Source: Flavobacterium sp. Root935 (GTDB taxonomy: Bacteria > Bacteroidota > Bacteroidia > Flavobacteriales > Flavobacteriaceae). Taken from it: a DNA stretch of 64,000 bases. The translations under genes were made by a program, and so were the position numbers. Shown one piece after another: positions 1 to 64,000 of this stretch. The stretch covers positions 1,268,949-1,332,948 of the forward strand of contig NZ_LMJL01000012.1 of assembly GCF_001429295.1 (NCBI RefSeq), given 5' to 3'. The notes beneath the pieces were generated by a model. That model searched no databases. It worked only from the letters and a program-made list of their open reading frames with translations, and was not told the DNA's origin. Each line of letters begins with the position of its first letter. The first letter of the stretch is position 1.

Positions 1-2372
1 AAAATACCTGCGCATTTTTTCTTTTTATTTTAACGATTTTTACATCCTTTTCACAGGAACGATTCACTTTAAGCGGTACTGTCAGCGACAGCAAAAACAA
101 CGAAACTTTAATTGGAGTAAATATTTATATTCCAACTCTTAAAATAGGAACTACAACAAACGAATACGGATTTTATTCTATTTCTATCCCAAAAGGAGAA
201 TACGAAATTGAGATTAGCTATGTTGGCTACCAAACCATTCAAAAAAATATCCTTTTAAATCAGAATACCAAAACTAACTTTTCTATCAGCGAAAACGGTG
301 AAGAACTTCAAGAAGTTGTCATTACAGATAACAGAAGCAAAATCAACATCAAATCGCCAGAAATGAGTGCCAATAAACTTTCTATTGCCACTATAAAAAA
401 AATGCCGGTTGTTTTAGGAGAAGTCGATGTACTTAAATCTATCTTATTACTTCCAGGCGTTACCAATGCCGGAGAAGGCGCATCTGGATTTAATGTCCGC
501 GGAGGCGGCGCAGATCAAAACTTGATTCTTTTAGACGAAGCCACAATATTTAATTCATCGCATGTTTTCGGCTTCTTTTCTGTTTTTAATCCCGATGCAA
601 TCAAAGATTTAAAATTGTATAAAGGCGGAATTCCTGCGCGTTACGGCGGAAGAGCTTCTTCTGTTTTAGATATTTACCAAAAAGACGGAAGCAGTAAAGA
701 TTTCCACATGAACGGCGGTATCGGATTAATTTCAAGCCGTATTCTTGCCGAAGGTCCAATTGTAAAAGACAAAGGCTCTTTTTTAATTGGAGGAAGAGCT
801 TCTTATGCTCATTTATTTTTAAAACTTTCCGAAGATGACAAAAATAATGCTGCTTATTTTTACGATTTAAACACCAAATTAAGTTATAAACTCAACGACA
901 ATAACAGTTTATATTTATCAGGTTATTTTGGCCGTGATGTTTTCAGTTTGAATAAAAGTTTCACCAATATATACGGAAATTCGATCTTGAATTTAAGATG
1001 GAATCATTTATATTCTGATAAATTATTTTCAAATCTCTCTTTGATTTACAGCGATTACTACTACGGATTAGATCTTGATTTTGTAGGTTTTAAATGGGAT
1101 TCTGGAATTAAAAATTATAACATCAAATACGATTTCAAACATTATCTTTCGGATAAATTAAAACTTAATTATGGCTTAAACGCAACTTATTATGAGTTTA
1201 ATCCAGGAACCATAAAACCAAGCAGCACAGATTCTGGAATTAACCCCGATCAATTAGACAAAAAATATGCTTTTGAACCATCTGTTTATCTAGATGCGGA
1301 AAGTCAGCTTTCAAATAAAATTACTGTTGCTTACGGATTACGCTACAGCCTTTTTTATAGATTAGGTTCCTCAACTATTAATTATTATGACAATGATCAA
1401 GCAGTCGTTTTTAATAGCGATATTCAGATTTACGAAAAAGGAACACCGACTTCTACACGATATTTTGGCAAAAATAAAGTGATAAAAGATTATAATAATT
1501 TTGAACCTAGATTTTCAGTTTCTTACCAATTAAACGATGATCAAGCCATAAAAGCAAGTTACAATCGTATGGCACAGTATCTTCAATTAATTTCAAATAC
1601 CTCATCTCCTACTCCATTAGATGTATGGATGCCAAGTGACAAGTATATTAGACCTCAGCTTGCAGATCAAGTTGCATTAGGCTATTTTAGAAATATCAGC
1701 AGCGGAGCATATTCATTTGAAGTTGAAACCTATTACAAGGAAGTTAAAAATAGACTCGATTATATTGATGGAGCCGACTTAATTGCTAATGATGCTATTG
1801 AACAAGTAATTTTAAATGGCCGTATGAGGGCGTATGGTTTAGAAATTATGGTTAAGAAAAATAAAGGCAAGTTTAATGGCTGGGTTTCTTACACATTATC
1901 TAAATCAGAACAGCAGACTCCTGGCAGAACACCAGAAGAAATTGGAATTAATAACGGAAAATGGTACGCTTCGGCTTATGACAAAACACATAACTTAGCT
2001 ATTACGTCGGCTTATAATTTAAATGAAAAATGGTCATTTGGAGCTAATTTTGCATTGCAGTCTGGACAGCCGGTTACGTATCCGAATGGACAATACGAAT
2101 ATTTAGGAATTACCGTTCCAAGCTACGGATTACGTAATGAAAATCGACTTCCTGCTTATCATCATTTGGACATTTCTGCGACTTTAACCCCAAGAAAAAA
2201 TAAGGATAGGAATTGGAAAGGCGAATGGGTTTTCAGTATTTACAATCTCTATAATCGTATGAATGCTGCGTCTATAAATTTTAGACAAAATGTAGACACT
2301 GGTGATAACGAAGCTGTTAAAACATCCATTTTTGGAATCGTACCAGCCGTTAGTTATAATTTTAAGTTCTAA
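1..2372 (+). CDS. TonB-dependent outer-membrane receptor, 5' end outside window
   Basis: The reading frame is open from the first base; the first complete codon is at position 3. The first ATG inside it, at 363, is not the start. The visible N-terminus is the end of a hydrophobic signal peptide (finishing near FTSFSQ). A carboxypeptidase-regulatory-like beta domain follows (about 55-300), then a plug domain (about 400-690) with the motifs NVRGGGADQNLILLDEA and YKGGIPARYGGRASSVLD. The rest is a 22-strand-type barrel rich in aromatic strands and ending in YNFKF, the usual C-terminal outer-membrane signature. It imports an unknown ligand using TonB energy. The DUF4249 lipoprotein encoded 34 bases downstream is a common partner of this receptor subclass, so the two are probably one transport or surface unit. 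The substrate cannot be inferred. Confidence 0.93.
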   Translation, partial: NTCAFFLFILTIFTSFSQERFTLSGTVSDSKNNETLIGVNIYIPTLKIGTTTNEYGFYSISIPKGEYEIEISYVGYQTIQKNILLNQNTKTNFSISENGEELQEVVITDNRSKINIKSPEMSANKLSIATIKKMPVVLGEVDVLKSILLLPGVTNAGEGASGFNVRGGGADQNLILLDEATIFNSSHVFGFFSVFNPDAIKDLKLYKGGIPARYGGRASSVLDIYQKDGSSKDFHMNGGIGLISSRILAEGPIVKDKGSFLIGGRASYAHLFLKLSEDDKNNAAYFYDLNTKLSYKLNDNNSLYLSGYFGRDVFSLNKSFTNIYGNSILNLRWNHLYSDKLFSNLSLIYSDYYYGLDLDFVGFKWDSGIKNYNIKYDFKHYLSDKLKLNYGLNATYYEFNPGTIKPSSTDSGINPDQLDKKYAFEPSVYLDAESQLSNKITVAYGLRYSLFYRLGSSTINYYDNDQAVVFNSDIQIYEKGTPTSTRYFGKNKVIKDYNNFEPRFSVSYQLNDDQAIKASYNRMAQYLQLISNTSSPTPLDVWMPSDKYIRPQLADQVALGYFRNISSGAYSFEVETYYKEVKNRLDYIDGADLIANDAIEQVILNGRMRAYGLEIMVKKNKGKFNGWVSYTLSKSEQQTPGRTPEEIGINNGKWYASAYDKTHNLAITSAYNLNEKWSFGANFALQSGQPVTYPNGQYEYLGITVPSYGLRNENRLPAYHHLDISATLTPRKNKDRNWKGEWVFSIYNLYNRMNAASINFRQNVDTGDNEAVKTSIFGIVPAVSYNFKF

Positions 2373-2406
2373 AAATACTTTCTGTCAAAGAAATAAAAAA
2401 TATATT

Positions 2407-3234
2407 ATGAAAAAAGCAATATTATTAATCGTGTTTTTTATATCATTCTTCTTCGCAAGTTGTGAAGAGGTGGTTGATGTTGATTTAGATACAGCGCCTC
2501 CAAAATTAGTAATAGAAGCGGCCATTAATTGGGAAAAAGGCACAACAGGAAATGAACAGACAATTAGATTAACTACAACAACTGGTTATTTTGAAAACAC
2601 AATCCCAACGGTTTCTGGTGCAATTGTCTATATAACAAATAGTCATAACGAACAATTTAATTTTATAGAAGTTAAAAAAACCGGCCAATATGTATGTATT
2701 AATTTTAAGCCAGTTATCGACGAACAATACACGTTAACTGTAATTAGCAGAGGCAGTAGATATATCGCAAATGAAACCTTAAAATCAGTAGCACCCATTA
2801 CCCGAATAGATCAGAATAATGAAGGCGGGTTTACAGGAAAAGATATTGAAATAAAAGCGTTTTATAATGATCCTGCCGATGCAGATAATTATTATTTATA
2901 CAAATATGTTTACCCTAATAAAGTCAAATCAACTTATTATGTAGATGAGGATAAATTTTTCAACGGTAATGAATTTTTCAGTCTTTCTGATGATGATGAT
3001 TTAGAAATTGGAAATGAAATTGAAATCACACATTCTGGAATCTCAAAACAATACTTTAATTATATGAGTATTTTAGTAAGTATTGCTGGTAGTAATTTTG
3101 GAGGACCATTTCAATCTCCTCCGGCAACTGTAAAAGGAAATATTGTCAATGTAACTAATAAAGAAAATTATCCTTTAGGCTATTTTTCACTTTGCGAAAC
3201 GTACACAGTCAAGTATAAAATAACTTCAAAATAA
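2407..3234 (+). CDS. DUF4249-type lipoprotein
   Basis: This 275-residue protein begins with a lipoprotein signal peptide whose lipobox ends at Cys19 (FFASC), so it should be lipid-anchored, most likely in the outer membrane. The body is beta-rich, with an early VDLDTAPPKLVIEA segment and a closing CETYTVKYKI segment, which matches my memory of the DUF4249 family. An earlier in-frame start at 2302 would overlap the receptor gene and bury the signal peptide, so ATG 2407 is chosen. It directly follows a TonB-dependent receptor, as this family often does, and may help bind the ligand or assemble the receptor. No enzymatic motif is visible. Confidence 0.82.
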   Translation: MKKAILLIVFFISFFFASCEEVVDVDLDTAPPKLVIEAAINWEKGTTGNEQTIRLTTTTGYFENTIPTVSGAIVYITNSHNEQFNFIEVKKTGQYVCINFKPVIDEQYTLTVISRGSRYIANETLKSVAPITRIDQNNEGGFTGKDIEIKAFYNDPADADNYYLYKYVYPNKVKSTYYVDEDKFFNGNEFFSLSDDDDLEIGNEIEITHSGISKQYFNYMSILVSIAGSNFGGPFQSPPATVKGNIVNVTNKENYPLGYFSLCETYTVKYKITSK

Positions 3235-3236
3235 AA

Positions 3237-3719
3237 ATGGAAGTACAAATTAAAACCTTAGCCGAAAAAAAACTTATCGGTCATTCTATTGAAATGTCTT
3301 TCATAGAAAATAAAACATTTCAACTGTGGAGTGGTTTTATGCCCAAAAGAAAAGAAATAAAAAACGTAGTAAACCCTAATTTATATTCTTTAGAGGTTTA
3401 TCCTGAAAATCATTTTGATAATTTTGATCCTAATGACAATTTTCAAAAATGGGCGGCTGTAGAAGTTTCAGATTTTGATGATCATCCTACACCAATGAAA
3501 ACACTAATTGTGCCAAGTGGCTTATATGCCGTTTTTCTTCATTTAGGACCAGCAGCAGAAGCACATAAAACGTATCATTATATTTTCACAGAATGGCTTC
3601 CAAACTCCGAATATGTTGTAGATGAAAGACCTCATTTTGCTGTTATGGATGAAAAGTATAAAAAAGATAATCCCGATTCTGAAGAAAAAATCTGGATTCC
3701 CATAAAAAACAGAAATTGA
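3237..3719 (+). CDS. GyrI-like / AraC effector-binding domain protein
   Basis: A 160-residue soluble protein with the alternating strand and helix pattern of the GyrI-like small-molecule-binding fold. Cues are a near N-terminal EKKLIGHSIEMSF segment, the central WAAVEVSDFD, PSGLYAVFLHLG, then HYIFTEWLPNSEY and a final KIWIPIKN strand. There is no DNA-binding domain, so it is a stand-alone binding domain. It starts two bases after the DUF4249 stop and ends one base before the next start, so it is translated from the same message. The ligand is unknown. The family often binds hydrophobic or cationic small compounds; applying that here is inference. Confidence 0.8.
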   Translation: MEVQIKTLAEKKLIGHSIEMSFIENKTFQLWSGFMPKRKEIKNVVNPNLYSLEVYPENHFDNFDPNDNFQKWAAVEVSDFDDHPTPMKTLIVPSGLYAVFLHLGPAAEAHKTYHYIFTEWLPNSEYVVDERPHFAVMDEKYKKDNPDSEEKIWIPIKNRN

Positions 3720-3720
3720 T

Positions 3721-4161
3721 ATGCTAATCGAAACACTAAAAATACTTTTCAATAGAGATTTAAATAAACTCAAATTTGAAATTGAATCGTATGAATATGA
3801 AAATCAAATGTGGACTGTTAATAACGACATTTCTAATTCTGGCGGTAATCTCTGTCTTCATTTAATTGGCAATTTGAATACTTACATTGGAGCAGAAATT
3901 GGAAAAACAGGATACATTAGAAATCGTCCTTTAGAATTTTCATTAAAAGACATTCCAAAATCAGAATTAATTCAGAAAATTGAAAATACTATCATAGTGG
4001 TAAATAATGCCCTTGAGGTTTTAACTGAAGAAGATTTGAATGCAATTTATCCACAAATTGTTTTTGAAAAAGAAATGACAACTGGATTTTTCTTAGTGCA
4101 TCTTGCGACACATCTTGCCTATCATTTAGGTCAAATTAATTACCATCGAAGATTGATTTGA
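3721..4161 (+). CDS. DinB-like (DUF1572-type) putative metal-dependent protein
   Basis: This 146-residue protein has the four-helix-bundle look of the DinB/YfiT superfamily. The likely metal triad is His47 (in LCLHLIGN) with His131 and His135 in the C-terminal ATHLAYHLGQINYHRR helix. DinB-like proteins include thiol-dependent transferases using bacillithiol or mycothiol and many proteins of unknown role, so no substrate is assigned. It sits one base after the GyrI-like gene and ends that operon. A second, more distant relative lies at 31364. The ATG at 3721 is the only reasonable start. Confidence 0.8.
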   Translation: MLIETLKILFNRDLNKLKFEIESYEYENQMWTVNNDISNSGGNLCLHLIGNLNTYIGAEIGKTGYIRNRPLEFSLKDIPKSELIQKIENTIIVVNNALEVLTEEDLNAIYPQIVFEKEMTTGFFLVHLATHLAYHLGQINYHRRLI

Positions 4162-4170
4162 TTTTTAATT

Positions 4171-4236
4171 TTTTTGCCACAGATTAAAAGAATTAAAGAG
4201 ATTAATCCTTTTAATCTGTGAAATCTGTGGCAAAAA
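4171..4236. repeat. Palindromic intergenic repeat, family A
   Basis: Perfect 15-base inverted arms, TTTTTGCCACAGATT at 4171-4185 and its complement at 4222-4236, enclose an AT-rich centre. Related sequence with the same ccacagatt / aatctgtgg words recurs at 22131, 46863 and 57371 in this window. It lies just after the DinB-like gene and could act as a terminator in either direction, since a run of T follows on both strands. Confidence 0.75.
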
Positions 4237-4290
4237 ACTAGAAATCTAAAATTCTAAATGTAACTTAGCACCACATTCAAAAAAAATCAC

Positions 4291-4953
4291 ATGTCATCAC
4301 ACCATATAGTTCGAGACGATCAGGAACCTGCTTTAATAATTGCAAATGGAGCCGCCTGCGATCCTGAATTATTAGGACAATTGTTAGAATGGTCTCCACT
4401 TGTAATTGTTTTAGATTCTGCTATAGAAAGAGTGATTGAATTAGGTATAAAAGTCGATGTTCTACTAGGCGATTTTGATCGTGGTTTTGATCCTGAGATT
4501 TATAAAACTTCTCAATTTCCTATCGAAATCGTTCATACGCCAGATCAAGACAAAACAGATTTGGAGAAAGCATTTGATTATCTTGTCGATAGAAAAATTC
4601 CTGCTGTAAATGTTGTTTGGGCAACTGGCAGACGTGCCGATCATACGATTACCAATCTTACCAATATCGTTCGTTACCGCAATTTACTTAAAATTGTAAT
4701 TCTCGACGATCATTCGAAAATATTCCTTTTACCATCAAAATTCGAAAAATGGTATACGGCAAAAACTCCAATTTCCCTTATTCCAATTGGAGTTGTAAAC
4801 GGAATTAATTCCAGCAATTTAAAATACGAATTAAACAACGACACCCTAACAATGGGTTATCGAACTGGGAGCAGTAATTCTGTCGAAAAAGACGGTATTG
4901 TAACCATAACACATCGCGAAGGTGATCTGCTTTTGATGGAGTGTTTTGATTAG
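4291..4953 (+). CDS. Thiamine pyrophosphokinase
   Basis: This 220-residue enzyme transfers pyrophosphate from ATP to thiamine, making the cofactor thiamine diphosphate. Family motifs are clear: LGDFD (59-63) and DQDKTD (85-90) for metal and nucleotide binding, then GRRADHT (113-119) followed by NLTN. The C-terminal half is the beta domain that binds thiamine, with RTGSSNSV near residue 190. The length is typical of the family. The gene stands alone between a palindromic repeat and the next repeat element, with no TPP riboswitch visible upstream, so regulation is not evident. Confidence 0.93.
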   Translation: MSSHHIVRDDQEPALIIANGAACDPELLGQLLEWSPLVIVLDSAIERVIELGIKVDVLLGDFDRGFDPEIYKTSQFPIEIVHTPDQDKTDLEKAFDYLVDRKIPAVNVVWATGRRADHTITNLTNIVRYRNLLKIVILDDHSKIFLLPSKFEKWYTAKTPISLIPIGVVNGINSSNLKYELNNDTLTMGYRTGSSNSVEKDGIVTITHREGDLLLMECFD

Positions 4954-5040
4954 AAGCTGATCCTGCTGTCCGCTGTATCTTTTGTGCCTCGTTAAAAAAA
5001 CGAGACACAAAAGGATGCCGCTTCCATCAGGGCTAGGGCT
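4953..5040. repeat. Structured repeat, family E (copy 1)
   Basis: The element begins at the stop codon of the thiamine pyrophosphokinase gene. A near-perfect hairpin at 4979-5011 (arms TTTTGTGCCTCGT and ACGAGACACAAAA, with one G-T-type mismatch) is framed by conserved outer words that read, on the minus strand, agccctgat-gaagcgg-atcc and aga-acagcgga-agcagga. The same framing words occur at 22019-22079 and 33043-33102 with different centres. It may serve as a terminator for the gene before it. Confidence 0.7.
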
Positions 5041-5078
5041 GTCATTTTCATAATATCTTTTTGTAAAAATGGAATCCC

Positions 5079-5086
5079 TATCTTTG
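5079..5086 (+). promoter_or_regulatory. Promoter -7 box of rlmF
   Basis: TATCTTTG fits the Bacteroidota TAnnTTTG -7 consensus and lies 17 bases before the rlmF ATG. The best upstream TTG (5061-5063) is spaced shorter than usual, so only the -7 box is claimed. Confidence 0.5.
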
Positions 5087-5103
5087 CATAGAAATCAACA
5101 AAA

Positions 5104-6054
5104 ATGAAAACAGAAAACAATTCACAAAAAGACAATTTACATCCAAAAAACCTTCATCGTTCCCGTTATGATTTTGAACTTCTTATTTCAAATTGTCCCG
5201 AATTAAAAGCTTTCGTTTCCATCAACAAACACGGAATTGAAACTGTCGATTTCAGTAATCCGCTTGCTGTAAAAACTTTAAACAAAGCATTACTGCAGAC
5301 ATATTACGATATTCAAAACTGGGATATTCCGAAAAATTACCTTTGTCCGCCAATTCCCGGACGCGCAGATTACATTCATTATATTGCTGATTTATTGGCA
5401 GAAACCCATAACAATCAAATTCCAGAAACATCAAATGTATTAGGTTTAGATATCGGAACAGGTGCAAATTTAATCTATCCGATATTAGGAAATTCGATTT
5501 ACAATTGGAGTTTCGTAGCAACAGATATTGACCAAAAAGCTATTGAAAACTGCAGTAAAATAATTGAAGCAAATCCAAAACTAATTGAAGCTATAAGTCT
5601 GCAGCAACAGACAGAATCTCGTTTTATATTTAAAAATATTATAACGCCGGAAGATCGATTTACATTTACAATGTGCAATCCGCCTTTTCATGCCTCTGCA
5701 GAAGAAGCGAATAAAAGTACCTCTAGAAAAGTTTCCAATTTAAATCCCAAAGAAAAAAGAAACACAAATCCTGTTTTAAATTTTGGAGGTCAAAATGCCG
5801 AATTATGGTGTAATGGCGGCGAAATTGGTTTTGTAACCCAAATGATTTATGAAAGTGCCAAATATGCCTCGCAGGTTTTTTGGTTTACCACTTTAGTTTC
5901 TAAAAAAGAAAATCTTTCTTCTATTTATAAAATTCTAAAAAAAGTAAATGCCGTTTCTGTAAAAACAATTGAAATGTCGCAGGGGCAAAAAAACAGCCGT
6001 ATTGTGGCGTGGAGTTTTATAACCGATGCAGATTATAGCACTTGGAAATTTTAA
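5104..6054 (+). CDS. rlmF: 23S rRNA (adenine-1618-N6)-methyltransferase RlmF
   Basis: A 316-residue SAM-dependent methyltransferase of the RlmF/YbiN family, which methylates A1618 of 23S rRNA. Diagnostic segments are the N-terminal LHPKNLHRSRYDF, the conserved PGRADYIHYIADLL (85-98), the SAM-binding LDIGTGAN (115-122) and the catalytic NPPF (192-195) of N6-adenine methylases. Length is close to the E. coli protein. It is monocistronic with its own -7 promoter box. Nothing unusual was seen. Confidence 0.95.
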   Translation: MKTENNSQKDNLHPKNLHRSRYDFELLISNCPELKAFVSINKHGIETVDFSNPLAVKTLNKALLQTYYDIQNWDIPKNYLCPPIPGRADYIHYIADLLAETHNNQIPETSNVLGLDIGTGANLIYPILGNSIYNWSFVATDIDQKAIENCSKIIEANPKLIEAISLQQQTESRFIFKNIITPEDRFTFTMCNPPFHASAEEANKSTSRKVSNLNPKEKRNTNPVLNFGGQNAELWCNGGEIGFVTQMIYESAKYASQVFWFTTLVSKKENLSSIYKILKKVNAVSVKTIEMSQGQKNSRIVAWSFITDADYSTWKF

Positions 6055-6111
6055 GAATTTCAAAACTCATATATCCTTTTTGTTTTGTAACTTCGATAAA
6101 ATTATTCAATT

Positions 6112-6342
6112 ATGAACACTCTTCAACTCAAAAATATTCTAATTTCTGAAATCGAAAAAATTGATGACGATACATTTTTATCTGCATTAAAAACAATCTT
6201 GGAAAGTCGTAAAACTTTACCTAAAAATTATTCTGAGCGATATAATGAAGATCTAAACACTGCAGAAGAGGAAATTCAAAGTGGAAATTTTTATTCCCAC
6301 GATGAAATTAAAGATAAAATTGAACAATGGAAAAAGAAATAA
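6112..6342 (+). CDS. Small antitoxin-like protein
   Basis: A 76-residue acidic, helical protein. Its C-terminal part (YNEDLNTAEEEIQSGNFYSHDEIKDKIEQW) resembles the toxin-binding tail of chromosomal RelB/ParD-like addiction-module antitoxins. It overlaps the start of a ParE/RelE-like toxin reading frame (ATG 6327) by 16 bases, the normal arrangement for such pairs. If the toxin is really inactive, this is an orphan antitoxin. The exact antitoxin family is not certain. Confidence 0.72.
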   Translation: MNTLQLKNILISEIEKIDDDTFLSALKTILESRKTLPKNYSERYNEDLNTAEEEIQSGNFYSHDEIKDKIEQWKKK

Positions 6343-6628
6343 TTTGGTCAAGAACTGCTCAAAATCAGCTTGAAAAAATTTACTCTTATTTATACAAGAA
6401 ACCAAAAGTAAAAATATCCCTAACAAAGTAATTGACAGCATTTATAATTCCGCTGTTATCTTAAGTACTAATTGGGAAATTTATGAATTGGATGAAATGA
6501 AAATTCCTAATGACAAAAATTATCGTGCTTACGAAATTTATAATTATCGAATAACCTATAAAATTACCCCAAAAGAAATTCAGATTTTAAGAATTAGACA
6601 CACTAGTCAAAATCCTAAAAAAATATAA
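6327..6628 (+). pseudogene. Frame-broken ParE/RelE-like toxin
   Basis: From ATG 6327 the frame encodes MEKEIIWSRTAQNQLEKIYSYLYK, a typical start of ParE/RelE plasmid-stabilisation toxins, but runs into a stop after 35 codons. The remainder of the family continues in another frame, from about 6404 to the stop at 6626-6628: IPNKVIDSIYNS, then NYRAYEIYNYRITYKI and a final ILRIRHTSQNPKKI. A single-base change in the A-rich stretch around 6399-6415 would restore one frame of about 100 residues, the normal length. It could be a real inactivating mutation or a sequencing error in homopolymers. Confidence 0.72.
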
Positions 6629-6683
6629 TTTACTTTTTACTTCAAACAAAAAAACATTTTAAACGCCTGATTTCCAAAACAAA

Positions 6684-6741
6684 ATCTTGATTATATAATT
6701 TGCTTTCGCTACATTTATTGTAAGCAATTTAAAATCAAGAT
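6684..6741. promoter_or_regulatory. Inverted repeat directly before a start codon
   Basis: Arms ATCTTGATT (6684-6692) and AATCAAGAT (6733-6741) enclose a second inner pair TTGCTT (6700-6705) and AAGCAA (6722-6727). The outer right arm ends one base before the ATG at 6743. The structure could fold in the leader of the following membrane-protein gene or act as an operator. Only the symmetry is observed. Confidence 0.55.
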
Positions 6742-6742
6742 C

Positions 6743-6979
6743 ATGGCAGAATATATTGGTTATCTCGCATCAGTATTTATTGTTGGCGGTTTCATGCTGA
6801 AAAACCTTAGAACCATCCGTTTCATTAATATGTTTGGATGCATTTGTTTTGTAATCTATGGCATTTTTTTAATCGACTACCGTGATTTAAGCAAATGGCT
6901 TTTACCAGTTATTATTCCTAATGCCATTTTAGCATTTGTCCAAATTTATTATCTCACTTCGAAAGATGATAAATCGTAA
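6743..6979 (+). CDS. YgjV-like small inner-membrane protein
   Basis: A 78-residue protein with three predicted membrane segments (about 4-20, 27-45, 52-70) and almost no loops. The pattern of small residues and the LKNLRTIRFINMFGCICFVIYG segment resembles the YgjV/half-SWEET-like small membrane proteins. Such proteins are sometimes mislabelled as uroporphyrinogen decarboxylase in flavobacterial genomes; nothing here supports that. Substrate and function are unknown. The start is preceded by a palindromic leader described separately. Confidence 0.65.
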   Translation: MAEYIGYLASVFIVGGFMLKNLRTIRFINMFGCICFVIYGIFLIDYRDLSKWLLPVIIPNAILAFVQIYYLTSKDDKS

Positions 6980-7062
6980 AATTATGATACTTTAAAATAA
7001 AATTCTGATACACTATTCGCTTACCATACCCGTAACTTTAAGCTAAATTGAATTTTATAACT

Positions 7063-8001
7063 ATGTTGAAACTATATTCTCGTTTGGTAATCGTACTATT
7101 TTTAATTACAAGTTGTGCTTCTAAAAAAGCAAAGTTTGAAGATTATGTTTTTAAAACCAAAAGCGAAGAGCTGAAATATGAAACCGCTTACGATAAAGCT
7201 TTAAAACTCTGGAACATCCCTTATACAGAGGAAAACGTTAAAACAACTTTTGGAACAGCACACGTAGTTATTGCAGGCCCAAAAAACGGGAAAGATTTAG
7301 TTTTACTTCACGGAATGGATGCAAGCTCTACCATGTGGTATCCAAACATTCAGGCTTTAGCCAAAAACCACCGTATATATGCCATTGACTTTTTGATGGA
7401 ACCCGGGAAATCTAACTTAACTGCAAAACCTCTTTCGTCTGAAGAAATTGCCATTTGGTATAACGAAATTTTCGATCATTATAAATTAAAGAAATTTGAT
7501 ATTATAGGCGCTTCTCGCGGCGGTTGGATTGCAACATTATTAGCTACACAAAAACCAAATTCGATTGATAAAATCGTTTTGTTAAGTCCAGCACAAACTT
7601 TTAAATTTATTGATAAAGTTGGAAAAACAACTTCTGCTTTGATGCTGAAATTATTTCCAAGTGAAAAGAAATTTGGTAAAACATTGACCACATTTTCTAC
7701 GCATCCAGAAAAAATAAGCCAGATATACAAAAGGCAGTTTTATCTCGCCAACAAATATGCAAAATCCAATTCGAGCATGCTTAAAATGCATCCATTTTCA
7801 GATAAAGAATTACAATCAATTCAAAATCCTGTTTTGGTATTAATTGGTGATAGAGACGTAATTAACTCTGACGAAAGTCTAAAAAGAGCACAAAAATATT
7901 TAAAAAACAGCCAAACAAAAACTATAAAAGATGCTGGTCATTTTTTATCGATAGACCAATCTAAAATCACCAATGATGCAATCATTAATTTTTTAGAATA
8001 G
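7063..8001 (+). CDS. Alpha/beta-hydrolase lipoprotein
   Basis: A 312-residue alpha/beta-hydrolase with an N-terminal lipoprotein signal (lipobox ITSC, Cys18), so it is likely anchored to a membrane facing the periplasm. The oxyanion region is VLLHGMDASS, the nucleophile elbow is GASRGG with Ser near residue 151, the acid is in LIGDRDVI and the histidine in DAGHFLSID. These are complete catalytic parts, as in haloperoxidase or esterase-like members. The longer frame from a TTG at 7048 is rejected in favour of ATG 7063. The substrate is unknown. Confidence 0.87.
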   Translation: MLKLYSRLVIVLFLITSCASKKAKFEDYVFKTKSEELKYETAYDKALKLWNIPYTEENVKTTFGTAHVVIAGPKNGKDLVLLHGMDASSTMWYPNIQALAKNHRIYAIDFLMEPGKSNLTAKPLSSEEIAIWYNEIFDHYKLKKFDIIGASRGGWIATLLATQKPNSIDKIVLLSPAQTFKFIDKVGKTTSALMLKLFPSEKKFGKTLTTFSTHPEKISQIYKRQFYLANKYAKSNSSMLKMHPFSDKELQSIQNPVLVLIGDRDVINSDESLKRAQKYLKNSQTKTIKDAGHFLSIDQSKITNDAIINFLE

Positions 8002-8048
8002 CATTCAAACTTTGTATCTTTACAAAACCAAATTTTCAGCGTAAACAC

Positions 8049-10040
8049 ATGAAATTTCAAGTTTCCTCAGAATATAGTCCAAAAGGAGATCAGCCGCAAG
8101 CCATACAAAAATTGGCGCAAGGAGTAGTCGACGGCGAAAAATATCAAACTTTATTGGGAGTTACAGGATCTGGTAAAACATTTACTGTGGCTAATGTAAT
8201 TGAAGAAGTACAAAGACCTACCTTGGTTTTGGCGCATAACAAAACGTTAGCCGCGCAGTTATACTCTGAATTCAAACAGTTTTTCCCAAACAATGCCGTT
8301 GAATATTTCGTTTCCTACTACGACTATTATCAACCGGAAGCTTTTATGCCGGTAACTGGGGTTTTTATTGAAAAAGATTTATCTATCAATGAAGAGCTTG
8401 AAAAAATGCGTTTGAGTACTACATCTTCCCTTCTTTCTGGGCGTCGAGATGTCTTGGTAGTTGCTTCGGTTTCCTGTTTATATGGTATTGGAAACCCTGT
8501 CGAATTTAAAAAGAATGTAATTGAGATAACCAGAGATCAGGTGATTTCGAGAACTAAACTGCTTCACAGCCTTGTACAAAGTTTGTACGCCAGAACAGAA
8601 GCAGATTTTAATCCTGGAAATTTTAGAATAAAAGGTGACACGGTTGAAGTATATCCAAGTTATGCCGACGACGCTTACAGAATTCACTTTTTTGGAGATG
8701 AAATTGAGGAAATTGAATCTTTTGATGTTAAGACTTCACAAGTCATTGAAAAGTTTAAAAGACTGACTATTTACCCAGCTAACATGTTTGTGACTTCTCC
8801 AGAAGTACTGCAAGGTGCAATTTGGGAAATTCAGCAGGATTTGGTTAAACAAGTTGATTATTTTAAAGAAATAGGCAAACATTTAGAAGCCAAACGTCTG
8901 GAAGAAAGAACCAATTTCGACTTAGAAATGATTCGGGAACTAGGTTACTGTTCTGGAATTGAAAATTATTCTCGTTACCTAGACGGCAGACAGCCTGGAA
9001 CAAGACCTTTCTGCTTATTGGATTATTTCCCAAGTGATTATTTAATGGTTGTTGACGAAAGTCACGTTACCGTTTCGCAGGTTCATGCGATGTACGGAGG
9101 TGACCGCTCGCGTAAGGAAAACTTAGTAGAATATGGTTTCCGTTTACCTGCTGCAATGGACAACCGTCCTTTGAAATTTGAAGAATTTGAAGCTCTTCAA
9201 AATCAGGTAATTTACGTTTCTGCAACTCCTGCTGATTATGAATTACAAAAATCAGATGGTATTTATGTTGAACAGATTATTCGTCCGACTGGATTAATAG
9301 ATCCTGTTATCGAAGTTAGACCAAGTTTAAATCAGATTGATGATTTAATTGAAGAAATTCAGGTTCGCTGCGAATTAGACGAAAGGGTTTTAGTAACTAC
9401 TCTAACCAAAAGAATGGCTGAAGAATTAGCCAAATATTTGACGAAAGTAAGCATTCGCTGCCGTTACATCCACTCTGAAGTCGACACTTTAGAAAGAATA
9501 GAAATCATGCAGGATTTGCGTAAAGGTATTTTTGATGTTTTAATTGGAGTAAACTTGCTTCGTGAAGGTTTAGATTTACCCGAAGTTTCGCTTGTTGCTA
9601 TTTTAGATGCCGATAAAGAAGGTTTCTTGAGAAATCATAGATCTTTAACGCAGACTATTGGACGTGCGGCAAGAAACTTAAACGGAAAAGCAATTTTGTA
9701 TGCCGATAAAATTACTGCCAGCATGCAGAGAACAATTGACGAAACTGAATATCGAAGAACGAAACAGATTAATTTCAACGTTGAAAATAACATAACGCCT
9801 CAGGCTTTAAATAAAAAAATCGAAAGCGCTTTCACCAAAAATCCGTTGGTAGAATACGAATTAGGACATCCTATCCCTGTTGCTGCTGAACCTGAAACAG
9901 CTTATTTATCTAAAGGTGAATTGGAAAAAATGATTAGGGAAAAACGTAAAACGATGGAAAAAGCAGCTAAAGAATTAGACTTTTTACAAGCAGCTAAACT
10001 GAGAGACGAAATTAAAAAATTACAAGAACAGCTGGCTTAA
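8049..10040 (+). CDS. uvrB: Excinuclease ABC subunit B
   Basis: The 663-residue UvrB is the damage-verifying helicase of nucleotide excision repair; it is loaded by UvrA and recruits UvrC. Visible motifs are Walker A GVTGSGKT (37-44), the beta-hairpin YYDYYQPEAF used to probe the strand, the DESH helicase box, ATPADYE, REGLDLPEVS and QTIGRAARN, and a C-terminal UVR motif (about 625-660) that contacts UvrC. Length is normal. A TATCTTTA box near 8016 may be its promoter. It converges with the TerB-like gene, the two ends overlapping by four bases. Confidence 0.98.
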   Translation: MKFQVSSEYSPKGDQPQAIQKLAQGVVDGEKYQTLLGVTGSGKTFTVANVIEEVQRPTLVLAHNKTLAAQLYSEFKQFFPNNAVEYFVSYYDYYQPEAFMPVTGVFIEKDLSINEELEKMRLSTTSSLLSGRRDVLVVASVSCLYGIGNPVEFKKNVIEITRDQVISRTKLLHSLVQSLYARTEADFNPGNFRIKGDTVEVYPSYADDAYRIHFFGDEIEEIESFDVKTSQVIEKFKRLTIYPANMFVTSPEVLQGAIWEIQQDLVKQVDYFKEIGKHLEAKRLEERTNFDLEMIRELGYCSGIENYSRYLDGRQPGTRPFCLLDYFPSDYLMVVDESHVTVSQVHAMYGGDRSRKENLVEYGFRLPAAMDNRPLKFEEFEALQNQVIYVSATPADYELQKSDGIYVEQIIRPTGLIDPVIEVRPSLNQIDDLIEEIQVRCELDERVLVTTLTKRMAEELAKYLTKVSIRCRYIHSEVDTLERIEIMQDLRKGIFDVLIGVNLLREGLDLPEVSLVAILDADKEGFLRNHRSLTQTIGRAARNLNGKAILYADKITASMQRTIDETEYRRTKQINFNVENNITPQALNKKIESAFTKNPLVEYELGHPIPVAAEPETAYLSKGELEKMIREKRKTMEKAAKELDFLQAAKLRDEIKKLQEQLA

Positions 10041-10438
10041 TTATGCTGTTCTTGAAAAACTTGTAAAACAACAGTTGGATTGATAACGGTTTTAGGGGCT
10101 TTTTTCATCATTTCCAAAACACGTTTTACAGCAGATGGATTTAGCCCCATTTCTAATGCAATCTGCTGAATTGCTTTGAATTCCCTTTCGTGTAAAACAC
10201 CATCGCAATGCATTAATAAAGCCAATCTATAAAATTGGTTGATACGCTGCATTTCAGATTTGATAGGAATCGCTTTGGTTTCCTGATGAAATAAATCTTG
10301 AAATTCTTCTTCGCTAATACTCAATTCCAAAGCCACAAGTCTTAAAAATTCAAGCTCACGTTTATGCAAATGTCCATCGACAGTAGCGAACATAATCATT
10401 TCTAAAAGTAAACTTCTTTTTTCTGCTTCTGTATTCAT
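10037..10438 (-). CDS. TerB-like tellurite-resistance-fold protein
   Basis: A 133-residue all-helical acidic protein of the TerB-like fold, with two repeats of the family signature: FATVDGHLHKRELEFLR and MHCDGVLHEREFKAIQQIA, where Asp, Gly and Glu form the possible metal site. The start at 10438 (MNTEAEKRS) is preferred over a TTG at 10477, because a TAttTTTG promoter box spans 10482-10475 and would sit on that TTG. Function in this lineage is unknown; tellurite resistance should not be assumed from the fold. Confidence 0.75.
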   Translation of the reverse strand: MNTEAEKRSLLLEMIMFATVDGHLHKRELEFLRLVALELSISEEEFQDLFHQETKAIPIKSEMQRINQFYRLALLMHCDGVLHEREFKAIQQIALEMGLNPSAVKRVLEMMKKAPKTVINPTVVLQVFQEQHN

Positions 10439-10474
10439 CAATTTATTATTTTTAGCTAAAATATTGCTTTTAAA

Positions 10475-10482
10475 CAAAAATA
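10475..10482 (-). promoter_or_regulatory. Promoter -7 box of the TerB-like gene
   Basis: On the minus strand, TATTTTTG matches TAnnTTTG. It lies 36 bases before the chosen ATG and rules out the longer TTG-started reading frame. Confidence 0.5.
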
Positions 10483-10495
10483 CAAAACACAGATA

Positions 10496-11293
10496 ATGAA
10501 GAGGATTTTCCTAGCAGTTTTACTTCTATTTGCTCTTATCGGAAAAGCACAAAGTACGGCTTCAAAAAATGTATCGACTTTTACAATTGAAGCTCCTCAA
10601 CTCCATACTTCAAAAAAAATCTGGATCTATCTTCCTGAAAACTATTCAAAAGATATTCAAAAAAAATACAGTGTTATTTACATGCATGATGCGCAAAATT
10701 TATTTGATGCTAAAACTTCTTTTTCTGGCGAATGGAATATCGATGAAAAATTAGACAGCTTAAAAGCTCCCGTAATTGTTGTGGGAATTGAACATGGAAA
10801 TGAAAAACGCATCGATGAACTTACTCCGTTTAAAAACGAAAAATACGGCGGCGGAAACGCTGATAATTATCTGGAATTTATTGTAAAAACGCTAAAACCG
10901 TATATCGACAAGAATTACAGAACCAAAACAAAACCTAAAAACACCATTCTTTTCGGAAGTTCGTTGGGCGGTTTGGTTTCTTATTACGGTGCTTTAAAAT
11001 ATCCTGACGTTTTTGGCAAAGCAGGCGTTTTTTCTCCCTCTTTTTGGTTTTCTAATAATATTTATACTTTCACAGAAAAACAATCCAAAATCAAAACTAA
11101 AATTTATTTTCTGTCCGGTGATAAAGAAAGTGACGATATGGTAAAAGATTTAACTAAAATGAAACGTTTACTAGATACCAAACGTTGTTACTGCCTTCAT
11201 CTGGACAAAACCAAAATTGTAAAAAATGGTGAACACAATGAAAAACTTTGGCGCGATCATTTTGCTGAAGCTTTAATTTGGCTGGGTTATTAA
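10496..11293 (+). CDS. Secreted putative esterase (Esterase-D/enterochelin-esterase type)
   Basis: A 265-residue alpha/beta-hydrolase with a cleavable signal peptide ending near residue 18-19 (LIGKAQ), so it acts outside the cytoplasm. It has the early KKIWIYLPENY strand, VIYMHDAQNLFD, and the nucleophile elbow GSSLGG with Ser156. A C-terminal GDKESDD acid region and GEHNEKLWRDHF histidine region complete the triad. This matches the putative-esterase family. It is followed 21 bases later by the dipeptide epimerase gene, suggesting co-expression. The substrate, perhaps a peptide or ester breakdown product, is unknown. Confidence 0.83.
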   Translation: MKRIFLAVLLLFALIGKAQSTASKNVSTFTIEAPQLHTSKKIWIYLPENYSKDIQKKYSVIYMHDAQNLFDAKTSFSGEWNIDEKLDSLKAPVIVVGIEHGNEKRIDELTPFKNEKYGGGNADNYLEFIVKTLKPYIDKNYRTKTKPKNTILFGSSLGGLVSYYGALKYPDVFGKAGVFSPSFWFSNNIYTFTEKQSKIKTKIYFLSGDKESDDMVKDLTKMKRLLDTKRCYCLHLDKTKIVKNGEHNEKLWRDHFAEALIWLGY

Positions 11294-11314
11294 TAAAAAA
11301 ATACTTTTATAAAA

Positions 11315-12325
11315 ATGAAATTAATTTTAAGAGAATACAATCTCAAACTAAAACATACTTTCACGATTTCAAGAGAATCAATTGATTTTCAGCCTTCATT
11401 AATTGTAGAATTACAAAGCGATGGTTTTTCTGGTTTTGGAGAAGCAACTTCAAATCCGTATTACAATACAACGGTTCCGATGATGATGCAGGATTTAGAA
11501 AAAATTAGAAGCATTATTGAAAGTACAGAAAATGAAACTCCGGAGGTATTTTGGGCAAAAATCCATCCATATTTAAAAGATGACATGTTTGCTTTGTGCG
11601 CTTTAGATTTGGCTTATAATGATTTGTATGCCAGAAAAAAAGGTAAAAAGTTATACGAATTATGGAACTACACAACCGAAAGAAACCCGATGACAGATTA
11701 TACTATCGGAATTGCTTCTATCGACAAAATGGTTTCAAAAATGCAGGAACTTCCTTGGCCGATTTATAAAATTAAACTCGGAACAAAAGAAGATATTGAA
11801 ATTGTAAAGGAACTTCGAAAACATACCAATGCCGTTTTTAGAATTGATGCCAACTGCGGCTGGGGAGTTGAGGAAACAATCAACAATGCGGTTGAATTAA
11901 AAAAACTAGGGGTCGAATTTCTAGAACAGCCCATGAAAGCTAATAATTGGGAAGGACATAAAGAAGTTTTTAAACATTCTGTTCTTCCTGTAATTGCAGA
12001 CGAAAGTTGTATTATTGAAGAAGATGTTGCAAAGTGCTTCAATCATTTTCATGGCGTGAACGTTAAATTGGTAAAATGCGGCGGCCTAACTCCTGGAAAA
12101 CGCATGATCGAAGAAGCTAAAAAATTGGGATTAAAAACCATGGTAGGCTGCATGACCGAATCTACTGTTGGAATTTCTGCAATCGCACATTTACTGCCTC
12201 AATTGGATTATGTGGATATGGATGGCGCACTTCTTTTGGCTGAAGATATTGCAACCGGCGTCACTATAAAAGACGGTGTTGTAAGTTATTCTGATCTTAA
12301 CGGAACTGGAGTTACACTTTTATAA
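11315..12325 (+). CDS. Dipeptide (L-Ala-D/L-Glu type) epimerase
   Basis: A 336-residue enolase-superfamily enzyme of the muconate-lactonising subgroup. Catalytic pieces are the KIK motif (Lys152 and Lys154) as one acid/base, metal ligands Asp178 (in RIDAN), Glu204 (FLEQP) and Asp229 (ADES), and a second lysine in NVKLVKCGG (Lys251). The CMTES near residue 287 resembles the specificity loop of L-Ala-D/L-Glu epimerases, which recycle murein dipeptides. The exact dipeptide preference varies in Bacteroidota and is not decided here. It lies between an esterase and a PLP enzyme in one tight cluster. Confidence 0.88.
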   Translation: MKLILREYNLKLKHTFTISRESIDFQPSLIVELQSDGFSGFGEATSNPYYNTTVPMMMQDLEKIRSIIESTENETPEVFWAKIHPYLKDDMFALCALDLAYNDLYARKKGKKLYELWNYTTERNPMTDYTIGIASIDKMVSKMQELPWPIYKIKLGTKEDIEIVKELRKHTNAVFRIDANCGWGVEETINNAVELKKLGVEFLEQPMKANNWEGHKEVFKHSVLPVIADESCIIEEDVAKCFNHFHGVNVKLVKCGGLTPGKRMIEEAKKLGLKTMVGCMTESTVGISAIAHLLPQLDYVDMDGALLLAEDIATGVTIKDGVVSYSDLNGTGVTLL

Positions 12326-12327
12326 AA

Positions 12328-13362
12328 ATGATAGTCGAACAATTCCCAGATCGAATTATTGAAATTGACCAAGAGCAATATTTGTATTTTGGCGGAACTG
12401 CCTATTTAGGTTTACCAACAAATAAAGAATTTCAAGATTTAGTAATCCACAACATTCGCACTTGGGGAACTACATACGGAAGCTCCAGAACTGCCAATGT
12501 CAAATTAAGTGCTTATGATAGCGGTGAAAAGTTTCTAGCATCGCATATTGGATCAGAAAATGCTGTCACGGTTTCCTCAGGAATGCTGGCTGGAAAATTG
12601 GTCATAGATTTAATGAAAAAACAAACGGATTGTTTCTTTCATTTTAATGATACACATGCTGCAATTAGAATTGAAAACAGTCTTTCCTTATTTGAAAATG
12701 GTAAATTAAATGATCGATTACTGAATCCGAAATCTGAAAAAATAACGATTCTAACGGATGGAGTTCCTTCTTTTGAAACAAAACCTGTTGATTTCTCTTT
12801 CTTGAAAGAAATCCCCGATCACAAAGAAATCACACTAATTGTTGATGAATCCCATTCTTTCGGAATTATTGGAAAAAATGGCTCAGGAATTTTCAATTCA
12901 ATTCAATATCCAATTAAAAGAAAAATCATGGTTTCTTCTTTGGGGAAAGCTTTTGGTTTAACCGGAGGTGTTATTGCGGCCGATGCTGCCACTATCAACC
13001 AAATAAAAGAAATGGAAGTTTTTACAAGTGCAGCAGGAATGAATCCTGCTTTTGTTCAGAGTATTTCTGATGCTTCCGAAATTTATGCTAAGCAGCATCA
13101 AAAACTTAGAGATAACTTAAGTTACTTAGATTCGATATTAAACGAAAACATCAATATTAAATTTGATAAAAGCTATCCTTTAATTTATCTTCTATCAAAT
13201 GATCTAGTAGAAAAATTAAAACAGGAAAAGATAATTATTGCCAGTTTTAAATACACAAAAGATGCCGAACCTCTCAATCGTATTGTAGTTACAGCCAATC
13301 ATCTTAAAGAAGATTTGGACAAATTGGTTAGTATTTTAAATGAATTTAATTCTCAATTTTAA
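12328..13362 (+). CDS. PLP-dependent alpha-oxoamine-synthase-like transferase (BioF/KBL family)
   Basis: A 344-residue fold-type I PLP enzyme, slightly shorter than the usual 390 residues of 8-amino-7-oxononanoate synthase or glycine C-acetyltransferase. The cofactor residues are present: Asp173 and His176 in VDESHSFG, and the Schiff-base lysine Lys207 in SSLGKAFG. The N-terminal YLGL and GTTYGSSRTAN segments also match the family. It begins two bases after the epimerase stop, so the two are translationally linked, and no biotin genes are nearby. An amino-acid-related substrate from dipeptide catabolism is possible but is inference. Confidence 0.8.
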   Translation: MIVEQFPDRIIEIDQEQYLYFGGTAYLGLPTNKEFQDLVIHNIRTWGTTYGSSRTANVKLSAYDSGEKFLASHIGSENAVTVSSGMLAGKLVIDLMKKQTDCFFHFNDTHAAIRIENSLSLFENGKLNDRLLNPKSEKITILTDGVPSFETKPVDFSFLKEIPDHKEITLIVDESHSFGIIGKNGSGIFNSIQYPIKRKIMVSSLGKAFGLTGGVIAADAATINQIKEMEVFTSAAGMNPAFVQSISDASEIYAKQHQKLRDNLSYLDSILNENINIKFDKSYPLIYLLSNDLVEKLKQEKIIIASFKYTKDAEPLNRIVVTANHLKEDLDKLVSILNEFNSQF

Positions 13363-13376
13363 TCATTTTAAAAAAC

Positions 13377-13384
13377 TACCTTTG
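13377..13384 (+). promoter_or_regulatory. Promoter -7 box of the YehS-like gene
   Basis: TACCTTTG matches TAnnTTTG. Transcription would begin near 13390, leaving a leader of about 80 bases to the favoured ATG at 13473 but only about 8 to an earlier in-frame ATG at 13398. Confidence 0.45.
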
Positions 13385-13472
13385 CAAAAAATAAATAATG
13401 AGTTTAACTTGGAGTAAAGATTGGAAAAACTTAAATCCTAAACTTGAAACAAAAAAACCTGAAACAAAAATT

Positions 13473-13937
13473 ATGACGAATAACGATATACTTAAAAAAC
13501 TTCGCGTGGCTTTGATGCTCCGTGATGACCAAATAGTTGAAATTTTAGAATTGGTAGATTTTAGAATTACAAAATCAGAATTAGGTGCTTTTTTTAGAGC
13601 AGAAGATCACCCAAATTACATGGAATGCGGCGATCAGGTTTTGCGTAATTTCTTAAACGGATTGGTAATTCATTTAAGAGGAACGAAAGAAAACCCTAAA
13701 AACCCAAATGACGTTTTGGCGAAACATAAGGCTGAAATTCCGAAGAAGGAAACGTCTAAAGAAAGACCAGAATTTAAAGCAGCTCCAAAAGATTCAGAAA
13801 AATACAGAGGCGATCAAAGTTCTTCAAAGTCAGGTTCATCAGTTGGAAAACCTAAAAAGAAAGCATTCCCAAAAGGAAATGGAAAACCAGTTGTTGTAGA
13901 AAAAGTAGTTTTCAAAAACGGTAAGAATAAAAAATAA
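13473..13937 (+). CDS. DUF1456 (YehS-like) protein
   Basis: A 154-residue protein starting MTNNDILKKLRVALMLRD, which is the conserved beginning of the DUF1456/YehS family. The second repeat (FRITKSELGAFFRAEDHPNY) and the LRNFLNGLVIHLRG segment complete the domain by about residue 75. The rest is a lysine-rich, low-complexity tail (KPKKKAFPKGNGK) suggesting nucleic-acid contact. An earlier in-frame ATG at 13398 would add 25 residues outside the family and is disfavoured but not excluded. Function is unknown; a regulatory or RNA-binding role is only suggested by charge. Confidence 0.8.
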   Translation: MTNNDILKKLRVALMLRDDQIVEILELVDFRITKSELGAFFRAEDHPNYMECGDQVLRNFLNGLVIHLRGTKENPKNPNDVLAKHKAEIPKKETSKERPEFKAAPKDSEKYRGDQSSSKSGSSVGKPKKKAFPKGNGKPVVVEKVVFKNGKNKK

Positions 13938-13960
13938 TTAATAACTGTTAAAGTTTAACA

Positions 13961-14080
13961 GCAAAGGGCACAAGGATTTACGCTAAGTTCGCAAAGTTTT
14001 TATTGATAAAGCTTTTCGAACTTTGCGGTTATATTAAATCCTATAAATAAAAAACTTTGCGCTCTTTGCGGTTAAATTGC
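13961..14080. repeat. Imperfect palindromic repeat, family G
   Basis: The stretch holds several copies of the words gcaaag and ctttgcg in opposite orientations (gcaaagggcacaagg, ttcgcaaagttt, gaactttgcggtt, actttgcgctctttgcgg). Related words recur at 51207-51277. It fills the space between the YehS-like gene and the sucC terminator and encodes nothing recognisable. Confidence 0.6.
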
Positions 14081-14082
14081 CC

Positions 14083-14115
14083 ACAAAAAAAATCCCTCCG
14101 AATATCGAAGGGATT
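14083..14115 (-). terminator. Rho-independent terminator of sucC
   Basis: On the minus strand a stem AATCCCTTCG / CGGAGGGATT with a five-base loop is followed by a run of eight T. It lies 28 bases after the sucC stop. Confidence 0.8.
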
Positions 14116-14142
14116 TTCTATATAAATTGATTTCTTATTTGA

Positions 14143-15336
14143 TTAAGAAAGTGCAGCTTTAACTTGGTCAGCAGCTTCTTGGAATTGAACTGCAGATAAG
14201 ATTGGCATACCAGAGTTGTCAATTAATTCTTTTGCAATTTCAGCATTTGTTCCTTGCAAACGAACGATAATTGGCACATTGATAGCGTCTCCCATGTTTT
14301 TGTAAGCATCAACAACACCTTGAGCAACACGGTCACAACGAACGATTCCTCCGAAGATGTTAATCAAAATAGCTTTTACGTTTGGATCTTTCAAGATAAT
14401 TCTGAAAGCTGTTTCAACACGTTTAGCATCAGCAGTTCCACCAACGTCAAGGAAGTTAGCAGGCTCAAAACCAGCGTATTTAATTAAGTCCATAGTTGCC
14501 ATTGCAAGACCAGCACCGTTTACCATGCATCCTACAGTACCGTCAAGGTCAACATAGTTTAGACCAACTTCTTTAGCTTCAACTTCAATTGGATTCTCCT
14601 CACGGATATCTCTCATTTCAGCATATTTAGGTTGTCTGTATAAAGCGTTATCGTCGATATTTACTTTAGCATCAACAGCTAAGATTTTGTTATCAGAAGT
14701 TTTTAAAACTGGGTTGATTTCAAACATAGAAGCATCAGAACCAATGTAAGCATTGTATAATGCATCGATGAATTTCACCATTTCTTTGAAAGCATTTCCA
14801 GAAAGACCTAAGTTGAAAGCAACTCTTCTAGCTTGGAAACCTTGTAATCCAACAGCTGGATCGATTTCTTCAGTAAAGATTAAGTGCGGCGTGTGCTCAG
14901 CAACTTCTTCGATATCCATTCCACCTTCAGTAGAATACATAATCATGTTGCGTCCTGTACCTCTATTCAATAAAACAGAAACATAAAATTCAGAAGTTTC
15001 GCTTTCACCTGGATAGTAAACATCTTCTGCAACTAATATTTTGTTTACTTTTTTACCTTCAGGCGGAGTCTGAGGCGTGATCAATTGCATTCCGATGATT
15101 TGTTCTGCTAACTCTTCAACTTGTTGTAAGTTTTTTGCCAGCTTAACTCCACCACCTTTTCCACGACCACCTGCGTGAATTTGCGCTTTTATTACATGCC
15201 ATCCTGTACCAGTTTCGGCAGTTAATTGTTTTGCAGCAGCTACAGCTTCAACCGCATTGTTAGCCACAATTCCGCGTTGTACGCGTACTCCGTAACTCGC
15301 TAAAATTTCTTTTCCTTGATATTCGTGTATGTTCAT
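14143..15336 (-). CDS. sucC: Succinyl-CoA ligase (ADP-forming) beta subunit
   Basis: The 397-residue beta subunit of the TCA-cycle enzyme that converts succinyl-CoA to succinate with substrate-level ATP synthesis; it pairs with SucD, which is not in the window. It has the ATP-grasp start [17 protein letters not shown], the nucleotide region [14 protein letters not shown], and the CoA-ligase C-terminal domain with [17 protein letters not shown] longer frame adds 30 residues resembling a spurious signal peptide. It is rejected because the family starts at MNIHEYQG and because a promoter box lies at 15392-15385, inside that extension. Confidence 0.97.
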
Positions 15337-15384
15337 AATATAGAATTTGTCTGGTTCTGAATTTATTTCAGAATAAAAGTGCGA

Positions 15385-15392
15385 CAAAAGTA
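15385..15392 (-). promoter_or_regulatory. Promoter -7 box of sucC
   Basis: TACTTTTG on the minus strand fits TAnnTTTG, giving a leader of about 40 bases. A clear -33 TTG at the usual spacing is not seen. Confidence 0.5.
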
Positions 15393-15727
15393 ACAAAATA
15401 CAACTTAATAGTAAAATCTTTTTCAATTAAATAAATGTTACCCATAGGTATTAAACGTTGAAACTTTTTAAAAGCAAACAAATAGTTAACGAAACACTTT
15501 GTTAATGTTAACACAAAACCGCTAAAACGTTTGATATTTAACAAAAACTTCACTGAATTCAATACCTTAGAGACGATTTTTCTTAATATATTTTATTGTC
15601 AATTATGATTTTGATAATTCGCAATCGTTTATATAATAATATTATCATTTAAGAACCCTTTTTCTAATATTACTATAAAAATGAAAGCGAATACATAATT
15701 TCAATACATTATGTTTAACGAAATCTT
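15393..15727. other. Divergent sucC-gltB intergenic region
   Basis: About 330 AT-rich bases between two divergent promoters. It contains two GTTAAC palindromes 16 bases apart near 15490-15515 and an inverted pair TGATAAT / ATTATCA near 15610-15650. These could be regulator sites for the two metabolic genes, but no known operator was recognised. No coding potential was seen. Confidence 0.4.
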
Positions 15728-15735
15728 TATTTTTG
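15728..15735 (+). promoter_or_regulatory. Promoter -7 box of gltB
   Basis: TATTTTTG matches TAnnTTTG and lies 17 bases before ATG 15753. It falls inside the longer reading frame from 15711, which therefore cannot be the start if this promoter is used. Confidence 0.5.
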
Positions 15736-15752
15736 TAGAAAAAATATCAAGA

Positions 15753-18700
15753 ATGAGAGTTAAAGAACAAGGGCTTTATCTGCCTGAATTTGAACACGAC
15801 AATTGTGGTGCAGGATTTATTTGTAATTTGAATGGTATTAAGTCAAATGATATCATTCACAAAGCATTAGACATCTTAATTAAATTGGAACATCGTGGTG
15901 CAGTTAGTTCTGATGGACGAACTGGTGACGGGGCCGGAATTTTATTCGACATCCCTCATGATTTTTTTAAGAAAGTTTGTGACTTTGAAATCCCAGAAGC
16001 GCGTGAGTATGCAGTAGGAATGGTTTTTTTACCAAAAAGCAAAAACCAGGTTTCTTTTTGTATTAATGCATTTGAAGCAACTATTAAAGATCAAAACTTA
16101 AAGATCTTAGGTTGGAGAGATGTACCTGTTGACGTTGAAAATTTAGGGCAAATCGCCGCAGAAAAAGAACCAACAGTTAAACAAGTTTTCGTTTCTAAAA
16201 ACGGACAAAACTTAACTGAACAAGAATTTAATGCAAAACTTTTTGCAGCTAGAAAAATTGCTGAACATGCCGTAAGAGGATCTAAAACCTCAGAAAGCCA
16301 CATGTTTTATTTTACTAGTTTATCGACAACTACTATAATATATAAAGGTCTATTGATGCCGGAAGACATCAGCCGTTATTATATAGATTTGAAAGATCCA
16401 GACTTGGTGACTCGTTTAGCACTTGTACACCAGCGTTTCTCTACAAATACATTCCCTTCTTGGGACTTAGCTCAACCGTTTAGATACATGTGTCATAATG
16501 GTGAGATCAACACACTTCGTGGAAACGTTAGCCGTATGCGTGCTCGTGAAGAGCTTATGCAGAGTGCTGTTTTTGGCGATGATATCAAAAAATTATTCCC
16601 AATTATCTTAGAAGGAAAATCAGATTCTGCTTCTATGGATATGGTGGTTGAACTTTTATTAATGACAGGTCGTTCTCTTCCTGAGGCAATGATGATGGTT
16701 GTTCCTGAAGCTTGGGAAAAACACCAGACAATGTCTCCAGAAAAAAGAGCATTTTACGAGTTCAACGCTTGTATTATGGAACCTTGGGATGGTCCTGCTT
16801 CTATTCCGTTTACAGATGGTAACGTAATTGGAGCTTTATTAGACAGAAACGGATTGCGTCCTTCTCGTTATACATTAACAAAAAGCGGATTCGTAATTAT
16901 GTCATCTGAAATTGGTGTACTAGATATCGATCCAGAAGATGTAATTCAGCACGGTCGTTTAGAGCCAGGAAAAATGTTCTTGGTTGATATGAACGAAGGT
17001 CGTATTATTGAAGACGAAGAAGTTAAAAAAGCAATTGTAACTAAACGTCCTTACCAAGAATGGTTAGATGCTAACTTATTGCCTTTAGCTAAAATTCCAT
17101 ACACAAATAACCCAACTCCTGTTGAGAAATTAGATTTCGTAACTAGACAAAAGTTATTTGGTTATACTATTGAAGATTTAAAAACAATCATCAACCCAAT
17201 GGGAGGACAAGGAGCTGAAGCAATCAGTTCTATGGGTAACGATACGCCTTTGGCAGTATTGTCAGACCAGCCTCAATTGTTGTATAACTATTTCAAACAA
17301 TTATTTGCTCAGGTTACTAACCCGCCTTTGGATGGTATTCGTGAAGAAATTATTACGGATATCAGTTTAGCAGTTGGCGGCGATTTTAATATTTTTGAAA
17401 TTGAATCTAAGCAGTGTAAAAAACTAAAAATCCAAAATCCAGTTATTTCTAATGAGGATTTGGATAAAATTAGAAACATTGATCACCCAGATTTCAAATC
17501 GGCTACTATTTCTACTTTATACAAAATAGAAAAAGGAGTTAACGGTTTAGAGCGTGCGCTAGAAAAATGTGTTCAGGCAACTTACAAAGCTGTTTCTGAA
17601 GGATGTAATATCATTATTTTATCAGATAGAGGTGTAAGCGAAGAATTAGCTCCAATTCCTATGCTATTGGCTTGTTCATACATTCATCACTCTTTGAACA
17701 TTTTACAAGTTCGTTCTAAATTCGGAATCATCATCGAATCTGCAGAGCCTCGTGAACCGCATCATTTTGCTTTATTGTTTGGATACGGTGCAAGCGCGAT
17801 CAATCCATACATGGTAAACGAAATCATTTATGATCAAGTTGCTCAAGGATTTATTACAGGTGTAAAAGCTGATTATGCAATTGTAAATTACAATAAAGCA
17901 ATTGCAAAAGGTATCGTAAAAATCATGAACAAAATTGGTATCTCTACTTTACATTCGTACAGAGCTGCCCAAATTTTCGAGATTTTAGGTTTAAACAAAA
18001 CATTTACATCTAAATACTTCCCTTACACTCCATCTAGAATTGAAGGAATTGGTTTAATGGAAGTAGAAAAAGAAGTGAAGAAACGTTTCCAAAAAGCTTT
18101 CCCAAATTCAAAAATTGCAAACTTGCTTTCTCTTGAAATCGGAGGTATTTACAGATGGAGACGTGGTGGTGAAAAACACATGTTTAACCCAACTACTATT
18201 TCTAAATTACAACAAGCGGTTCGTTTAAACAGCCCAGAAAGTTATAAAGAATACTCTAATGCGGTTAACGAGCAAAGCTCAAACTTAATGACTATTAGAG
18301 GTTTATTTGAATTCAACAATTTAGATCCAATTTCTATTGACGAAGTAGAACCTTGGACAGAAATTGTAAAGAAATTCAAAACCGGAGCAATGTCTTACGG
18401 TTCTATCAGTCAAGAAGCACATGAGAACTTGGCAATTGCAATGAACAGAATTGGAGGAAAAAGTAATTCTGGAGAAGGTGGAGAAGATCCAAGACGTTTC
18501 CAGAAAGAAATTAACGGAGATTCTAGAAACTCTGCAATTAAACAAGTTGCTTCGGGACGTTTTGGTGTTTCAATCAACTATTTGACAAACGCTAAAGAAA
18601 TCCAGATTAAAATGGCTCAGGGAGCGAAACCTGGCGAAGGCGGACAGTTACCTGGAGAAAAAGTTGTGCCTTGGATTGCTGAGACGAGAAACTCTACACC

Positions 18701-20270
18701 TTATGTAGGTTTGATTTCGCCTCCTCCTCACCACGATATTTATTCTATTGAGGATTTATCTCAGTTGATTTATGACTTGAAAAATGCTAATCGTGAAGCG
18801 CGTGTAAACGTAAAATTAGTTTCTGAGGTTGGAGTTGGAACTATTGCTGCCGGTGTTGCCAAAGCAAAAGCTGACGTTATCTTAATTTCTGGTTATGACG
18901 GAGGAACTGGTGCTGCACCATTAACATCTTTACAACACACAGGTATTCCGTGGGAGCTTGGTTTAGCCGAAGCGCAGCAGACTTTAATCTTAAACGATTT
19001 AAGAAGCCGTGTAGTTTTAGAATGTGACGGACAGTTGAAAACAGGTCGCGACGTTGCTATCGCTGCATTATTAGGTGCTGAAGAATTCGGATTTGCAACG
19101 GCTCCGCTTGTAGCTTCTGGATGTATCATGATGAGAGCTTGTCACTTAAATACTTGTCCAGTTGGTATTGCCACTCAGGATCCTGAATTGAGAAAAAATT
19201 TCAAAGGAACTCCAGAGCACGTAATCAACTTCATGTATTTTATTGCTGAAGAGCTGAGAGAAATCATGGCGCAGTTAGGTTTCAGAACTTTGAAAGAAAT
19301 GGTGGGCCAGTCACAAAAATTAAATGTGAACAAAGCCATCAAACATTATAAAGCAAATGGTTTAGACTTGTCTACAATTCTATACAAACCGGAAAAAGCG
19401 AAAACAGAGCCAAATCATAATACAACGACTCAGGATCACCAACTTGAAAACGTATTGGATTTTGACATCATAAAAGAAGCAATTCCGTCAATCTATAGAA
19501 AAGAGAAAACAAGAGTAACCTTTAAAATTAAAAATACAGACCGTTCTGTAGGTGCTATTTTGAGTAACGAAATCTCAAAAATATATGGCGCACAAGGTTT
19601 ACCTGAAGACACTATTTTAGTTGATTTTGAAGGTTCTGCCGGACAAAGTTTTGGTGCTTTTGCAACAAACGGATTGTCGTTTAAAATTCACGGAAACTGT
19701 AATGATTACTTAGGAAAAGGTCTTTCTGGAGGAAAACTAATTGTAAAAGTACCTCCTACTGCAACCTTCAAACCTGAAGATAACATCATTATTGGAAACG
19801 TTGCCCTTTACGGAGCTATTACCGGAGAGGCTTATATTAATGGAATGGCCGGTGAGCGTTTTTGTGTGAGAAATTCTGGAGCAACAGCAGTTGTTGAAGG
19901 AATTGGAGATCACGGATGCGAATACATGACCGGTGGTACAGTGGTAGTTTTAGGAAAAACAGGAAGAAACTTCGCAGCTGGTATGAGCGGTGGTGTTGCT
20001 TATGTTTACGATCCAAATAAGAAATTCGATTCGACAGTATGTAACATGGAAATGGTTGCATTCGACCCGATGGAAGAAGAGGACGTTACCAAACTAAGAC
20101 GATTGATCAAAAATCATTCATTGTACACAAGCAGTCCATTAGCAAAAAGAATTTTAGCAGACTGGGAAAATGAACAAAAACACTTCGTAAAAGTAATGCC
20201 AACTGATTACAAAAAAGCATTACAACGAATTGCAGAAGAGAAAAAAATAGAAGAATTAATAGCTGGATAA
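15753..20270 (+). CDS. gltB: Glutamate synthase large (alpha) subunit
   Basis: The 1505-residue alpha subunit of NADPH-type GOGAT moves the amide of glutamine to 2-oxoglutarate to form glutamate. The N-terminus [21 protein letters not shown] is the class II amidotransferase start; the short pre-sequence is normally removed to expose the Cys of NCGAGF. The central FMN-binding synthase domain carries the 3Fe-4S cluster motif [15 protein letters not shown] (near 1125-1140). A gltB-type glycine-rich beta-helix ([19 protein letters not shown]) ends the protein. It is followed by gltD, separated by a repeat element. Confidence 0.97.
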
Positions 20271-20289
20271 AAATCAATTTCAAAAAATA

Positions 20290-20370
20290 AAATTCCAAAT
20301 TCCAATGGCAATGTCAATGTCAATGAAAATGTCTTCCTGAGCGAAGTCGAAGGATTGGAATTTGGAATTT
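20290..20370. repeat. Palindromic repeat inside the gltB-gltD spacer, family D
   Basis: Perfect 17-base inverted arms AAATTCCAAATTCCAAT (20290-20306) and its complement (20354-20370) enclose three close copies of caatg and the word ctgagcgaagtcgaagg. The same gagcg-agtcgaagg word, with a gaatttgg flank, recurs at 61608-61690. The element sits between two genes expected to form one operon. Confidence 0.75.
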
Positions 20371-20399
20371 AAAGAAATTGGAATTTAATTTAAAATGTC

Positions 20400-21854
20400 A
20401 TGGGTAAAATAGGCGGATTTAAAGAATATAATAGAGCCGACGAAAGTAATTTAGCAGTAGCAGAACGTGTTTCGAACTACAACGAATTTACTATTCCGTT
20501 AGCAAAAGATAAAATAAAAGAACAAGGTTCAAGATGTATGGATTGTGGTATTCCTTTTTGCCACAGCGGTTGTCCGTTAGGAAATTTAATTCCAGACTTC
20601 AACGATATGGTACATCAGGAAGAATGGCAGAGTGCATTAGAGATTTTACAGTCTACTAATAACTTTCCAGAATTTACAGGACGCTTATGCCCTGCTCCAT
20701 GCGAAAAAGCATGCGTATTAGGAATCATTAAAGATCCTGTATCTATCGAAAACATCGAGAAAAACATTGTTGAAAGAGGTTTTGCTGAAGGATGGATAAA
20801 ACCACAAGCTCCAAAAACAAGAACTGGTAAAACAGTTGCCGTTATTGGTTCTGGACCTGCAGGATTAGCAGCTGCACAGCAATTAAACAGAGCGGGGCAT
20901 ACCGTTACTGTTTTTGAAAGAGACAATGCTATTGGAGGTTTACTACGTTACGGGATTCCGAATTTCAAATTAGAAAAAGAAATTATCGACAGACGTGTAG
21001 TAATTCTTGAAGCAGAAGGAATCACTTTCAAAACAAACGTAAACGTTGGGGTTAACTTCAGCGTAGAAGAATTAAACGCATTTGATTCTATCGTTTTATG
21101 CGGAGGAGCAACAGAAAGAAGAAGCTTGCCAACTAAAGGAATCGAAAGCAAAGGCGTTGTTCAGGCAATGGATTTCTTAACGCAGCAAACTAAAGTTTTA
21201 TTTGGAGAATCAATTCCAGATCAAATTAAAGCAACCGGTAAAGATGTAATCGTTATTGGTGGTGGAGATACTGGTTCTGACTGTATTGGAACTTCAAACA
21301 GACACGGAGCTAAATCGGTTACTAACTTTGAGATTTTACCAAAACCTCCAGTTGGAAGAAGCGAGTCAACTCCTTGGCCTTTCTGGCCTTTACAGCTAAA
21401 AACATCTTCTTCTCACGAAGAAGGCTGTGACAGAAACTGGCTAATCAATACGAAAGAATTCATTTCTAACGATAAAGGCGAATTAACTGGATTAAAAACG
21501 GTTGAAGTACAATGGAAAATGACTCCAGGACAAAGACCTGAATTAATCGAAAAAGAAGGTTCTGAGAAAATCTGGCCTTGTGATTTAGCTTTATTAGCCT
21601 TAGGATTTACAGGTCCAGAAAAAACGTTAAGCGAGCAGTTAGGAATCGAAACTGATGCAAGAAGCAATTACAAAGCGCATAACTATCAAACAAACGTTCC
21701 TCACATTTTCACTGCTGGTGATATGAGAAGAGGACAATCATTAATCGTCTGGGCTATTTCAGAAGGTCGCGAAGCAGCAAGAGAGGTAGATTTATTCCTT
21801 ATGGGATCTACAAACTTGCCTACTAAAGGAAAAGGAGATCTTCCTAGCCTTTAA
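20400..21854 (+). CDS. gltD: Glutamate synthase small (beta) subunit
   Basis: The 484-residue beta subunit feeds electrons from NAD(P)H to GltB. The N-terminal domain has the iron-sulfur cysteines of CMDCGIPFCHSGCPLGN and CPAPCEKACVLG. The FAD-binding motif is VIGSGPAGLAAA and the NAD(P)H-binding one is VIGGGDTGSDCIG, with a closing FTAGDMRRGQSLIVWA flavin segment. The length is normal. It starts at the ATG at 20400, 129 bases after gltB; the spacer holds a palindromic repeat that could lower read-through. Confidence 0.96.
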   Translation: MGKIGGFKEYNRADESNLAVAERVSNYNEFTIPLAKDKIKEQGSRCMDCGIPFCHSGCPLGNLIPDFNDMVHQEEWQSALEILQSTNNFPEFTGRLCPAPCEKACVLGIIKDPVSIENIEKNIVERGFAEGWIKPQAPKTRTGKTVAVIGSGPAGLAAAQQLNRAGHTVTVFERDNAIGGLLRYGIPNFKLEKEIIDRRVVILEAEGITFKTNVNVGVNFSVEELNAFDSIVLCGGATERRSLPTKGIESKGVVQAMDFLTQQTKVLFGESIPDQIKATGKDVIVIGGGDTGSDCIGTSNRHGAKSVTNFEILPKPPVGRSESTPWPFWPLQLKTSSSHEEGCDRNWLINTKEFISNDKGELTGLKTVEVQWKMTPGQRPELIEKEGSEKIWPCDLALLALGFTGPEKTLSEQLGIETDARSNYKAHNYQTNVPHIFTAGDMRRGQSLIVWAISEGREAAREVDLFLMGSTNLPTKGKGDLPSL

Positions 21855-21865
21855 TTTTTAAGGCT

Positions 21866-21900
21866 CTAAGGTTCTGAGATGCTAAGATACTAAGTTTTTT
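21866..21900. repeat. Left arm of a 35-base inverted repeat (family F)
   Basis: The arm made of ctaaggttctgagatgc followed by taagatactaag and T6 is repeated in inverse orientation, without mismatch, at 22195-22230. Related words (cttagaaccttag, cttagaatcttag) occur at 51328-51357. No transposase or open frame lies between the arms. Confidence 0.8.
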
Positions 21901-21951
21901 CTCTAGCATTTTATTAAATCTTTATTCCTATAAACAACATAACTATTAACA

Positions 21952-21987
21952 AACCCTTGAATTTACATTCAGGGGTTTTGTTTTTTT
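21952..21987 (+). terminator. Terminator of gltD
   Basis: Stem AACCCTTGAAT (21952-21962) pairs with ATTCAGGGGTT (21967-21977) over a four-base loop, followed by a T-rich run. It lies about 100 bases after the gltD stop, beyond the left arm of an inverted repeat. Confidence 0.8.
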
Positions 21988-22018
21988 GGAGCATCACAAT
22001 TGGCATTTAAATAAACAT

Positions 22019-22079
22019 AGTTCCCGCTTTCGGCTATATCTCTCCGTTCCACTGCGAGGATACCGCCTCAATCGGGGCT
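22019..22079. repeat. Structured repeat, family E (copy 2)
   Basis: Read on the minus strand this copy begins agccccgattgaggcgg, contains atcctcg and gagata, and ends agccgaaagcggga-ct. It aligns along its whole length with the element at 33043-33102 and shares its framing words with 4953-5040. The outer words agccccg and cgggaact can pair. Confidence 0.7.
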
Positions 22080-22130
22080 AAATCCAAACATTTGGCTTCT
22101 TTTAAAAATTAGAACAAAAAGAAATCCATT

Positions 22131-22200
22131 TAATCTGTGGCAAAAAACAATTTCAACAGCATTTAAGAATAAGTTAAATTCGTGAATTCGTGGCAAAAAA
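22131..22200. repeat. Family A words (aatctgtggcaaaaa)
   Basis: Half of the family A palindrome (taatctgtggcaaaaaa) is followed by a related phrase, aattcgtgaattcgtggc, that also occurs near 46930 and 57600. There is no complementary left arm within the expected distance here, so this is a partial copy. Confidence 0.55.
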
Positions 22201-22230
22201 ACTTAGTATCTTAGCATCTCAGAACCTTAG
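22195..22230. repeat. Right arm of the 35-base inverted repeat (family F)
   Basis: The exact inverse of 21866-21900. Together the arms delimit about 295 bases that hold the gltD terminator, a family E copy and family A words. Confidence 0.8.
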
Positions 22231-22322
22231 CGCTCTTAAAAAGGTTACAAAATTTCAGAAACAGCAACTTTTTGTTTAAAAACAAACAATTTGTTACAAT
22301 TTGTTATTTTTCTACAATTTAT

Positions 22323-22352
22323 TTGCTGATACACAAAAGAGTAATAACTTTG
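22323..22352 (+). promoter_or_regulatory. Promoter of lysA
   Basis: TTG at 22323-22325, a 19-base spacer and TAACTTTG at 22345-22352 together match the Bacteroidota -33/-7 promoter. The start codon ATG 22370 follows after a short leader of about 11 bases. No lysine riboswitch is present. Confidence 0.7.
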
Positions 22353-22369
22353 CCCAAAATGATTTAAAA

Positions 22370-23593
22370 ATGCAAGCAAAAGATTTACTGCAGTTAGCAG
22401 ACCAATTTGGAAGTCCATTATATGTTTATGATGCCGAAAAAATCCAATCTCAGTACAATAGGTTAACTAAAGCTTTCTCTAAGGTAGAAAACTTAAGAGT
22501 TAATTATGCCATGAAGGCATTGTCAAACGTTGCGATTCTTCAGTTATTAAAGAACATGGGGTCTGGTTTAGATACTGTATCAATTCAAGAAGTTTTATTG
22601 GGACTTCATGCTGGCTATGATCCTGACAAAATTTTCTTTACACCAAACGGAGTTTCTCTAGAAGAAATCGAAGAAGTTGCCGCAATGGGTGTACAAATCA
22701 ATATTGATAACTTATCTATTCTGGAGCAATTCGGAACAAAATATCCGCAGATTCCGGTATGTATTCGTATCAATCCGCACGTAATGGCGGGTGGAAATGC
22801 TAACATCTCTGTTGGACATATCGACAGTAAATTCGGAATATCTGTTCACCAAATTCCTCATATCTTACGAATTGTTGAGAACACAAAAATGAGCATTGTT
22901 GGAATTCACATGCACACAGGATCTGATATTTTAGATATCGAAGTATTCTTGTATGCTGCTGAAATTTTGTTCGATACAGCGAAAAACTTCAAAGATCTAG
23001 AATTCTTAGATTTCGGAAGCGGATTCAAAGTTCCTTACAAAAAAGACGATATCGAAACAGACATCGAAGAATTAGGTAAAAAATTATCTAAAAGATTCAA
23101 TGCTTTCTGTGCAGAATATGGCAGGGATTTAACTTTGATTTTCGAACCAGGAAAATTCTTGGTGAGCGAAGCAGGTCATTTCTTAGTAAAAGTAAACGTA
23201 GTAAAACAAACAACATCAACAGTTTTCGCTGGAGTTGACAGTGGTTTCAATCACCTAATTCGCCCAATGTTATATGGATCTTCACACCATATTGAAAACA
23301 TCTCAAACCCAAAAGGAAAAGAGCGTTTTTACTCTGTTGTAGGATACATTTGCGAAACGGATACTTTTGCAAACAACCGTAGAATTCAAGAAATTACTGA
23401 AGGTGACATTTTATCTTTCAGAAATGCTGGAGCATACTGTTTCTCAATGTCTTCGAACTACAACTCAAGATACAAACCAGCCGAAGTTCTTTGGAAAGAC
23501 GGAAAAGGAATCTTGATTCGACAAGCGGAAACTTTTGAAGATTTACTTAAAAACCAAATTCCGTTGCCAGAAGAAGTTGCAGCAACAGTTTAA
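22370..23593 (+). CDS. lysA: Diaminopimelate decarboxylase
   Basis: A 407-residue PLP enzyme (alanine-racemase fold) for the last step of lysine synthesis, meso-diaminopimelate to lysine plus CO2. The Schiff-base lysine is in NYAMKALSN, the glycine loop in DFGSGFKVPY, and phosphate and substrate residues in FEPGKFLV and CETDTFANNR. The final AGAYCFSMSSNYNSR supplies the tyrosine of the dimer interface. A longer frame from 22301 adds 23 residues that overlap the promoter, so ATG 22370 (MQAKDLLQLADQFGSPLYVYD) is used. It stands alone with its own terminator. Confidence 0.96.
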   Translation: MQAKDLLQLADQFGSPLYVYDAEKIQSQYNRLTKAFSKVENLRVNYAMKALSNVAILQLLKNMGSGLDTVSIQEVLLGLHAGYDPDKIFFTPNGVSLEEIEEVAAMGVQINIDNLSILEQFGTKYPQIPVCIRINPHVMAGGNANISVGHIDSKFGISVHQIPHILRIVENTKMSIVGIHMHTGSDILDIEVFLYAAEILFDTAKNFKDLEFLDFGSGFKVPYKKDDIETDIEELGKKLSKRFNAFCAEYGRDLTLIFEPGKFLVSEAGHFLVKVNVVKQTTSTVFAGVDSGFNHLIRPMLYGSSHHIENISNPKGKERFYSVVGYICETDTFANNRRIQEITEGDILSFRNAGAYCFSMSSNYNSRYKPAEVLWKDGKGILIRQAETFEDLLKNQIPLPEEVAATV

Positions 23594-23619
23594 AATAAAA
23601 AAAAAGAGAATATCTAGAA

Positions 23620-23653
23620 GTCCCGTTTCTTAATTGAGGCGGGATTTTTTTTA
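23620..23653 (+). terminator. Terminator of lysA
   Basis: A nine-base stem (TCCCGTTTC with GAGGCGGGA, two G-T pairs) and a six-base loop are followed by eight T. It separates lysA from the NACHT gene. Confidence 0.75.
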
Positions 23654-23702
23654 GAATAACATTTTGTAAAACAAGAAAAATATTAATAAAAAATACTATT
23701 TT

Positions 23703-23710
23703 TAGATTTG
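23703..23710 (+). promoter_or_regulatory. Probable -7 box of the NACHT gene
   Basis: TAGATTTG fits TAnnTTTG and lies 22 bases before the ATG. No -33 TTG is found at the usual spacing, so basal expression may be weak. Confidence 0.4.
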
Positions 23711-23732
23711 CCAAAATTAAATAAATTTTTAT

Positions 23733-26700
23733 ATGAAAAAACAGATTGAAAACATTGCCAATCTTTTACCAGATTTTATAAAAAACTCCTTTGATTATGT
23801 AAAGAACAATTTTGATAAAAATAGTCAAGAAATATTTGAAAACGCAAATGGAACTGCAGCTATCGTTATTAAAATTCTTGCTCAACCGTTGATTGATAAA
23901 TATTTTGAAAATAAAACTGAGGCTAAACTTGAAAATTTTGGATTTAACACTTACATCAAAGCAAGTTTAGTACAAGCGAACGATTCAATAGATATAATTA
24001 AAGAAAATATAAACAATAGCTTCTCTCCTGAAATAGTTTTTGGTATAATTAGCAAGGTGATTAAGGAGGAAATACAAAGTTTTGATTCAACAAAAGCAAT
24101 CTTGATTTTTCAGCCTCTTTATCATCCTGTTATTATACATGTCAAAAATAATTATAAGCGTATTTTACAAGATCTTGAAGTTGACTCTATTCATATTGAA
24201 AAATTTATTAAACATTTTAATGAAAACATAGAGCAAACCATCCAGAAAACATTTGGTAGTGACTATGATGAACATTTGAGAAAAACTTCATTATATAGGT
24301 TAAAAGATAATGAAGCGCATTTTTTATATGAAACCATTCAGCTAGGAAAAATAGGTTTTAAAGAAAATGAAAATTTAAAGTATGAAACAACTTATGCCTC
24401 TTGGAAAAATGTTAGTAGTTTTCGTAATAGCTTTGAATCATCTATAGATGATGAAAAATATCAGGAATATGAAAATCAATTAAAACCGGTGGAAGATTTA
24501 ATATCAGATTTTTTTAATCGTAATCCTGATAATAATTTGGATGACATATTATTTATCATTGCAGATTTTGGGAAAGGAAAATCTGTATTTATGAGACATT
24601 ATGCTTCAAAACTTGCAAAACAGTATTTAGAAAAATCCGAAGGGTATTTTCCAATTTATTTTAATTTACGTAATTATTCGAAATATTCCACTGATTCAAA
24701 ATTAGGTGTGATAAGCGATTTTTTAGAAACTAATTATAGCATTAAAATTGATGATGAATATTTTGAGAAAAAAAAATACCTTTTTTTAATTGACTCTTTA
24801 GATGAAAGTGGAGATTTAAACAAAAAATCTATTGATAAAGTCATAAATTCAGTCAAAAATATACAAAAAATAAATAAATCAAAATACAAAACTAACCGTA
24901 TAATTATTACTTCTCGTCCATTTGACGACGGCTTTAGTAATCATCTAATAGAGCATAATCCTTTCAACATTAAAAATAAAGAAAAAAGAGACGTTCCTCA
25001 TTACCTTAATATTCATGGTTTTAAAAAAATACAATTTAACAATTGGCTTTTTGAAACATTAGTGAACTATTCTCATATTAAAAATCTGAACACAACCGGT
25101 ATAGCAAAACAAATTGTTAATGCTGTAAACAAAAATGAAAGAATAGATATTTACCAAGAATTAATAAAAAACGAAACATTATCACGAAGTGAATTGCGTA
25201 GACCAATATTCGCTTATATGGTATATCAACTTATAATCAACAAAGTTGACTTTATTAAAGTTGGAAAATTAGGTGTTTATCTTTCTTTTTTAAATTTACT
25301 TACAAAAGAGGCAAAACATATTCATGACTCAGATTATCAAGTAAATCTTTCAGAGGAATTTGAATTTAGAAATATATTACATGCTACTTCGTCCTTATGG
25401 GTATACCAAAGACAAAAAGGAAAACAAGGAATGCTAAAAAAAGCAGATATATGTCGCGTATTAGAAGGGAAAATTTTAAGTGAAAGCGATAGCGATGTTA
25501 TAGAAAATTTTAAAGGTAAAGGATTTACAGAAATACAATTTCTTTCCCATTCTTATTTTGGGGAAAATAATAATATTCTTCATTTCCAACATCAATCATT
25601 TGCTGAAATTCTTTTGGCGGAATATTATTTAAAAATTTTTATTAAATATTCTTTAGATGAAGATTCTGATATTGAAGAGGCTCGTGCAAAATTAGCAATA
25701 GGAGAACCTACCGAACAAGCTATTATTTTTTTTAAAGAACTTTTGGATTTGTTAAGGGAATCTTCTATCAAATCTAAAGATCTGGTTATAATTGAAAAAA
25801 GAAAACTACTTTTTCCTTTAATGGCTTCATTATCCATTAGAAAACATAACAAACTATTTTCAAATTATCTACATTTCTCTTGGTTTAATAAGTACAAGTT
25901 AGGAGAAAATCAAATAGAATATCCTAAAGAGGCACTAGAAGAATGGTGTATAGGCCATCAAGAGATTGAAAAAATTATTCAGTATGCTGCACTAATATTA
26001 AACTCAAAAACTTTCTACTTACCAATTCAAGGGAATGCCAAAACTTCTTTGTACGATTCTGAAGTTTTTGAAGTTATCAATTACAGTAAGACAAATGCAT
26101 TGTATGGTTTTGATAAGTGGATATCACTACTTGTGGGTAATCGTCTATTTAATTCTTTCAATTCAGAAAAACCACTACTTTTTAACTGGCATTACAACAT
26201 TAATTTTCATCAATTATTTGATATGATTCGAAGCTTTAATTATGTTTTTAATGATTCATGCCCACACTGGGGTAATGATTTATTCCAAGGTATCAATATG
26301 AGTGAAAACAAAAATCAATTTGATCTTTCACATGTAAATTTTGATGGTATAAATTTTTCCCATTCAACTTTTAATAATTTGAGATCTTGGGGAGCAAACT
26401 GGAGTAGATCTAATTTAAATGGATGCTCCTTTTATAATGTTCAATTAATTACATGCTTGTTTTTAGGAGCAATAATTGAAGAAATTGAACATGTTAAAAA
26501 CTTTCATATGATCAATTGCCAAGCCACAACAAATGGCTTTATATTACTTGATGGGCTAAAAACCGAAGATTTAGAAATAAAGAAGAATTATGGTGATCCT
26601 AGAAAAAATCGCTATAATCCTTTTATTGAATCATTTGATGTTTATGATGACCCTGTATTTGTTACTTGTCGAGGGTTTATGATTTACGGATTAAAAAATT

Positions 26701-26831
26701 CCTTATTTTCAATACTACAACTGAAGAAGTTATTTAATTTTGATGATGAGCAAACTAAAAAAGATTTTTTCAGACAAATAGACACTCTTAAAGAATATGA
26801 AGTAAAAAAAAGTCGAGCTAGAAAAATGTGA
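23733..26831 (+). CDS. NACHT-family STAND NTPase with pentapeptide-like repeats
   Basis: A 1032-residue protein with three parts. Residues 1-265 are helical and unassigned. About 270-500 is a NACHT-type NTPase: Walker A ADFGKGKS (277-284), Walker B FLIDSLDE (351-358) with the extra acidic residues typical of NACHT, and a sensor IIITSRP (390-396). A helical STAND region follows. About 860-915 shows pentapeptide-like A/N-L/F-X repeats (DLSHVNFDGINF, NWSRSNLNGCSF), then a unique tail. Bacterial NACHT proteins are often anti-phage sensors whose C-terminus recognises a viral cue. No nuclease, TIR or other effector domain is recognised, so the effector may be the N-terminal helices. It is visibly more AT-rich than its neighbours, suggesting acquisition. 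Confidence 0.85.
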   Translation: MKKQIENIANLLPDFIKNSFDYVKNNFDKNSQEIFENANGTAAIVIKILAQPLIDKYFENKTEAKLENFGFNTYIKASLVQANDSIDIIKENINNSFSPEIVFGIISKVIKEEIQSFDSTKAILIFQPLYHPVIIHVKNNYKRILQDLEVDSIHIEKFIKHFNENIEQTIQKTFGSDYDEHLRKTSLYRLKDNEAHFLYETIQLGKIGFKENENLKYETTYASWKNVSSFRNSFESSIDDEKYQEYENQLKPVEDLISDFFNRNPDNNLDDILFIIADFGKGKSVFMRHYASKLAKQYLEKSEGYFPIYFNLRNYSKYSTDSKLGVISDFLETNYSIKIDDEYFEKKKYLFLIDSLDESGDLNKKSIDKVINSVKNIQKINKSKYKTNRIIITSRPFDDGFSNHLIEHNPFNIKNKEKRDVPHYLNIHGFKKIQFNNWLFETLVNYSHIKNLNTTGIAKQIVNAVNKNERIDIYQELIKNETLSRSELRRPIFAYMVYQLIINKVDFIKVGKLGVYLSFLNLLTKEAKHIHDSDYQVNLSEEFEFRNILHATSSLWVYQRQKGKQGMLKKADICRVLEGKILSESDSDVIENFKGKGFTEIQFLSHSYFGENNNILHFQHQSFAEILLAEYYLKIFIKYSLDEDSDIEEARAKLAIGEPTEQAIIFFKELLDLLRESSIKSKDLVIIEKRKLLFPLMASLSIRKHNKLFSNYLHFSWFNKYKLGENQIEYPKEALEEWCIGHQEIEKIIQYAALILNSKTFYLPIQGNAKTSLYDSEVFEVINYSKTNALYGFDKWISLLVGNRLFNSFNSEKPLLFNWHYNINFHQLFDMIRSFNYVFNDSCPHWGNDLFQGINMSENKNQFDLSHVNFDGINFSHSTFNNLRSWGANWSRSNLNGCSFYNVQLITCLFLGAIIEEIEHVKNFHMINCQATTNGFILLDGLKTEDLEIKKNYGDPRKNRYNPFIESFDVYDDPVFVTCRGFMIYGLKNSLFSILQLKKLFNFDDEQTKKDFFRQIDTLKEYEVKKSRARKM

Positions 26832-26990
26832 TAATAAAAATTAAAAACTTCTTCCATCTGGCGCGAGCTTCTTACTGATGAATAAACAAGCAAGTGAAAC
26901 TTTCCGACCACAAGAGAGACAATCCTAGAACAATGGAGAGCCTAAAAAGCATCTGATTTTATTGCATAAAAAATTTAAAAATTTAAAAAA
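26832..26990. other. Unassigned spacer with a less AT-rich core
   Basis: Bases 26858-26945 (beginning cttcttccatctggcgcgag) are visibly richer in G and C than the genes on either side and form no open frame longer than a few codons. It may be a worn remnant of an insertion or the edge of an acquired block. No hairpin terminator was found after the NACHT gene. Confidence 0.35.
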
Positions 26991-27332
26991 ATGTTAGAAC
27001 TAGAAGATTTTACAGGGATTTACTTATCAAAACCTATGATTCCAGATTGCGTACATTTAGATGATTATGAATTCTATTTTTATAATAGGAATAATCATTT
27101 TAATATTAGCATTAGAGAAAATGAAAATTCCAAACTTATTTTTGATGCATCCACTTTCGAAATCATTAGTTCAGAAAATAATGATAAATTTGAGCTAATA
27201 ATAAATGAATTAGAAAATGAAAATAAATACAAGAAAATTAAAGGTAAAATGTATTTTAAAGTTCCTGAACCAAGAGGTTTTAAAATTTTCCTAAATGAAT
27301 ACGGTTGGAGATTTTTTGAAAAAATTGATTAA
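26991..27332 (+). CDS. Unknown small acidic protein beside the NACHT gene
   Basis: A 113-residue protein without signal peptide or membrane segment, with a strand-rich pattern (YEFYFYNRNNHFNISI, KMYFKVPEPRGFKIFL). No family is recognised. Its strong AT bias and same-strand position 159 bases after the NACHT gene suggest the same origin. Possible roles include an accessory or immunity partner, but nothing in the sequence proves it. The ATG at 26991 follows an A-rich leader usual for this genome. Confidence 0.6.
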   Translation: MLELEDFTGIYLSKPMIPDCVHLDDYEFYFYNRNNHFNISIRENENSKLIFDASTFEIISSENNDKFELIINELENENKYKKIKGKMYFKVPEPRGFKIFLNEYGWRFFEKID

Positions 27333-27393
27333 CTTCCAAATTTAAACTACAATCCTTAAAAAATCAAAAGATCAATTCCTGTCTGAAAAAATA

Positions 27394-27427
27394 TATATTT
27401 GCTATTCATAAAAAATAAATACCTTTG
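27394..27427 (+). promoter_or_regulatory. Promoter of the XRE regulator gene
   Basis: TATATTTG (27394-27401) can serve as a -7 box by itself, or its TTTG can be the -33 element for TACCTTTG (27420-27427) after 18 bases. The second option places transcription almost at the ATG (27432), giving a nearly leaderless message. Confidence 0.5.
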
Positions 27428-27431
27428 AAAT

Positions 27432-27824
27432 ATGAGCGCAACAACAAAACCAAGACATATCGGTAGAAATATCAGCCGAATCAGAGAGCTTAAAGGTATG
27501 AAGCAGGAAGCGCTTGCGCAGGCAATTGGTACAAATCAGCAGGCAATTTCTGGTATTGAAGGAAGCGAAACTATCGACGAAACAAAACTTACGAAAATTG
27601 CAGAAGCGCTAGGCGTTACAGTAGAAGCAATTGAAAGTTTTTCTGAAGAAAATGTATTTAATTATTTTAATACATTTAATGATTCCGTTTCAAACAGCAA
27701 TTTTGGTCATAATAATATTTGTAATTTCAATCCGCTTGATAAAGTTATAGAACTTTACGAACGTTTGGTTCAGGCTGAAAAAGACAAAGTTGAGTATTTA
27801 GAAAAATTATTAAAAGGGAAATAA
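27432..27824 (+). CDS. XRE-family helix-turn-helix regulator
   Basis: A 130-residue regulator. Residues about 10-66 form a Cro/CI-type HTH (ISRIRELKGMKQEALAQAIGTNQQAISGIEG, then KLTKIAEALGVTVEAIESF). The C-terminal tail (LYERLVQAEKDKVEYLEKLLKG) is a short amphipathic helix, probably a dimerisation coiled coil. It has its own promoter and terminator. This type of short XRE protein is common in Flavobacteria and its target is unknown. It may control the neighbouring NACHT block, but no shared operator was seen. Confidence 0.88.
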   Translation: MSATTKPRHIGRNISRIRELKGMKQEALAQAIGTNQQAISGIEGSETIDETKLTKIAEALGVTVEAIESFSEENVFNYFNTFNDSVSNSNFGHNNICNFNPLDKVIELYERLVQAEKDKVEYLEKLLKGK

Positions 27825-27847
27825 TTCCTTCAAAAATAAAATTTTGC

Positions 27848-27883
27848 AAAAGCACAAATATCTTATGATTTTGTGCTTTTTTT
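27848..27883 (+). terminator. Terminator of the XRE regulator gene
   Basis: AAAAGCACAAA pairs with TTTTGTGCTTTT over a loop of about 10 bases and is followed by T-rich sequence. It closes the accessory block before the RDD gene. Confidence 0.75.
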
Positions 27884-27902
27884 GTAAACTAAAAAACCAA
27901 AA

Positions 27903-28364
27903 ATGACCTCAGAACAAATTGCCACAAAACCCAATCTTAAAAAAAGAATCCTTGCCGGATTAATTGACTATTCGTTAATGTTTGGAGTAGTCCTCGTTAT
28001 GTTTCTATACTTTGGAGAAAAAACCAGAAATGGATATGAATTACAAGGATTTCCCGCATTCTTCAATTTTTTAATATGGTTTGGCTACATGGTTGGATTT
28101 GAAGTAAAATTTGGAGCAACGCTGGGAAATCAGATGTTTGATTTACAAGTTATTTCTATAAAAGATAGCAAAACTACAAGTTTAACTTTAGGCCAATCTT
28201 TTATGCGACATTTATTTGATATTCTTGATTTTTGGTTTTTCGGACTATTGGGAATATTGCTAATAAAAAACTCTACTTATAATCAAAGGTTAGGAGATTT
28301 ATGCGCCAAAACAATTGTAATAGATACAAAAGACAGCGAACAGTTTTACAAACGATTTACTTAA
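27903..28364 (+). CDS. RDD-family membrane protein
   Basis: A 153-residue protein with three membrane spans: about 17-36 (GLIDYSLMFGVVLVMFLYF), 50-66, and 110-127 after the conserved GATLGNQMFDLQV loop. The Arg-Asp-Asp-type positions of the RDD family appear as KKRILAGLIDYSLM and the RHLFDILDFW segment. Some RDD proteins take part in ion transport, but the role here is unknown. The gene is alone, with the start only 3 bases after an A-rich stretch. Confidence 0.82.
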   Translation: MTSEQIATKPNLKKRILAGLIDYSLMFGVVLVMFLYFGEKTRNGYELQGFPAFFNFLIWFGYMVGFEVKFGATLGNQMFDLQVISIKDSKTTSLTLGQSFMRHLFDILDFWFFGLLGILLIKNSTYNQRLGDLCAKTIVIDTKDSEQFYKRFT

Positions 28365-28420
28365 TTAAACTCAAATAAAAAATATTATTTTAGCCTTCCC
28401 AAATCAATCCCCAAAAATCA

Positions 28421-28873
28421 ATGAAACTTACAATTACCCTATCAACCCTACTCCTACTACTTACAACTAATTTATTCAGCCAAACCCTTGCTGATTTAAA
28501 ACTAAAACCAAAAGAAATTCCAAAAGGCGGTTATATGGTAAGTGACGGAAATATTTGTATTACGCCGCAAGCCTGCAATTTTTATAATGATATTGAAACC
28601 TACAGCAATATTGTTGGAACTGTAAAAAGTAAAGCTATTCAAAGTTTTAAAAGCAAAGCAGACCGCGGTTCTATCATGTATTTTGAATTTGATCATGTTT
28701 TTAAAGGCGATCGATTCCTGCAAGGTTTGCTTTGGGGAAAAGCAGGCGAACCAACAGCTGAACATCCAGAAGAATATCTCGCCAAAGGAAAATTTCTAGT
28801 TATTTGGAGTTTACAGGCAGATAGTCCGCTAAAAGAAAAGTCTGAAACTAAGATCGAAGCTCTTTTACAATAA
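28421..28873 (+). CDS. Secreted protein of unknown function
   Basis: A 150-residue protein with a clear signal peptide (MKLTITLSTLLLLLTTNLFS, cut after about residue 20). The mature part contains two cysteines close together (CITPQAC) and no recognised domain. It is not a lipoprotein, because no Cys follows the hydrophobic stretch. No family was identified. Confidence 0.7.
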   Translation: MKLTITLSTLLLLLTTNLFSQTLADLKLKPKEIPKGGYMVSDGNICITPQACNFYNDIETYSNIVGTVKSKAIQSFKSKADRGSIMYFEFDHVFKGDRFLQGLLWGKAGEPTAEHPEEYLAKGKFLVIWSLQADSPLKEKSETKIEALLQ

Positions 28874-28902
28874 ATCCTAATCACAGCTTCATTTTAAATG
28901 CT

Positions 28903-28910
28903 TAATTTTG
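28903..28910 (+). promoter_or_regulatory. Promoter -7 box before the 28930 gene
   Basis: TAATTTTG fits TAnnTTTG and sits 19 bases before ATG 28930. It argues against the in-frame TTG at 28912 as the start. Confidence 0.45.
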
Positions 28911-28929
28911 CTTGATAAAAAAACACAAA

Positions 28930-29292
28930 ATGAAACCACAAATACGAATTCTTCTTTACTCCATCTTATTCTTTTTATATCTTACTTCGACACCTTTCTT
29001 ACTGTCGTTAAACGAAAAAATAAAAGGCGATCCGTTTGTAGTTTTAGGAGTTGGTTTTGGAGTTTTAAATCTCATCTATGCTTTTTTTGCCCTAAAATGG
29101 AAACCTTTGCTTAACGTACTTTGCGCTGTCGGGATTGCGGCTTTAGCTATGTTCCTAGCTCTACAGTTTACCAATCTGCATCTGCTTGTAAATTACGATC
29201 CATATCAGGTTAAAACGGCCATTTTTGCTAATGCGGTTCTTTCTATTATTTTTTGGGAAATTGTGTATCAAGTGAAAATTAGAAAGCAATAA
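28930..29292 (+). CDS. Small multi-pass membrane protein of unknown function
   Basis: About 120 residues with four hydrophobic spans: near 7-25, 37-58, 63-84 and 95-115. Loops are short and charges favour a cytoplasmic N-terminus (MKPQIR). No family was recognised. A palindromic repeat follows the stop codon and may end the transcript. Confidence 0.65.
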   Translation: MKPQIRILLYSILFFLYLTSTPFLLSLNEKIKGDPFVVLGVGFGVLNLIYAFFALKWKPLLNVLCAVGIAALAMFLALQFTNLHLLVNYDPYQVKTAIFANAVLSIIFWEIVYQVKIRKQ

Positions 29293-29298
29293 CCTTTC

Positions 29299-29431
29299 AA
29301 TTGCCTCCAGCTTTATCTGGAGGTTCATATAGTAAGTCTAGAATAGGCTTTAACCAAATGAATAAATTTATTTTGGCTAAAGCCATTTTTTTTTTGCTAT
29401 AGGTGACCTCCCGCTAAAGCTGGAGGCAATT
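29299..29431. repeat. Nested palindromic repeat (family H)
   Basis: Outer arms aattgcctccagctttatct (29299-29318 onward) and their inverse at 29406-29431 enclose a second pair, GGCTTTA and TAAAGCC, at the centre. The stretch between the arms is AT-rich with a T9 run. No open frame is present. It could fold as a long cruciform in RNA or DNA. Confidence 0.7.
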
Positions 29432-29532
29432 CATTTTACTTTATCATTTAATAATTTTAAAGTCAAAATATTGATGATAAAACTTAAAAAATAATTCATA
29501 GTTTTACTCTTAAGTATTTAAAAATCAAAAAC

Positions 29533-30693
29533 ATGAAACGACATCCTTCGATAGACATTGTACGCGGAATTGTAATGATTATTATGGCTCTTGATCATGT
29601 TCGGGATTTATTGCATGTCGATTCGATTACACAAAGCCCAACCGATTTGGCAACGACTTCTCCTTTGTTGTTTTGTACACGCTGGATTACACATTTGTGC
29701 GCGCCTATTTTTGTTTTCTTGGCGGGAACTTCGGTCTATCTTTCACTTCAAAACAAAAACAATGCTGCCGAAACCAGACAGCTTTTATTGAAAAGAGGTT
29801 TTTGGTTAATCCTGCTTGAATTTACAGTTGTCAATTTTGGATTGTTTTTCGATATTGGTTTTCATACCCTTTTATTTGAAGTCATAGCCGCAATAGGTTT
29901 TGGGTTTGTTGTTTTGAGTTTATTATTAAAAGTCCGCTCTCAAACTTTGGGCATTGTGGGACTTGTAATTATCTTTTTCCATAATCTCCTGCCAATTATT
30001 CCATTTGCAGAAAATTCAGTTTTAAAAACCATCTTAACTCCCCTCTTTGGACCAGCTGTTTTTCCGTTTGCAGGAAAAGCATTTATTATGGGCTATCCGC
30101 CAATTCCGTGGCTAGGAATTATGCTCGTTGGTTTTGCAGCGGGAAAATTCTTTGAACTGGCACAAGGACAAAGAAAAAAACTATTCTTAAAAATCGGTTT
30201 GAGTGCTTTAGCTTTATTTACGGTAATTCGATTGGTAAATATTTATGGTGATCCCGCTTTATGGACTACACAAAAAGACTCAACTTTCACCTTTTTATCA
30301 TTTATGAATGTAACCAAATATCCACCTTCTCTCCTATTCTGTTTGGTTACTTTAGGCATTATGTTTTTACTGCTCGCTTTTGCAGAACAATTTCATAATA
30401 CGGTTAAAAAAGCAACTATGGTTTACGGAAAAGTGCCCTTATTTTATTTTGTTGTTCACTTTTATGTTATTCATATTCTAACGCTTTTTATACTTTTGGC
30501 ACAAGGCTTTAATTGGTCTCAACTGGAATTTGCTTCGGGAACTTTTGGCAGACCTAAAAGCATTGAAAGCGGTTTACATCTTTGGGCAATTTATTTAATT
30601 TGGATTTTTGTTGTTGCGCTGCTTTACAAACCTTGCCAATGGTTCGGAAAATATAAGACTGAAAATAATCATTGGTGGCTGAAATACATTTAA
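29533..30693 (+). CDS. DUF1624-like (heparan-alpha-glucosaminide N-acetyltransferase-type) membrane protein
   Basis: A 386-residue polytopic membrane protein with about ten spans. The beginning RHPSIDIVRGIVMIIMALDHVRDLLH carries the conserved Asp-Arg-Gly and His of acyltransferase-like DUF1624 proteins, whose relatives move acetyl groups across membranes. Later segments (FVFLAGTSVYLSL, YGKVPLFYFVVHFYVIH) also match the family pattern. The acceptor is unknown; a cell-surface sugar is plausible. The gene is monocistronic and preceded by a palindromic repeat. Confidence 0.8.
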   Translation: MKRHPSIDIVRGIVMIIMALDHVRDLLHVDSITQSPTDLATTSPLLFCTRWITHLCAPIFVFLAGTSVYLSLQNKNNAAETRQLLLKRGFWLILLEFTVVNFGLFFDIGFHTLLFEVIAAIGFGFVVLSLLLKVRSQTLGIVGLVIIFFHNLLPIIPFAENSVLKTILTPLFGPAVFPFAGKAFIMGYPPIPWLGIMLVGFAAGKFFELAQGQRKKLFLKIGLSALALFTVIRLVNIYGDPALWTTQKDSTFTFLSFMNVTKYPPSLLFCLVTLGIMFLLLAFAEQFHNTVKKATMVYGKVPLFYFVVHFYVIHILTLFILLAQGFNWSQLEFASGTFGRPKSIESGLHLWAIYLIWIFVVALLYKPCQWFGKYKTENNHWWLKYI

Positions 30694-30782
30694 GTGATAT
30701 GTGTTTACGACAAGATAAATTGTAGAATTTCGTACGTATTTTTTTATATTAGCATTTTGAAATTTCAAGCCAAAATCCTAAT

Positions 30783-31328
30783 ATGAAAACCAGAATTTTA
30801 ATTCTCCTTTCTTTAATTGCTGTTTCTTGTAAAAAAGAAATCAAAGTCAAAACTTCTACAATTGTACAAAAAGATAGTATACAGAGTATTCCTGAATCTG
30901 AAACCGAAAAAACAGAAACTATCGTAATTTCAAAAAAACATAAAACGAACCAAATTTTATGCGATCTCGATGGAGATGGAAAAAATGAAACCGTAGAAAT
31001 TGTAAGAAGTACAAACAACAACAAAAGTGGGCTAAAAATTACTTACGGAAATGGGAAAAGAACAGATTATTTCGGTCTGGGAAATACAATTTTAGACCAA
31101 GGTTTTGACGAAATTGATTGGGCTGGAATATTTGAAAAAGCACCGAAAGGTGAAATTTATTGGAATAACGTAAATGACGACGGCGAAATTATGGCCGACG
31201 AAGAAGTAAAAGAAGAAGATAAAATAAAATTGCCAAATGACGGAATCTTTATTCACGCCGAAGAAAGCTGCGGAGGCGGGATTATTTATCTAGATAACGG
31301 AAAATACAACTGGATTCAGCAGGAATAA
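30783..31328 (+). CDS. Lipoprotein of unknown function with an EF-hand-like loop
   Basis: A 181-residue lipoprotein; the signal peptide ends at the lipobox LIAVSC (Cys16). A DLDGDGKNE segment near residue 60-68 has the Asp spacing of a calcium-binding FG-GAP or EF-hand-like loop, as seen in secreted repeat proteins. The C-terminal part carries EESCGGGIIYLDNGKYNW. No family is assigned. It stands alone before the DinB-like gene. Confidence 0.7.
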   Translation: MKTRILILLSLIAVSCKKEIKVKTSTIVQKDSIQSIPESETEKTETIVISKKHKTNQILCDLDGDGKNETVEIVRSTNNNKSGLKITYGNGKRTDYFGLGNTILDQGFDEIDWAGIFEKAPKGEIYWNNVNDDGEIMADEEVKEEDKIKLPNDGIFIHAEESCGGGIIYLDNGKYNWIQQE

Positions 31329-31363
31329 AATTGTAATAAATTAACTTCTAAACTATTTTGATT

Positions 31364-31831
31364 ATGAAAAACAATACAGAAATAGCGAATCGTTTTAGAG
31401 AAGTCATTTTAAACGGAACTTGGATTGCCAACACAAATTACAAAGACCAACTACAGAATCTAAATTGGGAGATAGCAGTTACTCCATTTCAAAATTTAAA
31501 TACGATCGCACTTTTAGCGCAGCACATTCATTATTACATTAACGGAATAAATAATGTTTTTAAAGGCGGAACGCTGGATATAAAAGATAAATTCAGCTTT
31601 GACTTTCCTCCTATTCATTCACAGCAAGAATGGGAAAACTTTTTAATTAAATTTTGGAATGAAGCTGAAGAATTCGCTTCGCTGGTTGAGGAAATGCCAA
31701 ATGAAAAATTAGATCAAGCTTTTGTTGATGAAAAATACGGAACTTACAAAAGAAATATCGAAGCTATGCTGGAACATAGTTATTATCATTTAGGACAAAT
31801 CGTATTGATCAAAAAACTATTGACAAATTAA
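31364..31831 (+). CDS. DinB-like (DUF1572) protein
   Basis: A 155-residue helical bundle of the DinB/YfiT superfamily. It shows WIANTNYKDQL, the first histidine region AQHIHYYINGINN, and the C-terminal metal region LEHSYYHLGQIVLIKKL. A TTG at 31358 lies two codons before the ATG at 31364, which is the better start. The C-terminal HSYYHLGQI resembles HLAYHLGQI of the protein at 3721, but the rest is diverged. Its substrate is not known. Confidence 0.8.
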   Translation: MKNNTEIANRFREVILNGTWIANTNYKDQLQNLNWEIAVTPFQNLNTIALLAQHIHYYINGINNVFKGGTLDIKDKFSFDFPPIHSQQEWENFLIKFWNEAEEFASLVEEMPNEKLDQAFVDEKYGTYKRNIEAMLEHSYYHLGQIVLIKKLLTN

Positions 31832-31857
31832 AAATATTTAAAAGCCAAAAACGATCC

Positions 31858-32574
31858 ATGAAAAAAATTGCCATTTTGTTAGTGGGTTTTATTTTCTTTT
31901 CAAGTTGTAAAGATGAGAAGAAAGCAGAAACAAAAGAATTGACAAACCAAGAATTGAACAAAACTGAAAACGAAAACTTTGTTTTAACCGTAGAAAAAAT
32001 CGACTCGACACAATTTCCAGCTTCAATAAAATATGAAGGTTTTGTAAAAAATGCTGTTCGATGGAAAGATAAATTGGGCGATAATATTGTTATTACTACT
32101 GAGACAGGATATCATATCAACAAAAAATTCGAGCATGAATTTGAAGACAGTTCTGATGCTGAATTGTTTGCGTATCATTTTATTGTTTCTGGAAATGAAG
32201 TAAAACAAACTTGGAAAGTTTACGATTTTATTGCAGACTGCCCAGTTGATATTGTGGCTTCGTTTGTAAAAAATACTTTTCAAGTAACTGATTTAAACAA
32301 TAACGGAATCGCTGAAACTTGGCTGATGTACAAAACAACCTGCCACGGTGATGTGAGTCCGTGTGACATGAAAATTATTATGTATGAAGGAAGCACAAAA
32401 TATGCGGTGCGCGGCGAAAGCAGAGTTCAAGTTGGAGTTCTCGACAACGGCGAAAAACAATTTATTGGCGGTGAATATAAATTGGATGAAAATTTCAAAA
32501 AAGGTCCAAAAGTTTTTAAAGAATTTGCCCAAAAATTATGGAAAGATAATTTGATTGAAAATTGGGAGGATTAA
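31858..32574 (+). CDS. Lipoprotein of unknown function
   Basis: A 238-residue lipoprotein with lipobox FFSSC (Cys17) followed by a charged linker (KDEKKAETKE). The mature part has a TDLNNNGIAETWLMYKTTCHGDVSPCDMK core. From memory this resembles a Riemerella/Flavobacterium surface-polysaccharide-related family, but the assignment is unsure. It starts 27 bases after the DinB-like gene, so co-transcription is possible. No catalytic motif is obvious. Confidence 0.65.
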   Translation: MKKIAILLVGFIFFSSCKDEKKAETKELTNQELNKTENENFVLTVEKIDSTQFPASIKYEGFVKNAVRWKDKLGDNIVITTETGYHINKKFEHEFEDSSDAELFAYHFIVSGNEVKQTWKVYDFIADCPVDIVASFVKNTFQVTDLNNNGIAETWLMYKTTCHGDVSPCDMKIIMYEGSTKYAVRGESRVQVGVLDNGEKQFIGGEYKLDENFKKGPKVFKEFAQKLWKDNLIENWED

Positions 32575-32633
32575 AGGATTTTATATAATTCGGAAATTCA
32601 CTAAATTTATTCTTAAATTCTAATCTATTTAAA

Positions 32634-32999
32634 ATGAGAAAATTAATTTTAGCTTTTGTTCTTTTAATTGGTTTATCGACAAGTGCACAAACTTCTAAAG
32701 AGCTTATTGGAAAATGGCAATTGGTAAAATGGACCAAAAACGGTAAGGACAAAAATATTCAGGAATATTATAAAACCGATCAGGTTTTTCAGGTTTTTAA
32801 AGAAAATGGTGATTTTGAAAGTTTGGTTGGCGACGAATCGCACAAAGCGAAATGGAAGTTGTCTAAAGACAATAAAGAGCTTACTATTATTGCAATCTTA
32901 ATGCCTGTAAAATTTAGTATTGACTACTTTGATACTCAGAAAAGAATTATTACAACTCCACAAATTGGTACTTTTGAGTATAAAAAAGTAATCGAATAA
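32634..32999 (+). CDS. Secreted lipocalin-like protein
   Basis: A 121-residue protein with a signal peptide cut near residue 19 (LSTSAQ). The mature part begins with LIGKWQLVKWTKNGK, the usual first strand of lipocalin-like domains, and contains repeating beta strands (DFESLVGDESHKAKWKLS). It probably forms a small barrel in the periplasm. Its ligand is unknown. Confidence 0.72.
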   Translation: MRKLILAFVLLIGLSTSAQTSKELIGKWQLVKWTKNGKDKNIQEYYKTDQVFQVFKENGDFESLVGDESHKAKWKLSKDNKELTIIAILMPVKFSIDYFDTQKRIITTPQIGTFEYKKVIE

Positions 33000-33042
33000 T
33001 CGAATTTAAAAAGGATTTTATGAAAACAAAATGTTCTATCCC

Positions 33043-33102
33043 AGCCCCGATAGAGCCGATATCCTCGTAATGAAATGGAGAGATAAAGGTGAAAGCGGGA
33101 CT
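33043..33102. repeat. Structured repeat, family E (copy 3)
   Basis: It begins agccccgatagagccgat, continues through atcctcg and ggagagat, and ends gaaagcgggact. It aligns base for base with the inverted copy at 22019-22079 apart from scattered changes. The two ends can pair (agccccg with cgggact). Confidence 0.7.
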
Positions 33103-33208
33103 AAAAGTTCTTGTGAAAACCTGTATTTCTGCTTCTAAAAATAAATCAAAAAAAGGCATAGTTGTTGAAAGTTAAAAAAGATATATTTACACCTTCAAAA
33201 GAAATACT

Positions 33209-34396
33209 ATGCAAAAAACTACTTTACTATTTTTTATATTCTTTTTGGCTCTTTCTTCCTGCGGCGTAAAAACGACTCAGGCATTGATAAGCGACGGAAA
33301 TTATGATGGTGCTATTGACCGCGCTGTTGAAGCATTGAGAACTAATAAGGATTCGAAAGGAAAACAAGATTATGTGTATTTACTCGAAGAGGCTTTTGCA
33401 AAAGCGAAAGACCGAGATCTGCGTGATCTGGAAATGCTGTCGAAAGATGCAAATCCTGCCAATGCAGAGCGTATTTATAATACTTATTTACAGCTGAATA
33501 ACCGTCAGGAAAAAATTAGTCCGATTTTGCCTTTGAAATTAATAAAGCAAGGCAGAAATGCGAATTTTGCATTTGACAATTATTCAAACGAAATTGTAAA
33601 CAGCAAAAATGCGCTTTCAAAATATTTGTATGAGAATGCTTCTGCACTTCTAAAATCGAATAACAAAATGGATTTTAGAAAGGCGTATGATGATTTTTCG
33701 TATTTGGAAAGTATTAATCCTGGGTATAAAAATACCAAAAAATTAATGGATGATGCACTTTTTAAAGGAACCGATTTTGTGGATGTTTATGCAAAAAACG
33801 AAACCAATATGGTAATTCCTAAGATGCTTCAGGATGATTTGCTGGATTTTAAAACTTACGGATTAAATGATAAATGGACAGTTTATCATAGTGCAAGACA
33901 AAAAAATGTAAACTATGATTATAGTTTGATTATTAATTTTAGGGATATATATATTTCTCCAGAACAAATTAAAGAAAAAGAATTCAGCAAAGAGAGACAG
34001 ATAAAAGATGGTGTAAAAACGCTTTTGGACAACCGCGGAAGACCTGTAAAAGATAGTTTGGGCAGAGAAATAAAAGTAGATAATTATAAAATTCTTCGTG
34101 CTACAGTTTATGAATTTAGACAATTTAAATCGTGTCAGGTAACGGCAAAAATCGATTATGTGGATTTAAAATCGAATCAGCTGGTGCAAACGTTTCCAAT
34201 AAGCAGCGAATTTGTTTTTGAGAATATTTATTCGAAATATAAAGGGGATCGAAATGCTTGTGAAGACAATTATCAAACTTATTTTGCAAAACGACCAGTT
34301 CCGTTTCCTAATAACGAACAAATGGTTTTTGATACAGGTGAAGACCTGAAAGCTAAGCTAAAAGATATTATTGTTCGCAATAAATTTAGAAGATAA
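33209..34396 (+). CDS. Lipoprotein with TPR-like N-terminal region
   Basis: A 395-residue lipoprotein with lipobox ALSSC (Cys18). The N-terminal portion (SDGNYDGAIDRAVEALRTNKDSKGK) has tetratricopeptide-like helices, repeated around YLYENASALLKSNNKMDFRKAYDDF. The C-terminal half is strand-rich with conserved FRDIYISPEQIKEKEF and ending KLKDIIVRNKFRR. It resembles flavobacterial hypothetical outer-membrane lipoproteins; no function is known. It has a TATATTTA box about 20 bases upstream and a strong terminator after it. Confidence 0.75.
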   Translation: MQKTTLLFFIFFLALSSCGVKTTQALISDGNYDGAIDRAVEALRTNKDSKGKQDYVYLLEEAFAKAKDRDLRDLEMLSKDANPANAERIYNTYLQLNNRQEKISPILPLKLIKQGRNANFAFDNYSNEIVNSKNALSKYLYENASALLKSNNKMDFRKAYDDFSYLESINPGYKNTKKLMDDALFKGTDFVDVYAKNETNMVIPKMLQDDLLDFKTYGLNDKWTVYHSARQKNVNYDYSLIINFRDIYISPEQIKEKEFSKERQIKDGVKTLLDNRGRPVKDSLGREIKVDNYKILRATVYEFRQFKSCQVTAKIDYVDLKSNQLVQTFPISSEFVFENIYSKYKGDRNACEDNYQTYFAKRPVPFPNNEQMVFDTGEDLKAKLKDIIVRNKFRR

Positions 34397-34417
34397 TTAT
34401 CTCATATTAAAATACAT

Positions 34418-34448
34418 AAAAGGCGCTTTTTTAATGCGCCTTTTTTTT
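34418..34448 (+). terminator. Terminator of the TPR-like lipoprotein gene
   Basis: AAAAGGCGC pairs with GCGCCTTTT around a nine-base loop, followed by eight T. Confidence 0.85.
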
Positions 34449-34488
34449 GTTTTCAAAATAAATCAATAAAAAATATTGTTTTTTTTAT

Positions 34489-34531
34489 TACGCAACCAAA
34501 AAGTTGCGTATATTTGCAACTAATTAGTTGC
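34489..34531 (+). promoter_or_regulatory. Paired operators and promoter of the ArsR-type gene
   Basis: Two inverted repeats flank and overlap the -7 box TATATTTG (34509-34516). The first is TACGCAAC (34489-34496) with GTTGCGTA (34503-34510). The second is the perfect 16-base palindrome GCAACTAATTAGTTGC (34516-34531). Both share the half-site GCAAC/GTTGC, so a dimeric regulator bound here would block transcription, as in autoregulated ArsR repressors. Confidence 0.7.
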
Positions 34532-34546
34532 GCAAATATAAAAAAA

Positions 34547-34873
34547 ATGAAACGAGATATTTTTCAGGCTATTGCCGATCCGACACGTAGAGCAATTTTA
34601 GTTTTGATTTCTTCGACTGCATTAACCCCAAATGCTATCGCAGAACAGTTTGAAACTACAAGACAAGCCGTTTCTAAACACATCAAAATATTGAATGAAT
34701 GTGATTTATTGGAAGAAAAAAAATTAGGAAGAGAAATTTACTATCAACTTAAAATAGATAAAATGAAAGAAATAGATCACTGGCTGGAGCAATTCAAAAA
34801 GATTTGGGAACAGCGTTTTGATCAATTGGATCAGGTATTAATGAATTTAAAATCTAAAGAAAATGAAATCTAA
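34547..34873 (+). CDS. ArsR-family regulator (SRPBCC-linked type)
   Basis: A 108-residue winged-helix repressor. The DNA-binding core is DIFQAIADPTRRAILVLI, TPNAIAEQFETTRQAVSKHIKIL and the wing GREIYYQL. The metal-binding cysteine motif of classic ArsR/SmtB is absent, so it probably senses something else. Its end overlaps the next gene (34863) by 11 bases, linking translation to an SRPBCC protein, a frequent combination. A TTG at 34514 lies inside the operator and is rejected. The twin operators upstream suggest self-repression. Confidence 0.9.
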   Translation: MKRDIFQAIADPTRRAILVLISSTALTPNAIAEQFETTRQAVSKHIKILNECDLLEEKKLGREIYYQLKIDKMKEIDHWLEQFKKIWEQRFDQLDQVLMNLKSKENEI

Positions 34874-35363
34874 TCTCTTAATGAATTTTTCTGTAGACAA
34901 GGAAAATAAAACTGTCAATGTAAAACGCAAATTTAATGCGTCATTATCAAACGTTTGGTCTGCTTGGACAGATGCCGCAATTTTAGATTTGTGGTGGGCG
35001 CCGGCTCCATTTAAATCTAAAACAAAGTTTATGGAGTTTAGAGAAGGCGGCAAAAGATTATACGCCATGGTAAGTCCAGAAGGAGAAGAACGCTGGGCAG
35101 TTTTTGAATATACTTCAATTTCTCCTAAAACAAATTTTAAACATTCATCTACTTTCTGCGATGCAGAAGGGGTTCCTAATTCTGATTTAGGCAGTTCTTA
35201 CTGGGACATTAATTTCTCTGAAAATGGTGATTCTACAATTGTGGATATTGCTATTAAGCGCGGCAGTTTAGAAGAATTAGAAAAAATAATTGAAATGGGA
35301 TTCAAAGAAGGCTTTACAAGCGCACTGCAAGGATTAGAAAAAATTCTGGAAGCAAAAAAATAA
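34863..35363 (+). CDS. SRPBCC (AHSA1-like) protein, copy 1
   Basis: A 166-residue START/Bet v1-like domain that binds hydrophobic ligands in a deep cavity. Typical parts are NVKRKFNASLSNVWSAWTDA, the WWAPAPFKSK segment, and the final IIEMGFKEGFTSALQGLEKIL helix. It overlaps the ArsR-type gene by 11 bases and is translated with it. A tandem paralogue follows, with about two thirds of residues shared. The ligand is unknown; such pairs often respond to small organic compounds, which is inference here. Confidence 0.87.
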   Translation: MKSNLLMNFSVDKENKTVNVKRKFNASLSNVWSAWTDAAILDLWWAPAPFKSKTKFMEFREGGKRLYAMVSPEGEERWAVFEYTSISPKTNFKHSSTFCDAEGVPNSDLGSSYWDINFSENGDSTIVDIAIKRGSLEELEKIIEMGFKEGFTSALQGLEKILEAKK

Positions 35364-35409
35364 AATCTTTCTACAAAATAACTATTAATGAATTTAAAAT
35401 CTAAAGAAA

Positions 35410-35910
35410 ATGAAATCGAATCTATTAATGAATTTTACTGTAAATAAGGAAAATAATACCGTAAATGTAAAACGTGAGTTTAATGCCCCGTTGTCAAATG
35501 TATGGTCTGCTTGGACAGAAGCTGCTATTTTAGATCAATGGTGGGCGCCTGCTCCTTGGAAATCGCGCACAAAAAGCATGGATTTTAAAGAAGGCGGAAG
35601 AAGATTATATGCAATGGTTGGTCCCGAAGGTGAAGAACATTGGGCAATTGCAGATTTTACTTCTATTAGTCCAAAAACTAATTTTAAATATAAGGATGCT
35701 TTTAGCGATAGTGAAGGAAATTTGAACACAGATTTTCCACGCTCAAATTGGGATGTGACTTTTTCGGAAGAAGGAGATCATACTTTTGTTGATATAGTAA
35801 TCAAACACGACAAACTTTCTGATTTGGAAGCAATCATTCAAATGGGCTTTAAAGAAGGCTTTACCATTGCAATGGAAGGTTTGGATGAGATTTTTGCTAA
35901 ACAAGTATGA
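35410..35910 (+). CDS. SRPBCC (AHSA1-like) protein, copy 2
   Basis: A second 166-residue SRPBCC protein, the same length as copy 1 and beginning with the same MKSNLLMNF. It has the AHSA1 core (WSAWTEAAILDQWWAPAPWK, EGGRRLYAMVGPEGEEHW). The 27 bases before the start repeat the last codons of the ArsR-type gene, showing that this copy arose by tandem duplication carrying that tail. The proteins have since diverged in the C-terminal half, so the two may bind different ligands. Confidence 0.87.
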   Translation: MKSNLLMNFTVNKENNTVNVKREFNAPLSNVWSAWTEAAILDQWWAPAPWKSRTKSMDFKEGGRRLYAMVGPEGEEHWAIADFTSISPKTNFKYKDAFSDSEGNLNTDFPRSNWDVTFSEEGDHTFVDIVIKHDKLSDLEAIIQMGFKEGFTIAMEGLDEIFAKQV

Positions 35911-36015
35911 GCAATTTTGGTTGTGCAATTATATTTAATCCTGCGTATGCAGGATTTTTTTGTATTTTCGATTTGAAAACATAAACTATCTTGTGACCAC
36001 TTAAACAGACAAATA

Positions 36016-36399
36016 ATGAAATTCTTGAGTTTACTTTTTTTATTCGTTTCAGTTACCGCTTTTTCTCAAAACAGATATGAGCTTTCGGATGAAGGCAAAG
36101 ATAAATTCTATCTTTCAGATTCTATTTCGGATCTTGCTAATGCCGGCAAAATTACGCCTCATCCAATAGTAGTTGTTGATGGAATTCCTCATCGTTATCA
36201 GGATTTAGAAAAAGAAAAACTAGTACTTTCTAAAATTGAAATCAAAAAAATTATTACCCTCGAAAAGCAAGCTGGCTTAAAAATTTATGGAAATTACGGC
36301 GAAGCAGGAGTTATAGTTATAACTACAAATAGAAACAGTTACCATAAGCCGGAACAAGAAATAAGACCAGATCAAATACAGCAACATATTGAAAAATAA
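36016..36399 (+). CDS. Short secreted protein resembling a TonB-receptor plug fragment
   Basis: A 127-residue protein with a signal peptide (MKFLSLLFLFVSVTAFSQ). Its centre, HPIVVVDGIPHRYQDL, followed by IKKIITLEKQAGLKIYGNYGEAGVIVITT, has the order of the plug domain of TonB-dependent receptors (a VDG strand, then iYG-GVI-ITT). No barrel follows, so it is a stand-alone plug-like domain. Function is unknown; a regulatory or decoy role is conceivable. A bidirectional terminator follows. Confidence 0.65.
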   Translation: MKFLSLLFLFVSVTAFSQNRYELSDEGKDKFYLSDSISDLANAGKITPHPIVVVDGIPHRYQDLEKEKLVLSKIEIKKIITLEKQAGLKIYGNYGEAGVIVITTNRNSYHKPEQEIRPDQIQQHIEK

Positions 36400-36446
36400 T
36401 GAACAAATTCAAAGAAGTAAGCAAACTTAAACTAGCATAAATAAAA

Positions 36447-36471
36447 AACCTCGAAAAGTAATTTCGAGGTT
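36447..36471. terminator. Bidirectional terminator
   Basis: A 10-base perfect stem AACCTCGAAA / TTTCGAGGTT with a five-base loop. It lies between the plug-like gene and the convergent minus-strand gene, with an A run before it (T run on the minus strand). Confidence 0.8.
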
Positions 36472-36491
36472 TGAAATTTTAAACAGACAAT

Positions 36492-36887
36492 CTAATCATA
36501 AATTTCAACAATTGGATTCACTTTAATAAACTCTGTTTTATCATTTTTTCTTTTAACTAGATAAACCGTAGAGTTACTAAAAAAGTTTACCAATTCAGAG
36601 TTATTCAATTTGTTCTTTTTGTTTTTATTGTAGTATTTTGAAGTTCTTACAAAATCTTTAAGACACAGCACTTCTTTAGGTTTTAAGTCATTTACAATTT
36701 CGACTCCTTTAAAATAAAATACTTCATCTTCATTTTTGTCTTTTAATAAAAACTTATTTGGGCTAGTTTTGGATTCGACAATGTATGAATCATCTAATTT
36801 AAAAAAAAATGTGCCATTCGATTTTTCTTGAGCATATAAACTGAATCCAAATAAGAATGCCGCATATAAATATATATATTTTTTCAT
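36492..36887 (-). CDS. Secreted protein of unknown function
   Basis: A 131-residue protein with a signal peptide (MKKYIYLYAAFLFGFSLYAQ, cut after about 20). The mature part is lysine- and asparagine-rich, with strands FFFKLDDSYIVE and VYLVKRKNDKTEF. No family is recognised. It shares the terminator at 36447-36471 with the convergent gene. Confidence 0.65.
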   Translation of the reverse strand: MKKYIYLYAAFLFGFSLYAQEKSNGTFFFKLDDSYIVESKTSPNKFLLKDKNEDEVFYFKGVEIVNDLKPKEVLCLKDFVRTSKYYNKNKKNKLNNSELVNFFSNSTVYLVKRKNDKTEFIKVNPIVEIYD

Positions 36888-36955
36888 AACTCGATTTTAA
36901 AAATAGGTAATTGAATTTTGGTACATAATATAAAAGTACAATTATTTTGCACTTT

Positions 36956-37195
36956 TTATGGACAAGAAACTGTTTTACCTAAAATAGGCACTCTACTTGC
37001 TAACGAATTAATCGAAGTTTTTTTGTCTTCAGGCAAATCCGTCCAAGCTTTTACATTACTATCCTTTAAACCTCCCCAAGCCATAGCCTCATAGAAAGCG
37101 TCGCTTGGCTCTTCTCCATAATAATTAGTATAATTGTTATAATCAGCACTTAAAAATCTTAATAAATTAAAAATTACAGAAAACCGTAAATACAT
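36956..37195 (-). pseudogene. Remnant C-terminal fragment
   Basis: The reading frame encodes 79 residues. The last 60 (NNYTNYYGEEP, then AFYEAMAWGGLKDSNVKAW and LASRVPILGKTVSCP) look like a conserved protein C-terminus, whereas the first 18 look like random coding. No promoter or full N-terminal part lies upstream within 110 bases. It resembles the ends of secreted or toxin-type Bacteroidota proteins, but the parent cannot be named. Confidence 0.45.
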
Positions 37196-37282
37196 AAAAT
37201 AAAACTTTCAACTTTATTTTTTTAGTCACCTTTAAACAAATTTACAATCATTTTTTTTCACTAAAAACTAAGTGATAATGCA

Positions 37283-37290
37283 TATATTTG
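37283..37290 (+). promoter_or_regulatory. Promoter -7 box before a truncated gene
   Basis: TATATTTG fits TAnnTTTG and sits 18 bases before the ATG at 37309. It would drive the 55-codon fragment and possibly the acetyltransferase after it. Confidence 0.45.
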
Positions 37291-37308
37291 TAAGTAAAGA
37301 CCAGTAAA

Positions 37309-37476
37309 ATGAACAACATATTTACTAACATCTTAAGCTATTCGATTATTTCAACATTGATTACTTTAATCATTACAAGAATTATTCAGGGAAGGGTTCA
37401 AAGCTTATTTGATAAGAAGCTTGAAAGCGTCAAAAAAGAACATACTTTAGAAATCGCACAATTTCAAGTTCTTTAA
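37309..37476 (+). pseudogene. Truncated membrane/coiled-coil protein fragment
   Basis: From ATG 37309 the frame encodes 55 residues: a single membrane span (about 8-26) and the beginning of a charged helix (DKKLESVKKEHTLEIAQFQ). It then stops at TAA 37474-37476. Proteins with such starts normally continue as long coiled coils, so this looks like a 5' remnant of a larger gene. The gene after it also lacks its own start region. Confidence 0.5.
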
Positions 37477-37505
37477 AAATTGCTAAAGAATTGGTTTGTC
37501 TTCAA

Positions 37506-37934
37506 ATGATTATTCATGAAAAAATTCAACTAAAAATCGACAATGAAATCATCAAACTGACGGATGATTATAAGCACGAATTATTGGATTTGGTCAATTT
37601 AGTGCAGCCTGGGTATTTTAAACCAAAAACAACTTCACTGGGAAATTATTACGGAATCTTTGTTGATCAAAAATTAGTTGCTGTCGCAGGTGAACGAATG
37701 AAAATGAATGATTTTACAGAAGTCAGCGCTATTATCACACATCCCGATTATACTGGAAAAGGATATGCCAAACAATTGACTGCATATGTTGTAAACCAAA
37801 TTTTTACAGAAAACAAAACTCCTTTTTTACATGTTGTTGAGAGTAATATTGGTGCAATCAAATTATATGAAAAACTTGGTTTTGTTACCAGAAGAAAAAT
37901 GAGTTTCTGGAATATTACAAAATACGAAGATTGA
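37506..37934 (+). CDS. N-terminally shortened GNAT acetyltransferase
   Basis: About 142 residues holding the acetyl-CoA-binding core of a GNAT enzyme: YYGIFVDQKLVAVAGER, VSAIITHPDYTGKGYAKQLTAY (the Q/R-x-x-G-x-G/A loop is TGKGYA) and the C-terminal NIGAIKLYEKLGF. Homologues of this subtype that I recall are about 220-230 residues with an extra N-terminal domain, absent here. The frame is open upstream to 37470 and further, without a good start. It may be a functional shortened enzyme or part of a deletion scar. The substrate is unknown. Confidence 0.7.
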   Translation: MIIHEKIQLKIDNEIIKLTDDYKHELLDLVNLVQPGYFKPKTTSLGNYYGIFVDQKLVAVAGERMKMNDFTEVSAIITHPDYTGKGYAKQLTAYVVNQIFTENKTPFLHVVESNIGAIKLYEKLGFVTRRKMSFWNITKYED

Positions 37935-37983
37935 TACTTTAAAAAAATATAGTCCTGATATTATTTATCAGGACTATACTAAC

Positions 37984-39519
37984 TTATCCCAACCACCCTT
38001 CTCGATCTAAACTTCTATATTGAATTGCTTCTGCAATATGCGATGAAACTATATTGGGTGCATTATCTAAATCGGCAATCGTTCTGGAGACTTTTAGAAT
38101 CCTGTCGTAAGCTCGCGCCGAAAGATTTAGTCTTTCCATTGCCGTTTTCAGTAATTCTTTTGAGGGTTCGTCTAAAACGCAGTATTCTCTAATCAATTTA
38201 CTGCTCATTTGTGCGTTGTAATGAACATTTTCAACAGATTCAAATCGCTTGGTTTGTATTTCTCTTGCTGCGGTTACCCGTTTACGAATTTCAACACTGC
38301 TTTCTGCTTTTCTTTCATCTGCCAATTTCTCAAACGGCACTGGAGTAACTTCAATATGAATGTCTATTCTATCTAATAATGGACCAGAAATTTTACTCAT
38401 ATATCGCTGCATTTCGTGTGGTGAAGAAGTATTTGGCACACTAGGATCATTAAAAAATCCACTCGGACTTGGATTCATACTGGCCACAAGCATAAACGAT
38501 GAAGGATAAGTAATGGTAAACTTGGCACGGGAAATCGTAACTTCTCGGTCTTCCAAAGGCTGACGCATTACCTCTAAAACATCTCGTTTAAATTCTGGCA
38601 ATTCATCTAAAAACAATACCCCATTATGTGCCATCGAAATTTCTCCCGGCTGTGGGTAACTGCCGCCGCCAACAAGCGCAGCATTAGAAATCGTATGATG
38701 CGGACTTCGAAACGGACGCTGGTTCATCAATCCAACTTCTTTTAATTTACCTGCAACACTATGAATTTTAGTGGTTTCAAGCGCTTCTCGCAAAGTCATT
38801 GGAGGCAGAATACTCGGAACACGTTTTGCAAGCATTGTTTTTCCTGCACCAGGAGGGCCAATCAAAATAATATTATGTCCGCCGGCTGCCGCAATTTCCA
38901 TACAGCGTTTTATACTTTCCTGTCCGCGAACATCTGAAAAATCAAATTCGGGAAAATCTAAAGTTTTGTAGAATTCAGCACGGGTATCAATAACTGTCGG
39001 CTTTAAAGTTCCTTTACCTGCAAAAAAGTCAATGATTTCTTTTAAGTTCTCTACTCCATAAACATCTAAATCAGATACGATGGCAGCTTCTTTTACATTT
39101 TGAATAGGAAGAAAAAAGCCTTTGTAACCTTCTTCTTTTGCTTTAATGGCAATTGGTAAAGCACCGCGAATAGGTTGCAGACTTCCATCTAACGAAAGTT
39201 CACCCATTATAATATAACGTTCAATTTCGGGAGCTTTTATCTGATCTGAACCCACCAAAATTCCCATAGCGAGTGTTAAATCATACGAAGAACCTTCTTT
39301 TCGAAGATCTGCCGGCGCCATATTGATGGTAATTTTTTTTCCTGGCAAACTGAAGCCATTATTTTTAAGCGCGGCTGCGATTCTATAACTGCTTTCTTTT
39401 ATTGCATTGTCGGGAAGTCCAACTAAATGATAACCAATTCCTTTATCCATATGAACTTCAACAGTAATAGTTGTAGCTTCAACTCCAAAAACAGCACTTC
39501 CGTAAACTTTTGTCAACAT
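37984..39519 (-). CDS. YifB/ComM-type Mg-chelatase-like AAA+ ATPase
   Basis: A 511-residue protein. Residues 1-170 form a Lon-protease-like domain (LVGLPDNAIKESSYRI). Then comes an AAA+ chelatase-type domain with Walker A GPPGAGKT (221-228) and Walker B VLFLDELPEF, and the C-terminal chelatase helical domain with LSARAYDRILKVSRTIADLD. In naturally competent bacteria the relative ComM is a branch-migration helicase acting on incoming single-stranded DNA. The gene is monocistronic. Confidence 0.93.
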   Translation of the reverse strand: MLTKVYGSAVFGVEATTITVEVHMDKGIGYHLVGLPDNAIKESSYRIAAALKNNGFSLPGKKITINMAPADLRKEGSSYDLTLAMGILVGSDQIKAPEIERYIIMGELSLDGSLQPIRGALPIAIKAKEEGYKGFFLPIQNVKEAAIVSDLDVYGVENLKEIIDFFAGKGTLKPTVIDTRAEFYKTLDFPEFDFSDVRGQESIKRCMEIAAAGGHNIILIGPPGAGKTMLAKRVPSILPPMTLREALETTKIHSVAGKLKEVGLMNQRPFRSPHHTISNAALVGGGSYPQPGEISMAHNGVLFLDELPEFKRDVLEVMRQPLEDREVTISRAKFTITYPSSFMLVASMNPSPSGFFNDPSVPNTSSPHEMQRYMSKISGPLLDRIDIHIEVTPVPFEKLADERKAESSVEIRKRVTAAREIQTKRFESVENVHYNAQMSSKLIREYCVLDEPSKELLKTAMERLNLSARAYDRILKVSRTIADLDNAPNIVSSHIAEAIQYRSLDREGWLG

Positions 39520-39628
39520 AAATTAATCTTAAATGAAAAGGTAAAAATATTTAATTATAGACAAAAAATCATTATTTTTGTAAATATTTTATTACTTTTT
39601 ACTAACTCTTTCAAAATTTATTATTTAT

Positions 39629-40327
39629 ATGAATGATCTCGAAAAAATAAAATCCAAACTTGCAAAAAGAGCATCAGGATTTATTACTGGAGGATTTAAG
39701 CCAACAAATTCAAATACAGAAAGTTGGATTGGAAGAGTTTATTTATATCTAGAAAATGAAGAAATTCCTGTCGATAATAACGGTGACTTAATGTTACCTT
39801 TATTTCAATTATGTTTAAATGAATTACCATTCGTCCCTGATATTCTAATAAACACTAAAATAATAACAGTATTCATTTCTAAAAATATTCCAATAGATCT
39901 AACTCCAAATGGAAATCATTGGGTTTTACGAGAATATAAAAATACTAATGAGATAATATTTAAAGATTTAAAAAATGAAAATTCTCACATTAAACCTTTT
40001 CCATTGTCAAATAAATTAATTGAAGAAGATTATCCGGTTTGGGAAGATCCTGAAATTCCAGAAGATATATCAGATAAAATACTTCAACTTGAAGACGAAG
40101 GAGTTATAGATTCTTATTATGAAATAATTGAAAACAATTACGGTCATAAACTTGGGGGATATGCTACTTATTGTCAATCAGGAATATATTTTGGAGATGA
40201 CTACGAATTTGTTTTCCAAATATCTTCTGATGAAAAAGCTAATTTGAATATTGTAGATAATGGTAATATTTATTTAGCAAAAAATAGGAAAACCGAAGAA
40301 TGGATATACTATATTGATTTCTATTAA
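39629..40327 (+). CDS. DUF1963 (YwqG-like) protein
   Basis: A 232-residue protein with the YwqG pattern: an early SWIGRVYL strand, a central LCLNELPFVPD, and the late conserved HKLGGYATYCQSG followed by FQISSDEKANLNIVDNGNIYLA. No catalytic residues are known for the family. It lies between divergent and convergent neighbours and is not part of an operon. Codon usage is AT-rich but not clearly foreign. Confidence 0.72.
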   Translation: MNDLEKIKSKLAKRASGFITGGFKPTNSNTESWIGRVYLYLENEEIPVDNNGDLMLPLFQLCLNELPFVPDILINTKIITVFISKNIPIDLTPNGNHWVLREYKNTNEIIFKDLKNENSHIKPFPLSNKLIEEDYPVWEDPEIPEDISDKILQLEDEGVIDSYYEIIENNYGHKLGGYATYCQSGIYFGDDYEFVFQISSDEKANLNIVDNGNIYLAKNRKTEEWIYYIDFY

Positions 40328-40361
40328 ATTTTTAATGGAATATAATTATACGGAAATCGGA

Positions 40362-41339
40362 TTAAGCAAAACTTAATCCGATTTGATTTTTAATTTCCTC
40401 CACAATCCTACTCAAATCCAAACTATTTTGATGCGACCAAAGTTTACTTTCAATTTGATTGTTTCGAATGCAATTGTGACATTCTATTATTTCGTGTGAA
40501 TATCCTTTTCCTAAAGTTGGCAAAGTAAAAGCAGCTTCTTTTTCGTCATTTATAAATAAAGAATATCCGTCGGCAACAAACCAAGGCGAGTTCAATTCAA
40601 TTCTTCCTTTTGATCCGCTTATAGATGCTTTCATATCAGATTCTGAAACTATCGAAGCATGTAAAACCGATTGAGCCGATTCATATTGCAATAGCATAGA
40701 AGTCTGTAGATCAATATCATTTTTGTGTTTGATGGCTTTTGCAATTATCTCTTTTGGATTTCCTAATAGTATATAAGAGAGGAATAATGGATAAACTCCA
40801 ATATCAAATAAAGCTCCGCCACCCAATTCTTTGTCAAAAAGTCTTTTGTTTTCAGTTTCACTGCCGTGAAAAGCAAAATCGGCTTTTATGTAATTTACAT
40901 CTCCAATTATTCCATTATTTACTTTTTGTAATATCTCTTGAATAGACGGAATAAAACGTGTCCAAAACGCTTCCATAAAAAATCTGTTATTTTTTGTAGA
41001 AGCTTCAATCATTCTCTCTGCATCATTATAAGATAGCGACATTGGTTTTTCGCATATCACATGTTTGCCTTTTTCAAGTGCTTTTATGGATAATTCTGCA
41101 TGCGAGTTATGTGGTGTTGCGATATAGATAATTTCAACTTCACTGTCCTCAAAAAGTAGATCATAAGAATTATACATTCTTAAAGCACCAAATTTTTCTG
41201 CAAATAACTCTGCTTTAGAAATATCTCTTGAAGCAACTGCCGTTAGCTCAGCATCATCTATCAATAATAAATCTGACGCAAACTGGCTTGCAATATTACC
41301 CAGCCCAACTATTCCCCATTTAATTTTTCTATCAGCCAT
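40362..41339 (-). CDS. Gfo/Idh/MocA-family oxidoreductase
   Basis: A 325-residue NAD(P)-dependent sugar or inositol-type dehydrogenase. The Rossmann motif is GIVGLGNIASQFA, and HVICEKPMSL holds the lysine of the EKP motif that helps catalysis. The C-terminal alpha/beta domain begins with GGGALFDIGVYPL, whose histidine-equivalent region is typical. No signal peptide is present, so it is cytoplasmic. The sugar substrate is unknown. A second, exported family member lies at 56208. Confidence 0.88.
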   Translation of the reverse strand: MADRKIKWGIVGLGNIASQFASDLLLIDDAELTAVASRDISKAELFAEKFGALRMYNSYDLLFEDSEVEIIYIATPHNSHAELSIKALEKGKHVICEKPMSLSYNDAERMIEASTKNNRFFMEAFWTRFIPSIQEILQKVNNGIIGDVNYIKADFAFHGSETENKRLFDKELGGGALFDIGVYPLFLSYILLGNPKEIIAKAIKHKNDIDLQTSMLLQYESAQSVLHASIVSESDMKASISGSKGRIELNSPWFVADGYSLFINDEKEAAFTLPTLGKGYSHEIIECHNCIRNNQIESKLWSHQNSLDLSRIVEEIKNQIGLSFA

Positions 41340-41653
41340 TGTATTTTAATCATCAAAATTGTTAAAAAACATTAAAAAACTATTTCGTTTAAAAAACATC
41401 AGACGTTTTTAAACAACAAATATCCAATATATCGTAAAAAGTAACAATCAATTAACCCAAAAATTATTAAAAGTCTTAATAAGACGAAAATAAATGTTGA
41501 TGAATTACAAATTTTAAGTCTGTTTTAACAAATTCATGCAAAATTTACGGGGTCAAATTTTAAATTTAACAAAAATTAAACATTGAACCCTATTTTTTTA
41601 GGGGGTATGAAATCATTTTATACTTTTATAAAAAATTTTAAAACTAAATAACT
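41340..41653. other. Upstream region of the ammonium transporter gene
   Basis: About 310 AT-rich bases between divergent genes. An inverted repeat with near-matching GTTTAAAAAAC / GTTTTTAAAC arms lies at 41387-41414. A small C/G stem (ACCCTA at 41587 with TAGGGGGT ending 41606) forms a possible leader hairpin about 50 bases before amt. A TATACTTTTA stretch near 41630 may be its -7 region. No coding potential. Confidence 0.4.
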
Positions 41654-42970
41654 ATGCGAAAAATTATTTTAACTGTGATTCTTATCACTATTTTGGTACT
41701 AACCTTTATATCAAACTTTATCATTGCAGATAACCCAATTCCTGCTGAAGCGGTTAAGTTTGACACAGGAGATACAGCTTGGATGATCGTGGCAACTGCA
41801 TTTGTATTGTTAATGACTCCTGGTTTAGGATTTTTCTACGGAGGAATGGTAGGTAAGAAAAACGTAATTAGTACTATGCTTCAGAGTTTTATGGCAATGG
41901 TAATTGTTACTATTTTATGGACTGTCGTTGCTTTCGGATTAGCTTTTGGACCAACTATTGGAGGAATTATTGGAGATCCGTCTCATAATTTATTCTTTGA
42001 AGGTGTTGGAACCAATACTGCATGGAGCCTTGCACCAACAATTCCTTTTATGTTATTCGCATTATTTCAAGCAAAATTTGCCATCATTACTCCTGCTTTA
42101 ATTACAGGTGCTTTTGCAGAACGTGTACGTTTCTGGGCTTATTTATTATTCATGGTTTTATTTATATTATTAATATACGCTCCTTTAGCTCACATGACTT
42201 GGCATCCTGATGGAGTTTTCTTCAAAATGGGAGTTCTTGATTTCGCTGGTGGAACGGTAGTACACATGAGCGCTGGATGGGCTGCATTGGCTGGAGCAAT
42301 CTTCTTAGGAAAAAGAAAAGTACAAAAAGTTAATCCTGCTAGAATTACTTACGTATTATTAGGTACGGGTTTACTTTGGTTTGGATGGTTTGGTTTCAAT
42401 GCTGGATCTGCATTAGGAGCAAATGGTTTAGCTGTACAAGCTTTAGGAACAACTACTGTTGCTGCTGCAGCTGCTGCTATGGCATGGGTTTTCCTTGATA
42501 AAATCTTAGGACACAAATTATCTGCTCTTGGAGCTTGTATTGGAGCTGTTGTGGGTCTTGTAGCTATTACGCCTGCTGCTGGTTTCGTTAGTATTCCTCA
42601 CGCAATTTTCATTGGTTTATTCTCTGCAATTGTAAGTAACCTTGTAGTTAGTAAATTCCCTAAAGGAAAAATTGATGATGCTTTAGATGTATTTGCTTGT
42701 CACGGTGTTGGTGGTATGGTAGGTATGTTATTAACAGGAGTTTTTGCTTCAAAAGCAATTAACCCAGCTGTTGGAGATAATCAAGGTTTAATCTTTGGAA
42801 CTCCAACTTTATTCATCAACCAATTAACTGCTCTTGTTGTGGTATCAATCTTTGCTTTTGTTGGCTCTTATATTTTATTCTTTATTGTAAATAAAATTAC
42901 ACCTCTAAGAGTTACTGAAGAAAAAGAAGAATTAGGTTTAGATATTTCTCAACACGGAGAATTCCTATAA
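41654..42970 (+). CDS. amt: Ammonium transporter (Amt family)
   Basis: A 438-residue inner-membrane channel that conducts ammonium. A hydrophobic N-terminal segment (about 1-28) may be a cleaved signal or the first span, followed by about eleven spans. Family marks are DTAWMIVATAFVLLMTPGLGFFYGGMV, the pore histidines in LAHMTWHPDG and FACHGVGGMVGM, and LWFGWFGFNAGSA. A GlnK partner gene is not adjacent, unlike in many bacteria. GltB and GltD encoded in this window would use the ammonium through glutamine. Strong twin terminators follow. Confidence 0.95.
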   Translation: MRKIILTVILITILVLTFISNFIIADNPIPAEAVKFDTGDTAWMIVATAFVLLMTPGLGFFYGGMVGKKNVISTMLQSFMAMVIVTILWTVVAFGLAFGPTIGGIIGDPSHNLFFEGVGTNTAWSLAPTIPFMLFALFQAKFAIITPALITGAFAERVRFWAYLLFMVLFILLIYAPLAHMTWHPDGVFFKMGVLDFAGGTVVHMSAGWAALAGAIFLGKRKVQKVNPARITYVLLGTGLLWFGWFGFNAGSALGANGLAVQALGTTTVAAAAAAMAWVFLDKILGHKLSALGACIGAVVGLVAITPAAGFVSIPHAIFIGLFSAIVSNLVVSKFPKGKIDDALDVFACHGVGGMVGMLLTGVFASKAINPAVGDNQGLIFGTPTLFINQLTALVVVSIFAFVGSYILFFIVNKITPLRVTEEKEELGLDISQHGEFL

Positions 42971-43001
42971 GAAATTAATTTTCAACTTTCAATCTTGATA
43001 A

Positions 43002-43033
43002 AAAAAACGCTCTAAGTAATTAGAGCGTTTTTT
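43002..43033 (+). terminator. Terminator of amt
   Basis: A 14-base stem AAAAAACGCTCTAA / TTAGAGCGTTTTTT with a four-base loop lies about 30 bases after the amt stop. Its core is repeated at 43230-43260. Confidence 0.9.
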
Positions 43034-43229
43034 GTTTGAATTAATTTCTAAGCAATCTAAGAAGTCCTTTAAAGATTTAATTTTATGTACATCTTGAGTA
43101 AACAAACCCATATGTATGGAACTTTATTTATCTGAATTAATTTCACTACAGGCTAGCAAATTAACAACCTTAATTATTCAACAAAAAAACTCCTTTAAAA
43201 AACTTTAATCCGCTTAAATCTTGATCATA
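43034..43229. other. Spacer between twin terminators
   Basis: About 195 AT-rich bases bracketed by two near-identical terminators. No open frame or motif is recognised. A transcription starting here in either direction would be stopped quickly. Confidence 0.3.
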
Positions 43230-43260
43230 AAAAAACGCTCTAATTACTTAGAGCGCTTTT
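43230..43260 (-). terminator. Terminator of dsbD
   Basis: A stem with core CGCTCTAA / TTAGAGCG and a four-base loop, followed on the minus strand by seven T. It stops transcription from the convergent dsbD/tilS unit. The stem, loop and downstream gaattaatttc match the amt terminator. Confidence 0.85.
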
Positions 43261-43346
43261 TGTTTTGAATTAATTTCAACCCCAATATATTTTAAATTTT
43301 AGTCCCGAAGCATCAGGATAGATTTGAAATTTTAAAAGTCTAAAAT

Positions 43347-45434
43347 CTATTTAAAATTAGAAATACCTTCTTTTAACCATTTTAAATATTCTTCTGTACT
43401 AACGTAGCTGATAGTTGGTTTAGTATTATTTAAATTATTTCCTTCTAAATCTGTAATCACATATAGAGGCTGTGTATTGGTTTTATATTTAGAAATCATA
43501 AAATCTGTCCATTTATCTCCCGCTGTAATAATTTTATCTCCAGAGGCAGTTGTAAATTGTTCTTCTTTTGGAAGTTCACGTTTGTCATCAACATAAAGTG
43601 AAATCAAAACAACATCATTTTTTAGAATTGGTAAAACCGTAGGATCAGACCACACATTGTTTTCCATTTTTCGGCAGTTTACACAAGCGTAACCCGTAAA
43701 ATCCAGCATTATAGGTTTATTGATTTCTTTCGCGTAAGCTACACCGTCCTCATAATCGTGAAAAACCATAATTCCGTGAGGGCCTAATTCTGCTCCTTCT
43801 GGCAGCCCTTTTATTGGTTCTCCTGAAACGGCTCCATTTCCTGATCCTCCTACTCCAAACGGACTTTCGCTGTATTGCGGCGGCGGTGGGAATGCACTAA
43901 TTAATTTTAATGGAGCTCCCCAAAGTCCAGGAATTAAATACATTGTAAACACTAAAGTAAGTAGTCCTAAATATAATCTCCCAACAGAAATATGATTCAT
44001 TGGGCTATCGTGAGGCAATGTAATTTTTCCGAATAAATATAAAGTCAAAGCTCCAAAAATTGCAATCCAGATTGCGATGAAAACTTCTCTTTCTAAGAAA
44101 TGTAATTGTAAAACTAAATCTGCATTTGATAAAAATTTGAATGCCAAAGCCAATTCTAAAAATCCAAGAACCACTTTTACAGTATTTAACCATCCACCAG
44201 ATTTTGGTAATGAGTTTAACCATCCTGGGAACATTGCAAATAACATAAACGGTAAAGCTAATGCAGATGAAAATCCTAACATTCCAACAACTGGAGCGAT
44301 TCCTCCATTTGAAGCTGCTTCAACTAATAAAGTTCCAACAATTGGTCCTGTACAAGAAAAAGATACAATTGCCAAAGCCAAAGCCATGAATAATATTCCG
44401 ATTATTCCGCCTTTATCCGCTTGCTGATCAGCCTTGTTTGCCCATGAATTTGGAAGCATAATTTCAAAAGCTCCCAAAAATGAAGTTGCAAAAATAACTA
44501 AGATCACAAAGAAAATTAGGTTAAACCAGACATCGGTAGACAAAGCATTTAAAGCATCTGCACCAAATATTTTAGTAACGATAAGACCTAAAATTACATA
44601 AATAGCAATAATTGAGAGTCCGTAAATCACAGCGTTTCTAATTCCTTTAGCTCTGCTTTTACTTTGCTTAGTAAAGAAACTTACTGTCATTGGGATCATT
44701 GGGAAAACGCAAGGCGTTAACAAAGCTGCAAACCCAGATAAAAACGCAATAAAAAAGATTGACCACAAACTTCTTGCAGGTGTTGGAGCAGGAATTTCTG
44801 CTGCTTTAACTTCTTTTTCTGCTTTTACAGTTTGATCTTTAGCAGTATTAGTTTCTTTTTGAATAGTATCAACTGCTAAACCAACTACTTTAGTTTCATC
44901 TTTTTGAGCTTCTGCTACAACTGGAACTTGATCCATTTTAAAAGTTGATGGAACTGCAATTGAGAACTTTTTGCTCGAATTGATACAAACTTCTTTACAA
45001 ACCTGAAAATCGAAATCCACATCAACTGTTTTTAGATTTGGATTAATAATTTTTATCTCTTGTTCAATATGTGCTTTTCCTTCAAAATAGGTTTCATCTA
45101 CACCAAATACATCATTAAAAGAAGTTTTCGTTTTTCCTTCTTTCGCTTTTCCTACTAATTCGTAATTACCTTTTTGATTTTTAAAAGCAATTTCCAAAGC
45201 AAGAGGTCCGCCTTCTGGTGTAAACTGCGAATACATATGCCAGTCTTTTTCGATAACAGCATCAAAAATTAATACAGCATTATTCCCTTTTTTTTCAATT
45301 TTTGAAGTCCATTTTACCGGCTCTAGAATTTGAGCGTTACCTTTTGCAAAAGCAAAGAAAAACAACAGCAGTAAAATAGTTTTAGTCCAAATATTTTTTG
45401 ACAAGCTTGTCTGAAGATTTTGAGTAAAGTTCAT
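43347..45434 (-). CDS. dsbD: Thiol:disulfide interchange protein (DsbD type)
   Basis: A 695-residue inner-membrane protein that passes electrons from cytoplasmic thioredoxin to periplasmic partners. A signal peptide (about 1-34) precedes a periplasmic DsbD-N-type domain with the cysteines of CKEVC (near 148-152). A membrane domain of eight spans begins near residue 225 (LTPCVFPMIPMTV, then SCTGPIVGTLL). A C-terminal thioredoxin-like domain has the CVNC active site near residue 583. All three redox pairs are visible, so it should be active. The start codon shares one base with the tilS stop. Confidence 0.92.
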   Translation of the reverse strand: MNFTQNLQTSLSKNIWTKTILLLLFFFAFAKGNAQILEPVKWTSKIEKKGNNAVLIFDAVIEKDWHMYSQFTPEGGPLALEIAFKNQKGNYELVGKAKEGKTKTSFNDVFGVDETYFEGKAHIEQEIKIINPNLKTVDVDFDFQVCKEVCINSSKKFSIAVPSTFKMDQVPVVAEAQKDETKVVGLAVDTIQKETNTAKDQTVKAEKEVKAAEIPAPTPARSLWSIFFIAFLSGFAALLTPCVFPMIPMTVSFFTKQSKSRAKGIRNAVIYGLSIIAIYVILGLIVTKIFGADALNALSTDVWFNLIFFVILVIFATSFLGAFEIMLPNSWANKADQQADKGGIIGILFMALALAIVSFSCTGPIVGTLLVEAASNGGIAPVVGMLGFSSALALPFMLFAMFPGWLNSLPKSGGWLNTVKVVLGFLELALAFKFLSNADLVLQLHFLEREVFIAIWIAIFGALTLYLFGKITLPHDSPMNHISVGRLYLGLLTLVFTMYLIPGLWGAPLKLISAFPPPPQYSESPFGVGGSGNGAVSGEPIKGLPEGAELGPHGIMVFHDYEDGVAYAKEINKPIMLDFTGYACVNCRKMENNVWSDPTVLPILKNDVVLISLYVDDKRELPKEEQFTTASGDKIITAGDKWTDFMISKYKTNTQPLYVITDLEGNNLNNTKPTISYVSTEEYLKWLKEGISNFK

Positions 45435-46744
45435 TATTGTAGTTCTATTTTTAGTATTTTGTTTGTGGCTTTTTCAATTTTAAAACGGTCATCTTGTCTG
45501 ATTCCGACAACCCAGACTATTTGGTCATTAGAACATAAAATCCATGTTTTTTCTTTTTCGATCAATGATAACTTTTCATCTTTAAAAAGTTTACTAACTT
45601 TTTTTGACTTACCATTCATGCCAAAAGGCTGAAAAACATCTCCTTCTTTCCATTTACGTAATATAAGAGGAAAGTGGATTTTATCGACGTCCACAAATAT
45701 AACTCTATTTGAATCGAATGTTGTGTGACCTACGTTACAAAGGCTTAATTTTATGGGAAAATTAACTTCTGTATCGTTTGAATTGATTTCATATTCTTCT
45801 TTTTCTGACAACTCAGAAAGCGGACTCAAAATTAACGTTTCTCTGTTTTTTAGTAATCTGAATTCCTCTGCAAAAACTTGTTTTCCCGATTGCCCTTCGA
45901 CCAAATCGTAAATATCATTCCACGCAGAAAAACCAAATTCATTCAGCCATTGATACAAATATGATTTATAATTGGGAAGTTTTTTTAACTGATTTAAATC
46001 AAAATGAATATCATCGCCTGCTTCTTTTGCAACTTGCTGATAAATCATAATCGAAGCATCTTCAACCATTTCTTTTGATTCCTGAAGATAGGATTGTGTC
46101 TTTTGAAATGCATCCAAAAAATTAGGATTGATTTCTTTTAAAACAGGAATTAAATCGTGACGAATTTTATTTCGCAAATATTTAGTTGAAGCATTACTGC
46201 TGTCTTCTCGCCATTCTATATTATTTTCTTCCGCATATTTCAGAATTTCTTGTCTGGAAAATGGCAAAAGCGGGCGAATGATTTTGTCGTTCTGTTCTGG
46301 AATTCCCGTTAAACCTTCTAAACCTGTTCCGCGCGTTAAATTGATTATAAAAGTTTCTAAATTGTCATCTGCGTGATGCGCCGTTAAAATAAAGTCAAAG
46401 TTTTCTTCTTCCAAAAGTTCATAAAACCAACTGTAGCGCAATTCTCTTGCAGCGACTTGTGTGGACAATTTATAATCTTTAGCGAAAGCTTCAGTATCAA
46501 AGTGAGTCGTAAAAAACGAGATATTATTTTGATCGCAATAGTTTTGAATAAATTCCTGATCTCCAAAACTTTCTAATCCGCGAAGTTGAAAATTACAATG
46601 TAAAACTGCGATTTCATAAGGCAATTGATTAAACAAATGCAGTAACACCATACTGTCTAAGCCACCGCTGACAGCCAGAAAAAGTTTTTTTTCTGCTAAA
46701 AAAGGAAACCTGGAAGTTATATGATTTTGAAATTTTGAAAACAT
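45434..46744 (-). CDS. tilS: tRNA(Ile)-lysidine synthetase
   Basis: A 436-residue enzyme that adds lysine to C34 of the tRNA(Ile) CAU anticodon so that it reads AUA. The PP-loop ATP site is SGGLDS (26-31), the RNA-binding region includes TAHHADDNLETF, and the C-terminal TilS domain carries LRKWKEGDVFQPFGM. The length fits. The last base of its stop codon overlaps the dsbD start, so tilS and dsbD are translated from one message with tilS first. Confidence 0.95.
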   Translation of the reverse strand: MFSKFQNHITSRFPFLAEKKLFLAVSGGLDSMVLLHLFNQLPYEIAVLHCNFQLRGLESFGDQEFIQNYCDQNNISFFTTHFDTEAFAKDYKLSTQVAARELRYSWFYELLEEENFDFILTAHHADDNLETFIINLTRGTGLEGLTGIPEQNDKIIRPLLPFSRQEILKYAEENNIEWREDSSNASTKYLRNKIRHDLIPVLKEINPNFLDAFQKTQSYLQESKEMVEDASIMIYQQVAKEAGDDIHFDLNQLKKLPNYKSYLYQWLNEFGFSAWNDIYDLVEGQSGKQVFAEEFRLLKNRETLILSPLSELSEKEEYEINSNDTEVNFPIKLSLCNVGHTTFDSNRVIFVDVDKIHFPLILRKWKEGDVFQPFGMNGKSKKVSKLFKDEKLSLIEKEKTWILCSNDQIVWVVGIRQDDRFKIEKATNKILKIELQ

Positions 46745-46862
46745 TTGATAAATGTAAAAAATTAAATTCGTTCTATTTTTAAATGAAATGTTAAGCGGTT
46801 ATTTTTTCTGCCGGAATTACACAAATTTCCACTAATTAATTTGCAAAACTTTAAAAAATACA

Positions 46863-46922
46863 GCCACAGATTAAAGGATTAAAATGATTCTAAAATCTGT
46901 GTAAATCTTAATAATCTGTGGC
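46863..46922. repeat. Palindromic intergenic repeat, family A (copy)
   Basis: GCCACAGATTA (46863-46873) pairs with TAATCTGTGGC (46912-46922). Inside is a further near-copy aatctgtgtaaatc. The phrase aattcgtgcaaattcgg that follows also recurs near 22176 and 57600. Confidence 0.65.
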
Positions 46923-46968
46923 AAAAAAATAATTCGTGCAAATTCGGCTAATTCGCGACAAGTCCACT

Positions 46969-48267
46969 TTATTGTAAAACTTCGTGCATTGCCTTAGCTT
47001 TTAATAAACATTCTTCATATTCTTTTTCAGGATCGGATAATGATGTAATGGCACTTCCAACCGAAAATGAAATGTATTTATTTTCCTGATTATACAATAT
47101 ACTTCTAATGACCACATTAAAATCAAAATCTCCTGCAGGCGTAAAATATCCAATTGCACCGCTGTACAATCCTCTTTTTGTTTCTTCCAGATTTTCAATA
47201 ATTTCCATGACAGAAATTTTTGGCGCTCCGGTCATGCTTCCCATTGGAAAAGTTGTTTTTAAAACGTCTACGGCAGAATATTGAGCATCTAATTTTGAAG
47301 TAATCGTAGAAATCATTTGATGTACCTGCAAAAAGGAATAAATACCGCAAAGCTCTTCAACCTCAACCGAACCTTTCTGTGCAGTATGTGACAAGTCGTT
47401 TCGAACCAAATCAGTTATCATGATATTTTCCGCACGTTCTTTTTCATCTGAAACCAAAATATTTTTTGATTTTTCATCTTCAACCGGATCCAAAAATCGC
47501 TTAGAAGTTCCTTTAATAGGCTGAGAAATAATTTTATCTCCGACTTTTTTAATATAACGCTCTGGTGAAGCAGAAAGCAGATAATGCTTGTAATTTTTAA
47601 AGAAAACCGAAAAAGGTGCTTTAGAAATTTCATTCAATTTTTGAAATTTTTCTAACGGATTTATAACGGCATTTTCAGCGTAAAATTCCATACAAAAATT
47701 AGCTTCGTACATATCACCAACATGAATATGTTGGAGCATTTGATTTACTTTTTCAACGTAAGAATCTTTAGAAATGCGCTGTTTGATTTCTAAGGACTCT
47801 TTACTTTGGTTCTTTGTTCCGACAATTCGTGATGAACTTTGGACTATTCCATCAAAATCTTCTTCAACTTCGTCATCACAAAGCATTAAATATTGAATTT
47901 CAAGCTGATTCCCTTTTAGGATAAAAAGTTTTTTAGGCTGAAAGAAAAACAAATCAGGAAAATTCAATCCGTCAAAATTCTTGGAATGAAGATTTTCTAT
48001 ATCATTTTTTAGATCATAAGAAAGATAACCAAAAAGCCAGTCTTTAGTATTCTGCTGATATTGTTTTAAATCTTCAAAAGCGTTGTAATAATCAGTTTTT
48101 AAAGAGGTAAAAGCATCTACCGCCAATAAACAATCAAAATTAGAATATCGCTGCGGATAGGAATTGCTGTCTAAAAAAATAACTTCGCGAAACTGCTGCG
48201 CCCAACTTAATAGCTGTTCTTTAAACAGTTCTGGATTTGCAATATTTTTATGAATGGAAACTCTCAA
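46969..48267 (-). CDS. pabB: Aminodeoxychorismate synthase component I (PabB-like)
   Basis: A 432-residue chorismate-binding enzyme making 4-amino-4-deoxychorismate for folate synthesis with glutamine amidotransferase PabA, not seen here. The nucleophile lysine lies in PIKGTSKR, which separates PabB from TrpE (PIAGT). The core PMGSMTGAPKISVMEIIE and the N-terminal DWLFGYLSYDLKN also fit. No ATG is available. The longest frame begins with TTG at 48291, but a TAATTTTG promoter box spans 48296-48289. A second TTG at 48267, giving MRVSIHKNIANPELF, is therefore preferred; the start is uncertain. Confidence 0.85.
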   Translation of the reverse strand: MRVSIHKNIANPELFKEQLLSWAQQFREVIFLDSNSYPQRYSNFDCLLAVDAFTSLKTDYYNAFEDLKQYQQNTKDWLFGYLSYDLKNDIENLHSKNFDGLNFPDLFFFQPKKLFILKGNQLEIQYLMLCDDEVEEDFDGIVQSSSRIVGTKNQSKESLEIKQRISKDSYVEKVNQMLQHIHVGDMYEANFCMEFYAENAVINPLEKFQKLNEISKAPFSVFFKNYKHYLLSASPERYIKKVGDKIISQPIKGTSKRFLDPVEDEKSKNILVSDEKERAENIMITDLVRNDLSHTAQKGSVEVEELCGIYSFLQVHQMISTITSKLDAQYSAVDVLKTTFPMGSMTGAPKISVMEIIENLEETKRGLYSGAIGYFTPAGDFDFNVVIRSILYNQENKYISFSVGSAITSLSDPEKEYEECLLKAKAMHEVLQ

Positions 48268-48288
48268 AAATGGGTAAATTTTAAACTT

Positions 48289-48296
48289 CAAAATTA
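48289..48296 (-). promoter_or_regulatory. Promoter -7 box of pabB
   Basis: On the minus strand TAATTTTG fits TAnnTTTG. It overlaps the first possible TTG start, which favours the downstream TTG at 48267. Confidence 0.45.
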
Positions 48297-48400
48297 CGAC
48301 AAAATTCCTTTACTACTAGAACGCAAAAGAAATAATGAAACGATAATAACGGCAAAGCAAAAGTGTTAAAAAGACTTACTTTTTATAAGAAAAAATTCGT

Positions 48401-48408
48401 TATATTTG
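48401..48408 (+). promoter_or_regulatory. Possible promoter upstream of the DoxX gene
   Basis: TATATTTG matches the -7 box. It leaves about 155 bases before the DoxX-like ATG, with a small CACAAA / TTTGTG hairpin and T-rich tract at 48471-48500. Either a long leader or an independent short transcript would result. Confidence 0.35.
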
Positions 48409-48569
48409 ATATACTCTTAGATTAATCCCAAAATTGAATTAGTTTGACTGTAAAATTCTTAAAAAAGAACCACAAAAAATGATTTGTGCTTTTAATTTTT
48501 TGAGACCTTAGATTGTATCTTTTCCAATAACTTAATTATATTTTTTAACCTTAAAAAATCCTAAGTATT

Positions 48570-48944
48570 ATGAAAATTGCCACAATTATTGTCCGCGTTT
48601 TAGTTGGTCTTTTGTTACTTTTTGCCTCTATCAGTTACTTTTTTCATTTAATGCCTGAACCAGAAACTACAGGAAATTTTAAAGCTTTTAATGTAGGTTT
48701 GATGGCTTCAACTTATTTAATGCCACTTGCTAAATCAATTGAATTGCTATGTGGAATTGCATTTATAACTGGGCGATATGTAACGCTAGCTAATATTTTG
48801 ATCCTGCCTATTACGGTAAATATTTTGTTTATCAATTATTTTCTTGCTCCAGAAGGTCTGCCAATTGCAGTGTTATTATTCTTAGCCAATTTATTTTTGA
48901 TTTACAGATATTGGGGTAATTATAAAAGTATTTTCACACCATAA
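48570..48944 (+). CDS. DoxX-family membrane protein
   Basis: A 124-residue protein with four membrane spans: about 5-25, 45-62, 68-86 and 95-113. It has the DoxX pattern (IIVRVLVGLLLLFASISYF, LAKSIELLCGIAFITGRYV). Some DoxX proteins belong to quinone-linked oxidoreductase complexes, but small solitary members are mostly unassigned. It converges with the lipocalin gene over a shared terminator. Confidence 0.82.
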   Translation: MKIATIIVRVLVGLLLLFASISYFFHLMPEPETTGNFKAFNVGLMASTYLMPLAKSIELLCGIAFITGRYVTLANILILPITVNILFINYFLAPEGLPIAVLLFLANLFLIYRYWGNYKSIFTP

Positions 48945-48967
48945 ATTATTTTTCAAACTAAAAATAA

Positions 48968-48996
48968 AACCCGACAGCTATTTAAACTGTCGGGTT
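48968..48996. terminator. Bidirectional terminator
   Basis: A perfect 10-base stem AACCCGACAG / CTGTCGGGTT lies between the convergent DoxX-like and lipocalin genes. T tracts are present on the plus strand. Confidence 0.85.
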
Positions 48997-49001
48997 CTTT
49001 T

Positions 49002-49544
49002 TTAATTCGTTCTATCATGCTTAACCCAAACGAGATCGGTTACTTTGTATCCAATTTCTTGAGCTTTAATTAAATAGTCTGCCTTTATACTTTCTGGAAT
49101 AGTTTTCTCACGCGAAAGGATCCACATGTATTTTAAACTTTCACCAGCAACAAGTGCATACTTATAGTCGGGGTCAATAGCTACAACATTGTACCCTGAA
49201 TAAAAAGGACCAAAAAATGAGACTTTCAGCATACCAATATTGTCTTTTTTGACAAATTTAGCTTTCCCGACACTTTGTTCCCATTTGTCTTTTTTGACAT
49301 TATAGCCCTTATTATCGACTTTTATAGTTTTATCTTCGTTTAAAGAATACTCAGCAGTTACATTGTCCAGATCTCTTTCCCATTTGTAATCTAATCTAGC
49401 GATTTCATACCATTTTCCGAGATATTTTTTGCTGTCAAAATTGGTTACAGCTTGTGCTTTTTTCGGAATACCTCCTCCACAAGATGTAAGGGCAATTCCT
49501 ATTCCTGCTCCAATCAAAATCGGAACTATATATTTACTTTTCAT
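49002..49544 (-). CDS. blc: Bacterial lipocalin (Blc-like lipoprotein)
   Basis: A 180-residue lipoprotein with lipobox ALTSC (Cys22). The lipocalin signature YLGKWYEIARLDYKWERDL is at the first strand, and the third conserved region appears as DYKYALVAGESLKYMWILSRE. Blc proteins sit in the outer membrane and bind fatty acids or lysophospholipids. A TATCTTTA box lies about 30 bases upstream on the minus strand. The length matches E. coli Blc. Confidence 0.92.
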   Translation of the reverse strand: MKSKYIVPILIGAGIGIALTSCGGGIPKKAQAVTNFDSKKYLGKWYEIARLDYKWERDLDNVTAEYSLNEDKTIKVDNKGYNVKKDKWEQSVGKAKFVKKDNIGMLKVSFFGPFYSGYNVVAIDPDYKYALVAGESLKYMWILSREKTIPESIKADYLIKAQEIGYKVTDLVWVKHDRTN

Positions 49545-49651
49545 AATGTTATCTTTTAATAATCATAAAGATAGCACTTGAAACACACATCTAATTTACA
49601 AAATTATTTTGAATTATTATATTATTAAGAAGCTAAAATAACGCATAAAAA

Positions 49652-49677
49652 AAACCGCCAGATTGCTCTGACGGTTT
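49652..49677 (-). terminator. Terminator of lpdA
   Basis: On the minus strand a stem of 11 base pairs (AAACCGTCAGA with TCTGGCGGTTT, one G-T pair) and a four-base loop is followed by a T run. Confidence 0.85.
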
Positions 49678-49698
49678 AGTTAATATGATTTACGCAAA

Positions 49699-51102
49699 TT
49701 ATACGTGTAAAGCTCTATTTTCAGTAGCTGCCAATGCTGCTTCTTTTACCGCTTCCGCGAAAGTTGGGTGCGCATGACTCATTCTTGAAATATCTTCAGC
49801 AGAAGCTTTGAATTCCATTGCAGTAACCGCTTCAGCAATTAAATCTGCTGTACGGGCACCAATCATGTGAACTCCTAAAACCTCATCTGTTTTTTCGTCA
49901 GCCAAGATTTTTACGAATCCGTCTAAGTCAGCACTTGCTCTTGCACGTCCTAACGCTTTGAATGGGAAACTTCCAGATTTGTATTTAACTCCTGCAGCTT
50001 TCAATTGCTCTTCAGTTTGTCCAACTGCAGCAACTTCCGGCCAAGTGTAAACAACACCAGGAATTAAGTTGTAATCGATATGTGGTTTCTGACCAGCTAA
50101 AATTTCCGCAACCACTACTCCCTCTTCCTCTGCTTTATGTGCTAACATCGCTCCACGAACAACATCACCAATTGCATAGATATTTGGAACATTTGTCTGT
50201 AAATGATCGTTTACTTCAACTTGTCCTCTGTCTGAAATTTTCACTCCAGCTTTGTCAGCATTTAATCCTTCTGTGTAAGGACGACGACCAACAGAAACTA
50301 ATGAATAATCTCCTTCAAGAGTGATTGTTTCTCCTTTTGCATTTTCAGCCTGAACTACAACAGCATCGCCGTTTCTTTCAACTGATTTTACTTTGTGAGA
50401 AACGTAGAATTTCATTCCTTGTTTTTTCAATACTTTAGTCAATTCTTTAGAAAGAGAACCGTCCATTCCAGGAATAATTCTGTCCATGAATTCAACTACA
50501 GAAACCTGAGCTCCTAAACGCAAGTAAACTTGTCCCAGCTCGATTCCGATAACTCCTCCACCAATAATTACTAAGTGTTTTGGAACTTCTTTTAAAGCTA
50601 AAGCCTCAGTAGAAGTGATGATTCTTTCTTTATCAATTTTGATAAATGGTAAAGAAGATGGTTTTGAACCTGTAGCGATTACAGTATATTTTGCTTCGAT
50701 AGTTTCTGTTGTCCCGTCAGCTTTTGCAATTGCGATATGCGTTGCGTCTACGAAAGAACCTAAACCAGTGAAAACAGTAATTTTATTTTTATCCATTAAG
50801 TAGTTGATTCCACCTACGGTTTGATCTACAACTGCTTGTTTGCGCGCGATCATTTTCTCTAAATTGATTTTTACATCTCCAGAAACTTCGATTCCGTGAT
50901 CTGCAAAATGAGCAATTTCAGCATAATGATGAGAAGACGACAATAATGCTTTTGAAGGAATACAACCTACGTTAAGGCAAGTTCCGCCTAATGAATTATA
51001 TTTTTCTATAATGGCAGTTTTGAAACCTAATTGTGCGCAACGAATTGCTGATACATATCCGCCAGGACCTGAACCTATAATGACTACGTCAAATGAACTC
51101 AT
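49699..51102 (-). CDS. lpdA: Dihydrolipoyl dehydrogenase
   Basis: The 467-residue E3 flavoprotein of 2-oxo-acid dehydrogenase complexes and the glycine cleavage system. It has FAD-binding VVIIGSGPGGYVSA, the redox pair Cys42 and Cys47 (GGTCLNVGCIPSK), the NAD-binding VIIGGGVIGIELGQVY and the C-terminal HAHPTFAEAVKEA active-site histidine. No E1 or E2 genes are adjacent, as is usual for an E3 shared between complexes. The -7 promoter box is at 51131-51138. Confidence 0.97.
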   Translation of the reverse strand: MSSFDVVIIGSGPGGYVSAIRCAQLGFKTAIIEKYNSLGGTCLNVGCIPSKALLSSSHHYAEIAHFADHGIEVSGDVKINLEKMIARKQAVVDQTVGGINYLMDKNKITVFTGLGSFVDATHIAIAKADGTTETIEAKYTVIATGSKPSSLPFIKIDKERIITSTEALALKEVPKHLVIIGGGVIGIELGQVYLRLGAQVSVVEFMDRIIPGMDGSLSKELTKVLKKQGMKFYVSHKVKSVERNGDAVVVQAENAKGETITLEGDYSLVSVGRRPYTEGLNADKAGVKISDRGQVEVNDHLQTNVPNIYAIGDVVRGAMLAHKAEEEGVVVAEILAGQKPHIDYNLIPGVVYTWPEVAAVGQTEEQLKAAGVKYKSGSFPFKALGRARASADLDGFVKILADEKTDEVLGVHMIGARTADLIAEAVTAMEFKASAEDISRMSHAHPTFAEAVKEAALAATENRALHV

Positions 51103-51130
51103 AGTTTGTCTATTTTTAATTTTAGCGTCA

Positions 51131-51138
51131 CAAATTTA
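51131..51138 (-). promoter_or_regulatory. Promoter -7 box of lpdA
   Basis: On the minus strand TAAATTTG fits TAnnTTTG and lies about 30 bases before the lpdA ATG. Confidence 0.5.
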
Positions 51139-51206
51139 AGGAATAAAGTTTTGTTTAAAGTTTAAATCTCAATGTTTTTTGTGTGAAATTTTGGAGGAAG
51201 GTTTTA

Positions 51207-51357
51207 TCGCAAAGGGCGCTAAGAATTACGCAAAGTTTTGTTTTTTAATCTCGCAAAGACGCAGAGTCGCAAAGTTTAAAGAATAAAGATTAGTTGCGTC
51301 AGCTAAAGTTGGACGCTATTAAAAAAACTTAGAACCTTAGTAACTTAGAATCTTAGT
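51207..51357. repeat. Dispersed repeat words, families G and F
   Basis: 51207-51277 holds gcaaagggcgc, acgcaaag, cgcaaagacgc and gtcgcaaag, related to 13961-14080. 51328-51357 holds cttagaaccttag and cttagaatcttag, related to the inverted arms at 21866 and 22195. Nothing coding is present between lpdA and the Lrp-type gene. Confidence 0.6.
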
Positions 51358-51382
51358 CTCTTTTTTAAAACCTTTGAACCTC

Positions 51383-51841
51383 TTAAAAAGAAATTACCGT
51401 CGAGTTCTTCACCTCACTAATCATAAACATACTTTGCGTACTGCCAATATGTTGAAGCGAAGTCAATTTGGTAACCAAAAATTCACGATACGCTTCCATA
51501 TCTTTTACCAGAACTTTTAAAATATAATCGTAATCACCGCTTACATGATGGCATTCTAAAACTTCGTTTAGTTTGATGACTTCGCTTTCGAATTTGGTTA
51601 GGAATTCTTTAGTATGCTGAATAAGTTTTAGATGACAAAAAACCACAAATCCTTTTTCGATTTTGGATTTATCTACTAATGCTACATAGTTTTTAATGAT
51701 ACCTTCTCGTTCTAGTTTTTTGATTCGTTCGTAAACTGCGGTTACAGAAAGATCAAGTTTTAAAGATAATTCTTTGGTTGTTTTTTTACTGTCGGTTTGA
51801 AGTAAAACGAGGAGTTTTTTATCTGTAGCGTCTAGAGTCAT
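51383..51841 (-). CDS. Lrp/AsnC-family transcriptional regulator
   Basis: A 152-residue regulator with an N-terminal HTH (ATDKKLLVLLQTDSKKTTKELSLKLDLSVTAVYERIKKLE) and a C-terminal RAM domain (ECHHVSGDYDYILKVLVKDM) that binds amino acids. It is divergent from a PLP-dependent sulfur-amino-acid enzyme gene. Such a layout usually means that the regulator controls that enzyme in response to its amino acid. No operator was identified in the 268-base divergent spacer. Confidence 0.93.
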   Translation of the reverse strand: MTLDATDKKLLVLLQTDSKKTTKELSLKLDLSVTAVYERIKKLEREGIIKNYVALVDKSKIEKGFVVFCHLKLIQHTKEFLTKFESEVIKLNEVLECHHVSGDYDYILKVLVKDMEAYREFLVTKLTSLQHIGSTQSMFMISEVKNSTVISF

Positions 51842-51851
51842 AGTTACGTCA

Positions 51852-51877
51852 TTGCGAGGAACGAAGCAATCTCATCC
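51852..51877. repeat. Intergenic repeat word (gtcattgcgagg type)
   Basis: The phrase gtcattgcgaggaacgaag, followed by caatctc, belongs to a repeat type widely seen between genes of many bacteria and resembles the arms at 57443. It lies in the divergent spacer of the Lrp-type gene. The remaining spacer (51878-52109) is AT-rich and otherwise featureless. Confidence 0.5.
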
Positions 51878-52109
51878 TCTGATTAATATTTATTCTTTTT
51901 TTTTATTAGAAAGAAAATCTACTGGATTACATCTTTAACACCAAATTTAGATTAAAAATCATTAAAAATAAGTTTTTATAGTTTTAAAATCTAATTATTC
52001 AATTTATGATTGATTAATATTCTAAATAGATCTTATTTTGGATAGAATTTCTTAGAAATGAGCTTCCTAGCTCTCAACTTGAAACAAAACAAACAAAAAA
52101 CTAACTATA

Positions 52110-53354
52110 ATGAAAAACTTTAACCCAGCAGATAAAATTCAAGATTTACAATATTTCGGTGAATTTGGCGGTGTCAATCCATCGATTTCTGATTCTTCGA
52201 CTTATACTTTCCTTTCGGCTAAAACTATGTTTGACACTTTTGAAGGCAATATGGAAGGCTGTTATTTATACTCGCGTCATTCATCACCAAGCAATTTGTA
52301 TTTGGATCAGGCTTTGGCAGCAATGGAAGGAACGGAAACAGCAAATGTTTCGGCTTCTGGAATGGGAGCGATTACACCTACTCTTTTGCAGTTGTGCGGT
52401 GCAGGCGACCATATTGTTTCAAGCCGAACTATTTATGGCGGAACTTACGCTTTCTTAAAAAACTTTACACCAAGATTCGGGATCGAAACAAGCTTTGTTG
52501 ACATCACAAAACTGGATATTGTAGAAGCTGCAATTACTACTAAAACTAAAGTTTTGTATTGCGAAACGGTTAGCAATCCACTTCTGGAAGTTGCCGATAT
52601 TGCTGGTTTGGCTAAAATTGCCAAAAAGTACAATTTGAAATTGGTTGTCGATAATACTTTTTCACCGCTTTCTGTTTCTCCTGCAAAATTAGGCGCCGAT
52701 ATTGTCATTCATAGTTTGACAAAATATATTAACGGAAGCAGCGATACTGTCGGAGGTGTGACTTGTGCGTCTAAAGAATTTATTAATTCGCTGAAAAATG
52801 TAAATTCTGGTGCAAGTATGCTGTTAGGGCCAACGATGGATAGTTTGCGTTCGGCTTCTGTAATGAAAAATCTTCGCACGCTTCACATCCGAATCAAACA
52901 GCACAGTCATAATGCGCATTTTCTTGCCGATCAATTTGAGAAAGACGGTTTAAAAACGGTTTATCCCGGATTAAAAAGTCATCCAAGTCACGAATTGTAC
53001 AAAACGATGATTAATCCAGAATATGGTTTTGGAGGAATGCTGACGATTGATGTTGGCACTTTAGCGAAAGCCAATGAATTGATGGAATTGATGCAGGAAA
53101 GAAACTTAGGTTATTTAGCTGTTAGTTTAGGTTTTTATAAAACATTATTCAGCGCACCAGGAACTTCGACTTCTAGTGAAATTCCCTTAGAAGAGCAGAA
53201 AGAAATGGGATTAACAGACGGTTTGATTCGCTTTTCTATTGGATTGGATAATGATATTGAACGCACTTACCAAATGATGAAAGCTTGTATGGTTGAGCTT
53301 GGTATTTTGAATTCGCCAGAGATTAGTAAAGAAGTTTACACAGAGGTTCACTAA
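52110..53354 (+). CDS. Trans-sulfuration-type PLP enzyme (methionine gamma-lyase/cystathionine lyase family)
   Basis: A 414-residue Cys/Met-metabolism PLP enzyme. The Schiff-base lysine is Lys205 in HSLTKYINGSSD and Asp181 (VVDNTFSP) holds the pyridine ring. Tyr and Arg of YLYSRHSSPS bind phosphate from the partner subunit. The loop RTIYGGTYAFL carries Gly111 where methionine gamma-lyases of the Pseudomonas type have a key cysteine, so cystathionine beta/gamma-lyase or an O-acetylhomoserine sulfhydrylase-like activity is equally possible. The divergent Lrp/AsnC gene suggests amino-acid control. Confidence 0.85.
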   Translation: MKNFNPADKIQDLQYFGEFGGVNPSISDSSTYTFLSAKTMFDTFEGNMEGCYLYSRHSSPSNLYLDQALAAMEGTETANVSASGMGAITPTLLQLCGAGDHIVSSRTIYGGTYAFLKNFTPRFGIETSFVDITKLDIVEAAITTKTKVLYCETVSNPLLEVADIAGLAKIAKKYNLKLVVDNTFSPLSVSPAKLGADIVIHSLTKYINGSSDTVGGVTCASKEFINSLKNVNSGASMLLGPTMDSLRSASVMKNLRTLHIRIKQHSHNAHFLADQFEKDGLKTVYPGLKSHPSHELYKTMINPEYGFGGMLTIDVGTLAKANELMELMQERNLGYLAVSLGFYKTLFSAPGTSTSSEIPLEEQKEMGLTDGLIRFSIGLDNDIERTYQMMKACMVELGILNSPEISKEVYTEVH

Positions 53355-53360
53355 GATTTC

Positions 53361-53442
53361 TCTCTCGCAGATTTGGCTGATCATGCTTATTGTTGTAGAA
53401 ATCTATAAAAAAATCTGCTAGACCTGCACAATCTGCGCGAGA
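53361..53442. repeat. Imperfect palindrome after the PLP enzyme gene
   Basis: TCTCTCGCAGATT (53361-53373) pairs with AATCTGCGCGAGA (53430-53442), with one mismatch. The interior includes aaaatctgctaga, an inner near-repeat. Confidence 0.55.
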
Positions 53443-53466
53443 AAATTTGAGTGAATTTTATATGAA

Positions 53467-53502
53467 AAAAGCCGTTCTGAAATTATTCTCAGAACGGCTT
53501 TT
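53467..53502. terminator. Bidirectional terminator
   Basis: A 14-base stem AAAAGCCGTTCTGA / TCAGAACGGCTTTT with an eight-base loop serves the convergent PLP enzyme and permease genes. Confidence 0.85.
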
Positions 53503-53521
53503 CACATATAACCTTTTACTT

Positions 53522-55456
53522 CTAACTCACAACTTGAGTATTTAGTTTACTATTTTTTCTACTATAAGTAAAGTAAATCAATAATCCGATTAGTAACCAG
53601 ATGGTGAAGTAAATCCAGTTCCAAACGCTTAATTCGGCCATCATATATAGACAGCAGATTAATCCTAAAAGCGGAATTAAAGATAGATTTTTTCTGAATG
53701 CCCAAACGGCTAATCCAACTAAAACAAATAAGAAAATCCACATTGGAATTTTGTGCTTGAACAAACTGAATCCTGATTCGTATTTTAAAGAATCGTTAAT
53801 TGGTAATCCTTTTACAACCTCAGCATATTTTGCGTCGTCGTCCTGGTATTGACTTAGCAAATGCTCTAAATCTGATGTTTCTGCAGTTTTATTATGAACG
53901 TCAATGCTTTCCAAGTAATTGAAAACTTTTGCCGATTCTTCTTTATCTAAAGAGGTAATAATTGTTGTCGCATCATTCGTTTGCGCCTCATTATTTATAA
54001 AAGCCATTGTAGCTTTATTGTTGAACGTAAAAGCATAATACAATCCTGCAATCATTAAAACTGGTAAAATATATTTTGAATTTACATAAGGCGTTTTAAA
54101 TTTTCCTCTCGGAATTTCAGGTTTGTTTTGCAACACTAAAACTCCAGCGCAAACCAAAACAAAAGCAAACAAAGTTCCGATACTGCATAAATCAGTAACC
54201 ATTGTAAGGTTTAAAAATAAAGCTGGAACTGCTACCACAAAACCTGTTACGATTGTAGCAAAAGATGGTGTTTTATATTTTGGGTGAACGGTAGAAAATT
54301 TCTTTGGCAATAATCCATCACGGCTCATGCTCATCCAGATACGCGGCTGTCCCATTTGAAAAACCAATAAAACGCTTGCCATGGCTACTACAGCACTTAC
54401 AGCAATAATTCCCGACATCCATTTTAGGTCTAATTTATCGAAAACAAATGCAAGAGGATCTCCAACATTTAGTTCGTGGTATTTTACCATTCCCGTTAAA
54501 ACTAAGGCAATAGCGATATATAAAATCGTACAAATGATAATTGCCCACATCATACCTCGTGGTAAATCACGCTGCGGATTTTTACATTCTTCGGCAGTTG
54601 TCGAAATCGCATCAAAACCAATATAAGCAAAGAAAACAGCAGAAACTCCTTTTAAAACTCCTCCTACTCCATTTGGAGCAAACGGATCCCAGTTTGCTGT
54701 ATCTACGTAAAATACACCCACAGCAATTACTAGAAGAACTACACAAAGTTTAACAACAACCATTAAATTACTGGCGTTACGAGATTCTTTCATTCCTCTG
54801 TAAACTAAGGCAGTAATCAAAATAATGATAAATAATGCTGGTAGATCAGTAACAAAATGGAAAGATCCTATTGTTGGCGCTGTTGTCCAAGCTGTATGGG
54901 CCTGCTGTAAAGCTGTACTTAAATTTTCGAATGATTTTCCGCCTCGCATTAAAGCTTCAGCATCTTTAAATCCGTTTGATGCCGTTAAATAATCCATCTG
55001 AATCCATTGCGGAAGATGTATACCGCCGCTCTGGAGCAGTCCCGTAAAATAATCACTCCATGATATGGCAACGGTTATATTTCCGACGGCATATTCCATA
55101 ATCAAAGCCCAGCCGATTATCCAGGCGATTAATTCTCCAAAAGCAACATACGAATAGGTATAAGCACTTCCTGAAACCGGCACCATCGAAGCAAATTCCG
55201 CGTAAGCAAAAGCAGCAAAACTACAAGCTAAAGCTGTAAATAGAAACAAGAAAATAACAGCTGGTCCGCCGTCTGCACTGGCTTTTCCGATAGTACTAAA
55301 AATCCCTGCCCCAACAATAGCCGCAATTCCGAATGCAGTCAAATCTTTGGTCGTCAAATGTTTTCCTAATGCATTATGACCATCTGATTCATTCTGAGCA
55401 ACTTGCTTCAGAATATCCTGTACTGTTTTCTTTCGGAATAAACTTGAAAATGCCAT
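53522..55456 (-). CDS. APC-superfamily (CAT-type) amino-acid permease
   Basis: A 644-residue inner-membrane amino-acid transporter. The first spans carry the APC signature AIVGAGIFSTIGKASADGGPAV and YAEFASMVPVSGSAYTYSYV; the sixth-region motif is FFAYIGFDAISTTAEECKNPQRDLPRG. Twelve to fourteen spans are expected. A hydrophilic insertion of about 85 residues (roughly 485-570, including SLDKEESAKVFNYLES) separates the late spans and makes the protein longer than most CAT members. The start is close to FRKKTVQDIL, typical of this subgroup. Substrate is probably a cationic or neutral amino acid. Confidence 0.9.
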   Translation of the reverse strand: MAFSSLFRKKTVQDILKQVAQNESDGHNALGKHLTTKDLTAFGIAAIVGAGIFSTIGKASADGGPAVIFLFLFTALACSFAAFAYAEFASMVPVSGSAYTYSYVAFGELIAWIIGWALIMEYAVGNITVAISWSDYFTGLLQSGGIHLPQWIQMDYLTASNGFKDAEALMRGGKSFENLSTALQQAHTAWTTAPTIGSFHFVTDLPALFIIILITALVYRGMKESRNASNLMVVVKLCVVLLVIAVGVFYVDTANWDPFAPNGVGGVLKGVSAVFFAYIGFDAISTTAEECKNPQRDLPRGMMWAIIICTILYIAIALVLTGMVKYHELNVGDPLAFVFDKLDLKWMSGIIAVSAVVAMASVLLVFQMGQPRIWMSMSRDGLLPKKFSTVHPKYKTPSFATIVTGFVVAVPALFLNLTMVTDLCSIGTLFAFVLVCAGVLVLQNKPEIPRGKFKTPYVNSKYILPVLMIAGLYYAFTFNNKATMAFINNEAQTNDATTIITSLDKEESAKVFNYLESIDVHNKTAETSDLEHLLSQYQDDDAKYAEVVKGLPINDSLKYESGFSLFKHKIPMWIFLFVLVGLAVWAFRKNLSLIPLLGLICCLYMMAELSVWNWIYFTIWLLIGLLIYFTYSRKNSKLNTQVVS

Positions 55457-55671
55457 ATATGTTTTGCTATTATAAAATTAATTTACTTGGGACTTTATGG
55501 TTTTATTTTGCAAATAATGCAAAAATTATCCTGATTTCAAATATATAAAACGATTTTGTTTTACTTGGAATTATTTTTTGCCACTAAGGAACTAGGACAC
55601 GAAGTTTTTTTGCTAAATAATTTCTCAATTATCCCGAATTTATTTTTTGAATGAATTTATTATATCAGTTC

Positions 55672-56103
55672 TTATTTATAGCAAAACAAAATAAGTTCAT
55701 CATTTTGATCTGTCATTTCGAATACTCCAATTTTATTTATAATTTCTTTGATTTCAATCAAGTCTTGTTCTTGATATGAATTTTCATTTTGAAATTTTGC
55801 AGGGAATTTTAGAAATTCTATTTCTTTATAAAGTAGCCAACCTCCAAATGAATTTACACCTTCAAATCCAATATTCCAATAATCAAACTCATATTGTAAA
55901 TTTTCTGAAATGAAAATTAGCCCAATTTTCTCCTCTAGCACTTTTTTGATCTCAACTCTCTTAATCAATTCAGCATTTTCAACAAAAGTATCAATTAGTT
56001 TTACCCATTTTTTATTAGACATATAACCTGATGAAAACTTTTGCTTAATAGTCTGATCAAGTTTTTGATCTATTTCTTCTATTGATGGTTGATATTTTTT
56101 CAT
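55672..56103 (-). CDS. Unknown soluble protein (DUF6678-like)
   Basis: A 143-residue cytosolic protein without signal or membrane segment. The segment FGGWLLYKEIEFLKFPAKF and the preceding DYWNIGFEGVNS recall a domain of unknown function I remember as DUF6678, but this is from memory. It may be an immunity-type or stress protein; no function is claimed. It is flanked by the permease and an exported oxidoreductase on the other strand. Confidence 0.6.
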   Translation of the reverse strand: MKKYQPSIEEIDQKLDQTIKQKFSSGYMSNKKWVKLIDTFVENAELIKRVEIKKVLEEKIGLIFISENLQYEFDYWNIGFEGVNSFGGWLLYKEIEFLKFPAKFQNENSYQEQDLIEIKEIINKIGVFEMTDQNDELILFCYK

Positions 56104-56207
56104 CGTTAATTAATTATTTCATTTGAGTAATTATAATAAACACAAATGTAACATTTATCAAAAACAGCTTACTAATAAATTGCTATTTAACTTAAAAGAT
56201 AAATTAT

Positions 56208-57368
56208 ATGGAAAAAATTTCAAGAAGATCGTTTGTGAATAAATTTGGAATTGGCGTTGGCGCGTCTGTTGTGATGACAGCTCTTCCTTCTTTTTTATCT
56301 GCACCTGACACTAACAAAACGCCTTACACTGGAAAGAAATTAAATATCGCGCTTTGCGGCTTGGGAAATTACGCTTCACTTCTGGCGGAAGGTCTTCAAG
56401 TTTCTGAATACTGCCAGCTTGCGGGAATCGTGACAGGAACACCTGCTAAAGCCGAAAATTGGAAAAAGAAATATAATATTCCCGAGAAGAACATTTACAA
56501 TTATGAGAATTTCGATTCCATCGTAAAAAACAAAGATATTGATTTAGTTTATGTCGTAACTGCCAATTCACTGCACAAAGAACTTACCATTCGGGCAGCA
56601 AAAGCTGGAAAACATGTTATTGTTGAAAAACCGATGGCGATTACTATTGAAGACTGCGAAGAAATGATTAAAACCTGTAACGAAAACAATGTACAACTCG
56701 CAATGGGTTATCGTCTGCATTATGAACCTAATCATCTGGAAGTAAAGCGACTTGGACAGGAAAAAGTTTTGGGTCAGGTTCGTTTTATTGAAGCCTCTCT
56801 TGGCTACAGCACGTATGATTTTCGTGATATTAATTCACCCGTAGATTTAAATGCCCGTAACCAATGGAGATTGAATAAAAAACTAGCTGGAGGCGGTACT
56901 TTAATCAATTTAGGCGTTTATTGTATTCAGGTTTCGCGTTATGTTTTAGGTGAAGAACCAATTGCTGTAACGGCACAATTTGGAACTGTAAACAATAAAA
57001 ATATGTTTGCTCAGGTGGAAGAAAATATTACTTGGCAAATGGAATTTCCAAGTGGTGCTGTGGCTAATTGCAGCAGTTCATATGGTTTTGGCATTGATAG
57101 ATTTTTTGCTTCCGCAGATGAAGGTACATTTGAAATGAGTCCTGCTGTTAGTTATGGCCCATTTGTAGGTAAAAGATCTGATGGAAAAGCATTTAATTTT
57201 CCTGTGATAAACCAACAGCAAACCCAAATGGATGAAATTTGCAAAGTGATTTTAGCAAACAAAAAACTCCCAAATCATATTACTGGAGAAGAAGGCATGA
57301 AAGACATGAAAATTATTAATGCCATTTATAAAGCAGCTGAAACTGGTAAAAAAGTTAGTTTGAAATAG
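56208..57368 (+). CDS. Tat-exported Gfo/Idh/MocA oxidoreductase
   Basis: A 386-residue oxidoreductase resembling glucose-fructose oxidoreductase. The N-terminus has a twin-arginine signal, SRRSFVNKFGIG, followed by a hydrophobic core to about residue 32, so it is exported folded with its cofactor. The Rossmann motif is IALCGLGNYAS, the catalytic EKP is in HVIVEKPMAI, and the C-terminal domain starts GGGTLINLGVYCIQV. A periplasmic sugar substrate is likely. It differs from the cytosolic relative at 40362. Confidence 0.9.
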   Translation: MEKISRRSFVNKFGIGVGASVVMTALPSFLSAPDTNKTPYTGKKLNIALCGLGNYASLLAEGLQVSEYCQLAGIVTGTPAKAENWKKKYNIPEKNIYNYENFDSIVKNKDIDLVYVVTANSLHKELTIRAAKAGKHVIVEKPMAITIEDCEEMIKTCNENNVQLAMGYRLHYEPNHLEVKRLGQEKVLGQVRFIEASLGYSTYDFRDINSPVDLNARNQWRLNKKLAGGGTLINLGVYCIQVSRYVLGEEPIAVTAQFGTVNNKNMFAQVEENITWQMEFPSGAVANCSSSYGFGIDRFFASADEGTFEMSPAVSYGPFVGKRSDGKAFNFPVINQQQTQMDEICKVILANKKLPNHITGEEGMKDMKIINAIYKAAETGKKVSLK

Positions 57369-57370
57369 TT

Positions 57371-57600
57371 TTTTTGCCACAGATTAAAAGAATTAAAATG
57401 ATTTTAAAATACTCTTTTAAATAAAACTTATAACCAAAGTTTGTCATTTCGATCCCGAGGCTTCGGGGGAGAAATCTCTGCGAGAAGCTCTACAAAGATT
57501 GGATTTTCGTTGCGGAGTTACTTGTGAAGATTTCTCTCCCGAAGCCTAGGGATCGAAATGACATAAAATGAGAAATAATCATTTAATCTGTGCCAAAAAA
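57371..57600. repeat. Family A palindrome enlarged by an inner palindrome
   Basis: Outer arms are tttttgccacagattaaa (57371-57388) and ttaatctgtgccaaaaaa (57583-57600), which pair with one mismatch. Between them lies an independent long inverted repeat at 57443-57562. The phrase attcgtgtaattcgtggc follows at 57613. Confidence 0.75.
57443..57562. repeat. Palindromic repeat nested in a family A copy
   Basis: Left arm, gtcatttcgatcccgaggc then ttcgggggagaaatct (57443-57477), and right arm, agatttctctcccgaagc then ctagggatcgaaatgac (57528-57562), are inverse copies with few differences. The arm start gtcatttcga resembles the gtcattgcga word at 51852. Confidence 0.8.
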
Positions 57601-57633
57601 ATTCGGGCTATTCGTGTAATTCGTGGCAAACTT

Positions 57634-60540
57634 TTATTTTAAGCAACTTCTCAAAATCGAAACAGGATGCTGCGCTTCACGTTTTGTTCCATCATAAATT
57701 TGATGACGACAGCTCGTTCCCGCAGCGGCAATTTTTACGTTTGCAGCAGTATTTCTAACTTTTGGGAAAAGTGTATCCTCTCCCATTTGCATACTTACTT
57801 TGTAATGTTCTTTTTCATATCCAAAAGAACCTGCCATTCCGCAGCAGCCTGAATTATAAATCGTAACAGTATTATTTTTAGGAAGATTCAGCATCGCGAA
57901 AGTTGCTTCAACAGAACTCAACGATTTTTGATGGCAATGTCCGTGAATTTTGATTTCTTTAGTTTCTTCAGAAAATGAATCAGGAGTTATTTTCCCGTCG
58001 ATGATTTCTTTTTTGAAGAATTCTTCAATAGTGAATGCGTTTTGGGAAATTCTCTCTGCATTTTCTTTGTCCGATGCCAATCGCAGATATTCATCTCTAA
58101 AAGTTAAAATTGCCGAAGGTTCGATCCCGATTAACGGCGCATTACTTGAAATTAAATCTTTGAAGATATTGATATTGATATCGGTGATTTTTTTGGCTTC
58201 TTCCAAAAATCCTTTCGATAAATACGTTCTGCCGCTTTCTTCGTGATCTACGATTAAAACCTGATATCCTAACTTCGTTAATAATTCAAAAGCGTCAATC
58301 CCGATATTTACATCGTAATAATTGGTAAATTCATCCACAAACAAATACAATTGTCCGTTTGGAAAATCGATATTTTTGGGTTTGTTATTTTCATACCATT
58401 TTCTGAAAGTCTTTTTCGCCAAAAGCGGAACTTGTCTTTCTGGCGCAATTCCCATTGATTTTTTAACTAGCGACTGATTCGAAATAAAATTAGTAATCGA
58501 TGGAAACAAACTTCCCATTTTGTTCAATTTTGCGTTATTGGCAAAAATTTTACTTCGGGTCGAAAATCCGTTTGCTTTTTGATATTGGTATAAAAATTCG
58601 GCTTTTAGCGTTGCGACATCCACGTTACTCGGACATTCGCTGGCACAGGCTTTACAGCTCACACACAACTCAAAAACTTCGTATAATTCTTTCTGGTCAA
58701 ATTTGTTTTCTTTTTCAGAATATGTCAAATATTCTCTTAAAGCATTTGCTCTGGCGCGCGTCGTTTCTTTTTCATTTCTGGTCGCGCGATAACTCGGACA
58801 CATCGCTCCTCCTGCCGATGGCATTTTCCTGCAATCGCCGGAACCGTTACATTTTTCGGCTGCACGAAGAATTCCTAAACTGTCTGAGAAATCTTGAAAC
58901 GTCTTAATATCTGGCTCTACTCTTCCTGAAATTACACGATGATTTTCGTCCATTTTCAAGGCGTTGACAATCTTCCCAATATTAAAAACCGAATTCGGGT
59001 CAAATGCCAATTTGATTCTTTTCAGCAATTCGTAGTTTTTCTCGCCAATCATAAACGGAATAAACTCCCCTCGCACAATTCCGTCACCATGTTCACCGCT
59101 CAATGAACCTCTATGTTTTTTTACCAAATGCGCCACATCGGTTGCAATGGTTCTGAATAATTTTAAATCTTCCGTTTTTTTCAAATTCAAAACCGGACGC
59201 AAATGCAGTTCGCCTGCACCCGCATGCGCGTAATAAATCGCTTCTTGTCCGTGGCTCAGCATCATTGCCGAAAACTCCGCAATATACGCTGGTAAATCAC
59301 TTAATTCAACGGCTGTATCTTCAATAGAATCGGCTGCTTTATTGTCACCAACAATACTTCCCAAAAGTCCAAGACCCGCTTTTCTCAGTTCGTTTGCTTT
59401 ATCAATATCTGGACCGTAAATCTTTACGCGGGCGTAACCAAAATTATGTTTTTCTAAATCGGCTATTAAATCATTAGCCTGTCTTTCGGCATCTTCTAGA
59501 GAATGAGAAGCCACTTCAAACAACATGATAGCTTTTGGTTCACCTACCAAAAAGAAACGATTTTTTATATGTTCGCGATTGGTTTTTGTACAATCCAAAA
59601 TGGTATCGTCGATCATTTCACAAGTGTACAAATGATGTTTCATTGCCACCACCACAGATTCTAAAGATTCCTGAATCGTATGGTAATGTCCAACCACCAT
59701 AATATTGTGTACAGGCGGTAAATCGTCAGCTTTTAAAGTGATTTCGGTTGTAAAGGCCAGAGTTCCTTCGCTTCCGCAGAGTAATTTTCCAACGTTAATT
59801 GTGGGTTCTGTTCCGCCAAATAAATCTGATCTTAGCAGAATATCAACAGCGTAACCCGTATTTCTTCTGTGAATTTCTGGTTTCGGAAACTCTTTTATAA
59901 TTTCTTCTTGATTTTCTTTTACCGAAAGTTCAGCGTAAAGGCGCTTATAGATTTTATTTTCTAAAGAATCTCCTCTGGTTTTCTCCATAAATTCCGCCGA
60001 AGTCAGTTCTCCAAAAGCTACTTCAGAACCGTCGCTCAAAATTGCTTTAACCTCAACAATCTTATCGCGCGTCACACCGTAACGAATCGAAGTTGTTCCA
60101 GATGAATTATTTCCAACCATTCCGCCAATCATAGCGCGGTTTGAGGTTGATGTAATTGGTGCGAAAAATACACCGTATGGTTTTAGGAATAAATTCAGTT
60201 CATCGCGAATAACACCGGGTTGTACCGTTACGGTTTTCTTTTCGGCATTATATGAAATGATTTTGGTGAAATTTTTCGAAACATCCACCACAAGTCCGTC
60301 TCCTACTGCTTGTCCAGCTAGTGAAGTTCCTGCAGTTCTTGGCGTAATCGAAATATTATGTTGTGCTGCGAAGCGAATTAATTTGCTGATATCTTCTACC
60401 GTCTTAGGCACAGCCACTGCATTTGGCCGAATCCGATACACTGATGCATCTGTAGAATAAAGTGTTTTATGAAGATCATCGTATAAAAGTTTGCCTTCGA
60501 GAGTATCGGCTAATTGCTCTAAATGAGATTGGGTCAACAT
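57634..60540 (-). CDS. FAD-linked oxidase with Fe-S and CCG domains (YdiJ-like)
   Basis: A 968-residue oxidoreductase related to D-2-hydroxyacid/D-lactate dehydrogenases. The N-terminal PCMH-type FAD domain (PRTAGTSLAGQAVG, GNNSSGTTSIRYG) is followed by a FAD-oxidase C domain with SGEHGDGIVRGEF. Two Fe-S regions follow: CNGSGDCRKMP with CPSYRAT, and CVSCKACASECPSNVDVA (about 620-645). C-terminal CCG-type cysteine motifs end the protein (GHCHQKSL, NSGCCGMAGSFGYE). It likely oxidises a 2-hydroxyacid and passes electrons to the quinone pool. The gene is monocistronic. Confidence 0.92.
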   Translation of the reverse strand: MLTQSHLEQLADTLEGKLLYDDLHKTLYSTDASVYRIRPNAVAVPKTVEDISKLIRFAAQHNISITPRTAGTSLAGQAVGDGLVVDVSKNFTKIISYNAEKKTVTVQPGVIRDELNLFLKPYGVFFAPITSTSNRAMIGGMVGNNSSGTTSIRYGVTRDKIVEVKAILSDGSEVAFGELTSAEFMEKTRGDSLENKIYKRLYAELSVKENQEEIIKEFPKPEIHRRNTGYAVDILLRSDLFGGTEPTINVGKLLCGSEGTLAFTTEITLKADDLPPVHNIMVVGHYHTIQESLESVVVAMKHHLYTCEMIDDTILDCTKTNREHIKNRFFLVGEPKAIMLFEVASHSLEDAERQANDLIADLEKHNFGYARVKIYGPDIDKANELRKAGLGLLGSIVGDNKAADSIEDTAVELSDLPAYIAEFSAMMLSHGQEAIYYAHAGAGELHLRPVLNLKKTEDLKLFRTIATDVAHLVKKHRGSLSGEHGDGIVRGEFIPFMIGEKNYELLKRIKLAFDPNSVFNIGKIVNALKMDENHRVISGRVEPDIKTFQDFSDSLGILRAAEKCNGSGDCRKMPSAGGAMCPSYRATRNEKETTRARANALREYLTYSEKENKFDQKELYEVFELCVSCKACASECPSNVDVATLKAEFLYQYQKANGFSTRSKIFANNAKLNKMGSLFPSITNFISNQSLVKKSMGIAPERQVPLLAKKTFRKWYENNKPKNIDFPNGQLYLFVDEFTNYYDVNIGIDAFELLTKLGYQVLIVDHEESGRTYLSKGFLEEAKKITDININIFKDLISSNAPLIGIEPSAILTFRDEYLRLASDKENAERISQNAFTIEEFFKKEIIDGKITPDSFSEETKEIKIHGHCHQKSLSSVEATFAMLNLPKNNTVTIYNSGCCGMAGSFGYEKEHYKVSMQMGEDTLFPKVRNTAANVKIAAAGTSCRHQIYDGTKREAQHPVSILRSCLK

Positions 60541-60745
60541 GTAAGTGGTGCTTTTTGATAAAATAGTTCTGAAAAAACTCAGACAGCAAATATAAAAATA
60601 TAGCAGATTAAATTGATATAATTTGTGATTTTATCTGATTCCTCCATTAGATTTTATAAAATTCTAAGAGAATCCTGTAAAGTGTTCCACTTTCTAAATC
60701 TCTACTTTTAGAATTTAACTTTTTTATGCCAATTACTTATTTATT

Positions 60746-61558
60746 ATGGAAGACTTTCTGCAAGACGTTGTCAAACATTTAGAAGGATATTATTATAGTA
60801 TTGTCGATCTTACGCCAAAATTTATTTTGGCAGTTCTGGTCATTTTGGTTTCATGGTTTATTGCAAGCCGTGTCGGAATTTTTGCAGGCAACCGACTAAA
60901 AGTCAGAATGCACGATCGTCTTCTGGCAACTTTTATCGCTCGTTTAATTAAGTCTGTTCTTATTATTATCGGAATTCTTATTATGTTCCGAATTATTGGC
61001 CTTGACGGAATCGCTCAAAGTATGCTTGCCGGTGCCGGAATCTCTGCTTTTGTAATTGGTTTTGCGCTTAAGGATATTGGCGAAAATTTCCTTGCCGGAA
61101 TTCTGCTGGCTTTCAAAAGACCTTTTAACATTGGAGATATTATTGAAAGTAACGGCGTGAAAGGCGAAGTCATTAACCTCAACCTGCGCGATACCGAAGT
61201 AAAAAGCGATTCTAAAATTATTTATATTCCAAACGCACTTTTAATAAAAAATACACTTATCAACTACAACAGCGAAGGTTTCCTTCTTCAGACGTTCACC
61301 GTTGGACTCGAATATGGTTCTGATTATACCCGCGCAATCGAACTAGTTAAAGAAGTTCTCGGAAACAGTGAAGACGTTACCGAAAAAGACCACGAAAACG
61401 CAGCCGTAATTACTGATGTTGCCGGTGCGGGTGTCATTCAACTCAATATCCGCTATTGGGTAAAAACGGCATCAACAACTGAAAATTCAGAATGCCGTTC
61501 TAAAATTATTGCTGCTGTTTTGAAGAAGTTAAAAGAAAATGAGTTTGTTTTGAAGTAA
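60746..61558 (+). CDS. Small-conductance mechanosensitive channel (MscS type)
   Basis: A 270-residue MscS protein with three transmembrane helices (about 20-42, 62-85 and the pore-lining 91-118). The pore helix is GAGISAFVIGFALKDIGENFLAGILLAF, followed by the conserved RPFNIGDIIE beta domain. The cytoplasmic vestibule ends at about 265. It opens on sudden osmotic downshift to release solutes. It is close to the minimal length for the family. A TACTTTTA box at about 60701 is a possible promoter. Confidence 0.94.
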   Translation: MEDFLQDVVKHLEGYYYSIVDLTPKFILAVLVILVSWFIASRVGIFAGNRLKVRMHDRLLATFIARLIKSVLIIIGILIMFRIIGLDGIAQSMLAGAGISAFVIGFALKDIGENFLAGILLAFKRPFNIGDIIESNGVKGEVINLNLRDTEVKSDSKIIYIPNALLIKNTLINYNSEGFLLQTFTVGLEYGSDYTRAIELVKEVLGNSEDVTEKDHENAAVITDVAGAGVIQLNIRYWVKTASTTENSECRSKIIAAVLKKLKENEFVLK

Positions 61559-61607
61559 TGGGACAAAGGTCCAAAGTGGCAAAGGTTCAGAGGTTTTTTC
61601 CAAACAC

Positions 61608-61690
61608 AATTGTCACCCTGAGCGTAGTCGAAGGCTTATGACAATTTAAACTTCTTTTTGGAATTTGGGATTTAAAAAATTGGAATTTAA
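61608..61690. repeat. Palindromic repeat, family D
   Basis: AATTGTCA (61608-61615) pairs with TGACAATT (61639-61646) around the word ccctgagcgtagtcgaagg. A ttggaatttgggattt tail follows. Both words match the element in the gltB-gltD spacer at 20290-20370. Confidence 0.65.
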
Positions 61691-61718
61691 ATAAAAAGAT
61701 ATCTTCGCAATAAGATTC

Positions 61719-62675
61719 TTACCCCTTCCCCCAAATCCTAGTATTCAAATCCAATTCATGAACAATATCCTGCATAAACTGAACTATCGAAAGATCATCA
61801 GTAAGTAAATTAGGAACTAATAGCGAAGAATGGATAGGCGCTTCAAAGTAGTTATGAGACAGCGGAAAAGCAATATACATTTTAGAATCTATAAATGAGA
61901 GCGAAATAGTATCCTCTGATTTTTTGTTTAATTCTAAAATTCTTTCCATCATAGCTGGAGTTAAAATATATCTCGCCTCAATTTGATTTCTAGAATAGGT
62001 AACAAAAATCTCATCAAAAATGGTATTTTCTAAATGCACCAACTCACTGTTTCCAAAGCTAAAAACGTTTTTAGAAAACCACGCACCAATAGCATCTCCA
62101 ACACCTTTTGGCCGCACGACAGTCGACACTTCAAAGTTTTTATTGAAATCGGCTACGAAAATAATTCCTTTAAAAATTGTATGCCAAGTTGTTTTCGTTC
62201 CGTTTTTGGTGTGGGTTTCGGTTTTATATTCAGCGTGAACTTCGGCAAACCAAAAAGCAGTTTTATCGGCAGTTCCGCTTATTAAATCTTGGGTCTTATA
62301 ACGATCTGGTTCGGTTGTAAAAAGTTCAGAGCTTATAAACTCATATTCGGGAAGTCCGCTTTGAGGCGTAATCGAAAAAGTTTCATTAATCTCTTTTAAT
62401 GCTGATGAAACAACATTGGTTTTATAAACAAATTTGTATTTTTTGACTTCATCTTGTATTTGAAAATACATTACAACACCAATAACCAAAGGAACTAAAG
62501 CTCCAAAAAAGGCTAACATTGGAAACCTAATTAATAAACCAATAGCTAAAATTAATGCCGCAAGACCAAACAAGATATAGCAGGTTCTATAGGTTTCTGC
62601 TATTTTTTTTCGGTCTATTTCTAATGTATTTAAAACCTCCTGTAAAGCTTTATAAGTAGTATTTTCTGAATCCAT
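61719..62675 (-). CDS. DUF3137 membrane-associated protein
   Basis: A 318-residue protein with two close membrane spans (about 29-46 and 51-68) near the N-terminus. A large soluble domain follows, which includes DLISGTADKTAFWFAEVHAEYKT and KGIIFVADFNKNFE, characteristic of DUF3137. It begins on the last base of the lemA stop (ATG shares A), so the two are translated together. The pairing with LemA is common in bacteria. The shared role is not known, perhaps in envelope stress. Confidence 0.85.
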   Translation of the reverse strand: MDSENTTYKALQEVLNTLEIDRKKIAETYRTCYILFGLAALILAIGLLIRFPMLAFFGALVPLVIGVVMYFQIQDEVKKYKFVYKTNVVSSALKEINETFSITPQSGLPEYEFISSELFTTEPDRYKTQDLISGTADKTAFWFAEVHAEYKTETHTKNGTKTTWHTIFKGIIFVADFNKNFEVSTVVRPKGVGDAIGAWFSKNVFSFGNSELVHLENTIFDEIFVTYSRNQIEARYILTPAMMERILELNKKSEDTISLSFIDSKMYIAFPLSHNYFEAPIHSSLLVPNLLTDDLSIVQFMQDIVHELDLNTRIWGKG

Positions 62676-63229
62676 TAATTATTAAAAAGCTCCTTTGCAC
62701 TAATGTTTTTACGCTCTTCTGCTGGTGTTTCCAAAACATCAATTTTAGTATAATTAAGCATTCCCGCAAACATATTGCCTGGGAACATCATAATAGCATT
62801 ATTGTAACTAGTAACCGAAGCATTATAAGTTCTTCTCGCAGCTGCGATTTGTTCTTCACTTTCTGTCCAAGTCGATTGTAAATTCAGGAAATTAGTATTG
62901 GCTTTTAAGTCTGGGTAGTTTTCAACGGTAACCATTAAACCTTTTACAGCTGTACTTAATTCCGTATCTAAACTTGCTTTTTCGGTTTCTGTAAGTGAAC
63001 CTGAACCTGCTTTTGCGCGAAGTTCTACGATTTTAGTTAATGTACTTTGTTCGTAATTGGTGTATTGTTTAACCACCTCAACAAGATTGGGAATCAAATC
63101 AAAACGTTTTTTCAACATGACGTCAATTGCCGAAAAAGCATTCGTAACCTGATTTCTTCTTTCAATAAGAGAATTATAAATAAAAACGCCAACTGCTAAA
63201 AAAACAACAAGGATTATAACTATAATCAT
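62675..63229 (-). CDS. lemA: LemA family protein
   Basis: A 184-residue protein with a single N-terminal membrane span (about 1-18, IIVIILVVFLAVGVFIYNSL) and a helical exterior domain. Family marks are NAFSAIDVMLKKRFDLIPNLVEVVKQYT, the EQIAAARRTYNASVTSYNN helix and FPGNMFAG. A TATATTTG promoter box is visible about 35 bases upstream on the minus strand. It is co-transcribed with the DUF3137 gene. Cellular role is unknown. Confidence 0.92.
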   Translation of the reverse strand: MIIVIILVVFLAVGVFIYNSLIERRNQVTNAFSAIDVMLKKRFDLIPNLVEVVKQYTNYEQSTLTKIVELRAKAGSGSLTETEKASLDTELSTAVKGLMVTVENYPDLKANTNFLNLQSTWTESEEQIAAARRTYNASVTSYNNAIMMFPGNMFAGMLNYTKIDVLETPAEERKNISAKELFNN

Positions 63230-63350
63230 AACTTAAAAAATTTAATTGGTTTGAAAGCAAATATATAGAAAAGCAAATAAGTTTTATACTTTATTTGTAG
63301 GATATACCACATTTTTTTAAAACCGCATAAAAATGCATTTTTAAATAATT

Positions 63351-64000
63351 CTACAATACTTTAATTCCGGAATCTACAAAATTCTTTATTTTCGGACTTG
63401 CAACATTTAGGTCTGTTACAACGGCGTAAAGTTTATCAAGATCACAAACTTTATGTGGCATTTTGCTGTTCATTTTTTCAGAGGTAAAAAGCGCAATTAC
63501 CTTGTCTGATGCCCTAATCATCTCTTTTTTAATAACCGAAACTTCATAACCAATTTCGGTAAGTCCTTGATTTACATCGATACTGCTGACACCCATAAAA
63601 CAAATGTCGGCTTTAATTTTGGAAAGCACCTGAACCACATCAATACCAACGGTTACCATTGCCTGCTTTTGCAATTTCCCGCCAATAAAAATCAATTCGA
63701 TATTCGGGTGCTGCGATAACTGCATCGCAATTGGAAGACTGTAGGTATAAATCGTAGCGGTAAAATTTAGTGGAATAAGTTTGCAGAGAGTCAAATTTGT
63801 TGTTCCTCCGCTCATAATAATCACTTGACCTTCATTCAAAAAAGAAAGCGCTTTTTTAGCCACGCTTATTTTCTTATCTTCATTAATAATAGTAATGTCG
63901 AAAACATTTTTATGATTGTTTTTGGCTAAAAATGCGCCTCCATACACCTTATTTATTAAGCCTTTATCATTTAACTCAATAAAATCCCTGCGAATAGTAT
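63351..64000 (-). CDS. DeoR-family regulator, 5' end outside window
   Basis: The frame runs to the window edge; the GTG at 63947 is not the start. At the edge the peptide reads TIRRDFIELNDKGLINKVYGGAF, the second half of the DeoR HTH, and the full gene should be about 250 residues. The effector domain (about 63351-63890) has the sugar-phosphate-sensing pattern: IIMSGGTTNLTLCKLIP, YTYSLPIAMQLS, ELIFIGGKL, CFMGVSSID and the final DKLYAVVTDLNVASP. DeoR regulators usually repress sugar or nucleoside catabolism and respond to phosphorylated intermediates; its targets are outside the window. Confidence 0.88.
   Translation of the reverse strand, partial: TIRRDFIELNDKGLINKVYGGAFLAKNNHKNVFDITIINEDKKISVAKKALSFLNEGQVIIMSGGTTNLTLCKLIPLNFTATIYTYSLPIAMQLSQHPNIELIFIGGKLQKQAMVTVGIDVVQVLSKIKADICFMGVSSIDVNQGLTEIGYEVSVIKKEMIRASDKVIALFTSEKMNSKMPHKVCDLDKLYAVVTDLNVASPKIKNFVDSGIKVL

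Follow-up and report, generated by a model that had tools for sequence, protein, structure and literature searches.

How does one palindrome come to lie between the arms of another? The question is raised by a spacer between two convergent genes of Flavobacterium sp. Root935 (genome size 5.08 Mb), in the 64,000-nucleotide stretch of DNA analysed here, which we refer to as the window. An earlier note on this DNA had regarded the arrangement as good evidence that the inner repeat family can move into existing repeats. Palindromes within palindromes are already a known kind of structure, since PMC3733652 reports REPs inside longer palindromes in A. variabilis (GTAG-15), T. roseum (GTAG-23) and H. 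neapolitanus (CGTC-1); the same paper mentions mosaics of interleaved repeat families in Neisseria. Among the matches listed, we recognised no description of the present Flavobacterium families in the open-licence literature, and the matches to the family sequence strings had no evident link to them.

The spacer holds palindromes at three levels

The spacer (57369-57633) is the gap between a 386-aa open reading frame on the forward strand (56208..57368), which reads into the spacer and was used as the anchor for orthologous loci, and a 968-aa open reading frame convergent with it on the reverse strand (57634..60540). We take the products to be a GFO/IDH-type oxidoreductase-like protein and an FAD-linked oxidase / Fe-S protein-like protein, respectively. 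The outer palindrome, family A, has a left arm at 57369..57406, composed of a T-run, GCCACAGATT and more GATT/AATT units, and a shorter right arm at 57579..57601, AATCTGTGCC followed by an A-run; taken as 38-nt arms (57369-57406 and 57564-57601), the two sides are 76% complementary. Between them lies family B, a 122-bp palindrome at 57442..57563 (TGTCATTTCGA...TCGAAATGACA) with 57-nt arms (57442-57498 and 57507-57563) that are 81% complementary. The segment between the left A arm and B (57407..57441) ends in AAAGTT, similar to a sequence found repeatedly beside other B copies, and the segment on the other side of B (57564..57578, TAAAATGAGAAAT) also resembles flanks of other B copies. Each arm of B contains a short palindrome, J, present as TCCCGAGGCTTCGGG at 57453..57467 and as its mirror, TCCCGAAGCCTAGGGA, at 57537..57552. 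The earlier note missed this level but had described the A arms as split by an unrelated palindrome, which we see within a few bases of its coordinates, and had assigned short centres to the other A copies in the window, which holds for the two paired copies seen there, one of 56 bp (4176-4231) and one of 60 bp (about 46863-46922; L150). A half copy of a third family, F, was recognised by eye at 57611..57628 (ATTCGTGTAATTCGTGGC), its partner arm missing.

When folded as single-stranded DNA, 57369-57601 reached -60.1 kcal/mol versus -21.0 (sd 3.4) for 200 dinucleotide shuffles, none of which was as low (z -11.6). Together with the reversed-pattern controls for the B and A termini given below, this rules out a chance palindrome. 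No open reading frame of 60 aa or more was found within 57369-57633, and a search for direct repeats in 57300-57700 gave no family of at least 12 nt. A search of 57000-58000 against Rfam gave five matches with E values of at most 1, all short of the gathering score; three of them were to microRNA hairpin families over B. Elsewhere in the window (43002-43261), two copies of a palindrome beginning AAAAAACGCTCTAA stand on either side of 196 bp.

Family B occurs alone and includes a J subfamily

The genome has 75 exact TGTCATTTCGA termini, versus 4 for the pattern read backwards. From the fetched loci we extracted 32 paired B copies, one overlapping another, with lengths of 38-156 bp; 29 are at least 87 bp long and the other three only 38 bp. 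J is present in both arms of 5 of the 29 long copies, in one arm of 2 and in neither arm of 22, and marks a subfamily of B. Membership in this subfamily explains the two-arm J better than copying from one arm to the other: among 20 B copies lacking J and K (a 27-bp arm insert described below), homogenisation of arms was not found. Arm similarity in this set was 0.834 within a copy versus 0.852 between copies, and because a copy's own arms are no more alike than those of other copies, this argues against recent arm-to-arm copying in B.

Many B copies are flanked by an AGTT-like sequence on one side and a ATGAGAAA-like or AGATTGAGG-like sequence on the other. As these short, asymmetric flanks are common to many copies, the B element seems to be slightly longer than its palindrome. 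A simple ORF scan placed 20 copies in the spacers of tandem genes and 9 in convergent spacers, with none in divergent ones; the remaining 3 of the 32 have no orientation class, one apparently lying inside an ORF and two being ambiguous. Across the phylum, a pattern scan detected B in at least 17 of 296 genomes and at least 8 of 139 genera, counts that are lower bounds because the pattern gap was 6 bases and our own copies mostly have 5. At one site (L271 vs L123), our genome carries B and a strain of the same species carries a related-looking palindrome beginning TGTCATTGCGAGGAACGAAGC, which suggests that the two belong to a wider superfamily.

Family A is recurrently nested, near its centre

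Family A yielded 22 paired hits in the fetched loci of the genome, which were picked by search hits and do not amount to a full census. Fifteen of the 22 are 37-97 bp long, the A copies as a whole being mostly 56-97 bp, and most solo copies consist of two arms almost back to back. After a 326-bp hit judged to be a chance pair (L084) and an overlapping 117-bp pair (L144) were set aside, at least 5 of the 20 remaining copies proved to be nested. The window copy contains B, two (L096 and L104) contain family F (GCCACGAATT), one (L139) a D-like palindrome and one (L140) half an F plus a C-like palindrome.

The same arrangement recurs across the genus. The A termini GCCACAGATT and AATCTGTGGC are found 81-141 bp apart in 31 of 120 Flavobacterium genomes, with 0 for the reversed control among the matches listed. 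Of the 36 genomes that reach 4.6 Mb, 26 have such spaced pairs; of the 84 smaller ones, 5 do. We read 40 spaced units, picked from four rich genomes; a script labelled the inner family as F, H (GTCAGGCTGAG), C or D in 32, and of the other eight, five show an F counted into the outer stem and three have no clear label. The inner part folded with z <= -3 in 24 of the 40 units and above that value in 16 (50 composition shuffles each). The inner element tends to start near the middle of A, with the standard deviation of its fractional position being 0.093 versus 0.19 for a uniform distribution over a 60-bp A; this statistic covers 38 rows with recognisable ends (F 27, H 7, B 4), including orthologues and counting loci L324 and L337 twice. 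Palindromes can thus come to lie inside A.

By eye, the arms of the A, F, C, D, CTAAG and ACATAG palindromes (e.g. window 21855-21900 and L393) look as if each were made of about three degenerate 8-10-bp units, a design common to these families. Arms of several families also carry off-centre inserts of 16-27 bp (TCCCGATAGCTATCGGGA; C[CT]CGAGCGATAGCGAAC-GGCGAAGCA), apparently without duplication, and we located these in the A arm (L374, L364, L422), the F arm (L407) and the B arm (L053, L153).

The window locus changes state among relatives

To follow the locus itself, palindrome states were assigned by eye to 31 genomes placed on a tree. Seven of the loci read had only one of the two flank genes (L170, L172, L176, L177, L181, L218 and L221). 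The tree leaves aside L174, with its 1.1-kb spacer, any second locus of a genome already included, and three further genomes that by eye have D (L026 and L027) or C (L041). B within A, written A[B], is present in 4 of the 31 genomes (our own, L153, L171 and L217) and A[C] in 6 (L154, L159, L164, L173, L182 and L222). The earlier note had suggested a search for an uninterrupted A at this locus in relatives, and three of the 31 genomes have one (L169, L179 and L180), the last two with an extra ~1 kb alongside; as B also occurs alone in our own genome, it is neither the case that the inner element never stands by itself nor that all relatives are nested. One genome has half an A plus C (L210), one has B beside C (L158) and two have mixtures, while D, F and C account for 7, 4 and 3 genomes, respectively. 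On the tree these states, read by eye, require at least 17 changes, with 10 for presence of A and 4 for presence of B. A gene-sized stretch of ~1 kb lies in the spacer of L174, L179 and L180 (F. salmonis, F. hibisci and F. limi).

At the locus of F. chungbukense (L158), a B copy occupies the place where L210 (G042) keeps the outer part of an A arm. Of the comparisons made, this one points most clearly to B being able to enter an A that is already there. In the window itself, the target duplications that had been proposed at 57440 and 57563 are absent, the flanks reading ...CCAAAGTT | TGTC and GACA | TAAAATG. Because the A[B] units of our genome, L217, L153 and L171 can be aligned with one another, the nest at this locus is probably old, and it looks inherited instead of being a clean insertion. 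The proposal that the inner family can enter existing repeats is thus partly supported. The solo B copies, the uninterrupted A at this locus, the orthologous loci with both uninterrupted and nested A (below) and the L158/L210 pair favour it; the lack of a clean insertion or a target duplication at this nest, the strain of the same species with neither family, and the cases of F standing alone or enclosing A (below) weigh against it.

By eye, no row among the 31 of the tree is without a palindrome of one family or another here, and none of the 29 classed B copies lies between divergent genes. Both observations would fit a stack that is selected as a terminator or mRNA-end structure for convergent genes, with the families interchangeable and only the hairpin mattering. 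However, tolerance at gene ends would equally give avoidance of divergent spacers, a terminator scan of 57200-57800 (loops of 3-8 only) found none, and family A has its T-run before the stem and its A-run after it, the reverse of the intrinsic terminator order. We therefore regard this explanation as very improbable.

Nested units are inverted between species

The left half of our unit (A arm, spacer, AAAGTT) can be aligned from end to end with the reverse-complemented right half of L153 (score 41.5 versus a shuffle mean of 3.3), and the left spacer (57407..57441) is by itself alignable with the inverted right spacer of L153 (z 4.6). For whole units, our genome scored 105 inverted and 51 direct against L153, 108 and 47 against L171, and 54 and 78 against L217; A[B] is oriented one way in our genome and L217 and the opposite way in L153 and L171. 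A[C] is likewise opposite in the sister species represented by L164 and L173 (144 inverted, 78 direct). At 18 other loci, 64 pairs were comparable once those with a best score below 0.35 of length had been dropped, and 12 of these were inverted, 42 direct and 10 undecided; the 12 inverted pairs come from 6 loci, with 5 of them from a single locus. At L421, by our reading, the inverted stretch seems to reach the outer F-like arms.

Whole units inverted between species could also be produced if A[B] or A[C] moved as one unit, with the A arms serving as terminal repeats of a cargo. Near-identical A/B junctions at two loci (our L006 and the window locus in L153), as well as an A arm adjoining B in L010, are in keeping with such composite movement. 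The recurring flank of B would, however, give the same junction if B always landed at the centre of A, and no second full A[B] was found among the A copies of our genome that were examined. Movement as a composite is in our judgement improbable.

Replacement of the spacer and change within it

The strain of the same species, G230, has at the window locus (L206) an F-type palindrome only, and neither A nor B. Flank pieces of 30 B loci of our genome were looked up in G230, and 26 of these loci (all but L016, L058, L079 and L119) were read there; by our reading, B is present at 19 and absent at 7. Five of the seven sites without B have another palindrome or repeat (L004, L010, L114, L115 and L123) and two have other DNA (L020 and L063). 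No clean empty site was found among the seven, and no target duplication was seen by eye at these presence/absence sites or at the flanks of the paired B copies of our genome.

Uninterrupted and nested states were further compared at 21 orthologous loci in five genomes, with fewer than five at some loci and with L425 and L426 incomplete. By our reading of the spacers, 4 of the 21 have both an uninterrupted A, in at least one genome, and a nested A elsewhere (L369/L404 vs L317; L408 vs L325; L418 vs L330; L434 vs L334). At two loci, a solo F is found in one genome (L409 at L325; L414 at L326) and an F enclosed by A in others, so it may also be A that is gained or lost, with the inner element staying put. 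The inner family itself differs at the L326 locus: one genome has F there and three have H, with one changed outer arm in two of the H rows. L419 has a full A inside a copy of F, meaning that the nesting order can reverse, to F[A]; one arm of this F holds K, the 27-bp insert that also occurs in B arms (L053, L153) and F arms (L407).

These data bear on a further alternative, in which already nested intergenic stretches are swapped by homologous recombination through the flanking genes, new nests being rare and the apparent swaps being imports. The whole spacer does differ within the species (L206 vs the window), the difference extends beyond B at the sites where G230 is without it, alignable nests recur in several species, and at several of the 21 loci the entire spacer is a different palindrome in other genomes, B in one case (L400, at locus L314). 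Yet in the same-species pair, identity in the neighbouring gene is 96% over its final 769 bp and continues to the very edge of the spacer. At the L325 locus, moreover, A alone, F alone and A[F] are all present among five genomes, which implies that composition also changes within a spacer. We consider wholesale replacement a minority explanation that is unlikely to account for the nests, although it deserves more weight than the two alternatives discussed above.

Relation to known mobile elements

Like MITEs (described in part in PMC3733652), the elements are short and non-coding, without an ORF of 60 aa or more, have inverted-repeat ends and are present in tens of copies. They differ from MITEs in that nearly the whole element is palindromic and no target-site duplication is present at the window locus. 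No parent transposase with matching ends was found in the stretches examined. In the fetched stretches of 1-3 kb that were scanned, B ends never paired over a distance above 400 bp, which speaks against an autonomous IS with B ends within those stretches, and no transposase or autonomous partner tied to A or B was found in the stretches fetched.

REPs and REPINs are defined as 20-40-bp hairpins that usually carry a GT[AG]G or CGTC tag (PMC3733652, PMC6006769). Our families resemble the REP/REPIN systems with TnpA-REP (RAYT) outlined in PMC6006769 in being non-coding, dispersed hairpins in a genome with Y1_Tnp genes, but are much longer, with B at 38-156 bp and A mostly at 56-97 bp (tags were sought by eye only). 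Our genome has two Y1 transposase (Y1_Tnp) genes, each with other GC-rich hairpins; at L052 and L051, each gene stands beside an array of its own hairpins, of CGTTAGGAAC and CTCCGCTGGA types, in a REPtron-like layout. Copies of A or B do not generally flank such genes: in a set of 22 Y1 loci drawn from several genomes, A-like and B-like motifs were found in 1 locus each, F-like motifs in 3 and C-like motifs in 9. Each of these is an isolated motif of 10-11 bp, matched with at most one mismatch, and chance alone would produce some of them. A B-like end (up to one mismatch) lies ~700 bp from the Y1 gene at our L052. In 11 of the 22 loci, GC-rich 10-mers unrelated to these motifs are repeated close to the gene.

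Nest count and Y1_Tnp count correlate across the 120 genomes (rho 0.53; 0.32 with genome size held) and also when only the 36 that reach 4.6 Mb are taken (rho 0.52), all uncorrected for kinship. The correlation speaks for mobilisation by a RAYT in trans, but two genomes (G029 and G053) have nests without any Y1_Tnp, and the 22 Y1 loci have mostly other hairpins or none. We therefore give RAYT mobilisation little weight.

Discussion

Several features of these spacers are direct observations: palindromes are nested, nesting recurs across the genus with the inner element near the centre, A is both uninterrupted and nested at orthologous loci, units lie in opposite orientations, and turnover is rapid. 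Insertion at a T/A-rich centre is the likeliest origin of the nest. On balance, we favour the view that the window spacer is a stack built as one dispersed palindrome lands in the T/A-rich centre of another, and then inherited, flipped and replaced. In this stack of non-coding, hairpin-forming members, A (arms of ~28-38 bp) is outermost, with B (122 bp) between its arms and J inside the arms of B. Once one dispersed palindrome had come to rest in the centre of another, the stack would be inherited as a unit. It could then flip where it stands, recombination or strand exchange between its inverted A arms being the simplest route, and a palindrome of another family would often take its place. 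Spacers close to the ends of genes would provide permissive landing sites, and no function beyond tolerance there would be needed. Insertion into a centre would be the usual direction of events, and the mobile form may be a hairpin-forming single strand at the replication fork, moved by a trans-acting activity or through template switching.

The REP-in-palindrome cases in PMC3733652 are similar in that small palindromic repeats lie within other palindromes. Their inner elements, however, are REPs with tags, and for two of the three no copy of the outer palindrome was found that lacks them. In contrast, A, B and F each occur here solo or nested, several families combine, the nesting order in Flavobacterium can reverse, and units are inverted between species. 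What sets Flavobacterium apart from those cases is this combination of several families, both nesting orders, free-standing outer and inner copies, and flips. As a more speculative extension, and one we would put forward only tentatively, the palindrome families of Flavobacterium might favour one another's centres as insertion sites and so form invertible, multi-level stacks at gene ends, by a mobility that relies on neither a known MITE transposase nor a RAYT.

Bacterial spacer palindromes are usually handled family by family, but one locus and one same-species pair reveal families that are stacked, that change rapidly and that take each other's places. Since orthologous loci offer the uninterrupted, the nested and the inner-only state, movement of the elements becomes directly testable across many strains of the same species.
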